Shown: one piece after another, positions 1-64,000 of the stretch
Position numbering within the stretch: the first letter of the stretch is position 1
Layout of the letters: each line of letters opens with the position of its first letter
DNA from: a bacterium
Lineage (GTDB): Bacteria > Planctomycetota > Planctomycetia > Planctomycetales > Planctomycetaceae
Length of the DNA stretch: 64,000 nucleotides
Direction of reading: 5' to 3'
Assembly (NCBI GenBank): GCA_016125225.1
Contig: WGME01000004.1
Span: 372,001-436,000, forward strand
Notes under the pieces: model-generated
The model's input: only the letters and a program-made list of their open reading frames with translations
Told to the model about the DNA's origin: nothing
Databases searched by the model: none
Translations under genes and position numbers: made by a program

Positions 1-145
1 CAAACAGGAAGGAGTCTTCACTGGCAGGCAGACGGCAATAGGCACTCACTGGCGTTAAGGTGTCGCTGATCAACTGGCGGTAGACAGGAACCAGATCATG
101 GTTCTGAGCCAACTCGCAGAACTGCTCGAACGACGGGGCATGCAT
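1..145 (-). CDS. trpE: Anthranilate synthase component I (TrpE)-like, N-terminal fragment, cut by window start
   Basis: Minus-strand translation from ATG at 145 reads MHAPSFEQFCELAQNHDLVPVYRQLISDTLTPVSAYCRLPASEDSFLF, which resembles the TrpE N-terminus (LVPVYRe..aD..TPVsA...L...sFLlE). Not in the ORF track because truncated. Confidence 0.75.
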   Translation of the reverse strand, partial: MHAPSFEQFCELAQNHDLVPVYRQLISDTLTPVSAYCRLPASEDSFLF

Positions 146-500
146 GGTCACGACTGTCGATTCCCAACTTCAGATGATCACGGAGACACCTGCCAGCCCA
201 GCATGGTAGCGAGCCAAGCCAGACGTCGGTAGCTGGCTGCAGAGCCTCGGCGAGGACACAGAAAACACCGACAGCGGAATTTCAGAGAACCGTGACACGC
301 TGGGTCATCGTGGGGTTACCGAAAGCGAGTCATTTGTCGATCGGCAGATTCTGCCATACGGCCAGAGCTTGAAAGCGGGCGATCTGGGTTGAGAATGCTG
401 ATTTTTCCTGTTGAAACGACTGTGCCGATGCCGAATTGGGCGATACGGCGAACGTCCGCGCCGTCGGATATCGCTGCCATGCCCTGGTTGGATTGGCCGC

Positions 501-3374
501 ATGCGTTCTGTAAGTCGTTACACAAAATTGCTTTCCGGTCGATCACTCCATGTGGCAGCATGGGGCCTGTCGGTCGGATTTCTGCTCACTCTGCCCGGCT
601 GTTCCCGGATGTTCTGGCGTTCACAAGCCGACTTCGACACGTACAACCAGCTCCTGGAAAAAACCCAGGACCCTCGCTGGGACTTGCCGCGGTTGACTGT
701 TGAAGCCGACCCGCGCAGTCGTTTCTTCGAGAGTCACGATCTCGATATGCCGCCGCTGCCGCCCGATGATCCGGCGGCCCATGTTTACATGCACGAAGTC
801 GACAAGATGCCCGGCTACAAAAGTTGGCATGCGTTTGGCGACTCGATGACGGTCGAAAATCCACAATGGCTCGCCAACTTCCCGTTTGAAACCCGCATTG
901 AACAAGCGAGTTGGGAGAAGTCGGACGACCCTGCCGTCGAAGCGCAGCCGGCACCGATGGTTCCTTCGATCCGCAATTTGAAACTCGATCAGGCGATTGA
1001 ACTGGCGAACATCCACAGTCGCGACTATCAGACGCAGATCGAAAATGCTTATCTGTCGTCACTGCTGCTGACGTTTGATCGCTTTCAGTTCAACGTGCGG
1101 TATCTCGGAATCGGGAACAACGAACCGTCATCGTCGCTGACCTACCTGAATACGCCATCGGTGCGTGACGATGTGCAATTCAATTCCCGGTTTGGTGTGA
1201 GTCAACTGCTCCCGACGGGCGGACAATGGGCGTTGGAACTGGCCAACAACACGTTGTGGCTGTTCTCGGGCGATAACAAAACCAGTTCGTCGTCGCTGCT
1301 GTCTTACTCCATCACGCAGCCGTTGCTATTGGGGGCTGGTCGCAAGATCGTCCTCGAAGGCCTGACCCAGAGTGAACGCTCGGTGCTGTACGATGTGCGG
1401 ACGCTGGCCCGGTTCCGCAAAATCTTCTTCAGCGACATCGTGGTGAATGGCAATGGGGGGGGCTATCTCGGTCTGTTGCGTCAGCAACAGCAGGTGCTCA
1501 ACCAGCGTGGCAACATTCTGGCTCTCGCGGTCCAGATCGAAAAGCTCCGTGAAACCAGCGCTCAACCTCAACCGGAACCATTAGAAGCCCTGCCTGAAAA
1601 CCTCGCGATTCCCGAGGACATGACTGATCGCCTCCGACATGATTCAATTCGTGGGCGGCTTACCTGGCGCGGGGCGATGGACCCGACGGAACGCGACCGC
1701 CTGCTGGAACTCAGTAACGATCCAGCCTGGCGGACCGCAGTTCAGAACATGTTTTCGCGGGCCCAGTCGGGTGTCGTGACTCTCGATCTGGCACAGTTGC
1801 TCACGCGGTTGTCCTCGCAGGAAAACAGCCTGCGATCAGCAGAACGCCAATTCCTCGATTCGCTGGATCAGTACAAGCTGGAGTTGGGATTGCCAACCGA
1901 TTTTCAGATCACGATCGACACCAGCCTCCTCAAACAGTTCGAGTTGATTGATCCACAAATTAATACGCTCGAGCAAGGGATTCTGCAGTTCAAACAACAA
2001 CTGGCGGAAATCGAAGAAGGGGGCGTGACACCGGAAGAAGTGACAAAGGCGGTTGAGGGCATCGAACAACTGCGGCAGCGTGTCCGTCGGGAGGGGTTGG
2101 ATCTGATCGAAACAGACTTCCGTCGGGTGGATGACATTCTGCCCGAGCGCCTGGAAAAAGTTCGCGATGATTATGACCGCGACATCATTACGAAAGATCT
2201 GGAGCGCAGCCGCGTCGTCTATCGCGAAGTTGTGCTGCAGTTGTTTGCTGAGTTGACGCAGGATCTCGAAGAGATCCAGAAACTGACCTCAACGACGGAA
2301 TTGCAGACCGAGGCCCGGGCCACCGCAATTCAGGATATTGACAGCATTCGCGAAGTCCTGTTGCAGGTCACGCAGAGCCTGAAGGCCGTGCAGGCGGGGT
2401 TGCGTTCAGAACTGATCACCATTCAGGACTTTCACATGACCCAGGAAGAGGTCGTGCAGATGGCTCTGGAAAACCGCCTTGATCTGATGAACGCCCGGGG
2501 TGTGGTGATGGATGCCCGTCGGAAAATGGAAGTCGCGGCCAACCGGCTGGAAGCGGTGCTGAATGTGGTCGCGACGGGCGACATCGGGACCTCCGGTGGA
2601 AACAAGCCGTTTGACTTCCGGGGCGACCAGAGCACATTTCGCGCGGGGGTGCAATTCACGGCCCCGCTCGATCAGGTTCTGGAGCGCAACAATTACCGCG
2701 AGTCACAAATTGCCTACCAGCGGGCTCGCCGGGCGTACATGCAGCTGGAAGACAATGTGAAACTGGATGTGCGTACAGAATGGCGGCAATTGCAGGTGCT
2801 GCGTCAGAACATTGAAACGGCTAGGCAGAATTTGCGGATCGCCGCTGTGCAGTTGGACAGTGCTGTTGAAAACGTAAATGCCCCAACTGCGGGAAGAACA
2901 GTAACAAGTGGCGGGTCCAACTCGGGGAATCTGGGGTTAAATCTCTTGAACGCTCTGCAGAGCGTGCTGAATGCCCAAAACGATTTGATCGGAATTTGGG
3001 TACAATATGAGCAGAATCGCATTAACATCCACCGAGATATGGATATTATGCAGGTTGATGAACGCGGGGTCTGGATCGATCCGGTCTATCAAAACCTGTC
3101 GTCCATCTCCGCGACTCCTCCCACCTTGAGCGAGCCCTCCGATGAGCAGCCCCGAAACGACCCTCCTCGGGTCCTCCCCATCGATCCCGGCCAGCCTGAA
3201 CCCGCAGCAGCCCTCGGCCCCGTCCTTGAACCGGTCCAGTACGCCGAAACCGCGCCGCCGGTGGTTCCTGCGGACCGTGGTCCTGTTGATTCTCGCCGGA
3301 GTAGTGACGGTTGGCGCCCTCGCCAACGGCCCGCTACAGCCGTACCTGCAACCAGTGCTCACGCAGCTCCATGA
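501..3374 (+). CDS. TolC-family outer membrane efflux lipoprotein, unusually large
   Basis: ORF 411..3374; internal ATG at 501 gives a signal peptide with lipobox (FLLTLPGC). C-terminal TolC-like repeat (EEVVQMALENRLDLMNARGVVMDARRKMEVAANRL...). Followed by HlyD/ABC genes. Confidence 0.85.
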   Translation: MRSVSRYTKLLSGRSLHVAAWGLSVGFLLTLPGCSRMFWRSQADFDTYNQLLEKTQDPRWDLPRLTVEADPRSRFFESHDLDMPPLPPDDPAAHVYMHEVDKMPGYKSWHAFGDSMTVENPQWLANFPFETRIEQASWEKSDDPAVEAQPAPMVPSIRNLKLDQAIELANIHSRDYQTQIENAYLSSLLLTFDRFQFNVRYLGIGNNEPSSSLTYLNTPSVRDDVQFNSRFGVSQLLPTGGQWALELANNTLWLFSGDNKTSSSSLLSYSITQPLLLGAGRKIVLEGLTQSERSVLYDVRTLARFRKIFFSDIVVNGNGGGYLGLLRQQQQVLNQRGNILALAVQIEKLRETSAQPQPEPLEALPENLAIPEDMTDRLRHDSIRGRLTWRGAMDPTERDRLLELSNDPAWRTAVQNMFSRAQSGVVTLDLAQLLTRLSSQENSLRSAERQFLDSLDQYKLELGLPTDFQITIDTSLLKQFELIDPQINTLEQGILQFKQQLAEIEEGGVTPEEVTKAVEGIEQLRQRVRREGLDLIETDFRRVDDILPERLEKVRDDYDRDIITKDLERSRVVYREVVLQLFAELTQDLEEIQKLTSTTELQTEARATAIQDIDSIREVLLQVTQSLKAVQAGLRSELITIQDFHMTQEEVVQMALENRLDLMNARGVVMDARRKMEVAANRLEAVLNVVATGDIGTSGGNKPFDFRGDQSTFRAGVQFTAPLDQVLERNNYRESQIAYQRARRAYMQLEDNVKLDVRTEWRQLQVLRQNIETARQNLRIAAVQLDSAVENVNAPTAGRTVTSGGSNSGNLGLNLLNALQSVLNAQNDLIGIWVQYEQNRINIHRDMDIMQVDERGVWIDPVYQNLSSISATPPTLSEPSDEQPRNDPPRVLPIDPGQPEPAAALGPVLEPVQYAETAPPVVPADRGPVDSRRSSDGWRPRQRPATAVPATSAHAAP

Positions 3375-5175
3375 GACCTTTCCGTTCCTGAATCGTAAGG
3401 AACGCCGTCTCGAAGGGTTGGTCACGGAAACTGTGAAGCGTGGCCCCTTCCGTATCACTGTCACTGAACGTGGCACGCTCGATTCGCTGAAGAACGCGGT
3501 TCTGGCTTCGAAAGTGGAAGGCAGTACCACCATCATTAGCATCGTTCCGGAAGGCTCACACGTCAAAGCCGGTGATCTCGTCTGTGAACTCGACTCGTCT
3601 GCGATGGTCGAAAAGGAAACGCAGCAGCAAATCTCGGTGACTCAGGCTGAGTCGGCTTTGCAGTCGGCCAAAGAAGCGGTCGAAATTCAGAAGACACAAA
3701 ACGACAGTGACATCGCCGCCGCGGAATTGAAGTTGAAGCTGGCGGACCTCGATCTCGAAAAATTCGAGCAAGGCGACTACGAAACTCAACGGGCCGAACT
3801 CGATGCGCAGGTGAAACTCGCCGCCGAGAAGGTGGCACAAGCCTTGGAGACCTACGACTTCACCGAGCGACTGGTCAAGAAGGGTTACAAAACCCAGAAC
3901 GAGTTGGAAAGTGCCCGGATCACCAAGCAGACCGAAACGCTGAATCTGCAGACGGCTCAGGGCAAACTGGCACTGCTCGAAACTTACACCAAAGAGCGCA
4001 CGCTCACCGAACTCAAGGCGAATGCGGCCGAATTCAAACGCGAACTCAGCCGTGTTGAACGCAAAGCCAAAGCCGCCCTGGCTCAGGCAGAAGCCGACTT
4101 TGCTTCCAAGCGGTTGACCCATGATGTGGAAGTCAGCAAGCACAATCGGCTCAGAGAGCAGATTGCCAACTGCAAGATCTTTGCCCCGCAAGATGGCCAG
4201 GTGGTCTACGCCAACAATCGAGATGGTCGCGGCAGCGATCAGGTGATGATTGAAGAAGGCTCGTCGGTGCGCGAACGCCAGCCGATCGTGAACCTGCCCG
4301 ACCTGAGTGAAATGAAGGTCAATGCCCGCATCCACGAATCACGCATCAGCCTGATGCGGCCGGGACTCTCGGCAACGGTGAAAGTCGATGCCTATCCCGA
4401 CGAAGAATTTCCTGCGGCGGTCGATACCGTAGCATCAGTTCCGAGTTCTACCGGTTCATTCTTCAGTCGCGATCTTAAAGAATATGAAGCGGTCGTGCGT
4501 CTTCTGGGGACGGGAAATCAGGTCAGCAAATTGCGCCCGGGTTTGACGGCGGAAATCGTGGTCCTCGTCAGTTCTCGCGAAGATGTCTTGCAGGCCCCGA
4601 TTCAATCAGTTGTGACCGTGGTCAGCCAGCAGGTCATCTTTGTGATCAAGGATGGCAAGGCCGAGTTGCGGCAAGTGAAAATTGGCGAAAGCAACGACCG
4701 GATGGTCGAGATTAAAGAAGGTCTCGATGTCGGCGATGTGGTGGTGATGAACCCCAAGAGTCACTTTGAACGCGAGATCAAGGAACTCGAAACCGAGTTG
4801 ATTAAGGAACAGGCCGCACAGGGAGCTCAGGAAGCTGCGACACCACAAGAAGCGGTTGCACCACCCACAGGTTCGCAGCCCGGTCCCGGTGGTTTGCCTA
4901 ATGGCCCCGGCATGTCGCCTCCTCCGGGTTCCGAAGGTGCGGGCCGCCCAGCGTTTGATCCCTTGGCGATCTTCCAGCGTATGGACACCGACAGCGATGG
5001 GAAGTTGGTGGCAGGTGAATGGTCGGATAAATTCAAAGAGCGGGCACCATCACTCGACAAAGATGGTGACGGTGCGATCAGTCTGACCGAGTTCCAGGCT
5101 GGGATGGCCAATCGTCCGCCCGGCGGTGGTCCCCCCACGGGTGGTCCCGGCCAAGAATTACCGGGTGGTGGTTGA
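3142..5175 (+). CDS. HlyD/RND-type periplasmic adaptor (membrane fusion protein) with C-terminal EF-hand pair
   Basis: N-terminal TM (RRWFLRTVVLLILAGVVTVGALANG), lipoyl/coiled-coil/beta-barrel architecture, C-terminal DTDSDGKLVAGEW and DKDGDGAISLTEF EF-hand loops. Confidence 0.88.
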   Translation: MSSPETTLLGSSPSIPASLNPQQPSAPSLNRSSTPKPRRRWFLRTVVLLILAGVVTVGALANGPLQPYLQPVLTQLHETFPFLNRKERRLEGLVTETVKRGPFRITVTERGTLDSLKNAVLASKVEGSTTIISIVPEGSHVKAGDLVCELDSSAMVEKETQQQISVTQAESALQSAKEAVEIQKTQNDSDIAAAELKLKLADLDLEKFEQGDYETQRAELDAQVKLAAEKVAQALETYDFTERLVKKGYKTQNELESARITKQTETLNLQTAQGKLALLETYTKERTLTELKANAAEFKRELSRVERKAKAALAQAEADFASKRLTHDVEVSKHNRLREQIANCKIFAPQDGQVVYANNRDGRGSDQVMIEEGSSVRERQPIVNLPDLSEMKVNARIHESRISLMRPGLSATVKVDAYPDEEFPAAVDTVASVPSSTGSFFSRDLKEYEAVVRLLGTGNQVSKLRPGLTAEIVVLVSSREDVLQAPIQSVVTVVSQQVIFVIKDGKAELRQVKIGESNDRMVEIKEGLDVGDVVVMNPKSHFEREIKELETELIKEQAAQGAQEAATPQEAVAPPTGSQPGPGGLPNGPGMSPPPGSEGAGRPAFDPLAIFQRMDTDSDGKLVAGEWSDKFKERAPSLDKDGDGAISLTEFQAGMANRPPGGGPPTGGPGQELPGGG

Positions 5176-5318
5176 GGGAATGGAGGCCGCCGGTCATGAG
5201 TCATCTAATCCGGCTCATGACCAGTCGTTGTGGCTGAACAGAGCCATGGTCCCTGCCAGTCTCTGTATGACCCATCGTCAGTTCCTGAAACCTGACTCCT
5301 GTTACCTGACGCCCACCC

Positions 5319-6029
5319 ATGCAGTACGCCGCTCAACTGATCGATTTGCAGAAGCATTACCAGCTGGGTGAGCACACTGTCCGTGCGCTCCGGGGCGTCA
5401 CGCTCGATTTCCCGGTCGGCGATTTTGTTGCCATCATGGGTTCTTCGGGAAGTGGCAAGAGTACGATGCTGAACGTGCTCGGTGCGCTCGATCGACCTAC
5501 CAGCGGGCATTATATTCTGGGGGGCGATGACGTCAGCATCATGGATGACGATCGCCTTTCGGAAATCCGCAACCGCCGGATCGGGTTTATCTTTCAGTCG
5601 TACAATTTGATTGCTCAGTACACGGTCCTGGAAAACATTCAGGTTCCTTTGCACTACCGCCGCGATCACCGGCAACTCAGTGCGCAGGATATGAATCGCT
5701 GTCTTGATCTGGCGTCGCGCGTCGGACTGGCGGAACGGTTGGATCACCGCCCGTTTCAATTGTCCGGCGGTCAGCAGCAACGTGTCGCAATTGCCCGGGC
5801 CTTAGTGAATGATCCCGATATCATTCTCGCCGACGAACCGACGGGGAATCTCGATTCAGTCACGGAAAAAGAGATCATGGACTTCCTGACCAGTCTCAAT
5901 CGAGAAGGCCGCACGATTATCATGGTGACTCACGAAACGTCGGTGGCCAGCCGTGCTCGCCGACAGATCGTGATGAAAGACGGACTGGTGGCCCGCGAAG
6001 GAATGCTGATGACTCACGATGGAAAGTAG
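5319..6029 (+). CDS. ABC transporter ATP-binding protein (MacB/LolD type)
   Basis: Walker [10 protein letters not shown], signature [15 protein letters not shown], Walker [14 protein letters not shown]. Confidence 0.95.
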
Positions 6030-6044
6030 TGCCAAGGTCTCAGA

Positions 6045-6073
6045 TTTCAGGGATCAGAATGAAATCCCTGAAA
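6045..6073. repeat. Inverted repeat TTTCAGGGAT-9nt-ATCCCTGAAA in the ATPase/permease spacer
   Basis: Perfect 10-nt arms at 6045-6054 and 6064-6073. Confidence 0.8.
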
Positions 6074-6128
6074 CCCACCTGACACTTTTGACCTGATTGC
6101 TAACACCCGACTCCTGATACCCAATCCC

Positions 6129-7493
6129 ATGTCACCGACCGGACTCATTCGCGCGATTCGCCTGGCCTTCAAAAGCCTGTTGCTGCACAAGCTGCGCTCC
6201 GGCTTGACGATGCTGGGGATTGTGTTCGGCGTCTTCTCGGTGATCGCCATGCTGGCGATTGGTGAAGGGGCCAGCGCCCAGGCACAACAACAGGTGCTCG
6301 CATTGGGGGCCACCAACATCATCGTACTGTCGGTGAAGCCGCCCGAAGATACCGGAGCCGCTTCCGGAAGCAGTGGCAGCCGGTCACGAACCCGCATGCT
6401 GCAATACGGGCTGCTGCGATCCGATTATAAATTGCTGGTTGATACCATCCCGACAATCAACGGCGCCGTGCCGATGCGCGAGGTGCCTAGCGAAACACGC
6501 TATCTCGCACAAACCATCAACGCGCGCATTGTCGGTTGCACGCCAGAATATCTCGAGATGAATCATCTGGAGTTACAACGCGGTCGGTTCATCAGCGATC
6601 AGGATCAGGAACAGCTTTCGAACGTTTGCGTGATTGGTGCCGAGACCGCATCGATCCTCTTTCCGTTCGATAATCCCATCGATCAGGCGATTCAGATCAA
6701 GAACTATCGTTATCGGGTGATCGGTGTCACTCGGCAGCGGACCGCTTCTGCCGCAGTGGGGGGCAGCATGTCGGGGCAGGATTTCAACAAGGACGTTTAT
6801 ATCCCGCTGAAGACCTTGCAGGTCCGCATTGGTGATGCCGTCGCGAATGCCACCGCGGGAAGTTTTTCCGCTGAGAAAGTAGAACTGAATCAGATCACAT
6901 TGCGGGTGCGCGATGTCGAGGACGTGTTGCCGACGGCGGAAGTCGTCAAAGAGTCTCTGGAACGGACGCATGGCCGCGTCAAAGACTGGGACGTGATTGT
7001 TCCCTTGGAACTGCTCAAGCAAGCCGATCAGATCCGGCAGATCTTTAATATCGTGCTGGGCTCGATTGCGGCGATCAGCCTGGTGGTCGGTGGCATCGGC
7101 ATCATGAACATCATGCTTGCCACGGTGACCGAGCGCACCCGCGAAATCGGTATCCGGCGGGCTCTTGGGGCCCGCCGTCAGGACATTATTTCGCAATTCC
7201 TGACCGAGACAATTGTCTTGTCCGGGGCCGGTGGGCTGATCGGCGTGCTGTTGGGGTTATCCACCCCCTTTGCTTTCAAAGGGATTCAGTGGGTCGTGGA
7301 AAACTTCGTGCTGGACCCTTCGGCACAGACCTCGCCGCTTGGACAGATGCTCACGGATATGCACCCCCAAATTGCCATGTGGAGTCTGCCTGTCGCTTTT
7401 GGCATCTCGGTCGGCATTGGTGTGGTCTTCGGCATCTATCCCGCGCGATCGGCGGCCTACATGGACCCGATCGAAGCTCTGCGCCACGAATAA
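6129..7493 (+). CDS. ABC transporter permease, MacB-like (FtsX fold)
   Basis: MacB_PCD-like N-terminus ([27 protein letters not shown]) and FtsX C-terminal TMs ([30 protein letters not shown]). Confidence 0.93.
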
Positions 7494-7834
7494 TCTTCCC
7501 TCGCTCGCGACACAGAGCCTTCTGTCTTCTCGCGGACTGCACCTCATATTTTGTCAGGCAACTGAGGTGACATTTGGGGTTTCTACGAGGTTGCATCGGG
7601 AAATTTGGCCCCGAGGGACATGGGTTGTCGCATAGCCTCCACGAGGTGGCCGACCCGCATCATGGTCATCCTTGGTGCAAAGAGCCGGCGGGCTGCTGCC
7701 TTACGGTTTAGCGTCAGGCCCGGTTTCCGGGGTGATTACGCCGCGTTGGCAGCGGGATCGTTGGCATGGGCTCTTGGTGGAGCCCTGTTGGCATCTGAGC
7801 CAGTACCGGTATTGCGGGCGCGAACAGGCATTGT

Positions 7835-8854
7835 GTGAGAGGATCAGCGGTGATCATTCCGACGAAACTGCGGCCCGATATGCCACCGTCCTATGTCTCG
7901 CTCTCAAGTTCCGGCATGGGACATCGCATGACAGTGGTGCCAGACAATCTGATCGATCCTGATCCTACCTCGGCGTTGCTGGAGCATTTGCAACTGCGCT
8001 GTCAGACCACGCACGAGAACAGCCTGAGTCCCGAGGCCAATATTGTTGAGTGCTCAGATTTACAACCCTTGTTCCACTATGTAGTGGCAGGGAGTTGTCT
8101 CTTTGAAGATGCACAAACGACGCTTCCTCTGGAGGCCGGCGATCTGCTTTTGCAGTTCGAGGGGACTCCCCATCGATTACAGGTTTCGGATAAGGGATCT
8201 CCGGGGATGGGCATCGCTGATTCTTCCGGACGGAATTATGACTGTGTGCAAGTACTCACAGGACGCATTCACGCCGCGGGGAACGACTGGACTTTGCTAC
8301 AGAATTCCCTGCCCTCGCGCATCGTCCTTCGCCGCGATGATCCCCATCGACAAGGGATCTCGCAGATTCTCCAGAACGTATCCGAAGAGTTGAAGGACGA
8401 GCAGGCTGGGTCATGGGTTATTGTGAATCATTTGTTCACATTGGTTCTGATGCATCTGGCCCGCCACGCCTTGCAGGGCAATCCCCCTGAACTCTCCAAC
8501 TGGCTGCGGGGCCTCCGAGATGCTGAACTGGGGCCGATCATGTCGCGAATGCTCCGGCAGCCGGAGTGGCCGTGGACCATTGCCTCATTAGCCGAATCTG
8601 GCCAGCTTGCCAGGTCCACCTTTGCCCGCCGCTTTCGGCAAGTCGTGGGCGAAGCCCCGATGGACGTTTTGACCACCATCCGTATGCGGATCGCCTGTGA
8701 ACTGTTGCAGAGTGATTTGGGGCTGAAAGAGCTCTCCCGGCGGGTCGGTTATCGGTCGGTTTCTGCCTTCAGTGTCGCCTTTCGCCGCAAGTACCAGTCT
8801 TCCCCGTGGCAATACCGCCAACACGTTCAGGCATCGAGCCTGCCTCGGCGCTAA
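7835..8854 (+). CDS. AraC-family transcriptional regulator with N-terminal cupin sensor
   Basis: Cupin-like N-terminus; C-terminal double HTH (LARSTFARRFRQVVGEAPMDVLTTIRMRIACELLQ...LKELSRRVGYRSVSAFSVAFRRKYQSSPWQYR). Confidence 0.9.
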   Translation: MRGSAVIIPTKLRPDMPPSYVSLSSSGMGHRMTVVPDNLIDPDPTSALLEHLQLRCQTTHENSLSPEANIVECSDLQPLFHYVVAGSCLFEDAQTTLPLEAGDLLLQFEGTPHRLQVSDKGSPGMGIADSSGRNYDCVQVLTGRIHAAGNDWTLLQNSLPSRIVLRRDDPHRQGISQILQNVSEELKDEQAGSWVIVNHLFTLVLMHLARHALQGNPPELSNWLRGLRDAELGPIMSRMLRQPEWPWTIASLAESGQLARSTFARRFRQVVGEAPMDVLTTIRMRIACELLQSDLGLKELSRRVGYRSVSAFSVAFRRKYQSSPWQYRQHVQASSLPRR

Positions 8855-9080
8855 TCTTATCGATGATGCCAGATGTTTCACGCTTTCCCCGGTCCGAAAT
8901 CCTCTCAAAGTTGTCTGTTAGCGTCCCTCTGGCTCAAGTTGAAGTTGACGAACTGATCGGCGGAGGATAAATCCCTGCCCTCCCATTTCCAGTTTCCCCA
9001 TCGACGAGACGTCACCTCACTTCCGTTCTGGCAGTGCGGGAAGACGGTGCGCTGTTGGACTCATCGGAGGTAAAACGTCG

Positions 9081-12038
9081 ATGACAGTCGTTTCTCCTGC
9101 TCGTAAGTGCTTGAACCACGCCACTCATTGCAGTTGGATGAAATGCTGCCAGTGGTTGATTCTCTGCCTGCTATGTCCGGTGCTGGCCATCGCGGACGAT
9201 GATGCCGAGGAACCAGAACCGGAAGTCGCCAAACCGCAACCGCGCACCTTCCGCAAATCGGCCACGAGTGATGGCCCCGGCGTGCTGACCAGCGTGGGCT
9301 TTCTCGCCGGGCCGACTTTGGGGCGTGACGACTCGATCGCTCCCCTGGAAGTCATGCCGTACATGCTTTTCGATCCTCACTTTGTGTTCGCCGATGTGCG
9401 GGGCTTCGTCTCCACGGAAGGTAACTTTGGCGGCAACATCGGTGCGGGCTACCGGCATCTCAATGAAGGTCTCGGTGGCTGGTACGGCGTGAACGGCTGG
9501 GTCGATGTCGATCAGACATCGGGCGAAGTCTTTACGCAACTTGGGTTGGGATTTGAAGCCGTCTGGAACCGTTGGGAAGCACGTTCGAACTTGTACTTAC
9601 CTGTTGGCGATCGACAACAGATTCTCGAACAGACTGCCGTCGACAAGCATTTTGTGGGACATCAGTTGTGGTTCGATCAGCAGACTACGGTCGGTAATTC
9701 ATTAGCGGGTGTCGACGGGGAAATCGGGTTTACCTGGGCGATCGAACCATTCGACATTCCCACGATCATTCGTGGCTTTGTGGGCGGATATCACTTCGTG
9801 GGAGATACCGGCGATGACATCAACGGGTTCCGCACACGCTTGGAAAGTACAATTAACAGTAGCGTGATTACTCAAGTCGAATACACCAGCGATAATGAGT
9901 ATGGGCAAAACGTCTTCGCAGGTGTCACGCTGCAATTCCCCTGGGGCGGAGCGCACCCATCTTCCAATTGGAAACGCAATACACCCACTCCCTTCCGTGC
10001 CGTCAAACGAAATTACAATGTTGTCTTGGATCGACAGGAGTCATTTGCAGCCGATGTCATCGCGATGAATCCTCTCACGTCTCAACCCTATTTCTTCCAG
10101 CATGTGGATACCCATGCGGCGGCTGGTGGAGACGGAACCGCCGAAACTCCTTATGCGAACTTCACTCCCGCAACCAGCGGCAATCCGGACATCATTCTCG
10201 TTCACAGCGGGTCGGTGCTGAATGAAACTCTGGTGATACCCAATGACACGCGGGTTTGGGGGATGAATGGCTTGCAGTCGATCAATACCTCAAATCTCGG
10301 ACGGCTAACCCTCCCGGGTGATAGCGACTCCAGTGCCGATACGCCACGCATCACGGGTGTCATCGGCAATGCCGTGACCATTGGCAGCAACAGCGAACTG
10401 ACGGGCTTTGTGATCGACGACATTCACGGGAACGGCATTGTCGGCAGCGATGGCAGTAATGTCACCTTGAGAGATCTGGAACTGCATGACATCTCTGGTG
10501 ATGCCATCCAGTTCACCGGGGTTTCCGCGAACACCTTGAAGCTGACTGATCTCGACATCAGTCAGGTTGGAGGGCAAGCTGTTAGCGTGCGTAATCTCGA
10601 AGGAGACCTCGTCGCAACTCGCTTGACCATCGATGACACTGATGGTTCATCAATCTTTCTCGACAGCGGCAGTGGTGATGCCTACTTCTATGGCACAACC
10701 ATGATCACGGGAGACAAGAGCCACATCAACATTCTGAATACCGAGGGCCACGTAGAGTTCGCCGATTTGCAGATCACCGGGAATTCCGCGACCCCGTTAG
10801 TCGCATTGTCCAATATTCTGGGTGACGTCGAGTTTTCAGCTTTGACCCTGGAAAACGCCGGGGGGAGTGGACTCATCGCGAACAATGTTGAACTGTTGAC
10901 GGTGACCAATGGCAGTATTGAAACCACCGGTGGTCCGGCGATCGATCTGACCGACTCGGAACTGGCCGTCAGGCTGGCCAGCGTTCAGGTCACCGACGGT
11001 CCGGTGGGCATGCGACTCAGCAATGTGACGGGCAGCGTTTCCATTCTTGATGGAACAATCGATGACACCGCGACGGCTGTGGATCTCGACGAAGTGGGAA
11101 CCGTTAATCTCCAGTCGCTGGTGCTGACCGGCAACGACGTTGGCATCAAATCCCAAGGGGCCGAGTATTTGCGGTTGGATGGTCTGACGATCACAGAGAC
11201 GACCGGCTATGCACTCGATTCGACGAATGATGCGTTGCTGTCGGTCAACAACTCGACGTTTACTGACAATGGCGCCCTCGATGCCGGGACGATTCGCGTC
11301 GCCGCGAATCAGTCCGACCTGTACCGATCAGAATTCAACAATAATGGAATTGGTGACAGTCGTGGTACCGCGTTGCAGTTTGTGACCACGGCGGACGACA
11401 CCGGAGCCAAATTGAGCACCACGATCAACGGGAATACATTCCTGGTAACACGGGGCGGCCAGAGTGCGATTCTGATTGACTGGAATGGCGAGGTGGGGGC
11501 CACCATTACCAGCAATACGATCCAGCTCAACGGATCATCCATGACGGGGATCGAGATTCATGCGACATCGCCCGACGATAATCTTTCCACCTCGATTACC
11601 TCGAATGATCTCTACATGAATGGCTCCAACGGCATTGGTGTCGATATTTTGAGCACCAGCACCAGCGATACTACGCTCGGCGCCAATCAGATCGTCACGA
11701 CGACGACCGGGAACATCGGGTTCCGCTTACAGTTCGATGCCGAAACGCAAACCTGGATCTACTCGAACGTGATTGATGATAGCTCGGGCGGTGGTGGAAC
11801 AGGGATGAAGTTCATCAACGTTGCTGATCTGTCGCAACTGCAGATTGAAGACAACGTGATCGATCTGACATCGAGCAGTTCCAGTGTTGATCGCGGCATC
11901 CGGTTTGATTCTCTGGGAGACGATGTCGAGTTCTTTGGTAACTACGATAACACTGTCTCTGGAGCGACAGATCCTATTTATATTCCCTCCGGCAAAGGGA
12001 TCGGCGGCTTTTACGTGAATGGCACGCTGGAACCGTAA
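9081..12038 (+). CDS. Secreted surface protein: inverse-autotransporter-like barrel region plus right-handed beta-helix repeats
   Basis: GGAGG upstream of ATG; signal peptide; YGVNGWVDVDQTSGEVFTQLGLGFEAVWNRWEARSNLYLPVGDRQ resembles IAT/intimin barrel strands; followed by many beta-helix repeats. Confidence 0.65.
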   Translation: MTVVSPARKCLNHATHCSWMKCCQWLILCLLCPVLAIADDDAEEPEPEVAKPQPRTFRKSATSDGPGVLTSVGFLAGPTLGRDDSIAPLEVMPYMLFDPHFVFADVRGFVSTEGNFGGNIGAGYRHLNEGLGGWYGVNGWVDVDQTSGEVFTQLGLGFEAVWNRWEARSNLYLPVGDRQQILEQTAVDKHFVGHQLWFDQQTTVGNSLAGVDGEIGFTWAIEPFDIPTIIRGFVGGYHFVGDTGDDINGFRTRLESTINSSVITQVEYTSDNEYGQNVFAGVTLQFPWGGAHPSSNWKRNTPTPFRAVKRNYNVVLDRQESFAADVIAMNPLTSQPYFFQHVDTHAAAGGDGTAETPYANFTPATSGNPDIILVHSGSVLNETLVIPNDTRVWGMNGLQSINTSNLGRLTLPGDSDSSADTPRITGVIGNAVTIGSNSELTGFVIDDIHGNGIVGSDGSNVTLRDLELHDISGDAIQFTGVSANTLKLTDLDISQVGGQAVSVRNLEGDLVATRLTIDDTDGSSIFLDSGSGDAYFYGTTMITGDKSHINILNTEGHVEFADLQITGNSATPLVALSNILGDVEFSALTLENAGGSGLIANNVELLTVTNGSIETTGGPAIDLTDSELAVRLASVQVTDGPVGMRLSNVTGSVSILDGTIDDTATAVDLDEVGTVNLQSLVLTGNDVGIKSQGAEYLRLDGLTITETTGYALDSTNDALLSVNNSTFTDNGALDAGTIRVAANQSDLYRSEFNNNGIGDSRGTALQFVTTADDTGAKLSTTINGNTFLVTRGGQSAILIDWNGEVGATITSNTIQLNGSSMTGIEIHATSPDDNLSTSITSNDLYMNGSNGIGVDILSTSTSDTTLGANQIVTTTTGNIGFRLQFDAETQTWIYSNVIDDSSGGGGTGMKFINVADLSQLQIEDNVIDLTSSSSSVDRGIRFDSLGDDVEFFGNYDNTVSGATDPIYIPSGKGIGGFYVNGTLEP

Positions 12039-12184
12039 TCAGGCGGTTTCTGAACGGTTGATCTGTTCACGTTCATGGGATCGTCTCAAAGTCTCCCGCG
12101 TGCGTCTGCCCGGTCTGATCATCGGTTATGGTCACTTCGAAGTCAGCGATTCATAATCGCTCGACGATTGGAGGAGACAGCACG

Positions 12185-13147
12185 ATGACAGAAGTTGGAC
12201 TCGTCGAGACATTCGCGACAAACCAGGAACAGAACCTTCAGGGTGTGATGTCGCCACTGAATGTGACGACTGCGTCAGTTATCTTCATCTGCTCCCCGAG
12301 TTTTTCCGGGTCGACCATGCTCGACCTGATGTTGGGTCATGGGCCGAATACCTTCAGTTGTGGTGAAGTCGGATTCTGGTACCGCCCCGTTGAATCGCGA
12401 CATCATCAACTGCTCTGTTCATGCGGCGACTCGGATTGTCCGGTCTGGGAGTCGATGCTGACTGTCCCGGCAGAAAAATTTCATCAACAGGCGCTCGCAG
12501 CGGGCCAATATGCGTCCGTAATTGACTCCACCAAACGGTTGGCCTGGATCATCGATGGCAATCGCTGGGCAAGGCGTCACGACCAATCGGTGGCGAACAT
12601 CGCGATCTGGAAGTCGCCCCAGTTGTATGCCTATTCCTGGTGGAAACGTGGCAAGACAATTGAAGCCGCACTGACTCGCTACGTGCGCTATTATCGACAG
12701 TTGGCGGAATGTCGGTTACCAATCGTGAGTGTGTGTTACGACGAACTGGTCGAACAACCTGCCGAGCGATTGCAGGAAGTGTGCCGATCGGTGGGAGTGC
12801 CATACTTCCCGGGCAAAGAATACTTCTGGCATGCTGAGACACATCTGGCCTATGGAAATGCCAATACGCGGCAGACATTGGCAAGCACCACGCCGCAGAT
12901 CTACCGTCCCGCAGCCTATCCGGCTGACTTCGTTGAGCAATACGAGTCTCTGCAGAATCGAAGTTGGACGGAACCCTTGTACGAGGTGGTTGCCTGGTTG
13001 CGCCGGGCTGACGTGTGGAACTTAACAGCCGAGGCAGCTCAAAAGCAGGCGCGTCCCTTCAAGCGACCATTTTGGTATTACCGCCAGACCTGGAAACGCA
13101 TCTGGCAGAGTCAACTGCAAAGACTGTGCTTGCGCGACAAGTCCTGA
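12185..13147 (+). CDS. Sulfotransferase-family protein
   Basis: 5'-PSB-like motif FICSPSFSGSTMLDLMLG; GGAGGA upstream of ATG 12185 (ORF track start 12128). Confidence 0.75.
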   Translation: MTEVGLVETFATNQEQNLQGVMSPLNVTTASVIFICSPSFSGSTMLDLMLGHGPNTFSCGEVGFWYRPVESRHHQLLCSCGDSDCPVWESMLTVPAEKFHQQALAAGQYASVIDSTKRLAWIIDGNRWARRHDQSVANIAIWKSPQLYAYSWWKRGKTIEAALTRYVRYYRQLAECRLPIVSVCYDELVEQPAERLQEVCRSVGVPYFPGKEYFWHAETHLAYGNANTRQTLASTTPQIYRPAAYPADFVEQYESLQNRSWTEPLYEVVAWLRRADVWNLTAEAAQKQARPFKRPFWYYRQTWKRIWQSQLQRLCLRDKS

Positions 13148-13167
13148 ATCTCAACGTGCCCATCCAC

Positions 13168-14598
13168 TCAGCGAGTTCTGGCAACCTGGCTGTTGGAGTT
13201 GTTTCGGGTCGGCTTCAGAATGCGGCTGAAGACCTTTTGTGCGATTGCGGTTCCTTGATTCACACCCTGTGTGGCATCAAATCGCCAATGCACGCCCAGG
13301 TAGATGCGGCTATCCGCATTTTCTTTCAAGGCTTGCGACAGCTTTGTATAGCTGCGAGTTCGGATGGGTCGCACAGCACCTGTGTTGTCGGTCGTTATGC
13401 CGTTGTATTCGTCCGAGCTTAATGTGAAAGCAAGGTCGTCGGTTCCATAGAAGAGCTGAAGCATCACGAAAGTGGCTGAACCGAAGGTGGCATGTCCCGA
13501 AGCATAAGCCGGGAAAGGGGGCGAGAAATTATTGCCCATACCATTGCTGTACGGTGCGCCGAGTGGTTCCCAAGACGGATCGCCGACAGTGTGTGGATTC
13601 CCATCACCTAATCCTGTTGGTCCCGTTCCAGGATCGGCTTCGCGGATGGCGAGCACTGGTCGCCAGAAGTTGTACATGTACTTATCGTCCCAGGCGGCGA
13701 TTCCGCTGTCGGCCATGGCGATGTTGACCAGTGCGAACAGGCGGGCGTTCTGTTCCGGGGTGTTATGCTTGAGGGCGACAATCGTGCGTACGCACTGATT
13801 ATAAAGTCGCGGCGGACTGCCAACTCCCGGACGGGCGTCATATCCCCAGAAGATGCCGATTTCTGTCTGATCTGCCGTGCGCGTGAGACTGTTCTTGTCA
13901 CCGATCGATTTCACTTCATCAAAAGCCTCTGCGTAGTCCCGCGTCGTGAGTGCAGGCGGCGGTGGGATTTCGAAATCATCGACGTTACCGATGGCAAATG
14001 GGTGGACCAATCCCCAGCCACAGGTCAAAAACCCCTGGTTTGGATTGAGTGGGTCGGGACGGTGTGTGCCCGGCAGATCATTGGGATGGTACTTGACCTT
14101 CTCTGCGATCCGCTTCTCATCCGTGGAGCGTGACAACAATACGGCATTGCCGACGATCTTACCGACAGCCAACCCAAGGGCCTTGCGTGGACCGTCCGGA
14201 ATGGCGGCGAGGTATTCCGCCAGTTGCTGATCAAGTATGGCAGCTTGTGAAGGATACATGGCCTTCAGGGTCAGATGCGCCGCAACAGCTACAGCAGCCT
14301 TTTCTGAAGCAGCCGATGCTCCGGGCACACTTAGCAGATACGGTTGGCCGATGCCTTTCACGGAGTTGAAGGCGTCGTACATCGCGATATGGACAATTGC
14401 GAAGGCACGACTCGTGCGGGTTGGTCCACCCTGGTCGGGAGGGACGAAATCACAATCGTGCTTATTGGCTTCACAAACCAGGAAATTCCAATCGAGGATG
14501 ACATCGTCCGTGATGGGAACGTCGGCATGGGCCGAGGATGCAAACAGGACCGTAACAAAGCTGATGGCACACACAAGAGCGCGCGATGTGTGAAACAT
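13168..14598 (-). CDS. Vanadium-dependent haloperoxidase / PAP2-superfamily protein, secreted
   Basis: Signal peptide MFHTSRALVCAISFVTVLFASSAHA; FPAYASGHATFGSATFVML and SRIYLGVHWRFDATQG match the VHPO/PAP2 active-site motifs. Confidence 0.82.
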   Translation of the reverse strand: MFHTSRALVCAISFVTVLFASSAHADVPITDDVILDWNFLVCEANKHDCDFVPPDQGGPTRTSRAFAIVHIAMYDAFNSVKGIGQPYLLSVPGASAASEKAAVAVAAHLTLKAMYPSQAAILDQQLAEYLAAIPDGPRKALGLAVGKIVGNAVLLSRSTDEKRIAEKVKYHPNDLPGTHRPDPLNPNQGFLTCGWGLVHPFAIGNVDDFEIPPPPALTTRDYAEAFDEVKSIGDKNSLTRTADQTEIGIFWGYDARPGVGSPPRLYNQCVRTIVALKHNTPEQNARLFALVNIAMADSGIAAWDDKYMYNFWRPVLAIREADPGTGPTGLGDGNPHTVGDPSWEPLGAPYSNGMGNNFSPPFPAYASGHATFGSATFVMLQLFYGTDDLAFTLSSDEYNGITTDNTGAVRPIRTRSYTKLSQALKENADSRIYLGVHWRFDATQGVNQGTAIAQKVFSRILKPTRNNSNSQVARTR

Positions 14599-14820
14599 AT
14601 TCACCCTTTCATAAACTGGCGTGTGAGCCTCCCCGAAGGGCTCGAGCCAGTACGGCGAGCACACCGATCTAATTCGGAACTTGCCACGGCGATTTCAGCC
14701 TGGCAGATCATTCTGATGCAGGAGAGATGTTTCTCACGGTACTGAGCGATTTGAGCCAGTTGCAAGAGATTTGATGACAGGAATTCACGATTTGATCATG
14801 CGATGCTGAACGAAATGAAC

Positions 14821-14848
14821 AACCCCCGGCCTGTGGTGACCGGGGGTT
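14821..14848 (-). terminator. Hairpin downstream of ppdK
   Basis: AACCCCCGG-loop-CCGGGGGTT, perfect 9-bp stem 38 nt downstream of the ppdK stop on the minus strand; T-tract only weak. Confidence 0.6.
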
Positions 14849-14885
14849 GCGTCGACCTACTTCAGAATTCATTCCAAGCAATTAA

Positions 14886-17609
<2,724 letters not shown>

Positions 17610-18102
17610 TTGCGTGACTTTCTCGCCCTAAGCCGTCGCCGGAGGCATCTGGTTCTTAATATCAGGCCACGGATGGCGCTTGCCGTCCTGGATAGTGATA
17701 GACCTGACTGTGAGTTTCCGGCAGGTTTTGTGTAGCAGATGAAGAGGCAGTGACACCGGACCTAGTGCGCACACCAACGGCGCTCCGTCCCCATCTCTGC
17801 GGACGCGAAAACCGTACCGCCGCAGTTGCGGCGCGTCAAGCATGCGACTTGTCGCCAGGCGTTCAGCCCCCAACTCTGTCGCGATCTGTGGGGCATTTCC
17901 CGCAGGCATTTCCCTCGGAGGGATTTGTCGCAATCTTAACAGCCATAAGTGTTTGTGAAACTGGATCAGGTTGGCAATTCAAACGGGCTGCCTGACAGTT
18001 TTGAAATAATCGTGCTGACAGCTCTCGATAACAAGTCGTGGTTATGTTGGTTGTTCCGGATTTGCGGGATCTTGCGCAATTGTCGAGAAGAGGGGCCGTT
18101 TC

Positions 18103-19191
18103 ATGATCATGGATCTGCAACGCGTGGTGGGGACTGCAGTATTGCTGGCAGGCTCGGCTCTCCAAAGTGCTGTGCTGGCTGATACGACTACGGTTCCGGC
18201 TGAGGAAACTGGCACCGCAGTTCCCGCAGTTGCCGAATCATCGCTTTGGGATTCCCCCGCAGTGCAGCCGATTTCCTATGACTGGCAGCCCTGCGCGCCT
18301 GTCAAGGGAGGGATGTCCTGCGGATCGTCTTGCACCTGCGGTCAATGTGGATGTCAGTCGACAAAGCTGTTCGGCCTGATTGCTCCCTCCGATATGTGCT
18401 TTTCCGACTTTGTCAGCCCGATCTCGAATGCACTTTTCTTCGAAGACCCTCGCACGCTCTCAGAAATTCGGCCGATTTTTGCTAACCACTGGATTCCCGA
18501 CAGCAATCCGGCTTTCCAGGGAGGCAACGCGCAATTTCTCGCGGCTCAGATTCGCATTGCTTTGACGGATCGGCTCTCGATCATTGCTACGAAAGATGGA
18601 TACATCTGGCTGGACAGCAATAACGAAGCCGCCATTCCCGATGAAGATGGCTTCGCCGATGTGGCGGCGGGCTTGAAATACAACCTCATCCGCGATCCCC
18701 ACGCACAATTCCTCGTCAGTTCCGGTTTCACCTTCGAAGCCGATGTGGGAACCCACGACGTCTTCCAAGGACGGGGCGATGGAGAATTCCATCTCTTCAC
18801 GACGATGGGAAAAGGGCTTTCTCCTCACATGCACTGGCTAAGTGCCACCGGCTTCCGTCTTCCCACCGACACCGCCGCTCGCAGCCAAATGTGGTACTGG
18901 TCCAATCATGTCGACTACGAATTCCGCGACAACTGGTATGCCCTGCTGGAATGCAACTGGTTCCACTGGATGAAAAGTGGTAACGCCCTGCCCGTGAACT
19001 TTGAAGGGGGCGATTTGTTCAATCTCGGTTCGACCGATGTCGCCGGTAACGACATTGTGACGCTCGCCCTGGGCGGGAAGAAGAAGTTCGGCAAGTACAA
19101 CGAACTGGGCGCGGGTTACGAATTCCCGGTGACCAATCGCAAAGACATCCTGCAATCACGGCTGTATGTCGATTTGATCATTCGTTACTGA
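18103..19191 (+). CDS. Secreted outer-membrane barrel-like protein (transporter-like, unknown function)
   Basis: Signal peptide, Cys-rich segment CGSSCTCGQCGCQ, then beta-strand-rich sequence ending in an aromatic (..LYVDLIIRY). Confidence 0.55.
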   Translation: MIMDLQRVVGTAVLLAGSALQSAVLADTTTVPAEETGTAVPAVAESSLWDSPAVQPISYDWQPCAPVKGGMSCGSSCTCGQCGCQSTKLFGLIAPSDMCFSDFVSPISNALFFEDPRTLSEIRPIFANHWIPDSNPAFQGGNAQFLAAQIRIALTDRLSIIATKDGYIWLDSNNEAAIPDEDGFADVAAGLKYNLIRDPHAQFLVSSGFTFEADVGTHDVFQGRGDGEFHLFTTMGKGLSPHMHWLSATGFRLPTDTAARSQMWYWSNHVDYEFRDNWYALLECNWFHWMKSGNALPVNFEGGDLFNLGSTDVAGNDIVTLALGGKKKFGKYNELGAGYEFPVTNRKDILQSRLYVDLIIRY

Positions 19192-19200
19192 GCATGGAAG

Positions 19201-19986
19201 CTAACTCGCGGACGGAAAATTCGAATGGCGTACTTCATCGGCCAATAACGGCGGATCGCCCCACTTCCAGAGAATTTTCATGCGTGGCCGGGCAATCTTC
19301 GGCACGGTCTCGAAAGTCCCGATCGGCAACAGGAACTCCATGCGGTTAGGTTGGATGGTACCAAGAGGAACCCTACCGGCGAGCAGGCCTCCCAATACCA
19401 TTAGTTCTGCGTGCAGATTGCGAAAGTTGGCATCGGCATCCAGAGTTACACCTCGATGAAATCGGACTCGACGTCCCCGACCTTCGGGATACATGGCCGT
19501 GCAACCGATTTCAAAATCTAATGTCATTCCTTGAAAACGTCCAGGAACCGCAAACGGCATTTGGGCTGCACCAAAACCCGCCGGAGGGCAAACGATTTCG
19601 ACACCGACGCGCTCGATCGTCTGAATTCGTGGCTTTTTCCGTAATATTGGACTGATAGCGATGCGGGATTCGCAGGGGCGGTCGTACTGATTCTGAAACG
19701 TGAAGAGAAAGTAGGCTGCATCGTCATCGCAAATGACATCTACGGTAAACGCAAACCCATCTCGATTGAAGTACTCACCACAGGCATCTCTGAGATAATC
19801 CCGGGCACGATCGGGCTGAAACTCCAGAAACAGGATCGCGATCACGCAGATTGCCGAGATTACAGTGCTGACGATTCGTGTGGTCCAGACTTCCGGACTG
19901 GGTTGACCCATAGACCAATTCAAGATGGCGATGATTGATGATGCCGCAAAAATCACGCCGACGATGGCTGCAACTGAGTCCCGCAT
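19201..19986 (-). CDS. Hypothetical membrane protein with two N-terminal TM segments
   Basis: ORF with TM1 SVAAIVGVIFAASSIIAILNW and TM2 IVSTVISAICVIAILFL; no family recognised. Confidence 0.6.
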   Translation of the reverse strand: MRDSVAAIVGVIFAASSIIAILNWSMGQPSPEVWTTRIVSTVISAICVIAILFLEFQPDRARDYLRDACGEYFNRDGFAFTVDVICDDDAAYFLFTFQNQYDRPCESRIAISPILRKKPRIQTIERVGVEIVCPPAGFGAAQMPFAVPGRFQGMTLDFEIGCTAMYPEGRGRRVRFHRGVTLDADANFRNLHAELMVLGGLLAGRVPLGTIQPNRMEFLLPIGTFETVPKIARPRMKILWKWGDPPLLADEVRHSNFPSAS

Positions 19987-20030
19987 GGCATCTCTCGATT
20001 TATCAGAATTTGATAATCACATTATGATTT

Positions 20031-21533
20031 CTAACTTCCGCACGACGTATTCCAGCCGCGAGAACGGGTGACGGCGGCTTGCCAGCCGGCATACAACTGG
20101 TCTGCGGCGTTCGATGGGATGCTGGCAGAAAACTCGCGATCCAAAACCCAATTTCGTTGGAGATCGCTGAGATCGTTCCAGTAACCGACCGCTAAGCCTG
20201 CCAGATAGGCCGCCCCGAGAGCCGTTGTCTCCTGGACGACCGGGCGTTGGACCGGCACACCGAGCAGGTCAGCCTGGAACTGCACCAACCAGTTGTTCGC
20301 CGTCGCCCCCCCATCGACTTTGAGCGTCGACAATGGCACCCCCGCATCGGCCTGCATCGCCGTAAGGACATCGCGTGTCTGATAAGCCATGGATTCCAAA
20401 GCCGCTCGTGCCAGATGGGCCCGTGTGGTGCCGCGGGTGAGGCCGATCAGTAATCCACGAGCGTCGGAATCCCAATAGGGAGCACCGAGACCTACAAACG
20501 CGGGCACAAAATAGACGCCTTCGTTGCTGGTCAGCGTTGACGCCAGTTGTTCGGTTTCCGGGGCGGATTCGATCAACCCCAGCCCATCCCTTAGCCATTG
20601 CACCGCGGCTCCGGCAATGAAGATCGAACCTTCCAAGGCATAAGTCACCTCTGTACCGATCTTCCAGGCAATGGTGGTGACCAGCCCGTGCTGAGATTCG
20701 ACGGCATCGTGGCCGGTGTTCATCAACATGAAACAGCCGGTGCCGTAGGTGTTCTTGGCGTTGCCAGGTTCAAAGCAGGCCTGTCCGAAGGTCGCGGCCT
20801 GTTGATCCCCCGCTGCGCCGGCGAGCGGAATCGCCTGGCCGAAGAGTTGTGGATCAGTTTCGCCATAGACTTCGCTGCAGCTGCGGATCTCTGGCAACAT
20901 CGCCCGCGGAATGTGAAAGATCTGCAGTAGTTCGTCGTCCCAATCGAGCGTGTGAATATTGCAGAGCAAGGTGCGACTGGCATTCGACGCATCGGTGATG
21001 TGGAGTCGGCCACCCGAAAGACGCCACAGCAGAAATGTCTCCACGGTTCCGAAGAGAATGTCGCCCCGTTCGGCGGCTGCTCGCGCGCCGGAAATCGTAT
21101 CGAGCAGATGTGCAATCTTGGTTCCGGAGAAATAAGCGTCGAGTACCAACCCCGTCTTTTTCCGGATGACGGGTTCCACCCCCTCGCGTTTCAGTTGATC
21201 ACACCGAGGCGATGTGATGCGGCTTTGCCAGACGATGGCGTTGGCGATGGGTTGACCAGTGCGGCGATCCCACAGAATGGTCGTTTCGCGTTGATTGGTC
21301 ACACCAATGGCGGCGATGTCACCCGCGGTGATTCGCGCTCGATCCATGGCCTCGCGCATGGTGGCCAACTGGCTTGACCAGATCGATTCCGGATCATGTT
21401 CCACATGCCCGGGCGACGGATAAATCTGTGGGAATTCCTGCTGAGCCGAGGAGACCGGGCGGCCATCACGTCCGAAGAGAATCGTGCGGCTGGATGTGGT
21501 TCCCTGGTCAATCGCGAGCACGACAGACGACAT
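20031..21533 (-). CDS. glpK: Glycerol kinase
   Basis: [20 protein letters not shown]...[29 protein letters not shown], classic FGGY glycerol kinase motifs. Confidence 0.96.
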
Positions 21534-21552
21534 ATGGAACTCCAAAATGAGG

Positions 21553-21580
21553 AAGCCCAGAGAATTTCTTCTCTGGGCTT
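21553..21580 (-). terminator. Intergenic hairpin AAGCCCAGAGAA-tttc-TTCTCTGGGCTT
   Basis: Perfect 12-bp stem with 4-nt loop between the GspE-like CDS stop (21597, minus) and glpK start. Confidence 0.7.
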
Positions 21581-21596
21581 CGGTGAGAGCGTGAAA

Positions 21597-22952
21597 TTAA
21601 CCCGCCTTGAAGATCCGTTGCAGTTCTTCCAGCGAGGTCTTGCCTTCGGCCACCAGCCGCAAGCCATCTTTGTGCAATGTCTGCATCCCTTCGGCTCGGG
21701 CTTGAGCTTTGATCTGATCGGCTGAAGCACCTTCAGCGATCAACTTTTTGATGGTTTCTGAAGCCAGGATGTATTCGACCATCGCGATGCGGCCGAGGTA
21801 TCCGAGGCCGCCGCACTTCTCGCAGGGTTCGGGCATCTCGCCGGTTTTGGGATCGGGCTCGAATTCCGGTTTGCGGTACAGCACTTTGGTCTCGGGGGGC
21901 AAGCCGACCTTTGCCAGCAACTTCGGATTGGGGCGAAAGGCCTCCTTGCAGCCTACGCACAAAGTGCGAATGAGCTTCTGGCTGAAGAAACCTTCGATCA
22001 ATTCCGACATCTTGGCGGGATCACCGATCCAGTCGCGGAACTGCACAATGCCACTCGCGGCGTCTTTCGCGGGCATTTCCGAGAGGATGGTTACGCGATC
22101 GGCGACGGCGGCCGCTGTCTTGGCCATCTCAGGTCCATCGATGGGATCGAGGAAGATGACGTCGGCTTCCGAGCGGATCATACGTTCGGCGGTGAAGGTG
22201 TAATCGTCACCCTCGTTCCGCTCAAACTGCTGGACGTTATAAACTTCGCGGCTCCCCATCTTCACGATGGTGAACGCGGAGTACATATATAGGTCAAGCC
22301 CCTTGAGAAAGGCGTAAGCGGTCGTTGTGACACCACTGCCCGGTGGACCGGCCACGATGATGAGGCCGTGCCGCTTCGAAGAGATTTCGCGTAACGTGGC
22401 TTTGAGCGAGGGAGGAAACCCAAGGTCCTCCATCGTGCTCATCTTGGCTTTGAGATTCCGCGTGCGCAGAATCACACGGTCGGCACCATCGGGTTGAGGC
22501 GTGGCATCCACCGTGACTTCATACGGCGTGCCCTGATAATCGGCTTTCACGCCGCCATGTTGTGCCTGCCCCTTCAGCTTCGGATCAAGTCCGGCGAGCA
22601 GCTTCAGCATCTGCGTGACAGCGACGAATTGCGGCTTGGCCAGCTTGCCCCCGGAATACGGCATGCCATCGACATACAGGGTAACCTGCGCGCGTTCACC
22701 CTTGAGTTCGATTTTGACCTGCTCGGCGCGTCGACCGATCGCATCGGTGACCAGTTCTTTGGCGGGAATCAGGCCCGCTTGGGCCAGGCGACCATTCGCT
22801 GCCAGATCGACATCTTTTCCGTTCACGGCTCCCTGGAATGAGACGAGTTCGATGTCTTCATCATCCTCGTCGTCATCACGAGCATCGCTCCCTTTGCGGC
22901 CGAACAACCCAAATACCACAGGAAGATCTCCCAGCGAACGCGCAGACATCAA
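21597..22952 (-). CDS. GspE/PilB-family secretion ATPase homologue with degenerate nucleotide-binding motifs
   Basis: GspE/PilB-like N- and C-domains, C-terminal zinc tetracysteine (CVGC...CEKC), FLDPIDGPEMA at the Walker B position and GPPGSGVTT at Walker A. Confidence 0.82.
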   Translation of the reverse strand: MMSARSLGDLPVVFGLFGRKGSDARDDDEDDEDIELVSFQGAVNGKDVDLAANGRLAQAGLIPAKELVTDAIGRRAEQVKIELKGERAQVTLYVDGMPYSGGKLAKPQFVAVTQMLKLLAGLDPKLKGQAQHGGVKADYQGTPYEVTVDATPQPDGADRVILRTRNLKAKMSTMEDLGFPPSLKATLREISSKRHGLIIVAGPPGSGVTTTAYAFLKGLDLYMYSAFTIVKMGSREVYNVQQFERNEGDDYTFTAERMIRSEADVIFLDPIDGPEMAKTAAAVADRVTILSEMPAKDAASGIVQFRDWIGDPAKMSELIEGFFSQKLIRTLCVGCKEAFRPNPKLLAKVGLPPETKVLYRKPEFEPDPKTGEMPEPCEKCGGLGYLGRIAMVEYILASETIKKLIAEGASADQIKAQARAEGMQTLHKDGLRLVAEGKTSLEELQRIFKAG

Positions 22953-23050
22953 GACAGCGGAACCAACGATTCCGTGATTGTGTCACGCGGAACGACCGGA
23001 GTCCATGTTCCCGCAGTGATTTCGTTTTCCGCCGGAAAAACACGGGCCGA

Positions 23051-23938
23051 TTACAACAGTCCGTAGCTGACCAGCGTCTGCCGCAGCTTGCGGGCTTCGG
23101 CTTCACCCAGCGGCGTCATCGGCAAACGAAGTTCGCCGGAATCGCGGCCGAGCATCTGCATGGCGGCTTTCACCGGAATGGGATTCGTCGCCAAGCCCAG
23201 CATGTCACGACAGAGGGTGAACAGCTTGTAATGGGCGGCTTGAGCTTCCGTGAGTTTTCCAGCTTTGAACGCGGCCAGCAGTGCCAGCATATCTTTGGGG
23301 ACAATGTTGCCCACCACCGACACGATGCCACTGCCGCCTAATGCCATCAAGGGCAATGTCAGGCTGTCATCACCGGACAGGACGGTGAGATTCGTTTCCG
23401 CCAAAGTCCGTGAGGCCTGATCCATCGACCCGGTGGCTTCCTTGATCGCCACCACATTCGGAATTTCAGCGATGCGGGCGACCACATCGGGTTCCATGTT
23501 CTTCGCGGTGCGTCCCGGAATGTTGTACAGAATGATCGGAATGTCGACCGCTTCGGCGACCGCCTTGTAATGCTGATAGAAGCCTTCGCCAGTCGGCTTG
23601 TTGTAGTACGGGGCGACCATCATGGCCCCATCGGCGCCGACACTTTTGGCAAACTTCGTCAGTTCGATGGCTTCCAGGGTGCTGTTCGACCCGGTGCCGG
23701 CCATCACTTTGATGCGACCCGCCGCGTGTTGGCAGACGATGGCGATGACGCGTTCGTGCTCTTCATGCGTCAGCGTCGGGCTTTCGCCGGTGGTGCCCAC
23801 CGGGCACAAGCCGTTGGTGCCTTCCGCGATGTGCCAGTCGACGAGTTTTTTCAGCGCGACCTCATCAACCTTGCCGTCCTTGAACGGCGTGATGATGGCG
23901 ACTGTCAACCCTGCGAACTGTTCACCTTTGCGAGGCAT
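23051..23938 (-). CDS. dapA: 4-hydroxy-tetrahydrodipicolinate synthase
   Basis: [62 protein letters not shown] motifs. Confidence 0.95.
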
Positions 23939-23968
23939 GATGTTTCTCTTTAGCAATACGACACGGAA

Positions 23969-23992
23969 GCCCAGGGATAGCGTTCCCTGGGC
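23969..23992. terminator. Intergenic hairpin GCCCAGGGATAGCGTTCCCTGGGC
   Basis: Perfect stem GCCCAGGGA/TCCCTGGGC; near-identical copy at 39967-39990. Confidence 0.7.
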
Positions 23993-24011
23993 GTCTTAAA
24001 TGACATTGAGA

Positions 24012-24935
<924 letters not shown>

Positions 24936-25046
24936 CCAATCCTGCGAAATTCATGAGTCCGTTGAACCGGGCGATTCCGCCAGTTCAACCCGAAGTTCGC
25001 AGTATACCGGAAGAGACGACAGCCGTCACCGATGCGGACCCGAGCG

Positions 25047-25766
25047 CTATTCCGCCTGTTCCTGCCCCGTTAACTGCAGTTTGCCGGGGGTGTCGTCGTG
25101 GGTGGGGGTGTCAAAGGCCACGTAGCTGGGTAGTGGCTGGTTGGCCATGCCCGGCTGACGGATCGTGGTTTTCTGAATTTCGTCTTTCAGTTGGCCATTC
25201 TGGTAGGGACCGATCCCCAATACGTACCAGTTGTTATCTTTCGATTGCGATGACGAAACGCCCCCGTGACCCAGGAGCTGTTTGGTTTTGGCGTCGTAGG
25301 CCACAATGCCGAGTTTGGCGACCGCCGATTGATTATTACGGGTGATCAGCCGGACTTCCGGCAGTGTCAACATGCCTGGCAAAACCACTTCGGGAATACC
25401 GAGGTAAGAGTCGGCGGTATCGGTGCCGACCGCACCCGATCGTAATTCCAGCACGACATCGGCTTCTTCGGCCTTGGCTGCGACACGTGCTCCACTGACC
25501 ATCGCCCGGTGACGCAACGAGCCAATGATGTACCCCTTGTCGACGCAATCGAGGTACTTGTCTTCGATGTAGATGTTTGTTCCCTGGAAGGCAGAGAAGT
25601 CAACCTTTGACAACGACTGATCAACCGCATTCGAAAGCAGGAGTTGTTCACGTGCCGTTCGTGCGGTATTCGATGACCGTGCAGACGTGCAGCCCAGCAA
25701 CGATCCCAAAACCAGCAGTGCCGTTGTGCCCAGAAGTTCACGCCTGAGCCGACAAACAGAAATCAT
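25047..25766 (-). CDS. Hypothetical lipoprotein
   Basis: Signal peptide with lipobox (LLVLGSLLGC); globular remainder of unknown function. Confidence 0.7.
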   Translation of the reverse strand: MISVCRLRRELLGTTALLVLGSLLGCTSARSSNTARTAREQLLLSNAVDQSLSKVDFSAFQGTNIYIEDKYLDCVDKGYIIGSLRHRAMVSGARVAAKAEEADVVLELRSGAVGTDTADSYLGIPEVVLPGMLTLPEVRLITRNNQSAVAKLGIVAYDAKTKQLLGHGGVSSSQSKDNNWYVLGIGPYQNGQLKDEIQKTTIRQPGMANQPLPSYVAFDTPTHDDTPGKLQLTGQEQAE

Positions 25767-26032
25767 GGGCAGGCTTTCCTGACAAAATCGCCAACGAGAA
25801 TGTCACTTCTCATGCCGAGCGGCATCAAAAGGGCGGCCCGAAAACCAGCAGGTGTAAGGCGAACTGTGACCCATCGGCAAGACAGGTTGTCCTCTGGTAC
25901 ACTCCTGAGAACAGGGATTGTCAGTTTCTACGATGGTGATCGGCGAGATATGCCGTTGAAATCTTGCAGGGCCCAAGCCAGAGCGGCGTGACCGCTGTGA
26001 CTCTGGCTCCAGATCCGCAATGAGGAGCACTG

Positions 26033-26551
26033 ATGATGCTAACGATTCGCCAATGGCTTGGAATGGCGGCCTGTTGCCTGATTGGCCTGTCTGTCACTGC
26101 GGCAGAGCCAGTCCTGAAGGTCGGAGATGCGGTCCCGGACTTCACCGCGATGAGTCTGTCAGGCAAGCCTGTGCGGTTCTCGGAACTGACTGCTGCTAAG
26201 CCAACGGTCCTGGTCTTCAGCCGAGCCCATTGGTGCCCATACTGCATGGGACACATGCAGGCCCTGCAAAAGCAACTCGCCGAATTCGAAAGTGCCGGCG
26301 CACAAGTGGTCGCAGTCTTTCGCGAGAACACAGAAGGCGTTGCCGGACTGAAAAAAGTGCAGATGGCTTCGAAAGCAGAATTCCTGCTGCTTGATGATCC
26401 GAAAGGCGAACACACCAAGCCCTACAGCCCCGAAGGCTATGACGCCTATGTTGTCGACCAGGCGGGTAAGATTCGAGTTGTCATCGATGGCACGAAAACT
26501 GGTCGCCCCGCACCAGAGAAATTACTGCAGGCGGTGAAAGAACTGCAGTAG
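26033..26551 (+). CDS. Peroxiredoxin-like (AhpC/TSA/redoxin) secreted protein
   Basis: Signal peptide, VGDAVPDFTAMSLSGKPVRFSEL, FSRAHWCPYCMGHM; GAGGAG upstream. Confidence 0.88.
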   Translation: MMLTIRQWLGMAACCLIGLSVTAAEPVLKVGDAVPDFTAMSLSGKPVRFSELTAAKPTVLVFSRAHWCPYCMGHMQALQKQLAEFESAGAQVVAVFRENTEGVAGLKKVQMASKAEFLLLDDPKGEHTKPYSPEGYDAYVVDQAGKIRVVIDGTKTGRPAPEKLLQAVKELQ

Positions 26552-26605
26552 CTCTCCAGCACGTTCTGAGTAGACCACTGACATTTCCACCCCACGAAAA
26601 ACGAA

Positions 26606-26638
26606 GCAGCCGGTCACCCTGCGAGAGCGACCGGCTGC
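26606..26638. terminator. Bidirectional hairpin between convergent genes
   Basis: GCAGCCGGTC-loop-GACCGGCTGC, perfect 10-bp stem, A-rich left and T-rich right flank, between 26551 (+) and 26668 (-). Confidence 0.75.
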
Positions 26639-26667
26639 TCAATTTCTATCGTTTTCCGGTCTTCCGC

Positions 26668-27600
26668 TTACTGGAAGATGTTCGGTCGGAAGAGCTGAAT
26701 CATGGTATTCATGCGGTCCACCTGTCCCGGTGTGAACTCAATCAGGCAGGCATCGTCTGAATAATCCATGAAATTGAAGATGGGATCAACTCCCGGTGCG
26801 GGACACGTATCAGGCTGGGCGGTCACGCAACCATAGAAGGGCGCGGCTTCAGCCGGAGTGTCATCAACGGTGTCGTTACGGCGGCGGCATCCCCCTTGGA
26901 AGGTGTGGTAGAGACCCAACCAGTGACCCACTTCGTGGACCGCCGTATCGCCTTCATCGTAGGGAGCCAGACCACCCGGAATGGAATCGTAGGAAATGAC
27001 CACGCCATCGAGTTCGGGACTCTTGCGCTGATTCCAAGGAAATTTGGCATAGCCGAGCAGGCCGACGTAAGACAGCCCGGTCGAGTAGATGTTCAGGAAT
27101 TCGCTGCTGTCTGCCCCCAAAGAGAGCTTCATGTTCCGCTCAGCCTGAGAACCCGGAGAGTGGAAGAACCAGTCATAATTTTGGGTCTGAGTGAAAATCT
27201 CGAGCGAGAAGTCGACATTGGTGTAGGCCGCACTCAAGGCGTCGACTTGTGCCTGTGCGTCGGCTTCGGTCAGCAAACCTTCGGAACCGCCGAAAAAACC
27301 AAAGTCGTAATACACACAATGGAAAGCCACAGGGATCGTGCCCAGCGAGACATTAGCGGGTAACACCTGACCGGGTTTGAATCCTCGACGACGACGTTCG
27401 GCGGCAATGAACCGTTCGATCAGATCGACATCGCGCTCCACAAGATCACTGGTCCCACACACGCGAACCAGTGGCTTGATTTGCCGGGCACCCGCGGCGG
27501 GATGCGAAGTCGTCGCTGACGATTGGGGCAGCAGGCAGACCGATCCCGTCAGCAACAGGGCTGCAACAGCCAGTCCCAACACTCCCGATTTCTGATTCAT
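26668..27600 (-). CDS. Secreted zinc metalloprotease, M43 (pappalysin/cytophagalysin-like)
   Basis: HEVGHWLGLYHTF zinc motif with downstream FNFMDYSDDAC Met-turn; signal peptide from ATG 27600. Confidence 0.9.
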   Translation of the reverse strand: MNQKSGVLGLAVAALLLTGSVCLLPQSSATTSHPAAGARQIKPLVRVCGTSDLVERDVDLIERFIAAERRRRGFKPGQVLPANVSLGTIPVAFHCVYYDFGFFGGSEGLLTEADAQAQVDALSAAYTNVDFSLEIFTQTQNYDWFFHSPGSQAERNMKLSLGADSSEFLNIYSTGLSYVGLLGYAKFPWNQRKSPELDGVVISYDSIPGGLAPYDEGDTAVHEVGHWLGLYHTFQGGCRRRNDTVDDTPAEAAPFYGCVTAQPDTCPAPGVDPIFNFMDYSDDACLIEFTPGQVDRMNTMIQLFRPNIFQ

Positions 27601-27909
27601 ATCCACTTTCCTCACAGATGAACGTCCTTGAGCGGGTGCGGTGGTATTTCACCGCTCGATTTACTCTAGGTCGCTCCTCCCACCTCAGCAATTGGATGAT
27701 GAGGTAATTTGGCAACTTCGTAGGGGCTGTTCAGTACAGGCGTCATCGTCGTTCCATCCCGAGTTGATGCCTATAAACTCACTGGGCCGTCTTCTGCGTG
27801 CCTTCCGTGCAAACGACACAACAAGCAGAGCCTGTAAAACTCAACTAGGCGCTATATCTCAGAGATTCTGCAAACCCGCTGGAATTTTGCCCTCGTCATC
27901 ACATCGGGG

Positions 27910-28401
27910 ATGGTCTATATTCACAAAGTGAGTTGTCTTCACAGATGTTCCCTAGCTGTCGGGTACACCGTGCTGGCTGTCCGTTCTACAGTGTCGCTGA
28001 TCTTGGTGTTCGGCCTGCTGATTCCCAGCGGGGGCCGTAGCGATTGCTGTTGTCGAACCCGCTCGCTGGATCATTCATCGCCAGCGGTCTCCACAGATAT
28101 TGCGGCACTCCCTGCCTGCTGCGCGGCACGACTGAAAGCTCAGTCCGCAGAGCGTGAATCAAAAGACGCTTGGCGATCCCACTGCAACTGCCGCTTCGAT
28201 GTGCATAGCCAAGCCATGCCTTTGGCAGGACGATTCCAGCTGACCTCGGAATCGTTATCGTTCCTCGAGATCAGCCTGTGCCGCCCCGATGACGGCGTCA
28301 TTTCGTCCGGCGTACAAAGCTTGGCAAGATTGCCTTCGGAATTTCGATGGGATGTGGGTGGTCAGAGTGCTTGCATCCTCCTCTGCCGCTGGCTGGCGTG
28401 A
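27910..28401 (+). CDS. Hypothetical Cys-rich protein
   Basis: 163-aa ORF with hydrophobic N-terminus and SDCCCRT / CC / CNCR cysteines; no strong RBS checked. Confidence 0.4.
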   Translation: MVYIHKVSCLHRCSLAVGYTVLAVRSTVSLILVFGLLIPSGGRSDCCCRTRSLDHSSPAVSTDIAALPACCAARLKAQSAERESKDAWRSHCNCRFDVHSQAMPLAGRFQLTSESLSFLEISLCRPDDGVISSGVQSLARLPSEFRWDVGGQSACILLCRWLA

Positions 28402-28538
28402 CAGCTTCGCTGATCCCCGATGCTCATCTGATTTCTTGGGCCGTTGAACCTGTGATTCGCGGCCGCTTCCAATCCATTCCCGGTCGGGTAGATCCTCTTC
28501 CACCGACCGAACCTCTATGCCACGTGAAGGAATATCGC

Positions 28539-28988
28539 ATGTCTGTTCATCGTTTGGGTCTCTGTGTCGCTGCTTTACTCGTGACCACTTTCGCCATCGC
28601 CGCGGAAGCCGAAAAATTTACTGCCAAGTGCGTGGTCGCCGGTAAGCCCGACGCCAAGCCCGATAAGTTCGCCGAATACAAAGGTGGCAAGGTCTACTTC
28701 TGCTGCGACAACTGCAAAGGCAAGTTCGCGGAAGGTCCGGAGAAGTTCGCCATCCCCGCCAACATGCAACTGGTCACCACCAAGCAATTCACTCAGGTGA
28801 AGTGCCCGCTGTCGGGTGGCAAGATTGATCCCACCAAGACCGTGGAAGTTGCCGGTGTGAAGGTGGCCTTCTGTTGTGAAAACTGTCAGGGCAAAGTGGC
28901 CGAAGCTGGCGATGACGAAAAGAAAGAACTCGTCTTCAAAGACGCCGCGTTCGACAAGGGCTTTGAACTGGCCAAGAAGGACAAATAA
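28539..28988 (+). CDS. Secreted protein with two YHS-like metal-binding repeats
   Basis: Start ATG 28539 with signal peptide; tandem KVYFCCDNCKGKF and KVAFCCENCQGKV motifs. Confidence 0.85.
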   Translation: MSVHRLGLCVAALLVTTFAIAAEAEKFTAKCVVAGKPDAKPDKFAEYKGGKVYFCCDNCKGKFAEGPEKFAIPANMQLVTTKQFTQVKCPLSGGKIDPTKTVEVAGVKVAFCCENCQGKVAEAGDDEKKELVFKDAAFDKGFELAKKDK

Positions 28989-29020
28989 TCTTCGGCGATG
29001 ATTTCGCTTGGATTCAACAA

Positions 29021-29050
29021 ACAGAGCCCGTTCTCAGGAACGGGCTCTGT
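29021..29050. terminator. Bidirectional hairpin between convergent genes
   Basis: ACAGAGCCCGTTC-TCAG-GAACGGGCTCTGT, perfect 13-bp stem between 28988 (+) and 29076 (-). Confidence 0.85.
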
Positions 29051-29075
29051 CGTTTGATCAAATGACCATTCGCAT

Positions 29076-29825
29076 TCACTCGGGCCGTTGAGCCACGAGA
29101 TCGGGAATTTCCCGCAACCAGATGTTCCGGAACCGCACCGGATTGCCGTGGAACTGCAGGCTGATAGGCAACCGCTCGGGATGGGCTTGATATGTCGGCG
29201 GGGTATCCCAAGCCGTCGATCCGAGCAATTCCGTATGGTCCTGGATCAGCACGCCATTATGCAGCACGGTGACGTATCCCGGCCGCAGCAACTGGCCGTG
29301 CTCATCGAATCGCGGGCCATGAAAAACAATGTCGTAGCTTTGCCATTCACCTGGCTTGCGACTGGCATTCACCAGCGGTGGCTTCGTCTTGTAGAGAGAA
29401 CCCGCCTGACCATCGAAGTAGGTCGGATTCTGATAAGAATCAAGCACCTGCACTTCGTACTTGCCCATCAAGTAGACGCCGCTGTTGCCCCGCCCCTGTC
29501 CCGAACCGCTCACCACGTCCGGCGTCGCCCATTCCACATGCAACTGGCAGTCACCGAAGTTCTCATTGGTCGAAATGCCGCCCCCTTTTGAGATGGCATA
29601 CCCGTTTTCGACCGTCCACTGCTCGCCCCCCTTCCATTGCGACAGATCCTGACCGTCGAACAACACAATCGCATCGGACGGCGGGCTTCCGTTGGTTCCC
29701 GGCTCGATGACTTTAGGTTCCGGCCAGACGATCCCGCTGACCCACTCTTTACTCACCGCGAGACTGCCCACCGACAAACTCACGAATAATGCCAACAACA
29801 TACGCCGCGACATGGAGTACTCCAC
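29076..29825 (-). CDS. DUF1080 (3-keto-disaccharide hydrolase-like) secreted protein
   Basis: LFDGQDLSQWKGGEQWTVENGYAISKGGGISTNENFGDCQLHVEWATP; GNSGVYLMGKYEVQVLDSY. Confidence 0.92.
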   Translation of the reverse strand: MEYSMSRRMLLALFVSLSVGSLAVSKEWVSGIVWPEPKVIEPGTNGSPPSDAIVLFDGQDLSQWKGGEQWTVENGYAISKGGGISTNENFGDCQLHVEWATPDVVSGSGQGRGNSGVYLMGKYEVQVLDSYQNPTYFDGQAGSLYKTKPPLVNASRKPGEWQSYDIVFHGPRFDEHGQLLRPGYVTVLHNGVLIQDHTELLGSTAWDTPPTYQAHPERLPISLQFHGNPVRFRNIWLREIPDLVAQRPE

Positions 29826-29945
29826 AAGGACTTCATGGTCTCAAATTGTCATAGCCCCCGGTGAGTCACCAGGGGCATCGCAAGGGAATCGGTGATAGGC
29901 CGTGACAGAGCCCGGTCGTTGACCGAGGGCCAAGCACGAAAATCG

Positions 29946-30803
29946 TTACTTGGCTTCGGCGGCTTCGGTGTCCGTTTTGGCTTTCGCTTCCAGTTGAGCG
30001 GAGAGTTCCGGGTTCGGCGTCGCAACGCCCGGTTCTAATCCCACTACCCATTGGAAGCCACCGGTGACATGGTCGAGGAACATCGGGTTGGTCCAGGTTC
30101 CTTCGTTGTGTCCCAGGTTGGTAACGAAGACTTTGCCTTCACCATAATTCTTCACCCAGGAGACCGGCACCATGTATGGTCGCTTGGTTTTGCACTTCTC
30201 CATGTTGAGGCTCATCAGTACATGCACTTTTTCCGGTTGCCAGTTCTTGTACTGATAGATTTCATCCTTGATCTGGAACTCTGCACCGAGCGGCTTCATC
30301 GCTGGATGGGACGTATCATTGACGCTGATGGTCACGGTCTCGCCCGAACCCCACGGATGACCATTGAACGTCCCACCGATCATGTCCCAATAACGCTGAT
30401 CGTTGTGATACGTATCTGTTGCCGAGTGAAACCCGATGAAACCATGGCCTTTGGAGGGGAGCCATTCCTTGAAGAAGTACTCACGATCGGCTTCAGCGAT
30501 CGGCAGATCACCGGTGGTGTAGAACATCACTACCTGATACTTCTGCAGGTTCTCTTTCGTGAAGTCGGCTTCGGCATTTTGGGTGCAGGTGACATTGAAG
30601 AGGCCGGTCTTCTGCCCCAACTGAGTCATGGCCACTTCAGCAACGCACAACGGCTGGTCTTTCCGATTCACCGAACCGTGCGTGAAGCCCTTGCTCTGCG
30701 TGAGCATCAACACTTTGACCGGCTCTGAGGCGTGCGAGACGGCAGAGATCGTGGCCAGCAAGACGCCGGCCGTCAGCCAGCGTGTCAGTAAACGAATCGA
30801 CAT
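29946..30803 (-). CDS. ThuA-like domain secreted protein
   Basis: KVLMLTQSKGFTHGSVNR...GFIGFHSATDTYHN...GGTFNGHPWGSGE, ThuA family motifs. Confidence 0.92.
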   Translation of the reverse strand: MSIRLLTRWLTAGVLLATISAVSHASEPVKVLMLTQSKGFTHGSVNRKDQPLCVAEVAMTQLGQKTGLFNVTCTQNAEADFTKENLQKYQVVMFYTTGDLPIAEADREYFFKEWLPSKGHGFIGFHSATDTYHNDQRYWDMIGGTFNGHPWGSGETVTISVNDTSHPAMKPLGAEFQIKDEIYQYKNWQPEKVHVLMSLNMEKCKTKRPYMVPVSWVKNYGEGKVFVTNLGHNEGTWTNPMFLDHVTGGFQWVVGLEPGVATPNPELSAQLEAKAKTDTEAAEAK

Positions 30804-30903
30804 GGAAGAATTCCTCTCAGAATGGTTGCGAGTTCAGAGTCTTCTGCGATGATATCGCCAAGTGCACTCGCGTGCATCTCTTCTCGGGCTCTGGAAAGTA
30901 GAC

Positions 30904-31449
30904 ATGGCAAAACGAAAGCTGGCGGCTGCTCGTGAGATTCTCGGCGAAGGCCATTTTGTCCGGCTGGTCCGTGACGGCCGTTGGGAATTCGCCGAGCGGA
31001 ATAATTGTCAGGGTGTGGTGGCCGTCATTGCTGTCACAGCAGAAGATCAACTGATCCTCACCGAACAGTTTCGGCCTGCGGTCGGAAAATTGGTCATCGA
31101 TATCGCCGCGGGACTTTCCGGTGATGAACCCGGTCAACAAGACGAAGAACTCGCCCTGTCAGCCCAACGCGAACTGCTCGAAGAGACGGGTTATGTGGCG
31201 AAAAAACTGGTTCATGTCGCCGATTGCCCGTCATCACCTGGGCTGACCAACGAAATCTTTTCCTATTTCGTTGCCAGGAAAGTTCAGAAACAAGGAACAG
31301 GCGGCGGCGTGTCTCATGAACAGATCACGGTGCATACGCCCGCTGTCGCCACCATCAGCCGCTGGCTCAAACGACAGGTGAAACTGGGCAAGCTCATCGA
31401 TCCCAAAGTCTATGCGGCTCTCTATTTTGTCTTGAAATCCCGCAGCTGA
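30904..31449 (+). CDS. NUDIX hydrolase (ADP-ribose pyrophosphatase-like)
   Basis: Nudix box-like AQRELLEETGYVAKKL after GVVAVIAVTAEDQLILTEQFRPAVGK. Confidence 0.9.
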   Translation: MAKRKLAAAREILGEGHFVRLVRDGRWEFAERNNCQGVVAVIAVTAEDQLILTEQFRPAVGKLVIDIAAGLSGDEPGQQDEELALSAQRELLEETGYVAKKLVHVADCPSSPGLTNEIFSYFVARKVQKQGTGGGVSHEQITVHTPAVATISRWLKRQVKLGKLIDPKVYAALYFVLKSRS

Positions 31450-31520
31450 ATTTCGGCACTGCCGCGCAACTTTCGCTCCTCGGTTGAAAGCACCGAGAAC
31501 TCCCGACGGAGCGAAACTGC

Positions 31521-32894
31521 ATGTGGGATTATTTCCGCGACAAGTGGCGCACGGCCCGACTCAAAGCCCGCTATCAACGACTCGTTCAGGAACAGGTCCT
31601 GGAACTGATCGAAGAGCGGGCCAGCCAGACCTTGTCGGAAGAGCCGGGTCAATGGTCGCTGCTGGGTGGTGGCAAGTCGACCGTCGATGCCCTGGAACGA
31701 GGTGAGATCCGCCAGCAGTCGCGGCAACTCGTTCAGACCAACCCTTATGCCCGCAACATTCTGCGGCTGCTGGAAGTCTATGTGACGGGGCCGGGTCTGC
31801 GCGTTTCGGCGATGCCCGTCCATCCCGATCACGCCGATGTCGAGTTGCTGCGCAAGTGCGATCGGCTGTGGAAGGAATTTCTCCGGCACAACCGCCGCCA
31901 TTTCACGTTCAGCGAAACCGCCCGCCGAACCTGGCGTGATGGGGAATGCTTTGTGCGGTTGTTCTCCCAAGCGGAATGGCCGCCGAGTGTGCGGTATGTC
32001 GATCCGGAAATGATTGCGGCGAGCACTGAGCATCCCGATTCGGAAGGTCTCATCACCGAGCCACAGGATATCGAATCGATCGTCGCCTATCTGCATAAAG
32101 ATACCAGTACCGGCGAACTGCTCGAAGCCATTCCCGCAGAGGAGATGCTGCATCTCAAGATCAATGCCGATTCCAACGAACGCCGTGGTGTTTCCATCTT
32201 CGCGTCGATTCTCGATTCTCTTGCTTACTTTGAGAAATGGCTCGATACCGAATTGCAGGCCCGTAAGCTGCAATCGTCGATTGTCCTCTGGCGGAAAGTT
32301 CAAGGCGGACCGAGTCAGGTAACGGCCACGGCTGAAGCGGCGGCTTCTTCCAACAGCACCGATCCCTATGGCTCCGTGCGACGGGAACGGTATCGACCGG
32401 GAACCATCCTCACGACCTCTCACAGTACCGACCTGCAGTTCTTGCAACCCAATACCAACTTTGGCGACGCCGTGCCCTTGGGGCGTCTCGTGCTGTTGGG
32501 GATTGCTGCCGGTGCCGGTGTCCCCGAATTCATGTTGAGCAGCGATGCTTCGAATTCAAATTATTCCTCGACCATGGTGGCTGAAGGTCCGGCCGTGAAG
32601 TTGTTCGAAAGTGAGCAATATTTCTTCGCCCGGGAACTCGAACCGTTGTGGGAATGGGTGCTGCAGGAAGCCGCCGCCTTCGGACTTCTGCCCACGGACG
32701 TGCTTGATCAAGTCACGCCGCACTGGACCTTCCCGCAACTGGTCAATCGCGATCGGGCTAAAGAACGGCAGGTCGATGCACAGCTGGTGAAGGCCGAGAT
32801 CCTGAGCCGGGCCGAAGTCGCACGGAGGGACAACGTCGATCCGCACGTCATGGCCGCCGAGATCGCGCAGGAAGCGGCAACCGACGCTGACTGA
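31521..32894 (+). CDS. Phage portal protein (lambda-like)
   Basis: 457 aa; SRQLVQTNPYARNILRLLEVYVTGPGLRV and C-terminal portal features; first gene of a phage-like same-strand cassette. Confidence 0.88.
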   Translation: MWDYFRDKWRTARLKARYQRLVQEQVLELIEERASQTLSEEPGQWSLLGGGKSTVDALERGEIRQQSRQLVQTNPYARNILRLLEVYVTGPGLRVSAMPVHPDHADVELLRKCDRLWKEFLRHNRRHFTFSETARRTWRDGECFVRLFSQAEWPPSVRYVDPEMIAASTEHPDSEGLITEPQDIESIVAYLHKDTSTGELLEAIPAEEMLHLKINADSNERRGVSIFASILDSLAYFEKWLDTELQARKLQSSIVLWRKVQGGPSQVTATAEAAASSNSTDPYGSVRRERYRPGTILTTSHSTDLQFLQPNTNFGDAVPLGRLVLLGIAAGAGVPEFMLSSDASNSNYSSTMVAEGPAVKLFESEQYFFARELEPLWEWVLQEAAAFGLLPTDVLDQVTPHWTFPQLVNRDRAKERQVDAQLVKAEILSRAEVARRDNVDPHVMAAEIAQEAATDAD

Positions 32895-32938
32895 CGAATT
32901 CTCCTTTCATCCTTCCGCCTTCCTCCTTGGAACATCCC

Positions 32939-33310
32939 ATGTCGCGCTTGCTATGGCTGGCGTTTGAACGGCCGCCACATCCTGATGCCGTGTGCCATCC
33001 GGCGACCATGGACGATGTGCTGCTGATTCTTGAATGGCTCGAATCCGCGGAATCCCGGCGCGTGCATCTGTCGGAACAGCTGCGGGGGTATCTCGCCCAA
33101 CAGCACGACATCACGCCGTGGTCTCGACCGGCGGTTCCGTGTCGCCGTGAATCGGGGTTGTATGCCCTGGTTCCCTGGCGAATGGCGAAGTGGCTGTCGC
33201 ATGTGCTTCCCGCTTCGCCCGGCGTGATCGAGCGCACCCGTCGGCAACTGGAACGCTGGCTGCAAACCACATCTTCGTCCCCCATCGTTAACCCGGCCTT
33301 CTCATCCTGA
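32939..33310 (+). CDS. Hypothetical protein in phage-like cassette
   Basis: Conserved position between portal and protease; stop overlaps next ORF start. Confidence 0.6.
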   Translation: MSRLLWLAFERPPHPDAVCHPATMDDVLLILEWLESAESRRVHLSEQLRGYLAQQHDITPWSRPAVPCRRESGLYALVPWRMAKWLSHVLPASPGVIERTRRQLERWLQTTSSSPIVNPAFSS

Positions 33311-33354
33311 TGCCTTTCCTGCGCAACACTTTCTCATGGTTAAGGAGTCCTTCA

Positions 33355-34467
33355 ATGACCATGTCGTCACCCTCGATCGACTGCGAACCCTTAACGGAAC
33401 ATATCCGCGACTGGCGGACCACTGACCTGAAGGTCGATTCCCAAGCCCGGCGGGTGCAGAACCTGGTGCTTTGTGGAGCCCATTCGCGGAATGGTTACCG
33501 CTATTCCACCGAGGCCATGCAGGCCGCCGCGACTCTCTACGAACGGAAGCCGGTCTTTCTGGATCATGCGGCCAATACCTCGCGGCCGTATGAACGCAGC
33601 ACGCGTGATCTCGTTGGCATGGTACAGAACGCCCGCTATGACGCCGAACATATTCTCGGCGACATTCAGGTTCTGGATACCGAAGCCGGTCGCACTTTTC
33701 TAGCGTTGTTGGCTGCCGAGAATTCGCCCGTTGGCTTGAGTCATGTCGTCCTGGCGCAACGCGGCCCGCAATCGCAACTGGTCGAGAAGATTCACGACGT
33801 GGTGAGTGTCGATGCCGTGGTCTTTCCGGCGACCACACGCGGTTGGCGAGAAAGTACCGAGGCCCTGTGGCCGGGATCGTGGGAAGCCGTTGTCGAGCAG
33901 ATCGATGCCTTGCTACCGGCCCATCTCAGTCAGCTTGATCCCTCGCAAGAGCGCAGCGTTCGCCGGGTGGCGGTTTTCGGCACATCATTGATTATCGAGC
34001 AGACTTCAGCTGAGGGAACTCCGTCGCAGTGTGCCGAACTCTCCTGGTCCCTGAGTCCGCAGGGCGTCGTGCTGGGAGACGAATTGCGGCCCGTAGACCC
34101 AACGGATTTACGCACTCAGGCCTCGATCGGTGAGCTGCACGAGCAACTGAGGAGCACTCGCGCCGAAGTTCAACGACTCGAGAAATGTCTGCGAGAGCAA
34201 CACGACGCCGAGCAGTTGGAGGCTCTGCTCTCCGCCGCACATCTCCCAGCCTTCGCGATGACTGATGCCTTTCGCCAGCAACTGGCTACCAGCCCCGATG
34301 CGGATCGTCGTCGGCAGTTGATCACCGAACGTCAGCAGCTCATTGAGCGGGCGATGCGACCAGCCGTGGCGAGTCGTGCGCGTCTCGTTCCCAGTAGTTC
34401 AGGCGATGGGGATTTCGTGCGGGCCGTGCGGGGAATCCGCGGCGGTGTTCTGTGCGGCCAGGCCTAG
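33355..34467 (+). CDS. Prohead/capsid maturation serine protease-like
   Basis: RRVQNLVLCGAHSRNGYRYS...PVFLDHA...AENSPVGLSHVVL pattern plus Gln/Arg-rich coiled-coil C-terminus (scaffold-like). Confidence 0.65.
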   Translation: MTMSSPSIDCEPLTEHIRDWRTTDLKVDSQARRVQNLVLCGAHSRNGYRYSTEAMQAAATLYERKPVFLDHAANTSRPYERSTRDLVGMVQNARYDAEHILGDIQVLDTEAGRTFLALLAAENSPVGLSHVVLAQRGPQSQLVEKIHDVVSVDAVVFPATTRGWRESTEALWPGSWEAVVEQIDALLPAHLSQLDPSQERSVRRVAVFGTSLIIEQTSAEGTPSQCAELSWSLSPQGVVLGDELRPVDPTDLRTQASIGELHEQLRSTRAEVQRLEKCLREQHDAEQLEALLSAAHLPAFAMTDAFRQQLATSPDADRRRQLITERQQLIERAMRPAVASRARLVPSSSGDGDFVRAVRGIRGGVLCGQA

Positions 34468-34520
34468 GGGCCTCGTTGCCTCGTCCGCTTATTCCTCTTC
34501 TTTCTGAAAGGTCATGTTCC

Positions 34521-35003
34521 ATGTCCAATCGTCTGCGTTTTCGCAGTGGTCAGGTCGAACTGCACAAAGTGCGTGTCAACAGCGATACCGTGCTGGAAGC
34601 TGGTGACCTGGTTTATCTCGATACCGATGATGTCAAACCGGCGAGCGAGTTCGCCTTCGACACCGATCTCGCAACCACCCGGAGTAACTTTGCCGCTGTC
34701 TTTCTAGGGGTGTGTCATCAAGCCTCGGCGGATGGCGAGACCGCCGATGTCTCGGTCGATTTGAGTCCGCTGGCGGTTTATGAGTTCGATGTCGACGCCG
34801 ACACGTTTGAACTCGGCAACAAACTGGCCTGCGATGGTGACTCCGATGGCCTGGCCGCCCAGCAGCTCGCCAAGGTGACCAATGCTGCCCATGCCATCGC
34901 CCGGGCCAGCGAGTTCAAAGCGACCGCGGCGTCTCTGCTCCGCGTGCAGTTCGCCTCGGCGTTTCATGCGGCATCGGCCAACGTGAACGCCGCCATCGGG
35001 TAG
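34521..35003 (+). CDS. Putative capsid decoration-like protein
   Basis: 160 aa immediately upstream of the capsid gene; ATG 34521 with AAAGG upstream. Confidence 0.5.
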   Translation: MSNRLRFRSGQVELHKVRVNSDTVLEAGDLVYLDTDDVKPASEFAFDTDLATTRSNFAAVFLGVCHQASADGETADVSVDLSPLAVYEFDVDADTFELGNKLACDGDSDGLAAQQLAKVTNAAHAIARASEFKATAASLLRVQFASAFHAASANVNAAIG

Positions 35004-35059
35004 GCCGCACGCTCCATCAGTTTTCAAGTTTCGACATTCGCACATCAAAGGAATTGTCC

Positions 35060-36259
35060 ATGCAAGGCAGTAGCCTCAAACATCTGGTGGAGTCGCTCGG
35101 AGCCGAGGGCTTCTACCACAAACTCTGTACGTTGCTCAACGAGCAGCAGTTGTCGGTCGATGACTTCAGTTACTACGAACTCGCCGAAGCCTGTGGTGTG
35201 CTGCCACAGTTGCGACGGCTGCGGGAATGGTCGGCCGATGGCACGCCGGTAACCGCGCTGCTGCGGGAATCGAACCCCGGCGTAAATACCAGCCTGTTCC
35301 AGGTGGTGACGGGCGAACTCATCGGTCGCAAGGTGATCGAGGGGTACGAAGACAAATCGGGCTTCATTGGCGACAAACTCGTCACCGTGATGCCCAGCCG
35401 TGTCCGCAACACGAAAATCGCCGGCTTTCGAGCATTGTCGGGACCGTCCGAAGTCCATGAAGGGCATCCGTACGAAGAGTCAACTTTTGAGGAAAAGTAC
35501 GTTGCCACCTCGGAAACCAAGCAGGGGCGGGTCCTCTCCATCAATGAAGAGTTGATCGCGTTCGATCAAACGGGTGAGATCAACCGCCGAGCACGAGCGC
35601 TCGGATTCTATCTGCGGCAGGAACGGGAGCGGACCATTGTCCGCGCGGTGACCGACGCCGATGCTGCTGCGGGCAAATACGTCTATCGCCCCAGCGGTCA
35701 GGGCACCGCGCTCTATGCGATCGATGGTTCCCATCGCAACTGGATCGGGGCCGGGAACACGACTTCCGAGGATTTTGATGCCGCCGTTCCGCTCGTTGAT
35801 TGGACCGATATCGACACGGCCCTCAACTATCGGGCGACCGAAGTCAAAGATGACCGCATCGACGGCACGGCAAGGCCGATCATGGCACCGGTCAAACAGA
35901 TCCTGGTACCCGAACGGCTCCGTGGCACGGCTCGCAGCATCATTCATTCGACCGAAATCACCGTCTCCGATGGTGACCAGGAAACGCGATTTGCGAATCC
36001 CGTTCAGGGGTTGGTCGAAGTGCTGAGTTCACCCTTCATTGATGAGCAGGGCGGGCAAGCCATCAATGACTGGTACATCGGCGACTTCCAGAAGCAGTTC
36101 CTGTGGACCGAAATCTGGCCGGTGCAGACCTTCCTGCAACGGGCCGACAGCGATGCCGCTTTCGATCGTGATGTCGTGCTGCGGGTGAAAGTGCGGTACT
36201 ACGGCGGCGTATCGGCGGTGGATACCGTCTTCGTCACCAAAGTGGATGGGGCCGCGTAG
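35060..36259 (+). CDS. Phage major capsid-like protein
   Basis: About 400 aa, position after protease/decoration genes, capsid-like composition (ESTFEEKYVATSETKQGRVLSINEELIAFDQTGEINRRARALG). Confidence 0.7.
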   Translation: MQGSSLKHLVESLGAEGFYHKLCTLLNEQQLSVDDFSYYELAEACGVLPQLRRLREWSADGTPVTALLRESNPGVNTSLFQVVTGELIGRKVIEGYEDKSGFIGDKLVTVMPSRVRNTKIAGFRALSGPSEVHEGHPYEESTFEEKYVATSETKQGRVLSINEELIAFDQTGEINRRARALGFYLRQERERTIVRAVTDADAAAGKYVYRPSGQGTALYAIDGSHRNWIGAGNTTSEDFDAAVPLVDWTDIDTALNYRATEVKDDRIDGTARPIMAPVKQILVPERLRGTARSIIHSTEITVSDGDQETRFANPVQGLVEVLSSPFIDEQGGQAINDWYIGDFQKQFLWTEIWPVQTFLQRADSDAAFDRDVVLRVKVRYYGGVSAVDTVFVTKVDGAA

Positions 36260-36334
36260 TCACGTGGCGTCCTTCGAGCCGCGGGGGCCATTTCCCCGCG
36301 GTTTTCTTCCACCTCATTCACAGGTCGATGGATT

Positions 36335-36622
36335 ATGGCGGATTTGACATCGCTCGACAGCATCGCAGGGCAACCGCTATCGGAAGCTCAGATTCGGGGC
36401 ATCCTCGCGCAGATCGACCTCGACATCACCAACCTGCTGCGGGATGGCAAGCTCGCTGCGGTGAAGTATGCCGTCGGTTCCAACATCGGTCCCAGCGCCG
36501 ATCGGGCGGCTAATCTCAAGGCCTTGCTCGAAGCCCGTCAGCACTATGAAACGTTGCTCACGGCTTTCCCGGCCTGGGAAGTCTCGCAGGGTGTCGATGA
36601 TTCCCCTTTCACTCCGGAGTAA
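36335..36622 (+). CDS. Small phage-like hypothetical protein (connector/gpW-like candidate)
   Basis: 95 aa, LLEARQHYETLLTA, follows capsid gene. Confidence 0.55.
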   Translation: MADLTSLDSIAGQPLSEAQIRGILAQIDLDITNLLRDGKLAAVKYAVGSNIGPSADRAANLKALLEARQHYETLLTAFPAWEVSQGVDDSPFTPE

Positions 36623-36625
36623 CCC

Positions 36626-36847
36626 ATGGACGACAAACTCGATCGCGTCCTGGAGTCGTTGCAGCAGGTGGCCGTGAGCGTCGAAAGCCTACGAGTCTCG
36701 CTCAATCGGCTGATTGATGTCACCGAGGATCATGAACAACGACTACGGCGACTGGAAACCTGGCGGAACAACCTCACGCCGGTGATTGCCGTGAGCACGT
36801 TTGTGTTGGGTTCGCTCTTCAACGCGTTCCTGCATCGACTGCAGTAG
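36626..36847 (+). CDS. Small coiled-coil protein with C-terminal TM (XhlA-like architecture)
   Basis: MDDKLDRVLESLQQVAVSVESLRVSLNRL...WRNNLTPVIAVSTFVLGSLFNAFL. Confidence 0.6.
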   Translation: MDDKLDRVLESLQQVAVSVESLRVSLNRLIDVTEDHEQRLRRLETWRNNLTPVIAVSTFVLGSLFNAFLHRLQ

Positions 36848-36942
36848 TGGTCGATGGTTGAAAAGCCGCCACCGCCGAGTGGCGGGTTTATGATTTCGTC
36901 GATGGACCGTCCAGTCATCAGCAGCCAAATTGGAGACAACTC

Positions 36943-37299
36943 GTGATCCCAGACCGCTCGGAAGAACTTTCACTGGCGTTGGCAGACTGGGGCGTCACGA
37001 TCACGCATCTGGCCGTCACTGCCGCGTTTGATGCCGAAACGCAAACGGTATCGGAAACCACCGCCACGACCGAGTTGCTCGCCATCCTGGGACCGCTCGA
37101 ATCGAAAGTCCACGCATCTCTACCAGGCCAGCAACAACGGCAACAGCGATCCCTGCTTGTCCGTTCTACCGATTGGCCTGAGATCGATGCTGGCGTCACC
37201 CGCCGCGTGATCATTGAGGACGTGAGTTACGACATCATCGAGATCCTCGTTTCGGAAGCCGCTGGTTGGCTGCGAGTCACCGGTGTCCGCCGCGATTGA
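36943..37299 (+). CDS. Putative head-tail connector protein
   Basis: 118 aa, position in cassette; no motif proof. Confidence 0.5.
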   Translation: MIPDRSEELSLALADWGVTITHLAVTAAFDAETQTVSETTATTELLAILGPLESKVHASLPGQQQRQQRSLLVRSTDWPEIDAGVTRRVIIEDVSYDIIEILVSEAAGWLRVTGVRRD

Positions 37300-37322
37300 A
37301 CCCACTCAGCATAGGCTCGGAA

Positions 37323-37763
37323 ATGACCACGATCACTTTGTCACAAATCTCCGGATCACTTTGCCGGGCCTGGTCGGCAGCGATGGGCACCACCCCCCCG
37401 ACGATATATCCCCAGATGTTCGCCAACACCGACCAATGGTCGACCTGGTATGAACTGATCATCGAGTCCTGGACACCCCGTTGGCCGCGTGCTGGTGACC
37501 CCGTGCAAGGGTCCATTGATGTGAGAGTGACCGTCTGTGCCAAGCCTACGATCACGGCCGCACAGGTGACTGCGCTCTTGGAACAAGCCCGCTTGGTCTT
37601 CAGTGGGCAGGCCATCGCCGTCCGCAGTTCTTCCAGTGATCCCATCGTTGGCCGAGTTCGTTTCCAGGACGCGGTAGTCCAGAACCAATCCGAGAAAACG
37701 GCTCATCCCGGCGGACAACTCTGGCAACTGCAATGGACCGGCAACGTGCTGGCGGAACAGTGA
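37323..37763 (+). CDS. Putative tail-terminator-like protein
   Basis: ORF 37266..37763, probable ATG 37323 (MTTITLSQISGSLCRAW); size and position fit. Confidence 0.5.
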   Translation: MTTITLSQISGSLCRAWSAAMGTTPPTIYPQMFANTDQWSTWYELIIESWTPRWPRAGDPVQGSIDVRVTVCAKPTITAAQVTALLEQARLVFSGQAIAVRSSSSDPIVGRVRFQDAVVQNQSEKTAHPGGQLWQLQWTGNVLAEQ

Positions 37764-37765
37764 TT

Positions 37766-37890
37766 GGCTAAGGGTTCAGGGCTGAGTGCTAAGGGCTAAA
37801 CAGATACAGCGGAAGGCGTAAAGCAAAAAGCGGAAAGCCAGACTTGAGATTTTGGTATCCCGCCTTTGCTCTCAACTCTCAACCATCGAC
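37766..37890. repeat. Composite spacer A: GGCTAAGGGTTCAGGG ... AACTCTCAACCATCGAC
   Basis: Both end blocks recur exactly in the spacer at 47423-47532. Confidence 0.75.
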
Positions 37891-37916
37891 TCTTAACTTT
37901 CCAGCGAGCCAACATC

Positions 37917-38366
37917 ATGCCCTTCACTTTCCGACCGGCAATTGTGCGTGGCGAGACGTTGTACGAACTGCCGCGGCCATTGCCTCAATTGAAGCTCGTC
38001 GATACCTGGGACAGCGAAGGCTTCAAAGTTCCCTTGCGTGACGGCGAAACCCGGCAGAGGCATTCTCGCAATGGCGTGGTGATCACCTTGTCCGGGGATG
38101 TGTTGAGTCATGATGGGACTTTGCAACTCGATGAACAGGCCATGTTCGAAACGCTCGAAGGCCTGCGGGCGGCGTTGCACGTCGGCGGTGAGACCGAACG
38201 CTATCGGCTCTATCTTTATTTCGATGCCGCGACTGAAACGTATCGCCACTTCCGCGACTGTTCGACATTGAAATTCGAATACGACCTTAGCGATGCCACG
38301 CGGTTCCGCTATGAACTGCAGATTCATGCGGAAGATCCGCAGCTTTATACGACCGGGCTGGAGTAA
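37917..38366 (+). CDS. Putative phage tail component
   Basis: 150 aa; FKVPLRDGETRQRHSRNGVVITLSGDV reminiscent of distal-tail proteins; cassette position. Confidence 0.5.
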   Translation: MPFTFRPAIVRGETLYELPRPLPQLKLVDTWDSEGFKVPLRDGETRQRHSRNGVVITLSGDVLSHDGTLQLDEQAMFETLEGLRAALHVGGETERYRLYLYFDAATETYRHFRDCSTLKFEYDLSDATRFRYELQIHAEDPQLYTTGLE

Positions 38367-38413
38367 GCCAACTCGCGTTTCGCTCGCCCCCTTCCGCATA
38401 CGGACCAATCATC

Positions 38414-39934
38414 ATGGCCTATCAACGTCGCCTGCTCCGTTATGGTCCCTCGCCGGATGAACTGCTGGAATCGCTGGATGAGCGGGCCATTGCCGGTTGT
38501 CGATTTACCCTCGAACGTGTTGGCGGTTGCGGTGCGGGGCAATTGAAGTTGCGTGATGCTTTTGCCGATCGTGCGGCGTTGACCGTCGGAACCTGGATTG
38601 CCTGCGAGTATGCCGATGGGGATCGCTGGTATCTGGGCCAGATTGTGGAACGGGTCACCCAGAGTCCGGCGGGGATCACGTTGCAACTGGCGGGTCTGTC
38701 GCAACAGTTGCAGCAGGTCTTTCCCGGGGGATTCGGTGTCGACAGTGATGATCCGCCGCATCGGTATGCGCTCACCGATTTGTTTTCCGAAGATCCCGAT
38801 CGTGCTCTGGAAACACTTGATGTGGTCGAACGTCCGGAAGACATCGTGCGGCTGCTGCTGTCGCAGTATGTCGTCTCGGCGACCAGCATCACCTATGTGC
38901 CGGAACTTGTGGAGAATGCCGACGTCATGGCCGATGTCGCCAGCTTGAAGTTTTATGGCGAAGAGTCGGTCAGTTCGATTCTCAAAGACCTGGCCTTGCG
39001 GGTGCAGCACGCTGCGTGGGGTGTGAATGAAGCGGGTCAATTTTACTTTCTGCCGGAACGCAGCACGCTGCTGATGACGTGCCAGGAAAGCGTGGATGCG
39101 GTCGAACTCCGTGAGTCAGTGTCTCACGATCAAATCTTCAATCGTGTGCTGCTCACCGGTGGCTACATTTATGGTCCGCTCGGCACCGCCCGCTGGCGTG
39201 CCAATTATCGGCAACCGGCGAGCATCGCGACGTATGGGGAACGTCGCATCAAAATCTGGGTCCCTTGGATTCGAACCAGCGAAGACTCACAGCAATTCGT
39301 GCGGGAATTCTTCGATGTCTATGCCCAGCCCACCAATCATTTCCGAGTGACGATCGCAAATCCGACGACCTGCCCTTGGCCCTGGTTGGGATGCGTGCGG
39401 CTGCTGGATAGTGAGAGCAATGAACTGATCACCGCTCAACCAGAACGTGTCATCGTGGAGTTCGACCACACCCCTGTGCTTACATTTGAACTCGGGCCGG
39501 ATGATCCCCGCAAACTCTGGCCGTCGCCGCCGCATGAAGAACGCTATCCACGTGAACGGTTATCAGAATTTGATCTCACTGACCCACCGAGCGACTTCGG
39601 TTCTTCCAGCGATGATGAGAGCAGTGGTCTCACCAGCACCGCCAGTTCTTCTTCGGACGACATGACAACTTCGAGCGGATCGTGGTCCAGCAGTGAAGCA
39701 GGTTCCGATGCAGGATCGTCTGCCGCCAGCTCCTCGGCTGCTGAGTCCGATTCCGGAAGTGATTCGTCACTGGTTTCGTCGAGCATGCTGATATCGGACG
39801 CATCAAGTTCCGACATGAGTTTCGATAGCGATTCGTCGTCTGAACTGCCGCCACCGTGGTCGGGACCCGGTTCGAGTGGAGGAGGCGGGAGTGGAAGCGG
39901 CGGCAGCGGTTGGTCGGGGACGGGATCGCTCTAG
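38414..39934 (+). CDS. Putative tail hub-like protein with Ser/Asp/Gly-rich C-terminal tail
   Basis: 506 aa; N-terminal two-thirds globular (SVSSILKDLALRVQHAAWGVNEAGQFYFLPE), final ~110 aa low complexity S/D/G. Confidence 0.55.
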   Translation: MAYQRRLLRYGPSPDELLESLDERAIAGCRFTLERVGGCGAGQLKLRDAFADRAALTVGTWIACEYADGDRWYLGQIVERVTQSPAGITLQLAGLSQQLQQVFPGGFGVDSDDPPHRYALTDLFSEDPDRALETLDVVERPEDIVRLLLSQYVVSATSITYVPELVENADVMADVASLKFYGEESVSSILKDLALRVQHAAWGVNEAGQFYFLPERSTLLMTCQESVDAVELRESVSHDQIFNRVLLTGGYIYGPLGTARWRANYRQPASIATYGERRIKIWVPWIRTSEDSQQFVREFFDVYAQPTNHFRVTIANPTTCPWPWLGCVRLLDSESNELITAQPERVIVEFDHTPVLTFELGPDDPRKLWPSPPHEERYPRERLSEFDLTDPPSDFGSSSDDESSGLTSTASSSSDDMTTSSGSWSSSEAGSDAGSSAASSSAAESDSGSDSSLVSSSMLISDASSSDMSFDSDSSSELPPPWSGPGSSGGGGSGSGGSGWSGTGSL

Positions 39935-39966
39935 CTGAGGGTTTCACAAATCAGATCGATCAAGAC

Positions 39967-39990
39967 GCCCAGGGATAGCGATCCCTGGGC
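39967..39990. terminator. Intergenic hairpin GCCCAGGGATAGCGATCCCTGGGC
   Basis: 23/24 identical to 23969-23992; follows the tail-hub-like CDS. Confidence 0.7.
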
Positions 39991-40023
39991 TTCAGACGCG
40001 GGTTGATCGACAGTATCAATCTG

Positions 40024-41175
40024 ATGTCTGAGTCAACGACAACACGCCGAACGGGGATGACATCGATGACATCCGCTACTCAAGATTCGCCGCTGTTCTA
40101 TCGCTTGGATACCGACCAGCATGTGCAGCCGATGCCTCTCGAGGATCTATATGGCGGGCCGCAAGCCTCGACGTGCTGGCTGATTGGTGGCGGACCGTCG
40201 CTCTGCGAGTTGCCCTGTGAGGAGATCGCCCGCAGTCCGATTCCCAAGATGACAATTAACTTGAGCGGCACGGGGTTATTGCGGCCAAACTTCTGGACGT
40301 CATACGATCCCACGGCACGGTTTCATCGATCGATCTATCTCGATCCCGGCATCCTCAAGTTTGTGCATCGTCGCCGGTCAATGGACCTGGTGCCTGAGAC
40401 AACTTTCAAAGTGTGTGAATGCCCGGGTGTGATCTTTTTCGATCGTCATGACGGCCGTGATTTTTCGACGTTCCTCAGTCCCAATGCTCCGGGCATCATC
40501 GACTGGGCCGACTCCATGGTGCAGGCGATCGATCTGCTTTACCGGCTCGGTTTTCGCAAAATCTATCTCGCGGGTTGCGAACTGCGGGTGCGGCCGCCGG
40601 CAGAGTTATGGCAGCAGGCGTTGGAGCGCAAGATCCCGGTTGAACCGTGGGGCTTGCTCGGTGAGTTCTTCAAGGCGTGTGAAACTCATGGCCTATGGTC
40701 GGAAGAAACAGCCGCAACCAAGGACCTTGCCATCTATCACTTCGATGAATCGAAATCGCTGCGAGCGGCTGTGCAGACCGATCAGCATTACTATCGGATC
40801 ACGCAATGCCTGCGGTTAGCACGGCGAAATCTGACACAGCATGGTTTGCAGTTGATTTCGGTGACACCGGAAAGCCGGCTGAACGATTACTTTCCGTATC
40901 AGCCCGTCGCGGAAGTCCTTGACGAGATGCGATTGCGAGTTGGTGATGCGGGACAGGAACCGACCCGGGGATTGTATTCGCAGCAAGCGTCCAGGGCTCC
41001 CGCGCTCTTAGGGCCGATGCGGGATGTCAAGCCGCCCAACTGGTCGGCGGCCCCTTCTCCGTTGAAACCCGGAAAGCCGGACGATGCACCGCAATTACTG
41101 GTCGAAGCCGAAGGCTGGATCGCGGCAGGGCATCGCTTTCAGGATGCGTATCGTACGCCGCAAGAGGTCGGTTGA
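40024..41175 (+). CDS. Protein with GGGPSL motif, DUF115/Maf-like (sugar-related) candidate
   Basis: CWLIGGGPSLCELPCEEIARSPIPKMTINLSGTGLLRPNFWTSYDP; SMVQAIDLLYRLGFRKIYLAGCEL. Confidence 0.5.
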   Translation: MSESTTTRRTGMTSMTSATQDSPLFYRLDTDQHVQPMPLEDLYGGPQASTCWLIGGGPSLCELPCEEIARSPIPKMTINLSGTGLLRPNFWTSYDPTARFHRSIYLDPGILKFVHRRRSMDLVPETTFKVCECPGVIFFDRHDGRDFSTFLSPNAPGIIDWADSMVQAIDLLYRLGFRKIYLAGCELRVRPPAELWQQALERKIPVEPWGLLGEFFKACETHGLWSEETAATKDLAIYHFDESKSLRAAVQTDQHYYRITQCLRLARRNLTQHGLQLISVTPESRLNDYFPYQPVAEVLDEMRLRVGDAGQEPTRGLYSQQASRAPALLGPMRDVKPPNWSAAPSPLKPGKPDDAPQLLVEAEGWIAAGHRFQDAYRTPQEVG

Positions 41176-41198
41176 CGTCGGCGATTGGAACGCGATTC

Positions 41199-42170
41199 AT
41201 GAAACCACGTCTGTTGCAGATTGCGAATGTCGGGCAGATTTGCGGTGGCACGGCGGCTTGTGCCTGGACAGTGACGCAGGCCTTGCCGGGCTTCGATCAT
41301 CACGTGGCCTTTCTCAGCTCGATTCACGCTGACACCCGGCGAGTCTTTGTGGATGCAACGTTGCATGCCTGGACAACGGTGACATTAAACCTTGTGCGAT
41401 CGGTCTGTCCGGATGTTGTACTGCTGCATAACATCTCGCCGCAGAAGCTGAATCAGCGGTTGCCGATTCCGACCGTGCAATACGTCCATTCTGCAGGAAG
41501 GAAAGCGGAAGCCGATGTCACGGTCTACTGTTCTCACTGGCTGGCTCAGCAATTTGAGGCTGATAGCGATGATGTGCTCTGGCAGGGGGTGCCGTTGGTC
41601 AATGTCGCGCGAACATCTGCCACAGATCGCCCATTGATTATCGGCCGCATCTGCACGCCCCAGTTATGCAAGTGGCCGATGGAGCTGATCGCGTTCTATG
41701 AAACATTGTCGCCGGTAGCTCCGGAGGTGTGGTGGGAATTCGTCGGCTGTCCGTCCGAATTGCAGGCTGGGCTCAAGCAAGCCTGTGGGGGGCGGGCTCG
41801 ATTCTTTCCCGCGGGATGGGAACAGCGTCAGTTTTTGGGATGCTGGGACGCCTTGCTGTATCACCATCCGACCTTGCCGGAATCGTTTGGCCGCGTGGTG
41901 GCCGAGGCCATGCGTGCCGGTTGTATTCCCATTGTCGATCATATGGGCGGCTTCCGTGAGCAGTTGAGGGAAGGGGGCGGATTCCTCTGCCGAGACCTGA
42001 GTGACTTTCAGCAGGCCATGATACAACTCCGCGATCCGTCACTGCGCAAAACGCTGTCGCAACAAACGCTACAAATTGGTGAATCACGCTGGTCTCTGGA
42101 TCGATTCGCAAAAGCTCTGCTGACCAGACTGGATGCTGCTGTCGCCCACTTTTCACGTGCAGCTTCTTGA
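41199..42170 (+). CDS. GT-B type glycosyltransferase (family 4-like)
   Basis: IGRICTPQLCKWPMELI...LLYHHPTLPESFGRVVAEAMRAGCIPIVDHMGGFREQL. Confidence 0.85.
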   Translation: MKPRLLQIANVGQICGGTAACAWTVTQALPGFDHHVAFLSSIHADTRRVFVDATLHAWTTVTLNLVRSVCPDVVLLHNISPQKLNQRLPIPTVQYVHSAGRKAEADVTVYCSHWLAQQFEADSDDVLWQGVPLVNVARTSATDRPLIIGRICTPQLCKWPMELIAFYETLSPVAPEVWWEFVGCPSELQAGLKQACGGRARFFPAGWEQRQFLGCWDALLYHHPTLPESFGRVVAEAMRAGCIPIVDHMGGFREQLREGGGFLCRDLSDFQQAMIQLRDPSLRKTLSQQTLQIGESRWSLDRFAKALLTRLDAAVAHFSRAAS

Positions 42171-42173
42171 AAT

Positions 42174-45068
42174 CTACCGCGAGCCTTCGCCACTGGAGAC
42201 GCCATCGGCGCGCCATTCCCGGGTGTCGGGATTGAATTCAATCCGTTGCAGACTGACGGGCGGTCGTTCCACTCCCGGCACAATTTGCGGCCAGAGCCGG
42301 GCCTTGTTCTTGCCGCGCGAAACCAGTTGATAAGTGCCACGAACTTCATCGAAGGCAATCTGGTCTGCGGAGGCTGCGAAACCATCGCCTTCCAGCCAGG
42401 CGTTGCCATCGCCCTTGATCTGAATGGCTTTTTCGGGTCGATCGGGAAGAGTAACTTGACGGACTTCCAGGACCGAGCACGACATAAAGCCCCCGCCTTT
42501 GGGTAACTGGTCGCGCGAGAGTGTCTGATTGGGCAGCTTCACCGGGCCATGCAGAATTTCGACCCGTTCCTTGAAGACGGCATAGTGATGATGCATATGG
42601 CCATCCATGCGGCCATCGAATTTGACGCGTGTGTATTGCCATTCCGAGGCATCGAGTTGGATGGGGGCGTTCGGCCGGGCCGATTGCGAGGCCACCAGGT
42701 TGGTGCGTGGGCCTTTGCCACGTCGCCACATTTCCATTACTCCGGGCCCTTGCGCCAGCATCTCGCCCGAGAGGCGGTTGATGTGCAGCTCCCAGACTTC
42801 CGCGGCTTGCTTCTCGATGAGCTTATTGGCCTCGTAGATCAAACTCAGCAGTTCGACATGGTCGCGACAGGTAATCGACTTCAGTTGAATGTTGTGCAGG
42901 TCGGTCGGCGGCCGCATGAAGTTGATCGGTTCGGTCAGCGTGACTTCCATTGTCGTGCACGAGAGGCGTCGGCCTTCGAGCATCGCGGTGGCATTGCCAC
43001 GGAACGTTGCCAGTTGGCCATCGAACGACAAGCGGTCTTCCCAAGAGACGTTCAGCAGGGCGGGCGTTCCCAGCTTCTTTCCTTCCATGTCGGAAGTCAT
43101 CGGAAACTGCAAGGCCCCGCGGCCCTGAATGTCAAACTGGTTATCGGCGCGGTGCAGATGCATTTCGCCCGCTTCCAGTTGGGTTTCTCCATTTCGGATG
43201 ACGGCCGGTTTGCCATAGAGATGAAGCACCTGATCGTTCATGTTCCGATTTTCAACATGGGCCGAATCCGCGATGACCGTGAAGCCCTGCGTCTCTTCGG
43301 TCTTTGGCTGCTCCAGCACCACGCGGCCCTCTGTCCAGACATCGGCCAGATCAGGCGTTTGTCCCGCTCGGGGTCGCAAACGGACTCGGATGGTTTCTGC
43401 ATGGGCATCGATGGGTTGCTTCGCCGACTGCTCTGTTGGGGCATCTTGTGCAGCCGGTTGTTCGACTTCATTGGAAGCCGTCATGACCCCTTCCGGTTCG
43501 GAGAGGGCCGCTTCGTGGTCGAGCCAGACGAGGAGTTGCTTGCCCCGCGCTTCGACTTGCGGATTGACGAGCACCACATTCTCGTGCGCTTCCATGCGTT
43601 CCAACTCGACCTGCCGCATGTTCGTGAGAAGCGCTGAGTTACTTTTGGTATCGTTTGAAGAGGTTTGCGCCGGCCGGAGCCAGACACGGATGAGTTCCGC
43701 ACCGAGCGCACTTTCTTCCCGTGGTTGTCGAAACGAGGCGGCCTCTCGCAGTTCGATCAGATCGAGTCCACTCACCGGGTCGGACCCATGTTGCAGTTGG
43801 TAACGCCAATCGGCAGCAAAGGCAATTTCCCGATCTTTGGGATCTCGATAGACCACCCAACCCGGACCGCGGCACATGGCCGATTTCAGTTTCTGGCGAT
43901 CTCCCAGTGTGAAAGTCACGTCGGGACATTGCAGAATCGGTTGGCGGGCCTGCAGGATCACCACCCCTTCAGGATGGGTCAGTCGGACTTGCTGTTGATC
44001 GCCGTGATACCACAGCGTTGTCGCCCGGCATTCAAGCTGATGTTGCGTGGAAGAGAGACGGATGACGGGAATCTCATCACCCTCTTCATTGGGATAGGCC
44101 TCGGCCTGCAGCCAGCGGAACTTCAACCGGGGATGAAGCTGCTGATACAATCCCGGCTGGCCTTCATCCGGCAACATCCGAGTTGGTCGGCCATCGTCCG
44201 GAGCGGCAAATTGCAGGCTCAAGCGATCGCATTCGATCGAGTCATACTCCGTCGGTCCGGTTTGTCGGAATGCCGCCACATCGTCGGAATACACCGCCCG
44301 CTGCTGTAACACATCGTAGATAAAGCTGCCGCTGCAGTTCACGGTCAATTCGAGCGGTTCGTCTTTCTCTTCGAGCTGCAATTTCATCTGCACATTGCGG
44401 CTGAGTTGCAGATCCTTCACGCCGAAAATGTGAGGCCGGTCATTGCCCGGAGAACCGGCTTGACGAATCAGATTGACCTGCATTTTATCCGCACTGCCTC
44501 GATTGCCGGCATACTCGAAGCGAACAGGGGAATCACTCCAGAGAGCGTCGCCCGCTTCCGAGAAATAGAAGTTGCGACCATCGAGCAACATCCCATTGGG
44601 GCCGGTCATTTGAGCCCGGCCGAGTAACTGTGCTGTCACCATGCGACCCGGCTTGGGGTCTGGCATTTCGAAGGACCCTGCAAATTTCACCAGGGCGGAT
44701 TCGCTTACCAGTGTGATGGCTTCTTCGTCGCCCGTTTTGGGATTCTTGGTCATCCAGACCAGGGCGAATGGTTGGAGGCGGATGCGGCCAGCGTCTCCTT
44801 CCGGAATCCATTGATTCGTATAGACGAACGAATTGGAACTGTGGAGGTTATAACGGGCCTGAGCCGCCCATTCCTGCTGCGGAAGAAACGTTTTCGCAAC
44901 CCGCACATTTTCGAGAGGCCGCGAAGAGACCGGCGCTCGTGGAATGACCGGCGAACTCACCGTCAACGTGGGGAGTTGTATGAGGGGTTGCATGCACACG
45001 GCATAGCCGACGTAGACCCCTGTCAATGACAGGGCGACAGCGACCGTGAATAACAACCGGGATACCAT
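42174..45068 (-). CDS. Very large LptA/LptC/OstA-like envelope protein
   Basis: 964 aa, N-terminal TM anchor, repeated beta-rich segments (ADSAHVENRNMNDQVLHLYGKPAVIRNGETQLEAGEMHLHRADNQFDIQGRGAL typical of OstA), next to kdsD. Confidence 0.65.
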   Translation of the reverse strand: MVSRLLFTVAVALSLTGVYVGYAVCMQPLIQLPTLTVSSPVIPRAPVSSRPLENVRVAKTFLPQQEWAAQARYNLHSSNSFVYTNQWIPEGDAGRIRLQPFALVWMTKNPKTGDEEAITLVSESALVKFAGSFEMPDPKPGRMVTAQLLGRAQMTGPNGMLLDGRNFYFSEAGDALWSDSPVRFEYAGNRGSADKMQVNLIRQAGSPGNDRPHIFGVKDLQLSRNVQMKLQLEEKDEPLELTVNCSGSFIYDVLQQRAVYSDDVAAFRQTGPTEYDSIECDRLSLQFAAPDDGRPTRMLPDEGQPGLYQQLHPRLKFRWLQAEAYPNEEGDEIPVIRLSSTQHQLECRATTLWYHGDQQQVRLTHPEGVVILQARQPILQCPDVTFTLGDRQKLKSAMCRGPGWVVYRDPKDREIAFAADWRYQLQHGSDPVSGLDLIELREAASFRQPREESALGAELIRVWLRPAQTSSNDTKSNSALLTNMRQVELERMEAHENVVLVNPQVEARGKQLLVWLDHEAALSEPEGVMTASNEVEQPAAQDAPTEQSAKQPIDAHAETIRVRLRPRAGQTPDLADVWTEGRVVLEQPKTEETQGFTVIADSAHVENRNMNDQVLHLYGKPAVIRNGETQLEAGEMHLHRADNQFDIQGRGALQFPMTSDMEGKKLGTPALLNVSWEDRLSFDGQLATFRGNATAMLEGRRLSCTTMEVTLTEPINFMRPPTDLHNIQLKSITCRDHVELLSLIYEANKLIEKQAAEVWELHINRLSGEMLAQGPGVMEMWRRGKGPRTNLVASQSARPNAPIQLDASEWQYTRVKFDGRMDGHMHHHYAVFKERVEILHGPVKLPNQTLSRDQLPKGGGFMSCSVLEVRQVTLPDRPEKAIQIKGDGNAWLEGDGFAASADQIAFDEVRGTYQLVSRGKNKARLWPQIVPGVERPPVSLQRIEFNPDTREWRADGVSSGEGSR

Positions 45069-45156
45069 AGGTTCAAACGGCTCTTGCAGAATCGTGGTTG
45101 GTCAAATCGTTGTTCACAATTCCCGCGTGAAAACACCACCATTGAGGTGGCAGCGA

Positions 45157-46170
45157 TCAGGTCATGTTCGGCATCAGACCCAGCACATCGGTGATGTCGA
45201 TGAGACCCACGGGATGACCTGTGGCATTGACGACGGGCAATTCACTCAAGTGGCGTTGACTCATCAATTGCACGGCTTCACCGAGGATCGCCGTCTCAGC
45301 AATTGTGATGGGTCGGGCCGTCATCACTTCCGACATCGACCGATCGAGTTGTTCGTCACGGCGTTGTTCGAGTAACCGGGCCAGATCGCTATCGGTGAAG
45401 AGACCACTCAAGCATTGTTCGGTATCGACGAGCATCACCGCACCGGTGCGACGACCGGGGCGACACAGTGTGGTCAGCACATCTCTGACAGTGGCTGTCT
45501 CGCAGGCGATGCGGAGTTCGTCCCCTTTCCGCATGATCTCGTTCACGGGTGTCAAACGCCGTCCGAGACTGCCCCCCGGATGAAACCGTCCAAACTCCTG
45601 CGGTGTAAACCCACGGGATTCCGCAACGACGATCGCCAGGGCATCACCGAGGGCCAGCATGGCAATCGCACTTGATGTCGGTGGCAACCCATGCAGACCC
45701 GCTTCCGCAATCTGTCCCAGGCACAAAGTCACATCGGCTTGCGTTGCCAGGGTGCTCAGGGGACGTCCGGTCATGGCAATCAGCGGCACTCCCGCCTGTC
45801 GTAGTGAAGGCAGCAGTTGAACGACCTCGCTGCTTTCGCCGCTGTTCGAAAGAATCAGCATGACGTCGTCACGACCGACACAGCCGAGGTCGCCATGAAA
45901 GGCTTCGGTGGGATGCAGGAAAAACGAGCGCGTGCCGGTGGAACAAAACGTGGCGACCAGCTTCTGCCCGATCAACCCCGCCTTGCCGACGCCGGTGACA
46001 ATGACACAGCCGGTGCATTGAGCGAGTTGCTCGACGGCGGCACAGAACGACGCATCGAGCCGACGAGATAAATCGAGCAGAGTTTGCCCTTCGTGGACAA
46101 TCACGTCTCGCGCGGTACGCAGTTGCTCAAAATGCGAATAGGGCACAACGGCCGCGGCTGCCGTTTGCAT
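45157..46170 (-). CDS. kdsD: KpsF/GutQ-type arabinose-5-phosphate isomerase (SIS + CBS pair)
   Basis: VTGVGKAGLIGQKLVATFCSTGTRSFFLHPTEAFHGDLG; two CBS repeats; ORF track start 46200. Confidence 0.92.
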   Translation of the reverse strand: MQTAAAAVVPYSHFEQLRTARDVIVHEGQTLLDLSRRLDASFCAAVEQLAQCTGCVIVTGVGKAGLIGQKLVATFCSTGTRSFFLHPTEAFHGDLGCVGRDDVMLILSNSGESSEVVQLLPSLRQAGVPLIAMTGRPLSTLATQADVTLCLGQIAEAGLHGLPPTSSAIAMLALGDALAIVVAESRGFTPQEFGRFHPGGSLGRRLTPVNEIMRKGDELRIACETATVRDVLTTLCRPGRRTGAVMLVDTEQCLSGLFTDSDLARLLEQRRDEQLDRSMSEVMTARPITIAETAILGEAVQLMSQRHLSELPVVNATGHPVGLIDITDVLGLMPNMT

Positions 46171-46375
46171 AAGTCCGCCTCCTTGCGGTCTCGCTGCCAC
46201 GCCGGCCTGGCGCGGACCGCGGATGGTAGCTGTTCCGGCGGTTTCCGGTCAATTGGGGATCGGGGAGCGATTTTCCCATCTCTCCCCTTGCCCGGGATGG
46301 GTTGCGCGTGTTAAGACATATGTCGTAACGTGCTCAACATTAAGGATTTGCGAAGAGTTCAGGCGGTAGATTCGC

Positions 46376-47428
46376 ATGCAGGTTCTCGTCACAGGCGGAG
46401 CAGGCTTCATCGGTTCGGCGGTCATCCGGGATATGCTGACGCAAACGTCCTGGAGCGTGGTCAATTGCGACAAACTGACCTATGCCGGGAACCTGGAATC
46501 ACTTGCAAGTGTTTCCGGCGATTCACGTTACGTCTTTGAACAGGTCGATATCTGCGATGTAGCCGAGGTCGCCCGGCTGTTCGATCAGTATCGTCCGAAC
46601 GGGGTGATGCATCTCGCTGCGGAATCCCATGTCGACCGGTCGATCGACGGCCCGGCCGACTTCATTCAGACGAACATTGTGGGCACTTACACGCTTCTGC
46701 AGGCGGCCCGGAATTATTGGTCGACGTTGGCTGGTGCCGACCGCGACGCGTTCCGTTTTCATCACATTTCGACCGATGAAGTGTACGGATCGCTGGGGGA
46801 GGACGGCTACTTTTACGAGACCACACCGTACGACCCGAACTCTCCTTACGCGGCGAGTAAGGCCTCCTCGGATCATCTGGTGCGGGCTTGGGAACACACG
46901 TTTGGCCTGCCGACGATTGTGACCAATTGCTCGAACAACTACGGGCCCTATCAGTATCCCGAAAAGCTTATTCCGCTCATCATTCACAATGCCCTCGCCG
47001 GGAAGACACTGCCGGTCTATGGCACGGGGGCCAATGTCCGCGACTGGCTGTATGTCGAAGACCATGCCCGCGCGCTACGTCGGGTCTTCACCGCAGGCCA
47101 AGTCGGCGAGACCTATAATATCGGCGGACACAACGAACGCAAAAACATCGACGTGGTGCACGAACTCTGCCGATTGCTGGATGAACTCGTGCCAGCTTCG
47201 CCCTTCCGACCACATGCCAAGCTGATTCAATTCGTGACTGATCGCCCAGGTCACGATCAACGCTATGCGATCGATGCCAGCAAGATCGAACGCGAACTCG
47301 GCTGGAAACCAGAGGAAACCTTCGAGACCGGTTTGCGGAAAACCGTCGAATGGTATCTCGACAATCAGGGATGGTGTCAACGAGCCATGGCCGGCCGTTA
47401 CCACGGCGAAAGACTCGGGAAAGGCTAA
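46376..47428 (+). CDS. rfbB: dTDP-glucose 4,6-dehydratase
   Basis: [69 protein letters not shown]. Confidence 0.95.
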
Positions 47429-47532
47429 GGGTTCAGGGTTTAGAGTTGAGAGTTCAGACATGATTCTCAGTTCGGCCCCGCAATCCAAATGCCTTGCTCT
47501 TATCTATCAACCCTTAACTCTCAACCATCGAC
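47423..47532. repeat. Composite spacer B: GGCTAAGGGTTCAGGG ... GTTGAGAGTT ... AACTCTCAACCATCGAC
   Basis: Shares 16-nt and 17-nt exact blocks with 37766-37890; internal IR GTTGAGAGTT (47445-47454) / AACTCTCAAC (47516-47525). Confidence 0.75.
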
Positions 47533-47539
47533 CATACAC

Positions 47540-48418
47540 ATGACCCGCAAAGGCATCATTCTCGCAGGGGGATCGGGGACACGGTTGTACCCGGCGACCA
47601 AGGCCATCAGTAAGCAACTGATGCCGGTCTACGACAAACCGATGATCTACTACCCATTGTCCACGCTGATGCTGGCGGGCATTCGTGACGTGCTGATCAT
47701 CACCACGCCGCATGATCAGCCGTTGTTTCAGGCCCTGCTGGGAGATGGCACGCCCTGGGGGATTCGCATCGAATACGCCATCCAGCCACAACCCAACGGA
47801 CTGGCGGAGGCATTTCGTATTGGAGCTTCATTTGTCGGTGACAATCCAAGTTGCCTGGTGCTCGGCGACAACCTCTTCTATGCGCATGGATTAGCTGAAA
47901 CCTTACAGCAGGCGTCGCAGCGGACGGAAGGGGCCACGGTTTTCGCCTACCCCGTGCGTGACCCCGAACGGTATGGTGTGGTCGTCGTTGATGCCCACGG
48001 CCGACCCACCGAGATCGCCGAAAAACCGAAGCAACCGAAGTCACGCCTCGCCGTGACGGGTCTTTACTTCTATGACCAGCAGGTGATCGAAATTGCCCGC
48101 GATCTGAAACCTTCGGCTCGTGGCGAACTTGAAATCACCGATGTGAACCGCATCTATCTGGAACGGGGGCAACTCTATGTCGAAGAGTTCGGCCGTGGTT
48201 CCGCCTGGCTCGATACTGGCACCCACGAGTCACTGCTCGAAGCCGCGACCTTCGTCAGCGTCCTCGAATCACGACAGGGCTTGAAAATCGCCTGCCCGGA
48301 AGAAGTCGCCTGGCGCATGGGCTTCATCGATCAGCAACAACTCGCCGCCCTCGCCGAACCCCTCAAGAAAAGCACCTACGGCCAATACCTGCTCGAGTTG
48401 CTGCAGTCGAGTCGTTGA
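47540..48418 (+). CDS. rfbA: Glucose-1-phosphate thymidylyltransferase
   Basis: [57 protein letters not shown]. Confidence 0.96.
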
Positions 48419-48491
48419 AGACGGATGTTCCCTGAATAGTAATGTGTGATGATCAGCGATATTGGTAAGTGGGACATCAATATGAGTTCGG

Positions 48492-49355
48492 CTATCGTCG
48501 ACTAATCAATCGGCGCAGCGGCCACGTCAGTGCGAATCCCAGCCGGTGGCTCAGGGATTGCGTAATCTCTCCCATTTCATCCACGAGGTGCCGTGCAAAG
48601 TGATGCTGCCCCGCAAAAAGATCTGGCAGGCATTCCGCCGGGAGATGTTCTGCAAGTTGGGGGTAGACATCAAGGAGTTTGAGAGAGCGGGTCAACCAGG
48701 CTTGTGTACTCCAGACGCCGCCGGAATGTAATCGATAGCAGGCCATGGGTTCAGGCAGCATGCCGATTGGGCCACATCGAGCGGCGAGGAGACACAGCGG
48801 CCAATCACCCATGGGCATCGTCCGCACCCAGTCTGGAAGTGCTGGCAACATGTCTCGGCGGATGACAAGCGAACACGTCTGAATGCAATTGCCACGGCAA
48901 AGATCAGCGAATGTGACTTCCGATGCAATGTGTCGAGGGTGGACCTGCCCCGTGGGTTGCCCGTTCTGATTCACATAGATCACGGGATGGAAGCAACCGC
49001 TCCAATGGGGGTGGGCTTCGAGGGCTTCGATCTGCAGTTTCAGTTTCTGGGGATTGGTCCAGTAATCATCCCCTTCCAGAAACGCAATAAAATCCCCCGT
49101 GCAGGCTGCATACGCATCCAGGAAATTGGCCATCATCCCCAGGTTGGAAGCATGCAGCCTTGGCTGAATCTGTCCTGGATAGGCTGTGGCGATGCTACGA
49201 ATCACATCAGCAGTACGATCGGTCGAAGCATCTTCACCGATGATGATTTCCAGTGGAGCGACACCCTGTTGATCGAGTGCGCTTCGTACGGCCTGTTCGA
49301 TGTAGTGTGCATGATTGTAGGTAATCATGCACACGCTGACTTTCTTGGTTGTCAT
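48492..49355 (-). CDS. Glycosyltransferase family 2
   Basis: KVSVCMITYNHAHYIEQAVRSALDQ...IGEDASTDRTADVIRSIA...FLEGDDYW. Confidence 0.93.
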   Translation of the reverse strand: MTTKKVSVCMITYNHAHYIEQAVRSALDQQGVAPLEIIIGEDASTDRTADVIRSIATAYPGQIQPRLHASNLGMMANFLDAYAACTGDFIAFLEGDDYWTNPQKLKLQIEALEAHPHWSGCFHPVIYVNQNGQPTGQVHPRHIASEVTFADLCRGNCIQTCSLVIRRDMLPALPDWVRTMPMGDWPLCLLAARCGPIGMLPEPMACYRLHSGGVWSTQAWLTRSLKLLDVYPQLAEHLPAECLPDLFAGQHHFARHLVDEMGEITQSLSHRLGFALTWPLRRLISRR

Positions 49356-50572
49356 CTCAAAGAGAATCCATCAAACGCATCGCCCGGAGCAAGCCGGGCT
49401 TCCAGTTGCTCACTCAGTTCCGCGGAATGAGTCATCGCCCAACGCAGAATATCCCCGATTTGAGCGATCATCTCCGGCGTCACAGCGGTTCCCGTGGGCA
49501 TCACAATCACTCGTTGCACCACATCCTCGGTTACCGGTAACAGCAGATAGGCGTTCGGATAGTAGGCGCGGTAAGGTTCCATGCGATGCACGCCCGGGAA
49601 GAAATATCGTCGGGCCAGCACGTGGTGAGCATGTAACACCTGCAGAATCTGATCACGAGTCAATGGACAGACTGCGGGGTCAACATCGAGAACCAGATAC
49701 TGATAGTTCTGTCGCTCGGATTCGTTGTAACTCTGTACCGTGATGCCCGGCAAATCAGCAAGGGCCTGTTGATAGGCCTGATAGTTTCGGTAGTTGACTG
49801 CAATAAAGTCCGACATGCTATCAAGAGAAGTGAGGCCCACCGCCGCAGAGAACTCACTCATCTTTCCATTCGTACCAATGTAAATCACGCGGTCATAACC
49901 GGAAAAACCAAAATTCCGCATGAGTCGCATTTTGTCGGCGAGCGCATCATTATTCGTGACGACTGCACCACCTTCTGCACAGTTCACAAACTTTGTCGCA
50001 TGAAAGCTGAAGACCTCTGCAAGACCAAAAGACCCGATAGGTTGATTTTGATGGCCACATCCGAAGGCGTGAGCTGCATCGTACATCAGTATGAGGCCAT
50101 GCTTATTGGCGATACACTCCAACGCGTCGGTGTCGCAGCCGCGACCCCAGACGTGCACACCGATAATCGCCGATGTGCGTGGAGTGATAAGCCGCGCTAT
50201 CTGCTCCGGATCGATGTTGTGCGTGACAGGATCGATATCGCAGAACACGGGAGTCAGCTGCTGCCATTGCAGGGCATGCGCCGTCGCCACAAACGTATAG
50301 GCGGGGACAATCACCTCGCCCGTCAGACCGGCCGCACGAGTGGCAATTTCCAGCGCCACCGTAGCATTGCACATCGCGACACAATGCCTGGTGCCGGCAA
50401 TCGCGGCTACCCGCGCCTCAAATTCGCGGACCAGCGGTCCATCATTCGACAACCAGTTGCGATCCAGCAAAGCATCGATCCGCTCCTGCAACCGTTGACG
50501 ATCACCCGTATTCGGGCGACCCACATGCAAGGGGTGCGGTAATATCGCAGAACGTAGGAGCGGAGTACTCAC
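49352..50572 (-). CDS. DegT/DnrJ/EryC1/StrS aminotransferase (sugar aminotransferase)
   Basis: YDAAHAFGCG...FSFHATKFVNCAEGGAVVTN PLP-lysine region; overlaps GT2 start by 4 nt. Confidence 0.93.
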   Translation of the reverse strand: MSTPLLRSAILPHPLHVGRPNTGDRQRLQERIDALLDRNWLSNDGPLVREFEARVAAIAGTRHCVAMCNATVALEIATRAAGLTGEVIVPAYTFVATAHALQWQQLTPVFCDIDPVTHNIDPEQIARLITPRTSAIIGVHVWGRGCDTDALECIANKHGLILMYDAAHAFGCGHQNQPIGSFGLAEVFSFHATKFVNCAEGGAVVTNNDALADKMRLMRNFGFSGYDRVIYIGTNGKMSEFSAAVGLTSLDSMSDFIAVNYRNYQAYQQALADLPGITVQSYNESERQNYQYLVLDVDPAVCPLTRDQILQVLHAHHVLARRYFFPGVHRMEPYRAYYPNAYLLLPVTEDVVQRVIVMPTGTAVTPEMIAQIGDILRWAMTHSAELSEQLEARLAPGDAFDGFSLR

Positions 50573-50584
50573 GTTGGCCCTATG

Positions 50585-51163
50585 TCACGCTGAGGGATCC
50601 TGAAGGCATTGATGCTGCAGTTCTTGCAGACGATTGACATTTCGCGACAACGGAATGACTCGTGCAGGATTACCTGAAACGATAGTTCCTCGCGAAACTG
50701 ACTTTTGGACGAGTGTCAGTGCGCCCACAGCAGATCCATATTCCAGCGTGACATTCGGTAAGATCACTGCGCCGCTACCGATAATCACATGCTGGTGCAA
50801 ATGAATCGGGCCTGAAGTAACCCTGCGATACTGGTTCGGTACTGTGGGATTCGTGAGATATCCTTCCGTAAAATCGTCGGTCGAAGTGAAGAGTGAGACG
50901 CGTGCTGATAATCCAGAGAAATCTTCGAATGTAACAGCACCACCGGCACCAAAGATGTAGCAACCGACTCCCAGGTGAACATGATTTCCAATCGTCAAGC
51001 CCTCTGCACTGGCACTCAACATGCAGAAGCAGTCGATACGGACATGGTCTCCAATGGAAATGTGCTCGCTGCCAAAAATTCGTACCGACCGGTCCAGCCG
51101 CACATCCTGTCCGCAATGACGGAAACGAAATGCCGCGAGTTCTTCAGGAGTGTAACAGTGCAT
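50585..51163 (-). CDS. Left-handed beta-helix (hexapeptide) acyltransferase
   Basis: ISIGDHVRIDCFCMLSASAEGLTIGNHVHLGVGCYIFG...VIIGSGAVILPNVTLEYGSAVGALTLVQKSV. Confidence 0.9.
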   Translation of the reverse strand: MHCYTPEELAAFRFRHCGQDVRLDRSVRIFGSEHISIGDHVRIDCFCMLSASAEGLTIGNHVHLGVGCYIFGAGGAVTFEDFSGLSARVSLFTSTDDFTEGYLTNPTVPNQYRRVTSGPIHLHQHVIIGSGAVILPNVTLEYGSAVGALTLVQKSVSRGTIVSGNPARVIPLSRNVNRLQELQHQCLQDPSA

Positions 51164-51207
51164 ACATCCACCGTGCTGGTCATTAAGACAAGGTCGATTG
51201 AAAATGA

Positions 51208-51837
51208 CTATGACGCCTCGCAGACGAGAGACGATTCGCGGCGCGTTTCGCGATTCTGCAGCGGAATGTGATCACTCTCGCCACAACCGACATCGGTGAT
51301 CTGCGTGAAGCCGGCCTCATGCAGGCGACGGTGGAGTTCTTCACGATCGTACAGCCACAAATGCCCCCATTCGCGGAAGCAGATGTTGACCATCTCGCAC
51401 CCGGTTTTGATCCACGTGTAACCATATTTCTCCAGCCAGGGCTGTTGCTGCCAATCTCCGTCCATATATTGGCGCACGCACTCTCGCATGTCGGGCATGG
51501 CGATTCGCAACACGCCTCCAGGTTGCAGCACGCGGCGGCATTCCTTCAACAGGTTCAGGCCATCCTGCGGGTTGAGATGCTCCAGAAAGTGTTCGCTATA
51601 GATGTACTGGCAAGATGCATCGGGGCAGGGGAGTCCATCTTGTGCGAACCACACGGCGTCAATGTGTGAGAGCGCGGGATTTGCATCCAGATGAATCCAT
51701 TCCGGAAAGTGGATGTCTCCACAACCAAGATGGAGTTGGTAGGGTTGAGGCCGCTTGAGCAAACGTCGCTGAGCAATCCGCCTGCGACGGCGCGACTTCA
51801 TCAAATTGGTTGCGCGTGAAAGCAATGTCAGCATCAT
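51208..51837 (-). CDS. SAM-dependent methyltransferase-like protein
   Basis: [20 protein letters not shown]...[37 protein letters not shown]. Confidence 0.9.
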
Positions 51838-53159
51838 GTTCCTTCAACAACGGTGCCAGTCGTCTCAGGTGCGGACAGAAGCGGGATAGCAGACCAGGAA
51901 AGTTGCGGCCGCACCGCGCCAATCACTTTGCCGTACCATTCTTCACGCGAAGTATCGTCGGCGATCGTCAACAGTAACGCATCATCAATCCGCCATTCGC
52001 AGGCAGAGCGATCACGAATCATGTAGAGCTGCAGGCGATAGGTTTCGTCATTCAGCAGATGGGGAGGAATCGTGCAGGTGCAGCGGTACTCTCCGCGTGA
52101 CAGCGGTTCTGCCAGGATGGAATTTCGCAACATGGGGTAAGTATTGAAAACGGGGACACCTTCGGCGGTTTGCAGAACAACGCTGGGGTTCAGCAGCAAC
52201 TGGTCTTCCAAAGCCCAGAAGTCGATCTCCAGATGAATCGATGAGCCGATCGTCAGCTGCCGCGGATCTTCATTGTCAGAAAATGCTGCGATTCTCTTGA
52301 GCCGTACGGCGGGAGTTCCGGGAGCGGTGTCGGGTGTGCCCCAGTGTTTTTCCAGGCAAGGCCGTTGAATGTCTGAGAGATACTGTTGCAGAACGTGACC
52401 GGTTTCGTTGATGTCGCGTGACTCGCCATGATCTAGCCACAGAACTCTTTGGCACAAAGAGCGGACCGCAACGAGATTATGACTGACAAATAGCACCGTG
52501 CGGCCGCTGCGGGCCACGTCGCTCATTTTCCCCAAACACTTCTTCTGGAAAGCGGCGTCACCAACGGCGAGGACTTCGTCGATAATCAGGATTTCGGGTT
52601 CGAGATGTGCGGCGACGGCAAAGCCCAGGCGGACATACATGCCGCTGCTGTAGCGTTTGACCGGAGTATCGAGGAACTGTTCGACATCGGCGAAGGCGAC
52701 GATTTCGTCAAAGCGGCGGCGGACCTCGGCGCGGCTCATGCCGAGGATGGCACCGTTGAGATAGATGTTCTCACGGCCGGTCAGTTCCGGGTGAAACCCC
52801 GTGCCCACTTCGAGCAGGCTACCCACCCGGCCACGGACACGTATGCGGCCGGAGGTCGCCTCGGTGATGCGGGAGAGAATCTTCAGCAGCGTGCTTTTGC
52901 CAGCTCCGTTGTGACCGATGATGCCGACCACTTCTCCTTCCCGCACTTCGAAGGAGACATCGTTCAAGGCCCAGAAATCGCGGGTTGTGGCCTCGGTTTC
53001 GGTTATGCATCGAGTCCCCTGTCGCCACAACTTCCGAGGCCATTGCCGTGCGGCATTTCCCAGGTGATATAACGATTCGGAGAGGCGATAATACGGCTCT
53101 CGCGTTCCAATCTGGAACCGTTTGCTGACACGATCGACTTGTAAGACCAGGTGGCTCAT
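51834..53159 (-). CDS. Polysaccharide ABC transporter ATP-binding protein, Wzt-like with C-terminal extension
   Basis: [50 protein letters not shown]-terminal Wzt-like beta-sandwich region. Confidence 0.94.
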
Positions 53160-53162
53160 GAT

Positions 53163-54083
53163 TCAGATGCGATCTGCCAGGAATCGATCGACACGCAGGA
53201 AGTACCGGACACAGCCGACCGTGATCACGCTCATTGCTGCCAGCGTGATTAATGCTTCGGACAGTGTCGGCGCGGGGGTACCAAGCAGTGACCACCGCAG
53301 GCCCTCCAGAAGGCCGGTCAGCGGATTCAGATGAAACAGCCAGCGCCATTGAGTGGGAATCAGAGCGGATGTCTCATAGACCACGGGCGACAGAAAGAAG
53401 CCGGTCTGTAACAGGAACGGCACGGCGAAACCGACATCACGATAGAGAGCATTGAGTGCGGCCAGTCCGACCGCCGCCATTGCGGAGCAGAGAATGATGC
53501 CCAGAACGAAAAACGGTGCCAGGACAGCCGTCGGCGATAACGGTTGCTGACAGATTAGCAGCATCACACCCAAAAGCGGCAACGACACGAGCAGATCCAG
53601 CAGCGGGGGAACGATGCAACTCAGCGGCAGGCAGATCCGCGGGAAATAGACTTTGGTCACGAGCGCTTGATTCAGCACCAGCGAGTTCGTGCCCTGAGAG
53701 ACCGTCCCTGCGAAGACTTGCCAACCAAGTAAGCCCGTCAGCAACACCAGAGAATAAGGGACACTCGCCTCTGCGGGATGAGACCCTAACAGACCGAACA
53801 TCGTCATGAAGATCAGCATTTGGGCCAAGGGTTGTAACACGGCCCAAGCGACACCGATGAGTGTCTGCCGGTAGCGGACCTTGAGATCACGCAGGCCGAA
53901 AATGACAATCAGTTCACGATGGGTCCAGAGGTCGTGACAGATCGTCCAGAAGCTGGTGTGGCCGCCCCCAAATTCTTGCCAGACAGCATGAGTTTTTGTC
54001 GACGCTAGATTCGGCTCTCGATCTGCGGACATCGGAACTGTCCCTGAGAGCGTCGCGACAGACGGTGATTCCGGCGGATACAT
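53163..54083 (-). CDS. Polysaccharide ABC transporter permease, Wzm-like (ABC-2)
   Basis: DLKVRYRQTLIGVAWAVLQPLAQMLIFMTMFG; six TM segments; adjacent to Wzt. Confidence 0.94.
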   Translation of the reverse strand: MYPPESPSVATLSGTVPMSADREPNLASTKTHAVWQEFGGGHTSFWTICHDLWTHRELIVIFGLRDLKVRYRQTLIGVAWAVLQPLAQMLIFMTMFGLLGSHPAEASVPYSLVLLTGLLGWQVFAGTVSQGTNSLVLNQALVTKVYFPRICLPLSCIVPPLLDLLVSLPLLGVMLLICQQPLSPTAVLAPFFVLGIILCSAMAAVGLAALNALYRDVGFAVPFLLQTGFFLSPVVYETSALIPTQWRWLFHLNPLTGLLEGLRWSLLGTPAPTLSEALITLAAMSVITVGCVRYFLRVDRFLADRI

Positions 54084-54348
54084 GATCGGTCAACAAACCC
54101 GGTCAGGCTCGTCGCTTTCGGTTGGTCGATAACTCGCGATAACCGTCCATCCGCATTCCCCATCGATCTTCTGAGGACGGGAACTTCCCGGCAGCGGGAA
54201 CAGATCGGAAGTCTGGACGCGGTGCAACAGCATACCGTTCGACGCAACTCCCTGCCAAAACACGGGTTGTGAATTTTTGGCGAAGATGTGTCGGCGTTGT
54301 TGTGGCCAGGCCAGCCTGCCAGAGCCTAAGTCAAGCACAGAGAGGGGA

Positions 54349-55539
54349 TTATCGCTCGCGACGCTTCATCGCTTTCGGGAGTTCGAGTTCGAATTCCCGC
54401 TGCAGTTCCGTGACCGATTTGCCCATGATGTCTTCGAATTCCGACAACCTGGCATCGGGTCGATCGACGCTGAGTGGTTTCTTTTGTGCGTAGTGACGCA
54501 CCAGTTTGTTGTACTGACTGCGATATTTGGTCACCAGCAGCCAGTGCAGTCCCCAGGCATGCCCGTAGGCTTCGGCAGCCAGGACATCTCCCTGAAACGC
54601 GGCGTCCTCGGTAATCACGTCTTTCCAGCCAATGCGGGTGGCTTTCAAAGCCAGCGGTCCGTAGCGATCGCTCACCACCCGTGGCCCACTGGTGACTCGC
54701 GAGCCATCTCCTTCAAAACCGGTGGCGATGCCTTCATTGAACCAGGCGGGCACCGGGGCCAGTCGCTGCAGAATTCCACGGTTATAAACCTGCTGATGGA
54801 CCGCTTCATGCAACGGCGTGTCGAACGTCGCACATTCCCGGAGCCGGATGACCAACCGATTGGAAAGCAGGCTGTAAAATGCCGCGATGTTTTCTGGGGA
54901 CAACCCTTGCTGGCCGGTCACCATGACGGTGTAGGCATCAAACTGCCGATCCGATTCGAAGATCAGTGCCACGAGCGGATATTTGACGGGCGTGGTTTCC
55001 ACGCGGGCCTGTTTGACGAACTGTAGAAACGTGGTCTGGCGGCCTTTAAAGAATTCCCCCGCCTTTTTGACGATCGACTGAAACTGTTTCTGGGATTGGA
55101 GATCGGCGGGTGCCGTCGTGGCGCGAATCAGGGCGATGACAAAGGGCTTCTCGACTTCGATTACCAGCCGTTCCGCGCCGAATTCCTCCTGTAATTGTAG
55201 GACCATGCCTTCATGCGAAATGGGCGTTGGATCGGGGCTGGATTTGCGTTCGACCAATAACGCATCGGGAATGATTAGCAACTGGCCATCTTCGAGTTCC
55301 AGGGCATGGCCTTCCGGGCCATAACCCAGGTGACGGGCCTCGATCGAAGTGTCTGGCTGTCCATCGCGTTGGCGGATGACAAAAGATTCTGCGATCGCGC
55401 TACCGGAAATGATGAACGCAATTGCACATGTGTGGACAGGAAACACGCACCGGCTCAGGAGCAGCAAGTTGCACAGCGGTCGCGATCTGGAAGTCCGAAC
55501 AACGCTCGCAATCTTCCTGTCCGAACGGGATTCCGACAT
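54349..55539 (-). CDS. DUF1570-domain secreted protein (metallopeptidase-like)
   Basis: ATFDTPLHEAVHQQVYNRGILQRLAPVPAWFNEGIATGFEGDG; ATG 55539 gives signal peptide. Confidence 0.8.
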   Translation of the reverse strand: MSESRSDRKIASVVRTSRSRPLCNLLLLSRCVFPVHTCAIAFIISGSAIAESFVIRQRDGQPDTSIEARHLGYGPEGHALELEDGQLLIIPDALLVERKSSPDPTPISHEGMVLQLQEEFGAERLVIEVEKPFVIALIRATTAPADLQSQKQFQSIVKKAGEFFKGRQTTFLQFVKQARVETTPVKYPLVALIFESDRQFDAYTVMVTGQQGLSPENIAAFYSLLSNRLVIRLRECATFDTPLHEAVHQQVYNRGILQRLAPVPAWFNEGIATGFEGDGSRVTSGPRVVSDRYGPLALKATRIGWKDVITEDAAFQGDVLAAEAYGHAWGLHWLLVTKYRSQYNKLVRHYAQKKPLSVDRPDARLSEFEDIMGKSVTELQREFELELPKAMKRRER

Positions 55540-55772
55540 CTTAGGGCTCCTGTGAGACAGGGGGCGACAGGGGCAGCGGAGGGCGACCTCTTTTAGACTA
55601 ACGCTCAATCTGCAGCGGAACCAGCAGAGAAACGGGTGGTTTCTTCCAGAACTGCAGGAATTGATCGTCGCTGGACGGTTGACGTCTGGCAGTGAAGTTG
55701 CCATCATGCCGGACTCTTTTGTGGTTCTCTAGGCAGATCAGGTGCGGCATCGACCGCACGGGAGTGAGTCGG

Positions 55773-56381
55773 ATGGGTCGTTACACAGGTCCCAAGGGAC
55801 GTGTGAATCGCCGGTTGGGTGCGATGGTTTTCGAGAACACCGGTGCGGTGAAAGCGCTCGAACGTCGGAATTCTCCCCCGGGCATGGCAGAACGTCGTCG
55901 CAAGCTGTCGGTGTATGGGGAAGCCCTCGCCGACAAGCAGAAGATCAAGTATTATTACGGTATTCGCGAAGCGCAACTCCGTCGCTACTTTGGCATTGCG
56001 AAAGCCAAAAAGGGTAACACCGGCGACATTCTGATGGTGATGTGCGAATCGCGGCTGGATAACGTGGTCCGCCGGGCTGGCTTCACCTCCACCCGTCCGC
56101 AAGCCCGCCAGGGAATCGTGCATCGGCACTTCCAACTGAATGGCAAGACGGTCGATAAGCCCTCGATGTTCGTCAAGCCGGGCGATGTGATCACAATCCG
56201 CAAGCGTCCCAACCTTCAGCGGATGTACCGCGACACCGTCGAAAGCTCGAACCGTCAACCCTGTGAATGGGTGCAGTTCGACGCCAAGGAACTGGAAGCC
56301 CGCGTGGTCGCCCTGCCGACCAGCACCGACGTTTCCCTGCCGATCGAGCTGGGGCGTGTCGTGGCTTTCATGTCGCGCTAA
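55773..56381 (+). CDS. rpsD: 30S ribosomal protein S4
   Basis: MGRYTGPKGRVNRRLG...KQKIKYYYGIREAQLRRYF...SRLDNVVRRAGFTSTRPQARQGIVHRHFQLNGK. Confidence 0.97.
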   Translation: MGRYTGPKGRVNRRLGAMVFENTGAVKALERRNSPPGMAERRRKLSVYGEALADKQKIKYYYGIREAQLRRYFGIAKAKKGNTGDILMVMCESRLDNVVRRAGFTSTRPQARQGIVHRHFQLNGKTVDKPSMFVKPGDVITIRKRPNLQRMYRDTVESSNRQPCEWVQFDAKELEARVVALPTSTDVSLPIELGRVVAFMSR

Positions 56382-56560
56382 CCTCGAAAAACTGGATCGC
56401 TGGCCACGGGATGGATGTCCCGGTGGCCAGAGCATCAGCCGCGTCACCGAGTCTCGCTGCTTTCTGACAGTAGAAGGCCGTTCGACTGTTGTGATGCGGC
56501 TGTGTCGCTTACAATTCCGAGAGATTGGCAACCAGATCGGAATGCAGTCGGGGTCTGATC

Positions 56561-57196
56561 ATGTTTGATGGTCGCTTTCCTACCATCTTGTTATTCGGAG
56601 CCCCCGGTGCGGGCAAGGGAACTCAGGGAGCCATTCTCGGGCACATTCCCGGGTTCTACCATCTCGCCTGCGGCGACGTCTTTCGCTCGCTGAACATCAA
56701 CTCTCCCGAGGGGCGTGAGATTTATCACTACAGCTCGCGCGGGGAACTGGTGCCCGACGAGTTGACCGTGCGGGTCTGGAAGAAAGCCCTGCATGGGCAA
56801 ATTGCCATCTCGCGGTACAAACCCCCTGATGAGTTTCTGATTCTCGATGGCATTCCCCGCAATCAGCACCAGGCGAAGATTGTGGCGGACCTGATCAACG
56901 TCCAGCACGTCATCCACTTGGTTTGTGCCAATGTCGATGCTATGGTCGACCGCATCAAACGCCGTGCGATTCGGGAAAACCGCGTCGATGATGCGAATGA
57001 AGAAGTGATTCGCAACCGTTTCGAAGTCTATCAGGCCGAATCGGAACCGGTCATCAACTACTACCCAAAAGAGATCGTGTCGCAGATCGATGCGATGCAG
57101 TCGCCCGCTGAAGTTTTGAAAGAGATCCTGTCGATTCTGGTCCCCCTGCAGAATCAGTGGTTGGCGGGACTGCCGGATGACCCCTTGCCCGCGTGA
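56561..57196 (+). CDS. Adenylate kinase family, short-LID form
   Basis: LLFGAPGAGKGTQGAIL, YHLACGDVFRSL, LILDGIPRNQHQA; no Cys4 LID insertion. Confidence 0.85.
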   Translation: MFDGRFPTILLFGAPGAGKGTQGAILGHIPGFYHLACGDVFRSLNINSPEGREIYHYSSRGELVPDELTVRVWKKALHGQIAISRYKPPDEFLILDGIPRNQHQAKIVADLINVQHVIHLVCANVDAMVDRIKRRAIRENRVDDANEEVIRNRFEVYQAESEPVINYYPKEIVSQIDAMQSPAEVLKEILSILVPLQNQWLAGLPDDPLPA

Positions 57197-58077
57197 TTCG
57201 CTTGAGCCGGGGCGTCTTTTCCCACAGGGACTTGCTCGTCGAGCCAGGCTAAGATTGTAGCGGCGATGTCCGGCCAATCGGCTTCCTGCAGTACTTCGTG
57301 AACGTGATCGGGATAGGTAATCAGTCGCGTGGACCGCTGACCCCGGGCAGCCACGAATCGCTCTACAGCCGCCGGGTCAACGGTGCGATCAGCCAGGCCT
57401 TGCAGCACCAGCACAGGGCAGGTGACGTCATCGAGTTGCTGCCAGACATCGCGTAGTCCCTGTTGCATGGCATAGAACCACCGCACCGTGACCGACCGGA
57501 TTAACAACGGATCAGCCAGCCGCTGTTCGAGAAATGCCGGATCTCGGGTCATGTTGCGTGGGTTGATGCGGGTGCGGAAACGTGTCTGGGGCGCGAGGTA
57601 GACCAGCACGCGGCCGATCGCCCGTTTCCACAACGCGACGGGATGCAGCAGGCCGAGCAACGGGGCGGTTAACACTAGCGCCTTGGGGGGCGGGGTGGTT
57701 TCCGCCAACCGCAATGCCAGCAGCCCGCCAAAGCTGTGGCCCAGCACCACATCGGCTCGACCGCCGGGGCAGAATTGTTGCTGCAGATCGGTGAGGTCAT
57801 TCAGATAATCTTCCAGGCTGACAACATCAGTCCGTTCGCCTCCAGACCGGCCATGTCCGCGATGATCGGGCAAGATCACCAGCCATCCCGCCTGTTGGAA
57901 GAGGGGACGCAGATGATCGTATCGCCCACCATGCTCGCACCCGCCATGAACCCACAGTATTGAGCCACGGATTGGGACAATAGGACGCCAGAGACGCACG
58001 AAAAGCTTGAGACCATCACGGGCCACAAACTCGGTGACCTCTTCGCCAACAGTCGTATTGCTCACGGACGGACTCAC
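57154..58077 (-). CDS. Alpha/beta hydrolase (monoacylglycerol lipase-like)
   Basis: WVHGGCEHGGRYDHL, VVLGHSFGGLLALRLA, PVLVLQGLADRTVDP. Confidence 0.9.
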   Translation of the reverse strand: MSPSVSNTTVGEEVTEFVARDGLKLFVRLWRPIVPIRGSILWVHGGCEHGGRYDHLRPLFQQAGWLVILPDHRGHGRSGGERTDVVSLEDYLNDLTDLQQQFCPGGRADVVLGHSFGGLLALRLAETTPPPKALVLTAPLLGLLHPVALWKRAIGRVLVYLAPQTRFRTRINPRNMTRDPAFLEQRLADPLLIRSVTVRWFYAMQQGLRDVWQQLDDVTCPVLVLQGLADRTVDPAAVERFVAARGQRSTRLITYPDHVHEVLQEADWPDIAATILAWLDEQVPVGKDAPAQANHAGKGSSGSPANH

Positions 58078-59231
58078 TTGCTGTCGGCGAGGTGAAGTAA
58101 CGCATCCAAAGCGGCCCGCAGGTCATCCGGGCGGACATCCGTTGCGGCAATGTGACCCGTGCGATCGACCAGCATCAGGCAGGGAATCAACGTCACATGG
58201 AAGGCCTCTTCGGCTGTTTCGCGGTCCAGCACCACCCGCCAGGGAATCGGCTGGCTCATCCGAAACTGTTCGACATCGCCGGGTGACTCATCAAAACTGA
58301 TCCCGAGGAATTCAACTCCCAGGCTATGAAATTCGGCATACCGCCGACGCAACCGTGGTAACTCTTCTATGCAGGGACGACAGTTCGTCGCCCAGAAATC
58401 GAGCATCACCACTTTTCCCTGCAGGGTTGACCAGTCGAGTGGTTGGCTGTGAATGTCAGCGGCGGCCAATGCCGGAACGGGCTGTCCCACCAGCTTCAGT
58501 CGCTGCCGTCGACGCTCCGCAAAGTCCTTCAGTTCCGGGTTGAGAAAATAGGTTTCAGACAGTTGTTGGTAGACGGCGTCGGCTTGCTCGGGTTGTCCGC
58601 GAAGTTGCCAAGTCAATGCCAGGGACTGTGCCAGGTCTCCGGCGATGTTCGGTAGTCGGAGTCGCAACGCGCGGAGAAATTGCGTCCAGGCCTGAGTCGA
58701 CGCCTCAATATCACCACGCTGAGCCCAGCCGATTGCCAGCACTGATTGCGCAAGTTGGTGAAATTCGGGAGTGACCGCAAGATCTGGCGGATTGGGGAGT
58801 TGTGCGGTTTCGATGGCCGCGGCTTCCCAACCATAGTCCCGAGCAGTTTCCAGTACCCAGGTGCGGGCGGCGAGAGTATCCGCTGCCTGGGGATTTTTCA
58901 GCACAGCCACGCGGATTCGGTCGAACGTTTCACGAATTCCTGAGGTGTGCAAATGGTGGAACTCTGTCGAGTTCGGGGTTTCTGCGGGGGAGTTCTGCGC
59001 AACACATGGGTTTGTAAAGAGTTGCGTCAGGATTGTCAGGCCGATTCCCAACCGGACGGCCTGTCGCAATCTCCGCTGACAGAATGGGAAGTCGCAGAGG
59101 CTGTTCACCATCATCAGGATCATTCCACACATCAGGATGTGAAAAGGCTGTTCATCGTGGAAACGGTGTTCGCGGCAGAACAGGCAATTGCAGTCGACCG
59201 CGAGCAGGAGTAAAGTAACAAAGTGAGTCAA
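58074..59231 (-). CDS. TlpA-like thiol-disulfide redoxin with N-terminal helical repeat region
   Basis: VMLDFWATNCRPCIEELPRLRRRYAEFHSLGVEFLGISFDE; true start uncertain. Confidence 0.8.
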   Translation of the reverse strand: MTHFVTLLLLAVDCNCLFCREHRFHDEQPFHILMCGMILMMVNSLCDFPFCQRRLRQAVRLGIGLTILTQLFTNPCVAQNSPAETPNSTEFHHLHTSGIRETFDRIRVAVLKNPQAADTLAARTWVLETARDYGWEAAAIETAQLPNPPDLAVTPEFHQLAQSVLAIGWAQRGDIEASTQAWTQFLRALRLRLPNIAGDLAQSLALTWQLRGQPEQADAVYQQLSETYFLNPELKDFAERRRQRLKLVGQPVPALAAADIHSQPLDWSTLQGKVVMLDFWATNCRPCIEELPRLRRRYAEFHSLGVEFLGISFDESPGDVEQFRMSQPIPWRVVLDRETAEEAFHVTLIPCLMLVDRTGHIAATDVRPDDLRAALDALLHLADSK

Positions 59232-59361
59232 TCTGTGTCACCATCACGCGTTGCTGTCATTAACATGGGTTGATGAGAGCTTCTGAAATATCGTCGCATC
59301 CTTGCCGGATGCGTCTGCATCGCATACGCCTCGCGTGCCCCTAATTTTGAGGGAGTTCGCC

Positions 59362-61257
59362 GTGAAAACCGGGTCAACAATCGCCACGGATGCTGCTGCT
59401 TCCGGAACGAAATTCCGACTGCTTGATTTATCAGCCTGGAGTCTTAGCTTGGGGCTGCATGTGGCGGCCCTGTTGGGGCTGTCGCTGATTTACTTCGATG
59501 TCGAACAGCATCTCACGACGGTCATCGACAGCGTCTTCGATGATGCTGACCCCAATCAGTTTAAGTTCGATGCGACCGCCGTTGACCAGATCGGAAATGA
59601 TAGTTCGGTCAACACCCTGGCGGCATCACAAGCCGCGGCCACCGCGGTGGGGAAGAATCCTCAGGAAGAGATTCAAAGCCAGATCGACGAAACGCTCGAT
59701 GTGCAGGTGCCCTCGCCGAATGACATCGTCGAGCCTCCCAAGGCGGAAATGCTCTCTCAGGTGGCGACCACCGGCGGCACGGAATACACGGGCGGCGTGG
59801 AAGGTTCGATCGATCGTCTCGCCTTTGAAATCGCCAACTCACTCCGTGAAAAGAAGACGCTCGTCGTCTGGTTGTTCGACGTCTCTCCCTCTCTCAGCGT
59901 GCGTCGTGAAAAGATCGCCGACCGCGTGGAGAATGTTTACGGCCAGTTGAACACGTTGAATGTTGGGTCGGATAAGGCTCTGCGGACCGCGATTGGTGTC
60001 TTCGGTGAAAAGACCTCGATGGTGACCGATGACCCCATTGATGAAACCGCTGATGTCGTGAAGGCCGTTCGCAGCATCAAGTCGGAAGAATCGGGCAAAG
60101 AGAACGTCTTCAACGCCGTGCTCACCGCCACGCAACGTTACCTGACCTACCGCACCAAACAGAACCGCGCGATGATGATCATCGTGGTGACCGATGAGGC
60201 GGGCAGCGATGCCGACAAGCTCGAACAGGCCATCCAACTGACTAAGCGGTACGGCATCAAGTGCTTCTGCGTGGGCGATGCCGCCCCCTTGGGCCGTCAG
60301 AAGGTCGAAGCCGAATTCACTCTCGATAATGGCGAAACCGTCATTGGTGTGATGGATCGCGGACCGGAAGGGTACTTCCAGGATCGCTTGAACCTGCCCT
60401 ACTTCGGCGTGAATGGCGGGCATCTCGAAAACATCTCCTCGGGCTTCGGTCCCTACGGTCTCACGCGGTTGTGTGCGGAAACCAATGGACTCTTCCTGGT
60501 TGGCGAAACGGGCATGAGCGCGGGGATCGATCCGATCATCATGCGGAGCTATGCCCCCGATTACCGTCCGATCAAGATGCTCGAAACGGACATTCAGGCA
60601 AATGCAGCCAAACGCGCGTTGGTGGGACTCTGCGAGAAAGCCCGGGTCGAATCGATTCCGGTACCGACGACGTTCTTCCCGGCGGAAAACGACAACGTCT
60701 TGCGAGTCGCCGTCAGCGAGGCCCAGAAGCCGTTAGCTGTGTTGGATTATCGGCTCGATGAATTGCTGCAGGGGCTGCAAGTGGGTGAGAAAGACCGGGC
60801 TAAGATCACCGAACCCCGGTGGCGAGCCGTGTATGACCTGGCATTGGGCCGTGTGTTGGCCATGAAAGCCCGCAGCTTCGGCTACAACATGATGCTGGCG
60901 GAAATGAAGTCGAGCCCGAAAAAGTTTGAGACCGAAGGCAATAACAGCTGGCGACTTGTCCCATCGAAGGACATCGCCTCGGGTCCGGCCACCAAAAAGC
61001 TCGCCAAGCAAGCCGAAGAGTTGCTCAAACGAGTCATTGATGAACACTCCGGGACCCCTTGGGCCAAGCTGGCCGAACTGGAGTATCAGACTCCGATGGG
61101 TTGGGAGTGGAAAGAAGGCAAATACAATCCGCAACCAGCGGGCATGGGGAATGGCAAGGACAAGCAGGGCCCCCGCTTTGAAGAAGTCGTCGATCCTAAA
61201 ACTGGTAAGAAGATTAAAAAGATGATCGGGGGACCACCTCCGAAACGGGAAATCTGA
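59362..61257 (+). CDS. vWA-domain membrane protein 1 with TonB-like S-x3-H TM
   Basis: ORF 59302..61257; likely GTG start 59362 after GAGGGAG. SLSLGLHVAALLGLSLIYF TM; MIDAS WLFDVSPSLS. Confidence 0.85.
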   Translation: MKTGSTIATDAAASGTKFRLLDLSAWSLSLGLHVAALLGLSLIYFDVEQHLTTVIDSVFDDADPNQFKFDATAVDQIGNDSSVNTLAASQAAATAVGKNPQEEIQSQIDETLDVQVPSPNDIVEPPKAEMLSQVATTGGTEYTGGVEGSIDRLAFEIANSLREKKTLVVWLFDVSPSLSVRREKIADRVENVYGQLNTLNVGSDKALRTAIGVFGEKTSMVTDDPIDETADVVKAVRSIKSEESGKENVFNAVLTATQRYLTYRTKQNRAMMIIVVTDEAGSDADKLEQAIQLTKRYGIKCFCVGDAAPLGRQKVEAEFTLDNGETVIGVMDRGPEGYFQDRLNLPYFGVNGGHLENISSGFGPYGLTRLCAETNGLFLVGETGMSAGIDPIIMRSYAPDYRPIKMLETDIQANAAKRALVGLCEKARVESIPVPTTFFPAENDNVLRVAVSEAQKPLAVLDYRLDELLQGLQVGEKDRAKITEPRWRAVYDLALGRVLAMKARSFGYNMMLAEMKSSPKKFETEGNNSWRLVPSKDIASGPATKKLAKQAEELLKRVIDEHSGTPWAKLAELEYQTPMGWEWKEGKYNPQPAGMGNGKDKQGPRFEEVVDPKTGKKIKKMIGGPPPKREI

Positions 61258-61390
61258 TCACCATGGACAGGATCACGACCGTCCGCTGATTCGGTACTCT
61301 CCAAACAGCGGACAACGAGCAAGGATGTTCGTGTTCGGGACGTTCGTCGCAACTTCGATTCGTCACCTCGACACCTGACGGCAGCCATAC

Positions 61391-63268
61391 ATGAACACGA
61401 AGAATTATTCCGCTTTCGCGATCTCGCTCAGCCTGCATGGTGTGGCCTTACTGGCCTTGGCTTTTATCAAATACCAGATCGCGAACAGCGATGTGCAAGT
61501 CGCCCTCGACTCCGTCTTTTCCGAAGAACGTGTGCAGGAAGAGTTCGAGCAGGAAGTTGACGTCAGCACCGATGTCGCGGAAACGATGAATTTCATCGCC
61601 GGCTCGGTGGCTCCGAATACAACGGCAGTAGGTGGAGGAACGGGGGCGGTCGCCGCACAAACGAAAATCGACCAGTCACAGTCGCTGAAAGAACCCGACT
61701 TCACCTTCAAGGCTGGCCCTATCACCGTTCCCGGTTTGAACGTTCTCTCGAATGACCTGGGTTCCGGACAGGTGACCGGCGATATCGGTCGTGTGGTCGA
61801 AGGATATGGAGCCGCTCTCGGTCAGATCACGCAGGAACTCATTCGTCTGATGCGGGAAGAAAAGGTACTCGCCTGCTGGATGTTCGATGCGTCCGAGTCA
61901 ATGGAAGATGATCGCCGCGAAATTCGTGACAACTTCCATAAGGTCTACGAAGAACTGGGACTCGCCGCGAAATCGGATGACAAACTGCGGTACACCGACG
62001 AACCAATTCTGACATCGATCTTTGCCTTTAACACCAATGCGACCGAACTGACCCAGAAGCCAACATCGGACATCAAGCAGATTCGGACCGCGATCGACAA
62101 GATCACCAAGGATGAAGGGGGCGATGAGAATTTCTGCACCTCTGCGGCATCGATCATTAACAAGTACGGACGCATGGCCGCCAGCCAGAAACGCAAGCTG
62201 GTGCTGATTATGGTCTCTGACGAATCGGGCGACGATGGCAGCAAGGTGGAAGAGGCGGTTGAACTCTGTAAACGTGGTAAGGTCTCGACCTACTTCATGG
62301 GTCGCTACGCCGTCTTCGGATTTCCCTATGCCCGGATGACCTGGAAAGATCCCAAGTACGGACTGACCCACTGGTTGCGGATCAAGCGTGGCCCGGAGAC
62401 GCCGTTTCCCGAATGTCTGCAGTTCGATGGAATTCACGAACGCTGGGATGTCTATTCCAGTGGGTTCGGACCTTACGAACAGGTGCGATTGTGTCGTGAG
62501 ACAGGGGGGATTTTCTTCCTCTTGCCCGGCGATGAAGACAACATTTCCGGTCGCGGTTCGCAGTTGGAGCGTAAGTACGAACTGCTGGACATGAAGGAAT
62601 ATCTGCCCGATCTGAGTGCCCGTGTGGTGTATCAGAAAGAGCGGGATTCCAGCAAATTTCGCAATGTCATTTTCCAGGTGATCCAGCAGGTCAACCCGTT
62701 TGTCGACAAAGATCTGCAGATGCGGGAACACCATTTCCCGATGGAACCAGAGGCCTTCGCAAAAGAAGGGGCCGCGAACTTCACCAAGGCCGTCCGTGCT
62801 CTCAAGTTGATGAATCAAGCCGTGGTCTTTCTCGAAACCGTCAAGCCGCTCCGCGACAAGGAAGAGTCACAACGCTGGCGGGCGCATTACGACCTGATCC
62901 ACGCCCAGTTGCTGGCCTACCGCGTGCGGTTGTTCCAGTACATTCTGGTTCTCGACAAAATTCAGAAAGAGAAGCCGCAGCCGAAAGACAAGAAGAGCAA
63001 TCAATGGCACCTGGTCCGCGTGCCGCAGATGCTGACGCCCGACCCGGTGCAGGTGAAGCAGGCGGGTGTCGACCTGGATGAGTTGAAAGCTCAAGAAGAT
63101 CAGGCCCGCAAAGAGTTCCAGGAAGTGATCAAGCTCCATCCGCGAACCCCTTGGGCCAATCTGTCTCAGCAGGAACTCAACGTCGGCTTCGGCATGAGCT
63201 TTCGCGAGCACTACCACGATCCCAAGTACGATCTGGTCGGCAAGGAAATCAAGCTGCCGAATCCCTAA
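61391..63268 (+). CDS. vWA-domain membrane protein 2 (tandem paralogue) with TonB-like S-x3-H TM
   Basis: AISLSLHGVALLALAFIKY TM; MIDAS WMFDASESME; collinear with preceding CDS. Confidence 0.87.
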   Translation: MNTKNYSAFAISLSLHGVALLALAFIKYQIANSDVQVALDSVFSEERVQEEFEQEVDVSTDVAETMNFIAGSVAPNTTAVGGGTGAVAAQTKIDQSQSLKEPDFTFKAGPITVPGLNVLSNDLGSGQVTGDIGRVVEGYGAALGQITQELIRLMREEKVLACWMFDASESMEDDRREIRDNFHKVYEELGLAAKSDDKLRYTDEPILTSIFAFNTNATELTQKPTSDIKQIRTAIDKITKDEGGDENFCTSAASIINKYGRMAASQKRKLVLIMVSDESGDDGSKVEEAVELCKRGKVSTYFMGRYAVFGFPYARMTWKDPKYGLTHWLRIKRGPETPFPECLQFDGIHERWDVYSSGFGPYEQVRLCRETGGIFFLLPGDEDNISGRGSQLERKYELLDMKEYLPDLSARVVYQKERDSSKFRNVIFQVIQQVNPFVDKDLQMREHHFPMEPEAFAKEGAANFTKAVRALKLMNQAVVFLETVKPLRDKEESQRWRAHYDLIHAQLLAYRVRLFQYILVLDKIQKEKPQPKDKKSNQWHLVRVPQMLTPDPVQVKQAGVDLDELKAQEDQARKEFQEVIKLHPRTPWANLSQQELNVGFGMSFREHYHDPKYDLVGKEIKLPNP

Positions 63269-63333
63269 AGACCGTGGCCAACGGCGTGCGAGTATCGGCT
63301 TGGTGGAAGCTTGTTACGCCAAGTTGATCACTC

Positions 63334-64000
63334 TCAGGGTAACGCGGCAGATGTGGGAGTGTGGAGTGCCGGTGGCGTGCGACTCTGGCTCAGGCTGGTG
63401 GTTTCGCTCACCTCATCACGAATGACGTGAACAGTGGCCTGAAACTCAGTGAGCTGTGCCGCGTCATGGTGGAAACTCTGGCATTCTGCATCGAGTTGGG
63501 GAAAGAGTCCGCCGGGCAAGCGGGACTGGGCCAGTTCTTCGGCGAGTTGACGTACCCGTTGTTGCATGCCCCGGCGTAACCGTCCGGTAAACAGCATTAA
63601 TGCTCCGGCAGTCCACAACGCGAGAAAGAGCAACGCTGGAATGTAAAAATGGCTTTCGAGTAACGGTCGCTCCAGCCACCACGAGTCGTAGAAAAAATTC
63701 TTGCCGATGCGGTAGATCAGCCAAGCCGGCAGAATGGCAAAGCCCACTTCGTATAGTGCACGAACTCCACCGGACGTTTGCCGCCGTGCCGTCTCGGCGA
63801 TCTCTTCATCGAGGCGACGCTGCGCGAGTTGCCAGAACTCCTCCTCCGCAATGGCAACGGAACGGGTGAGGTCCTGTGTGGCCGCCGTGATGGTTTCGCG
63901 AGTGAGTCCGGCCGAGCGAGCATGCCCTTCGATGATCAGGCGGGCTTCCTGCCAGTCCCCTTCCGCCACCTGCAACAGCGCGGCTTGTTCGAGCCGCTGG
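63334..64000 (-). CDS. Hypothetical membrane protein, 5'-truncated by window end
   Basis: Frame stays open to 64000 (QRLEQAALLQVAEGDWQEARLIIEGHARS...); two TM segments. ORF-track start at 63975 is a TTG inside the frame. Confidence 0.65.
   Translation of the reverse strand, partial: QRLEQAALLQVAEGDWQEARLIIEGHARSAGLTRETITAATQDLTRSVAIAEEEFWQLAQRRLDEEIAETARRQTSGGVRALYEVGFAILPAWLIYRIGKNFFYDSWWLERPLLESHFYIPALLFLALWTAGALMLFTGRLRRGMQQRVRQLAEELAQSRLPGGLFPQLDAECQSFHHDAAQLTEFQATVHVIRDEVSETTSLSQSRTPPALHTPTSAALP

Follow-up and report, generated by a model that had tools for sequence, protein, structure and literature searches.

The window analysed here, a 64,000-nucleotide stretch of a planctomycete genome, carries at positions 31521 to 42170 a run of tailed-phage-like structural genes without a terminase. 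The initial annotation had read about 12 intact same-strand genes at this place. Our ORF-by-ORF reading agrees and counts 13 intact co-directional genes on the + strand, with no internal stops, two overlaps and spacings mostly of 150 bp or less.

The structural cassette

31521..32894, +, portal protein of the lambda family, 457 aa (PF05136, E=1.5e-37; phrog_21, 5.5e-49)
32927..33310, +, 127-aa protein (family F18) between portal and protease, shared by some of the relatives
33310..34467, +, candidate head maturation protease, 385 aa (weak matches to DUF2213, 0.006, and phrog_12864, 0.002)
34521..35003, +, decoration-like small head protein, ~160 aa (family F3), identity by position
35054..36259, +, major capsid protein, HK97-type, 401 aa (PF25209, E=1.2e-17)
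36335..36622, +, connector-like protein, 95 aa (family F4), by position only, conserved at 55-76%
36626..36847, +, 73-aa coiled coil with one C-terminal hydrophobic segment (phrog_5225, function not annotated, E=4.7e-7)
36943..37299, +, head-tail connector candidate, 118 aa (family F8), conserved position, 26-35% identity
37266..37763, +, tail terminator candidate, likely ATG 37323 (phrog_179 in 5 of 13 family members)
37866..38366, +, Dit-like protein, 150 aa (family F6), likely ATG 37917, by position
38414..39934, +, predicted baseplate central hub, 506 aa (AlphaFold and Foldseek fold)
40003..41175, +, Rossmann/MptE-DUF115-like protein, 390 aa (family F10), candidate glycosyltransferase (weak MptE-like match, 0.18)
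41172..42170, +, glycosyltransferase, group 1 (family F17; PF00534, E=5.7e-7)

The portal and capsid identities proposed initially are borne out by these profile matches. The portal profile also matches lambda portal B (PDB 8k38, E=2.3e-7), and its score against PF04860 lies under the family cut-off; it alone matched PDB sequences, the capsid, TerL, tube, Dit-like, hub and terminator profiles giving nothing significant. The candidate protease lies between portal and capsid in the relatives, and phrog_12864, which it weakly matches, is a head maturation protease family. Pfam and PHROG scans of the 127-aa protein gave nothing above noise. The ORF of the decoration-like gene opens at 34452, with a likely ATG start at 34521, and its family stands directly upstream of the capsid in nearly all relatives. 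The 73-aa coiled coil, with a hydropathy of 1.68 at residue 51, appears holin/XhlA-like in shape. The terminator family matches phrog_179 (tail terminator) with a best value of 1.1e-4. In full relatives, family F6 comes after the tape measure and before the hub, a position suggesting a Dit-like protein; PHROG scans of F6 and of the tube family returned nothing significant.

The presence of tail-like genes, also proposed earlier, is confirmed for the 506-aa protein, which is a baseplate hub by predicted fold. Its AlphaFold model, mostly above pLDDT 90 over residues 10-370, matches phage Mu gp44, contractile injection system hubs and T4 gp27 in Foldseek (E 1e-16 to 1e-10), and its C-terminus (residues ~390-506) is Ser/Thr-rich (44% S+T) and disordered. 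The capsid model, built with 17 sequences, reached a pLDDT of 42, too poor for a fold search. Two sugar-related genes had been noted at the end of the cassette: this stands for the last one on its Pfam match and is suggested for the other by the weak MptE-like match. Family F10 comes after the hub in most relatives, and F17 closes the gene cluster.

The flanks are host genes and do not differ in composition (GC 55-58%, against 57-59% in the cassette). As noted initially, no integrase, tape measure or terminase gene was seen among the ORFs read at 27-47 kb, nor was a tail tube; family HMMs found no terminase, tape measure or tube in the whole window. Genes for integration, replication and regulation, which a temperate prophage would carry beside its structural genes, were not seen among the ORFs read around the cassette. 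No regulator or lysis gene of the system was identified, and a promoter scan returned no sigma-70-like site, the sigma-70 model being uninformative for this phylum.

A packaging module at a second locus

The missing TerL is a property of the cassette locus, not of the genome. The cassette was correctly called terminase-less within the window, but the search for TerL elsewhere in the genome, proposed with the initial annotation, found an orthologue on another contig (C5:48730-50208, E=4.9e-238), whereas the cassette is on C37. The C5 module reads TerS-like, ParB-like, ABC-ATPase/GNAT and TerL, with ClpP/trigger factor genes on one side and ThiF/T2SSE genes on the other; the TerS-like protein (F21) looks HTH-like by eye.

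Since relatives carry the two halves either fused or split at differing joints, we regard the packaging module and the structural cassette as one system. The fused order is TerL, portal, protease, decoration, capsid, connectors, tube, a 236-aa tape measure, Dit and hub. In the complete genome G157 the genes are dispersed, with the capsid at 0.11 Mb, TerL at 3.51 Mb, the portal at 3.69 Mb and the tail at 3.71 Mb. TerL and tape measure genes adjacent to the cassette had been named as evidence against a domesticated module; they are adjacent in relatives, yet the system to which they belong there is the same one and is inherited vertically, and this makes the case for domestication stronger.

Distribution, inheritance and selection

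About 40 other genomes of the order have the same gene order and a capsid 69-85% identical to this one, so the cassette is conserved far beyond chance. Strain-specific presence is not what we see: single-copy orthologues occur in 35 of the 58 genera of the order, some matches being weak, and a strain-specific prophage was rejected on this basis. Capsid and TerL have one orthologous copy each per genome. Across 170 genomes both were found in 43, the capsid only in three, TerL only in seven and neither in 117, that is, co-occurrence in 43 of 53 carriers (Fisher p=3e-29, without correction for phylogeny). Strong capsid matches are limited to 46 of the 170 genomes, and the system is absent from G007, a member of the window's own genus; it is therefore dispensable. 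In G152 the capsid is reduced to a 24-residue stretch, and G006, G051 and G052 have TerL with no capsid match. Integrases were absent where checked among carriers. In-frame stops noticed inside the portals of G162, G086, G150 and G151 proved to be natural C-terminal stops.

Gene trees share 8 of 18 splits with the rpoB tree (random mean 0.2, maximum 4 in 5000), and Mantel correlations with rpoB are 0.54-0.64 (p=0.001); congruence is partial, and most of the conflicts have weak support. Many families of the class have divergent single-copy versions, which cluster by host family. In the close pair G150/G151, dN/dS (NG86) is 0.02 for the capsid and at most 0.23 for all tested genes. Purifying selection on capsid and TerL is strong.

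Repeated loss of tail genes

Most carriers compared have a complete tail with tape measure. The tube is missing in 8 of 21 genomes, requiring at least five changes on the rpoB tree, while head and motor stay; some lineages, the window's species among them, also keep the hub. A genome-wide profile search found no tail tube in the window's genome, and the tape measure, the neck (F15) and F12 were not found in the loci searched; the missing tape measure would reflect this repeated loss. Two genera, g24 (four species) and g3 (two species, Alienimonas-like), keep TerL, portal and capsid with no hub and no detected tail gene, tube and Dit having been searched genome-wide in tested members. The g24 head genes are under purifying selection (dN/dS ~0.03 for the capsid, ~0.06-0.08 for the portal; dS near saturation). 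That such lineages maintain under selection a tail-less head of TerL, portal, protease, decoration and capsid only, a cellular capsid filled with DNA but devoid of an injection apparatus, with species like the window's as intermediates having lost only the tube module, seems to us rather improbable.

Nature of the system

We consider it probable that the cassette encodes the head, connectors and baseplate of a tailed-phage-derived particle system which Planctomycetia have domesticated and which occupies more than one locus, its motor being at the second. From its genes, the system looks like an old, domesticated GTA whose genes are spread over several places in the chromosome and are passed on with the host lineage. 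The initial annotation had proposed a domesticated module, either GTA-like or nanocompartment-like, rather than a decaying prophage. Its GTA-like version is favoured by orthologues kept in single copy, dN/dS values well under 1, a history that agrees with rpoB, genes scattered over several loci and the absence of close phage relatives. Weighing against it are the absence of the system from most genomes of the order, the partial congruence of the trees, the tail parts not found in the window's genome, the lack of an identified regulator or lysis gene, and the HTH-like look of F21. The nanocompartment version, an encapsulin-like, capsid-derived shell without DNA, would fit the capsid being the most conserved gene and the two genera holding mainly head genes, but portal and TerL are present wherever the capsid was found in a 29-genome panel, and the window's species also keeps connectors and hub, which makes it very unlikely. 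That the genes are those of a working temperate phage or satellite and merely happen to be common in this order is strongly disfavoured and the least probable reading: the proteins are Caudoviricete-like and their genes are laid out like an operon, a hub from an uncultured phage in BFVD shares 27% identity with ours and two divergent IMG/VR contigs (L178 and L179) encode related heads, but no close match to the capsid/TerL system exists among 50,697 phage records, the motor is on another contig, and single copy and rpoB congruence point the other way. The same genome does harbour ordinary prophages (C5, ~5.9-23 kb, with integrase; start of C32, with a 570-aa tape measure), which likewise have portal, TerL and capsid, but from different protein families that PHROGs pick out readily.

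That the genes belong to a dying prophage or a stepwise eroding GTA, now functionless and caught before decay of its ORFs, could account for the many genomes lacking the system, the remnants in G152, G006, G051 and G052 and the repeated tail losses; it is quite unlikely given 13 intact ORFs, the dN/dS range of 0.02-0.23, orthologues 69-85% identical across the order and two separated loci both kept in single copy. Somewhat less unlikely is a head-and-motor machine kept for another use, which would pack DNA into heads in the cell or on lysis for storage, destruction or release, without injection. The tube losses, the two genera with no detected tail gene and the selected head genes of g24 suggest it; the complete tail of most carriers compared speaks against it, and lost tail genes could have unrelated replacements.

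Returning to the GTA-like system, we propose that the cell, upon some signal, would make procapsids of capsid, protease, decoration and portal, on which the separately encoded TerL would dock to fill the heads with host chromosomal DNA, there being no element genome to recognise. Connectors and baseplate hub would then be added, the Ser/Thr-rich tail of the hub may be glycosylated by the encoded glycosyltransferases, and particles would exit by lysis. In full relatives the tail would be short and siphovirus-like, its length set by the 236-aa tape measure; the particle of the window's species would be short-tailed, the detected tube being lost, or carry an unrecognised tube. We infer that the system packages and transfers host DNA, although tube loss makes delivery to other cells doubtful in the window's species. 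Self-packaging is unlikely, as the genes are dispersed. We call the system GTA-like only, because it is known here from its genes and not from packaged DNA or transfer.

Experimentally shown GTAs are known from few lineages, mostly Alphaproteobacteria. A class-wide and probably ancient GTA in Planctomycetota would add an independent domestication and provide a physical route of gene flow in a phylum from which few phages are known, and its full, tube-less and head-only states form a natural set in which to ask which parts selection retains. The cultured carriers Thalassoglobus neptunius and Alienimonas chondri, the latter a head-only candidate to judge from relatives in its genus, make packaging directly testable.

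Comparison with known systems

Encapsulins are, like the present system, HK97-type shell proteins kept by the cell. They are shells without portal and terminase and with dedicated cargo, whereas here an adjacent portal, a TerL orthologue, connectors and hub are kept, and no cargo gene was identified.

GTAs, or viriforms, are defined by particle proteins derived from Caudoviricetes, endogenisation often at multiple loci, mostly vertical inheritance, encapsidation of mostly random host DNA in heads too small for their own genes, and delivery of this DNA to other cells (PMC9662315). The portal, capsid, TerL, tape measure and hub matches indicate a Caudoviricete origin; the genes are fully endogenised at several loci (C5 and C37 in the window's genome, dispersed likewise in G157); and inheritance appears mostly vertical, with partial rpoB congruence and clustering by host family at class level. 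As far as sequences can tell, the system conforms to the definition.

RcGTA (Rhodogtaviriformidae) is similar in its Caudoviricete-derived head and short-tail genes, its multiple loci and vertical inheritance, and in that no replication or integration genes were found (PMC9662315). By description only, the planctomycete system differs in its phylum, its lambda-type PF05136 portal and PF25209 capsid, its packaging module with ParB-like and ABC/GNAT genes and its repeated tube loss. Known GTA small terminases are said to have no DNA-binding domain (PMC11841831), unlike the HTH-like TerS candidate. A search of the open-access literature brought up no earlier account of the system, which looks like an independent, previously undescribed type of gene transfer agent. 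FpGTA of Faecalibacterium, also outside Alphaproteobacteria, has its GTA-like structural genes in two operons ~125 kb apart, and packaging has been evidenced experimentally for it (PMC12946183), the likeness here being one of description from genes alone; the podovirus-like FpGTA particle may be similar to what the window's species, in its tube-less state, would form (PMC12946183).

Genes and flanks of the cassette

Within the window (G000:C37:372001-436000, genome size 6.35 Mb), positions 31521-42170 are occupied by 13 ORFs, all on the + strand, mostly closely spaced and overlapping at two points, in agreement with the intact same-strand structural cassette proposed in the initial annotation. 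Its neighbours are host genes (NUDIX, ThuA, SIS/CBS, GDP-mannose-dehydratase-type). The following products were assigned:

portal, + strand, PF05136 (E=1.5e-37), firm
capsid, + strand, PF25209 (E=1.2e-17), firm
protease, + strand, phrog_12864 (0.002), weak match
baseplate hub, 506 aa, + strand, without sequence family, identified by the fold of its AlphaFold model
group-1 glycosyltransferase, + strand, final gene of the cassette

Protease-like and tail-like identities had also been suggested; the protease keeps its weak match, and a tail function is supported by the hub model (core pLDDT mostly >90), which resembles phage Mu gp44, contractile injection system hubs and T4 gp27. The C-terminal 120 residues of the hub are predicted to be disordered and are 44% Ser/Thr, and such an S/T-rich tail is also present in most relatives.

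A packaging motor at a second site

The question of the missing terminase was resolved by relatives with a longer cluster, which hold TerL in it. We compared 10 complete or long loci and 10 shorter ones. The clusters of G089, G149, G068, G043 and G162 start with TerS-like, ParB-like, ABC-ATPase/GNAT, TerL, portal, (127-aa), protease, decoration and capsid genes. Four of these five (G089, G149, G068, G043) carry, 3' of the capsid gene, F12, connectors, F15 (in three), a terminator, the tail tube F11, the tape measure F13, a Dit-like gene, the hub and glycosyltransferases; the tail tube module is missing from the otherwise long cluster of G162. F15 matches Neck1 (3.5e-11). The F13 protein in G089 is recognised by tape measure families (phrog_3547, 1.4e-13), although it is only 236 residues long.

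A TerL profile built from six genomes and searched in 29 found a single strong orthologue in 27. In the window's genome, TerL (C5:48730-50208, E=4.9e-238) sits within the same TerS-ParB-ABC/GNAT-TerL module as in relatives, and the module has ClpP, trigger factor, ThiF and T2SSE genes as its neighbours. The description "terminase-less" is thus correct for the cassette locus and wrong for the genome. Adjacent TerL or tape measure genes, which had been expected to contradict a domesticated module, are absent from the window locus and present in the long clusters of relatives, as parts of the same system.

In the G000 module (L119 10710-14750, G000:C5:48709-52749), the ABC-ATPase and GNAT-domain ORFs overlap out of frame; they form one fused protein in G149, G162 and G003, and the GNAT part is similar to phage family phrog_886. 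A role in DNA modification or control of packaging is possible.

The portal gene stands by itself, away from the rest, in G005, G087 and G157, and TerL and portal are together, split from the rest, in G095, G150 and G003. On the single contig of G157, the capsid gene lies at 0.11 Mb, TerL at 3.51, the portal at 3.69 and the tail at 3.71 Mb. Because relatives carry the parts joined, or broken at other joints, gene order indicates that motor and structural parts are one system, differently dispersed in each lineage.

Distribution and inheritance

Across the order (170 genomes), 59 genomes have a capsid match. In about 46 the match is strong, at 58-85% identity or over long fragments, with one orthologous copy per genome in strong carriers; TerL is found in 50 of the 170 at E<1e-60. 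Both occur in 43 genomes, capsid only in 3 (62-87% complete), TerL only in 7 and neither in 117 (Fisher p=3e-29, shared ancestry left in). Named carriers belong to Planctomycetaceae (Planctomicrobium, Thalassoglobus neptunius, Alienimonas chondri) and Gemmatales. G006, G051 and G052 have TerL (G006 also portal) without a capsid match, reflecting either assembly gaps or a motor retained without head. The sole capsid remnant in G152 is a 24-residue C-terminal stretch (G152:C58:75964-76035, 83% identity), while both congeners have the full system; it represents either recent loss or an assembly gap.

Class-wide, the capsid profile matches 114 of 398 genomes. Divergent loci in many families keep the order ParB-ABC/GNAT-(TerS)-TerL-portal-protease-decoration-capsid, and their TerL and tail genes have no HMM link to the window's type. 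This second version of the cluster (L219-L238; f7, f9, f11, f14 and other families) has another TerL family (P5) and other tail genes, with the same order from ParB-ABC/GNAT to capsid. Capsid and portal group largely by host family across the class, and we infer that window-type and divergent clusters form a single old class-wide lineage.

Distance matrices of 21 genomes correlate with that of rpoB (Mantel 0.64 for TerL, 0.54 for portal, 0.62 for capsid; p=0.001 each). Of the 18 splits in the concatenated tree, 8 recur in the rpoB tree (random mean 0.2, maximum 4), the remaining conflicts being mostly at weakly supported nodes. The dN/dS check proposed in the initial annotation revealed purifying selection between G150 and G151 (capsid 0.02, all tested genes <=0.23); in genus g24, values are ~0.03 for capsid and ~0.06-0.08 for portal, with dS near saturation. 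The motor and the structural set are separated, co-inherited, intact and under purifying selection.

Searches of whole genomes detect no tail tube (F11) in the window's species, G003, G006, G064-067, G079, G081 and G162, a pattern requiring at least five changes on the rpoB tree. G000, G081 and G162 lack F12, F15, tube and tape measure (F12, F15 and tape measure within the compared loci) and keep the Dit-like gene and hub. In genera g24 and g3 the hub is absent too, as is the Dit-like gene in tested members, and motor and head remain. Unrelated genes could have replaced the lost ones.

Relation to phages and prophages

Against 50,697 phage records, capsid and hub had zero matches, and portal and TerL weak ones only. 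One IMG/VR contig carries the entire cluster, with a capsid 79% identical, and groups inside the order; it is probably chromosomal. In another uncultivated viral contig (L178, IMGVR_UViG_3300044612_002560), the head genes form a branch immediately next to the clade of the order, not within it, and two upstream ORFs have no Pfam match; the contig may come from a phage related to the ancestor, or from a chromosome.

G000 itself contains two prophage elements (L120 and L121), one on C5 (near 5.9-23 kb) with integrase, TerL, portal and head genes, the other at the start of C32 with portal, head and a 570-aa tape measure; the C32 element may be truncated by the contig end. PHROGs recognise both strongly, so our methods do detect ordinary prophages; their protein families differ from those of the cassette, which does not look like an ordinary prophage.

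Proposed working and comparison with gene transfer agents

TerL would dock on the portal and fill heads with host DNA, since no element genome appears to be left for packaging. The hub, with the short tail where present, would deliver this DNA, its Ser/Thr tail presumably decorated by the cluster's glycosyltransferases, and a 73-aa membrane protein may aid release. Delivery by the particle of the window's species is uncertain.

Among the six features of gene transfer agents (GTAs) listed in PMC9662315, three are recognised from sequence: caudoviricete proteins, multi-locus endogenisation and mostly vertical inheritance. The system would work like a GTA as far as can be seen; we do not file it as one because the other three features need experiments. 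Our searches of an open-access collection of papers found no description of a planctomycete GTA. FpGTA, reported in 2026, is GTA-like, podovirus-like and encoded in two operons (PMC12946183), so that dispersal and short tails both have precedent.
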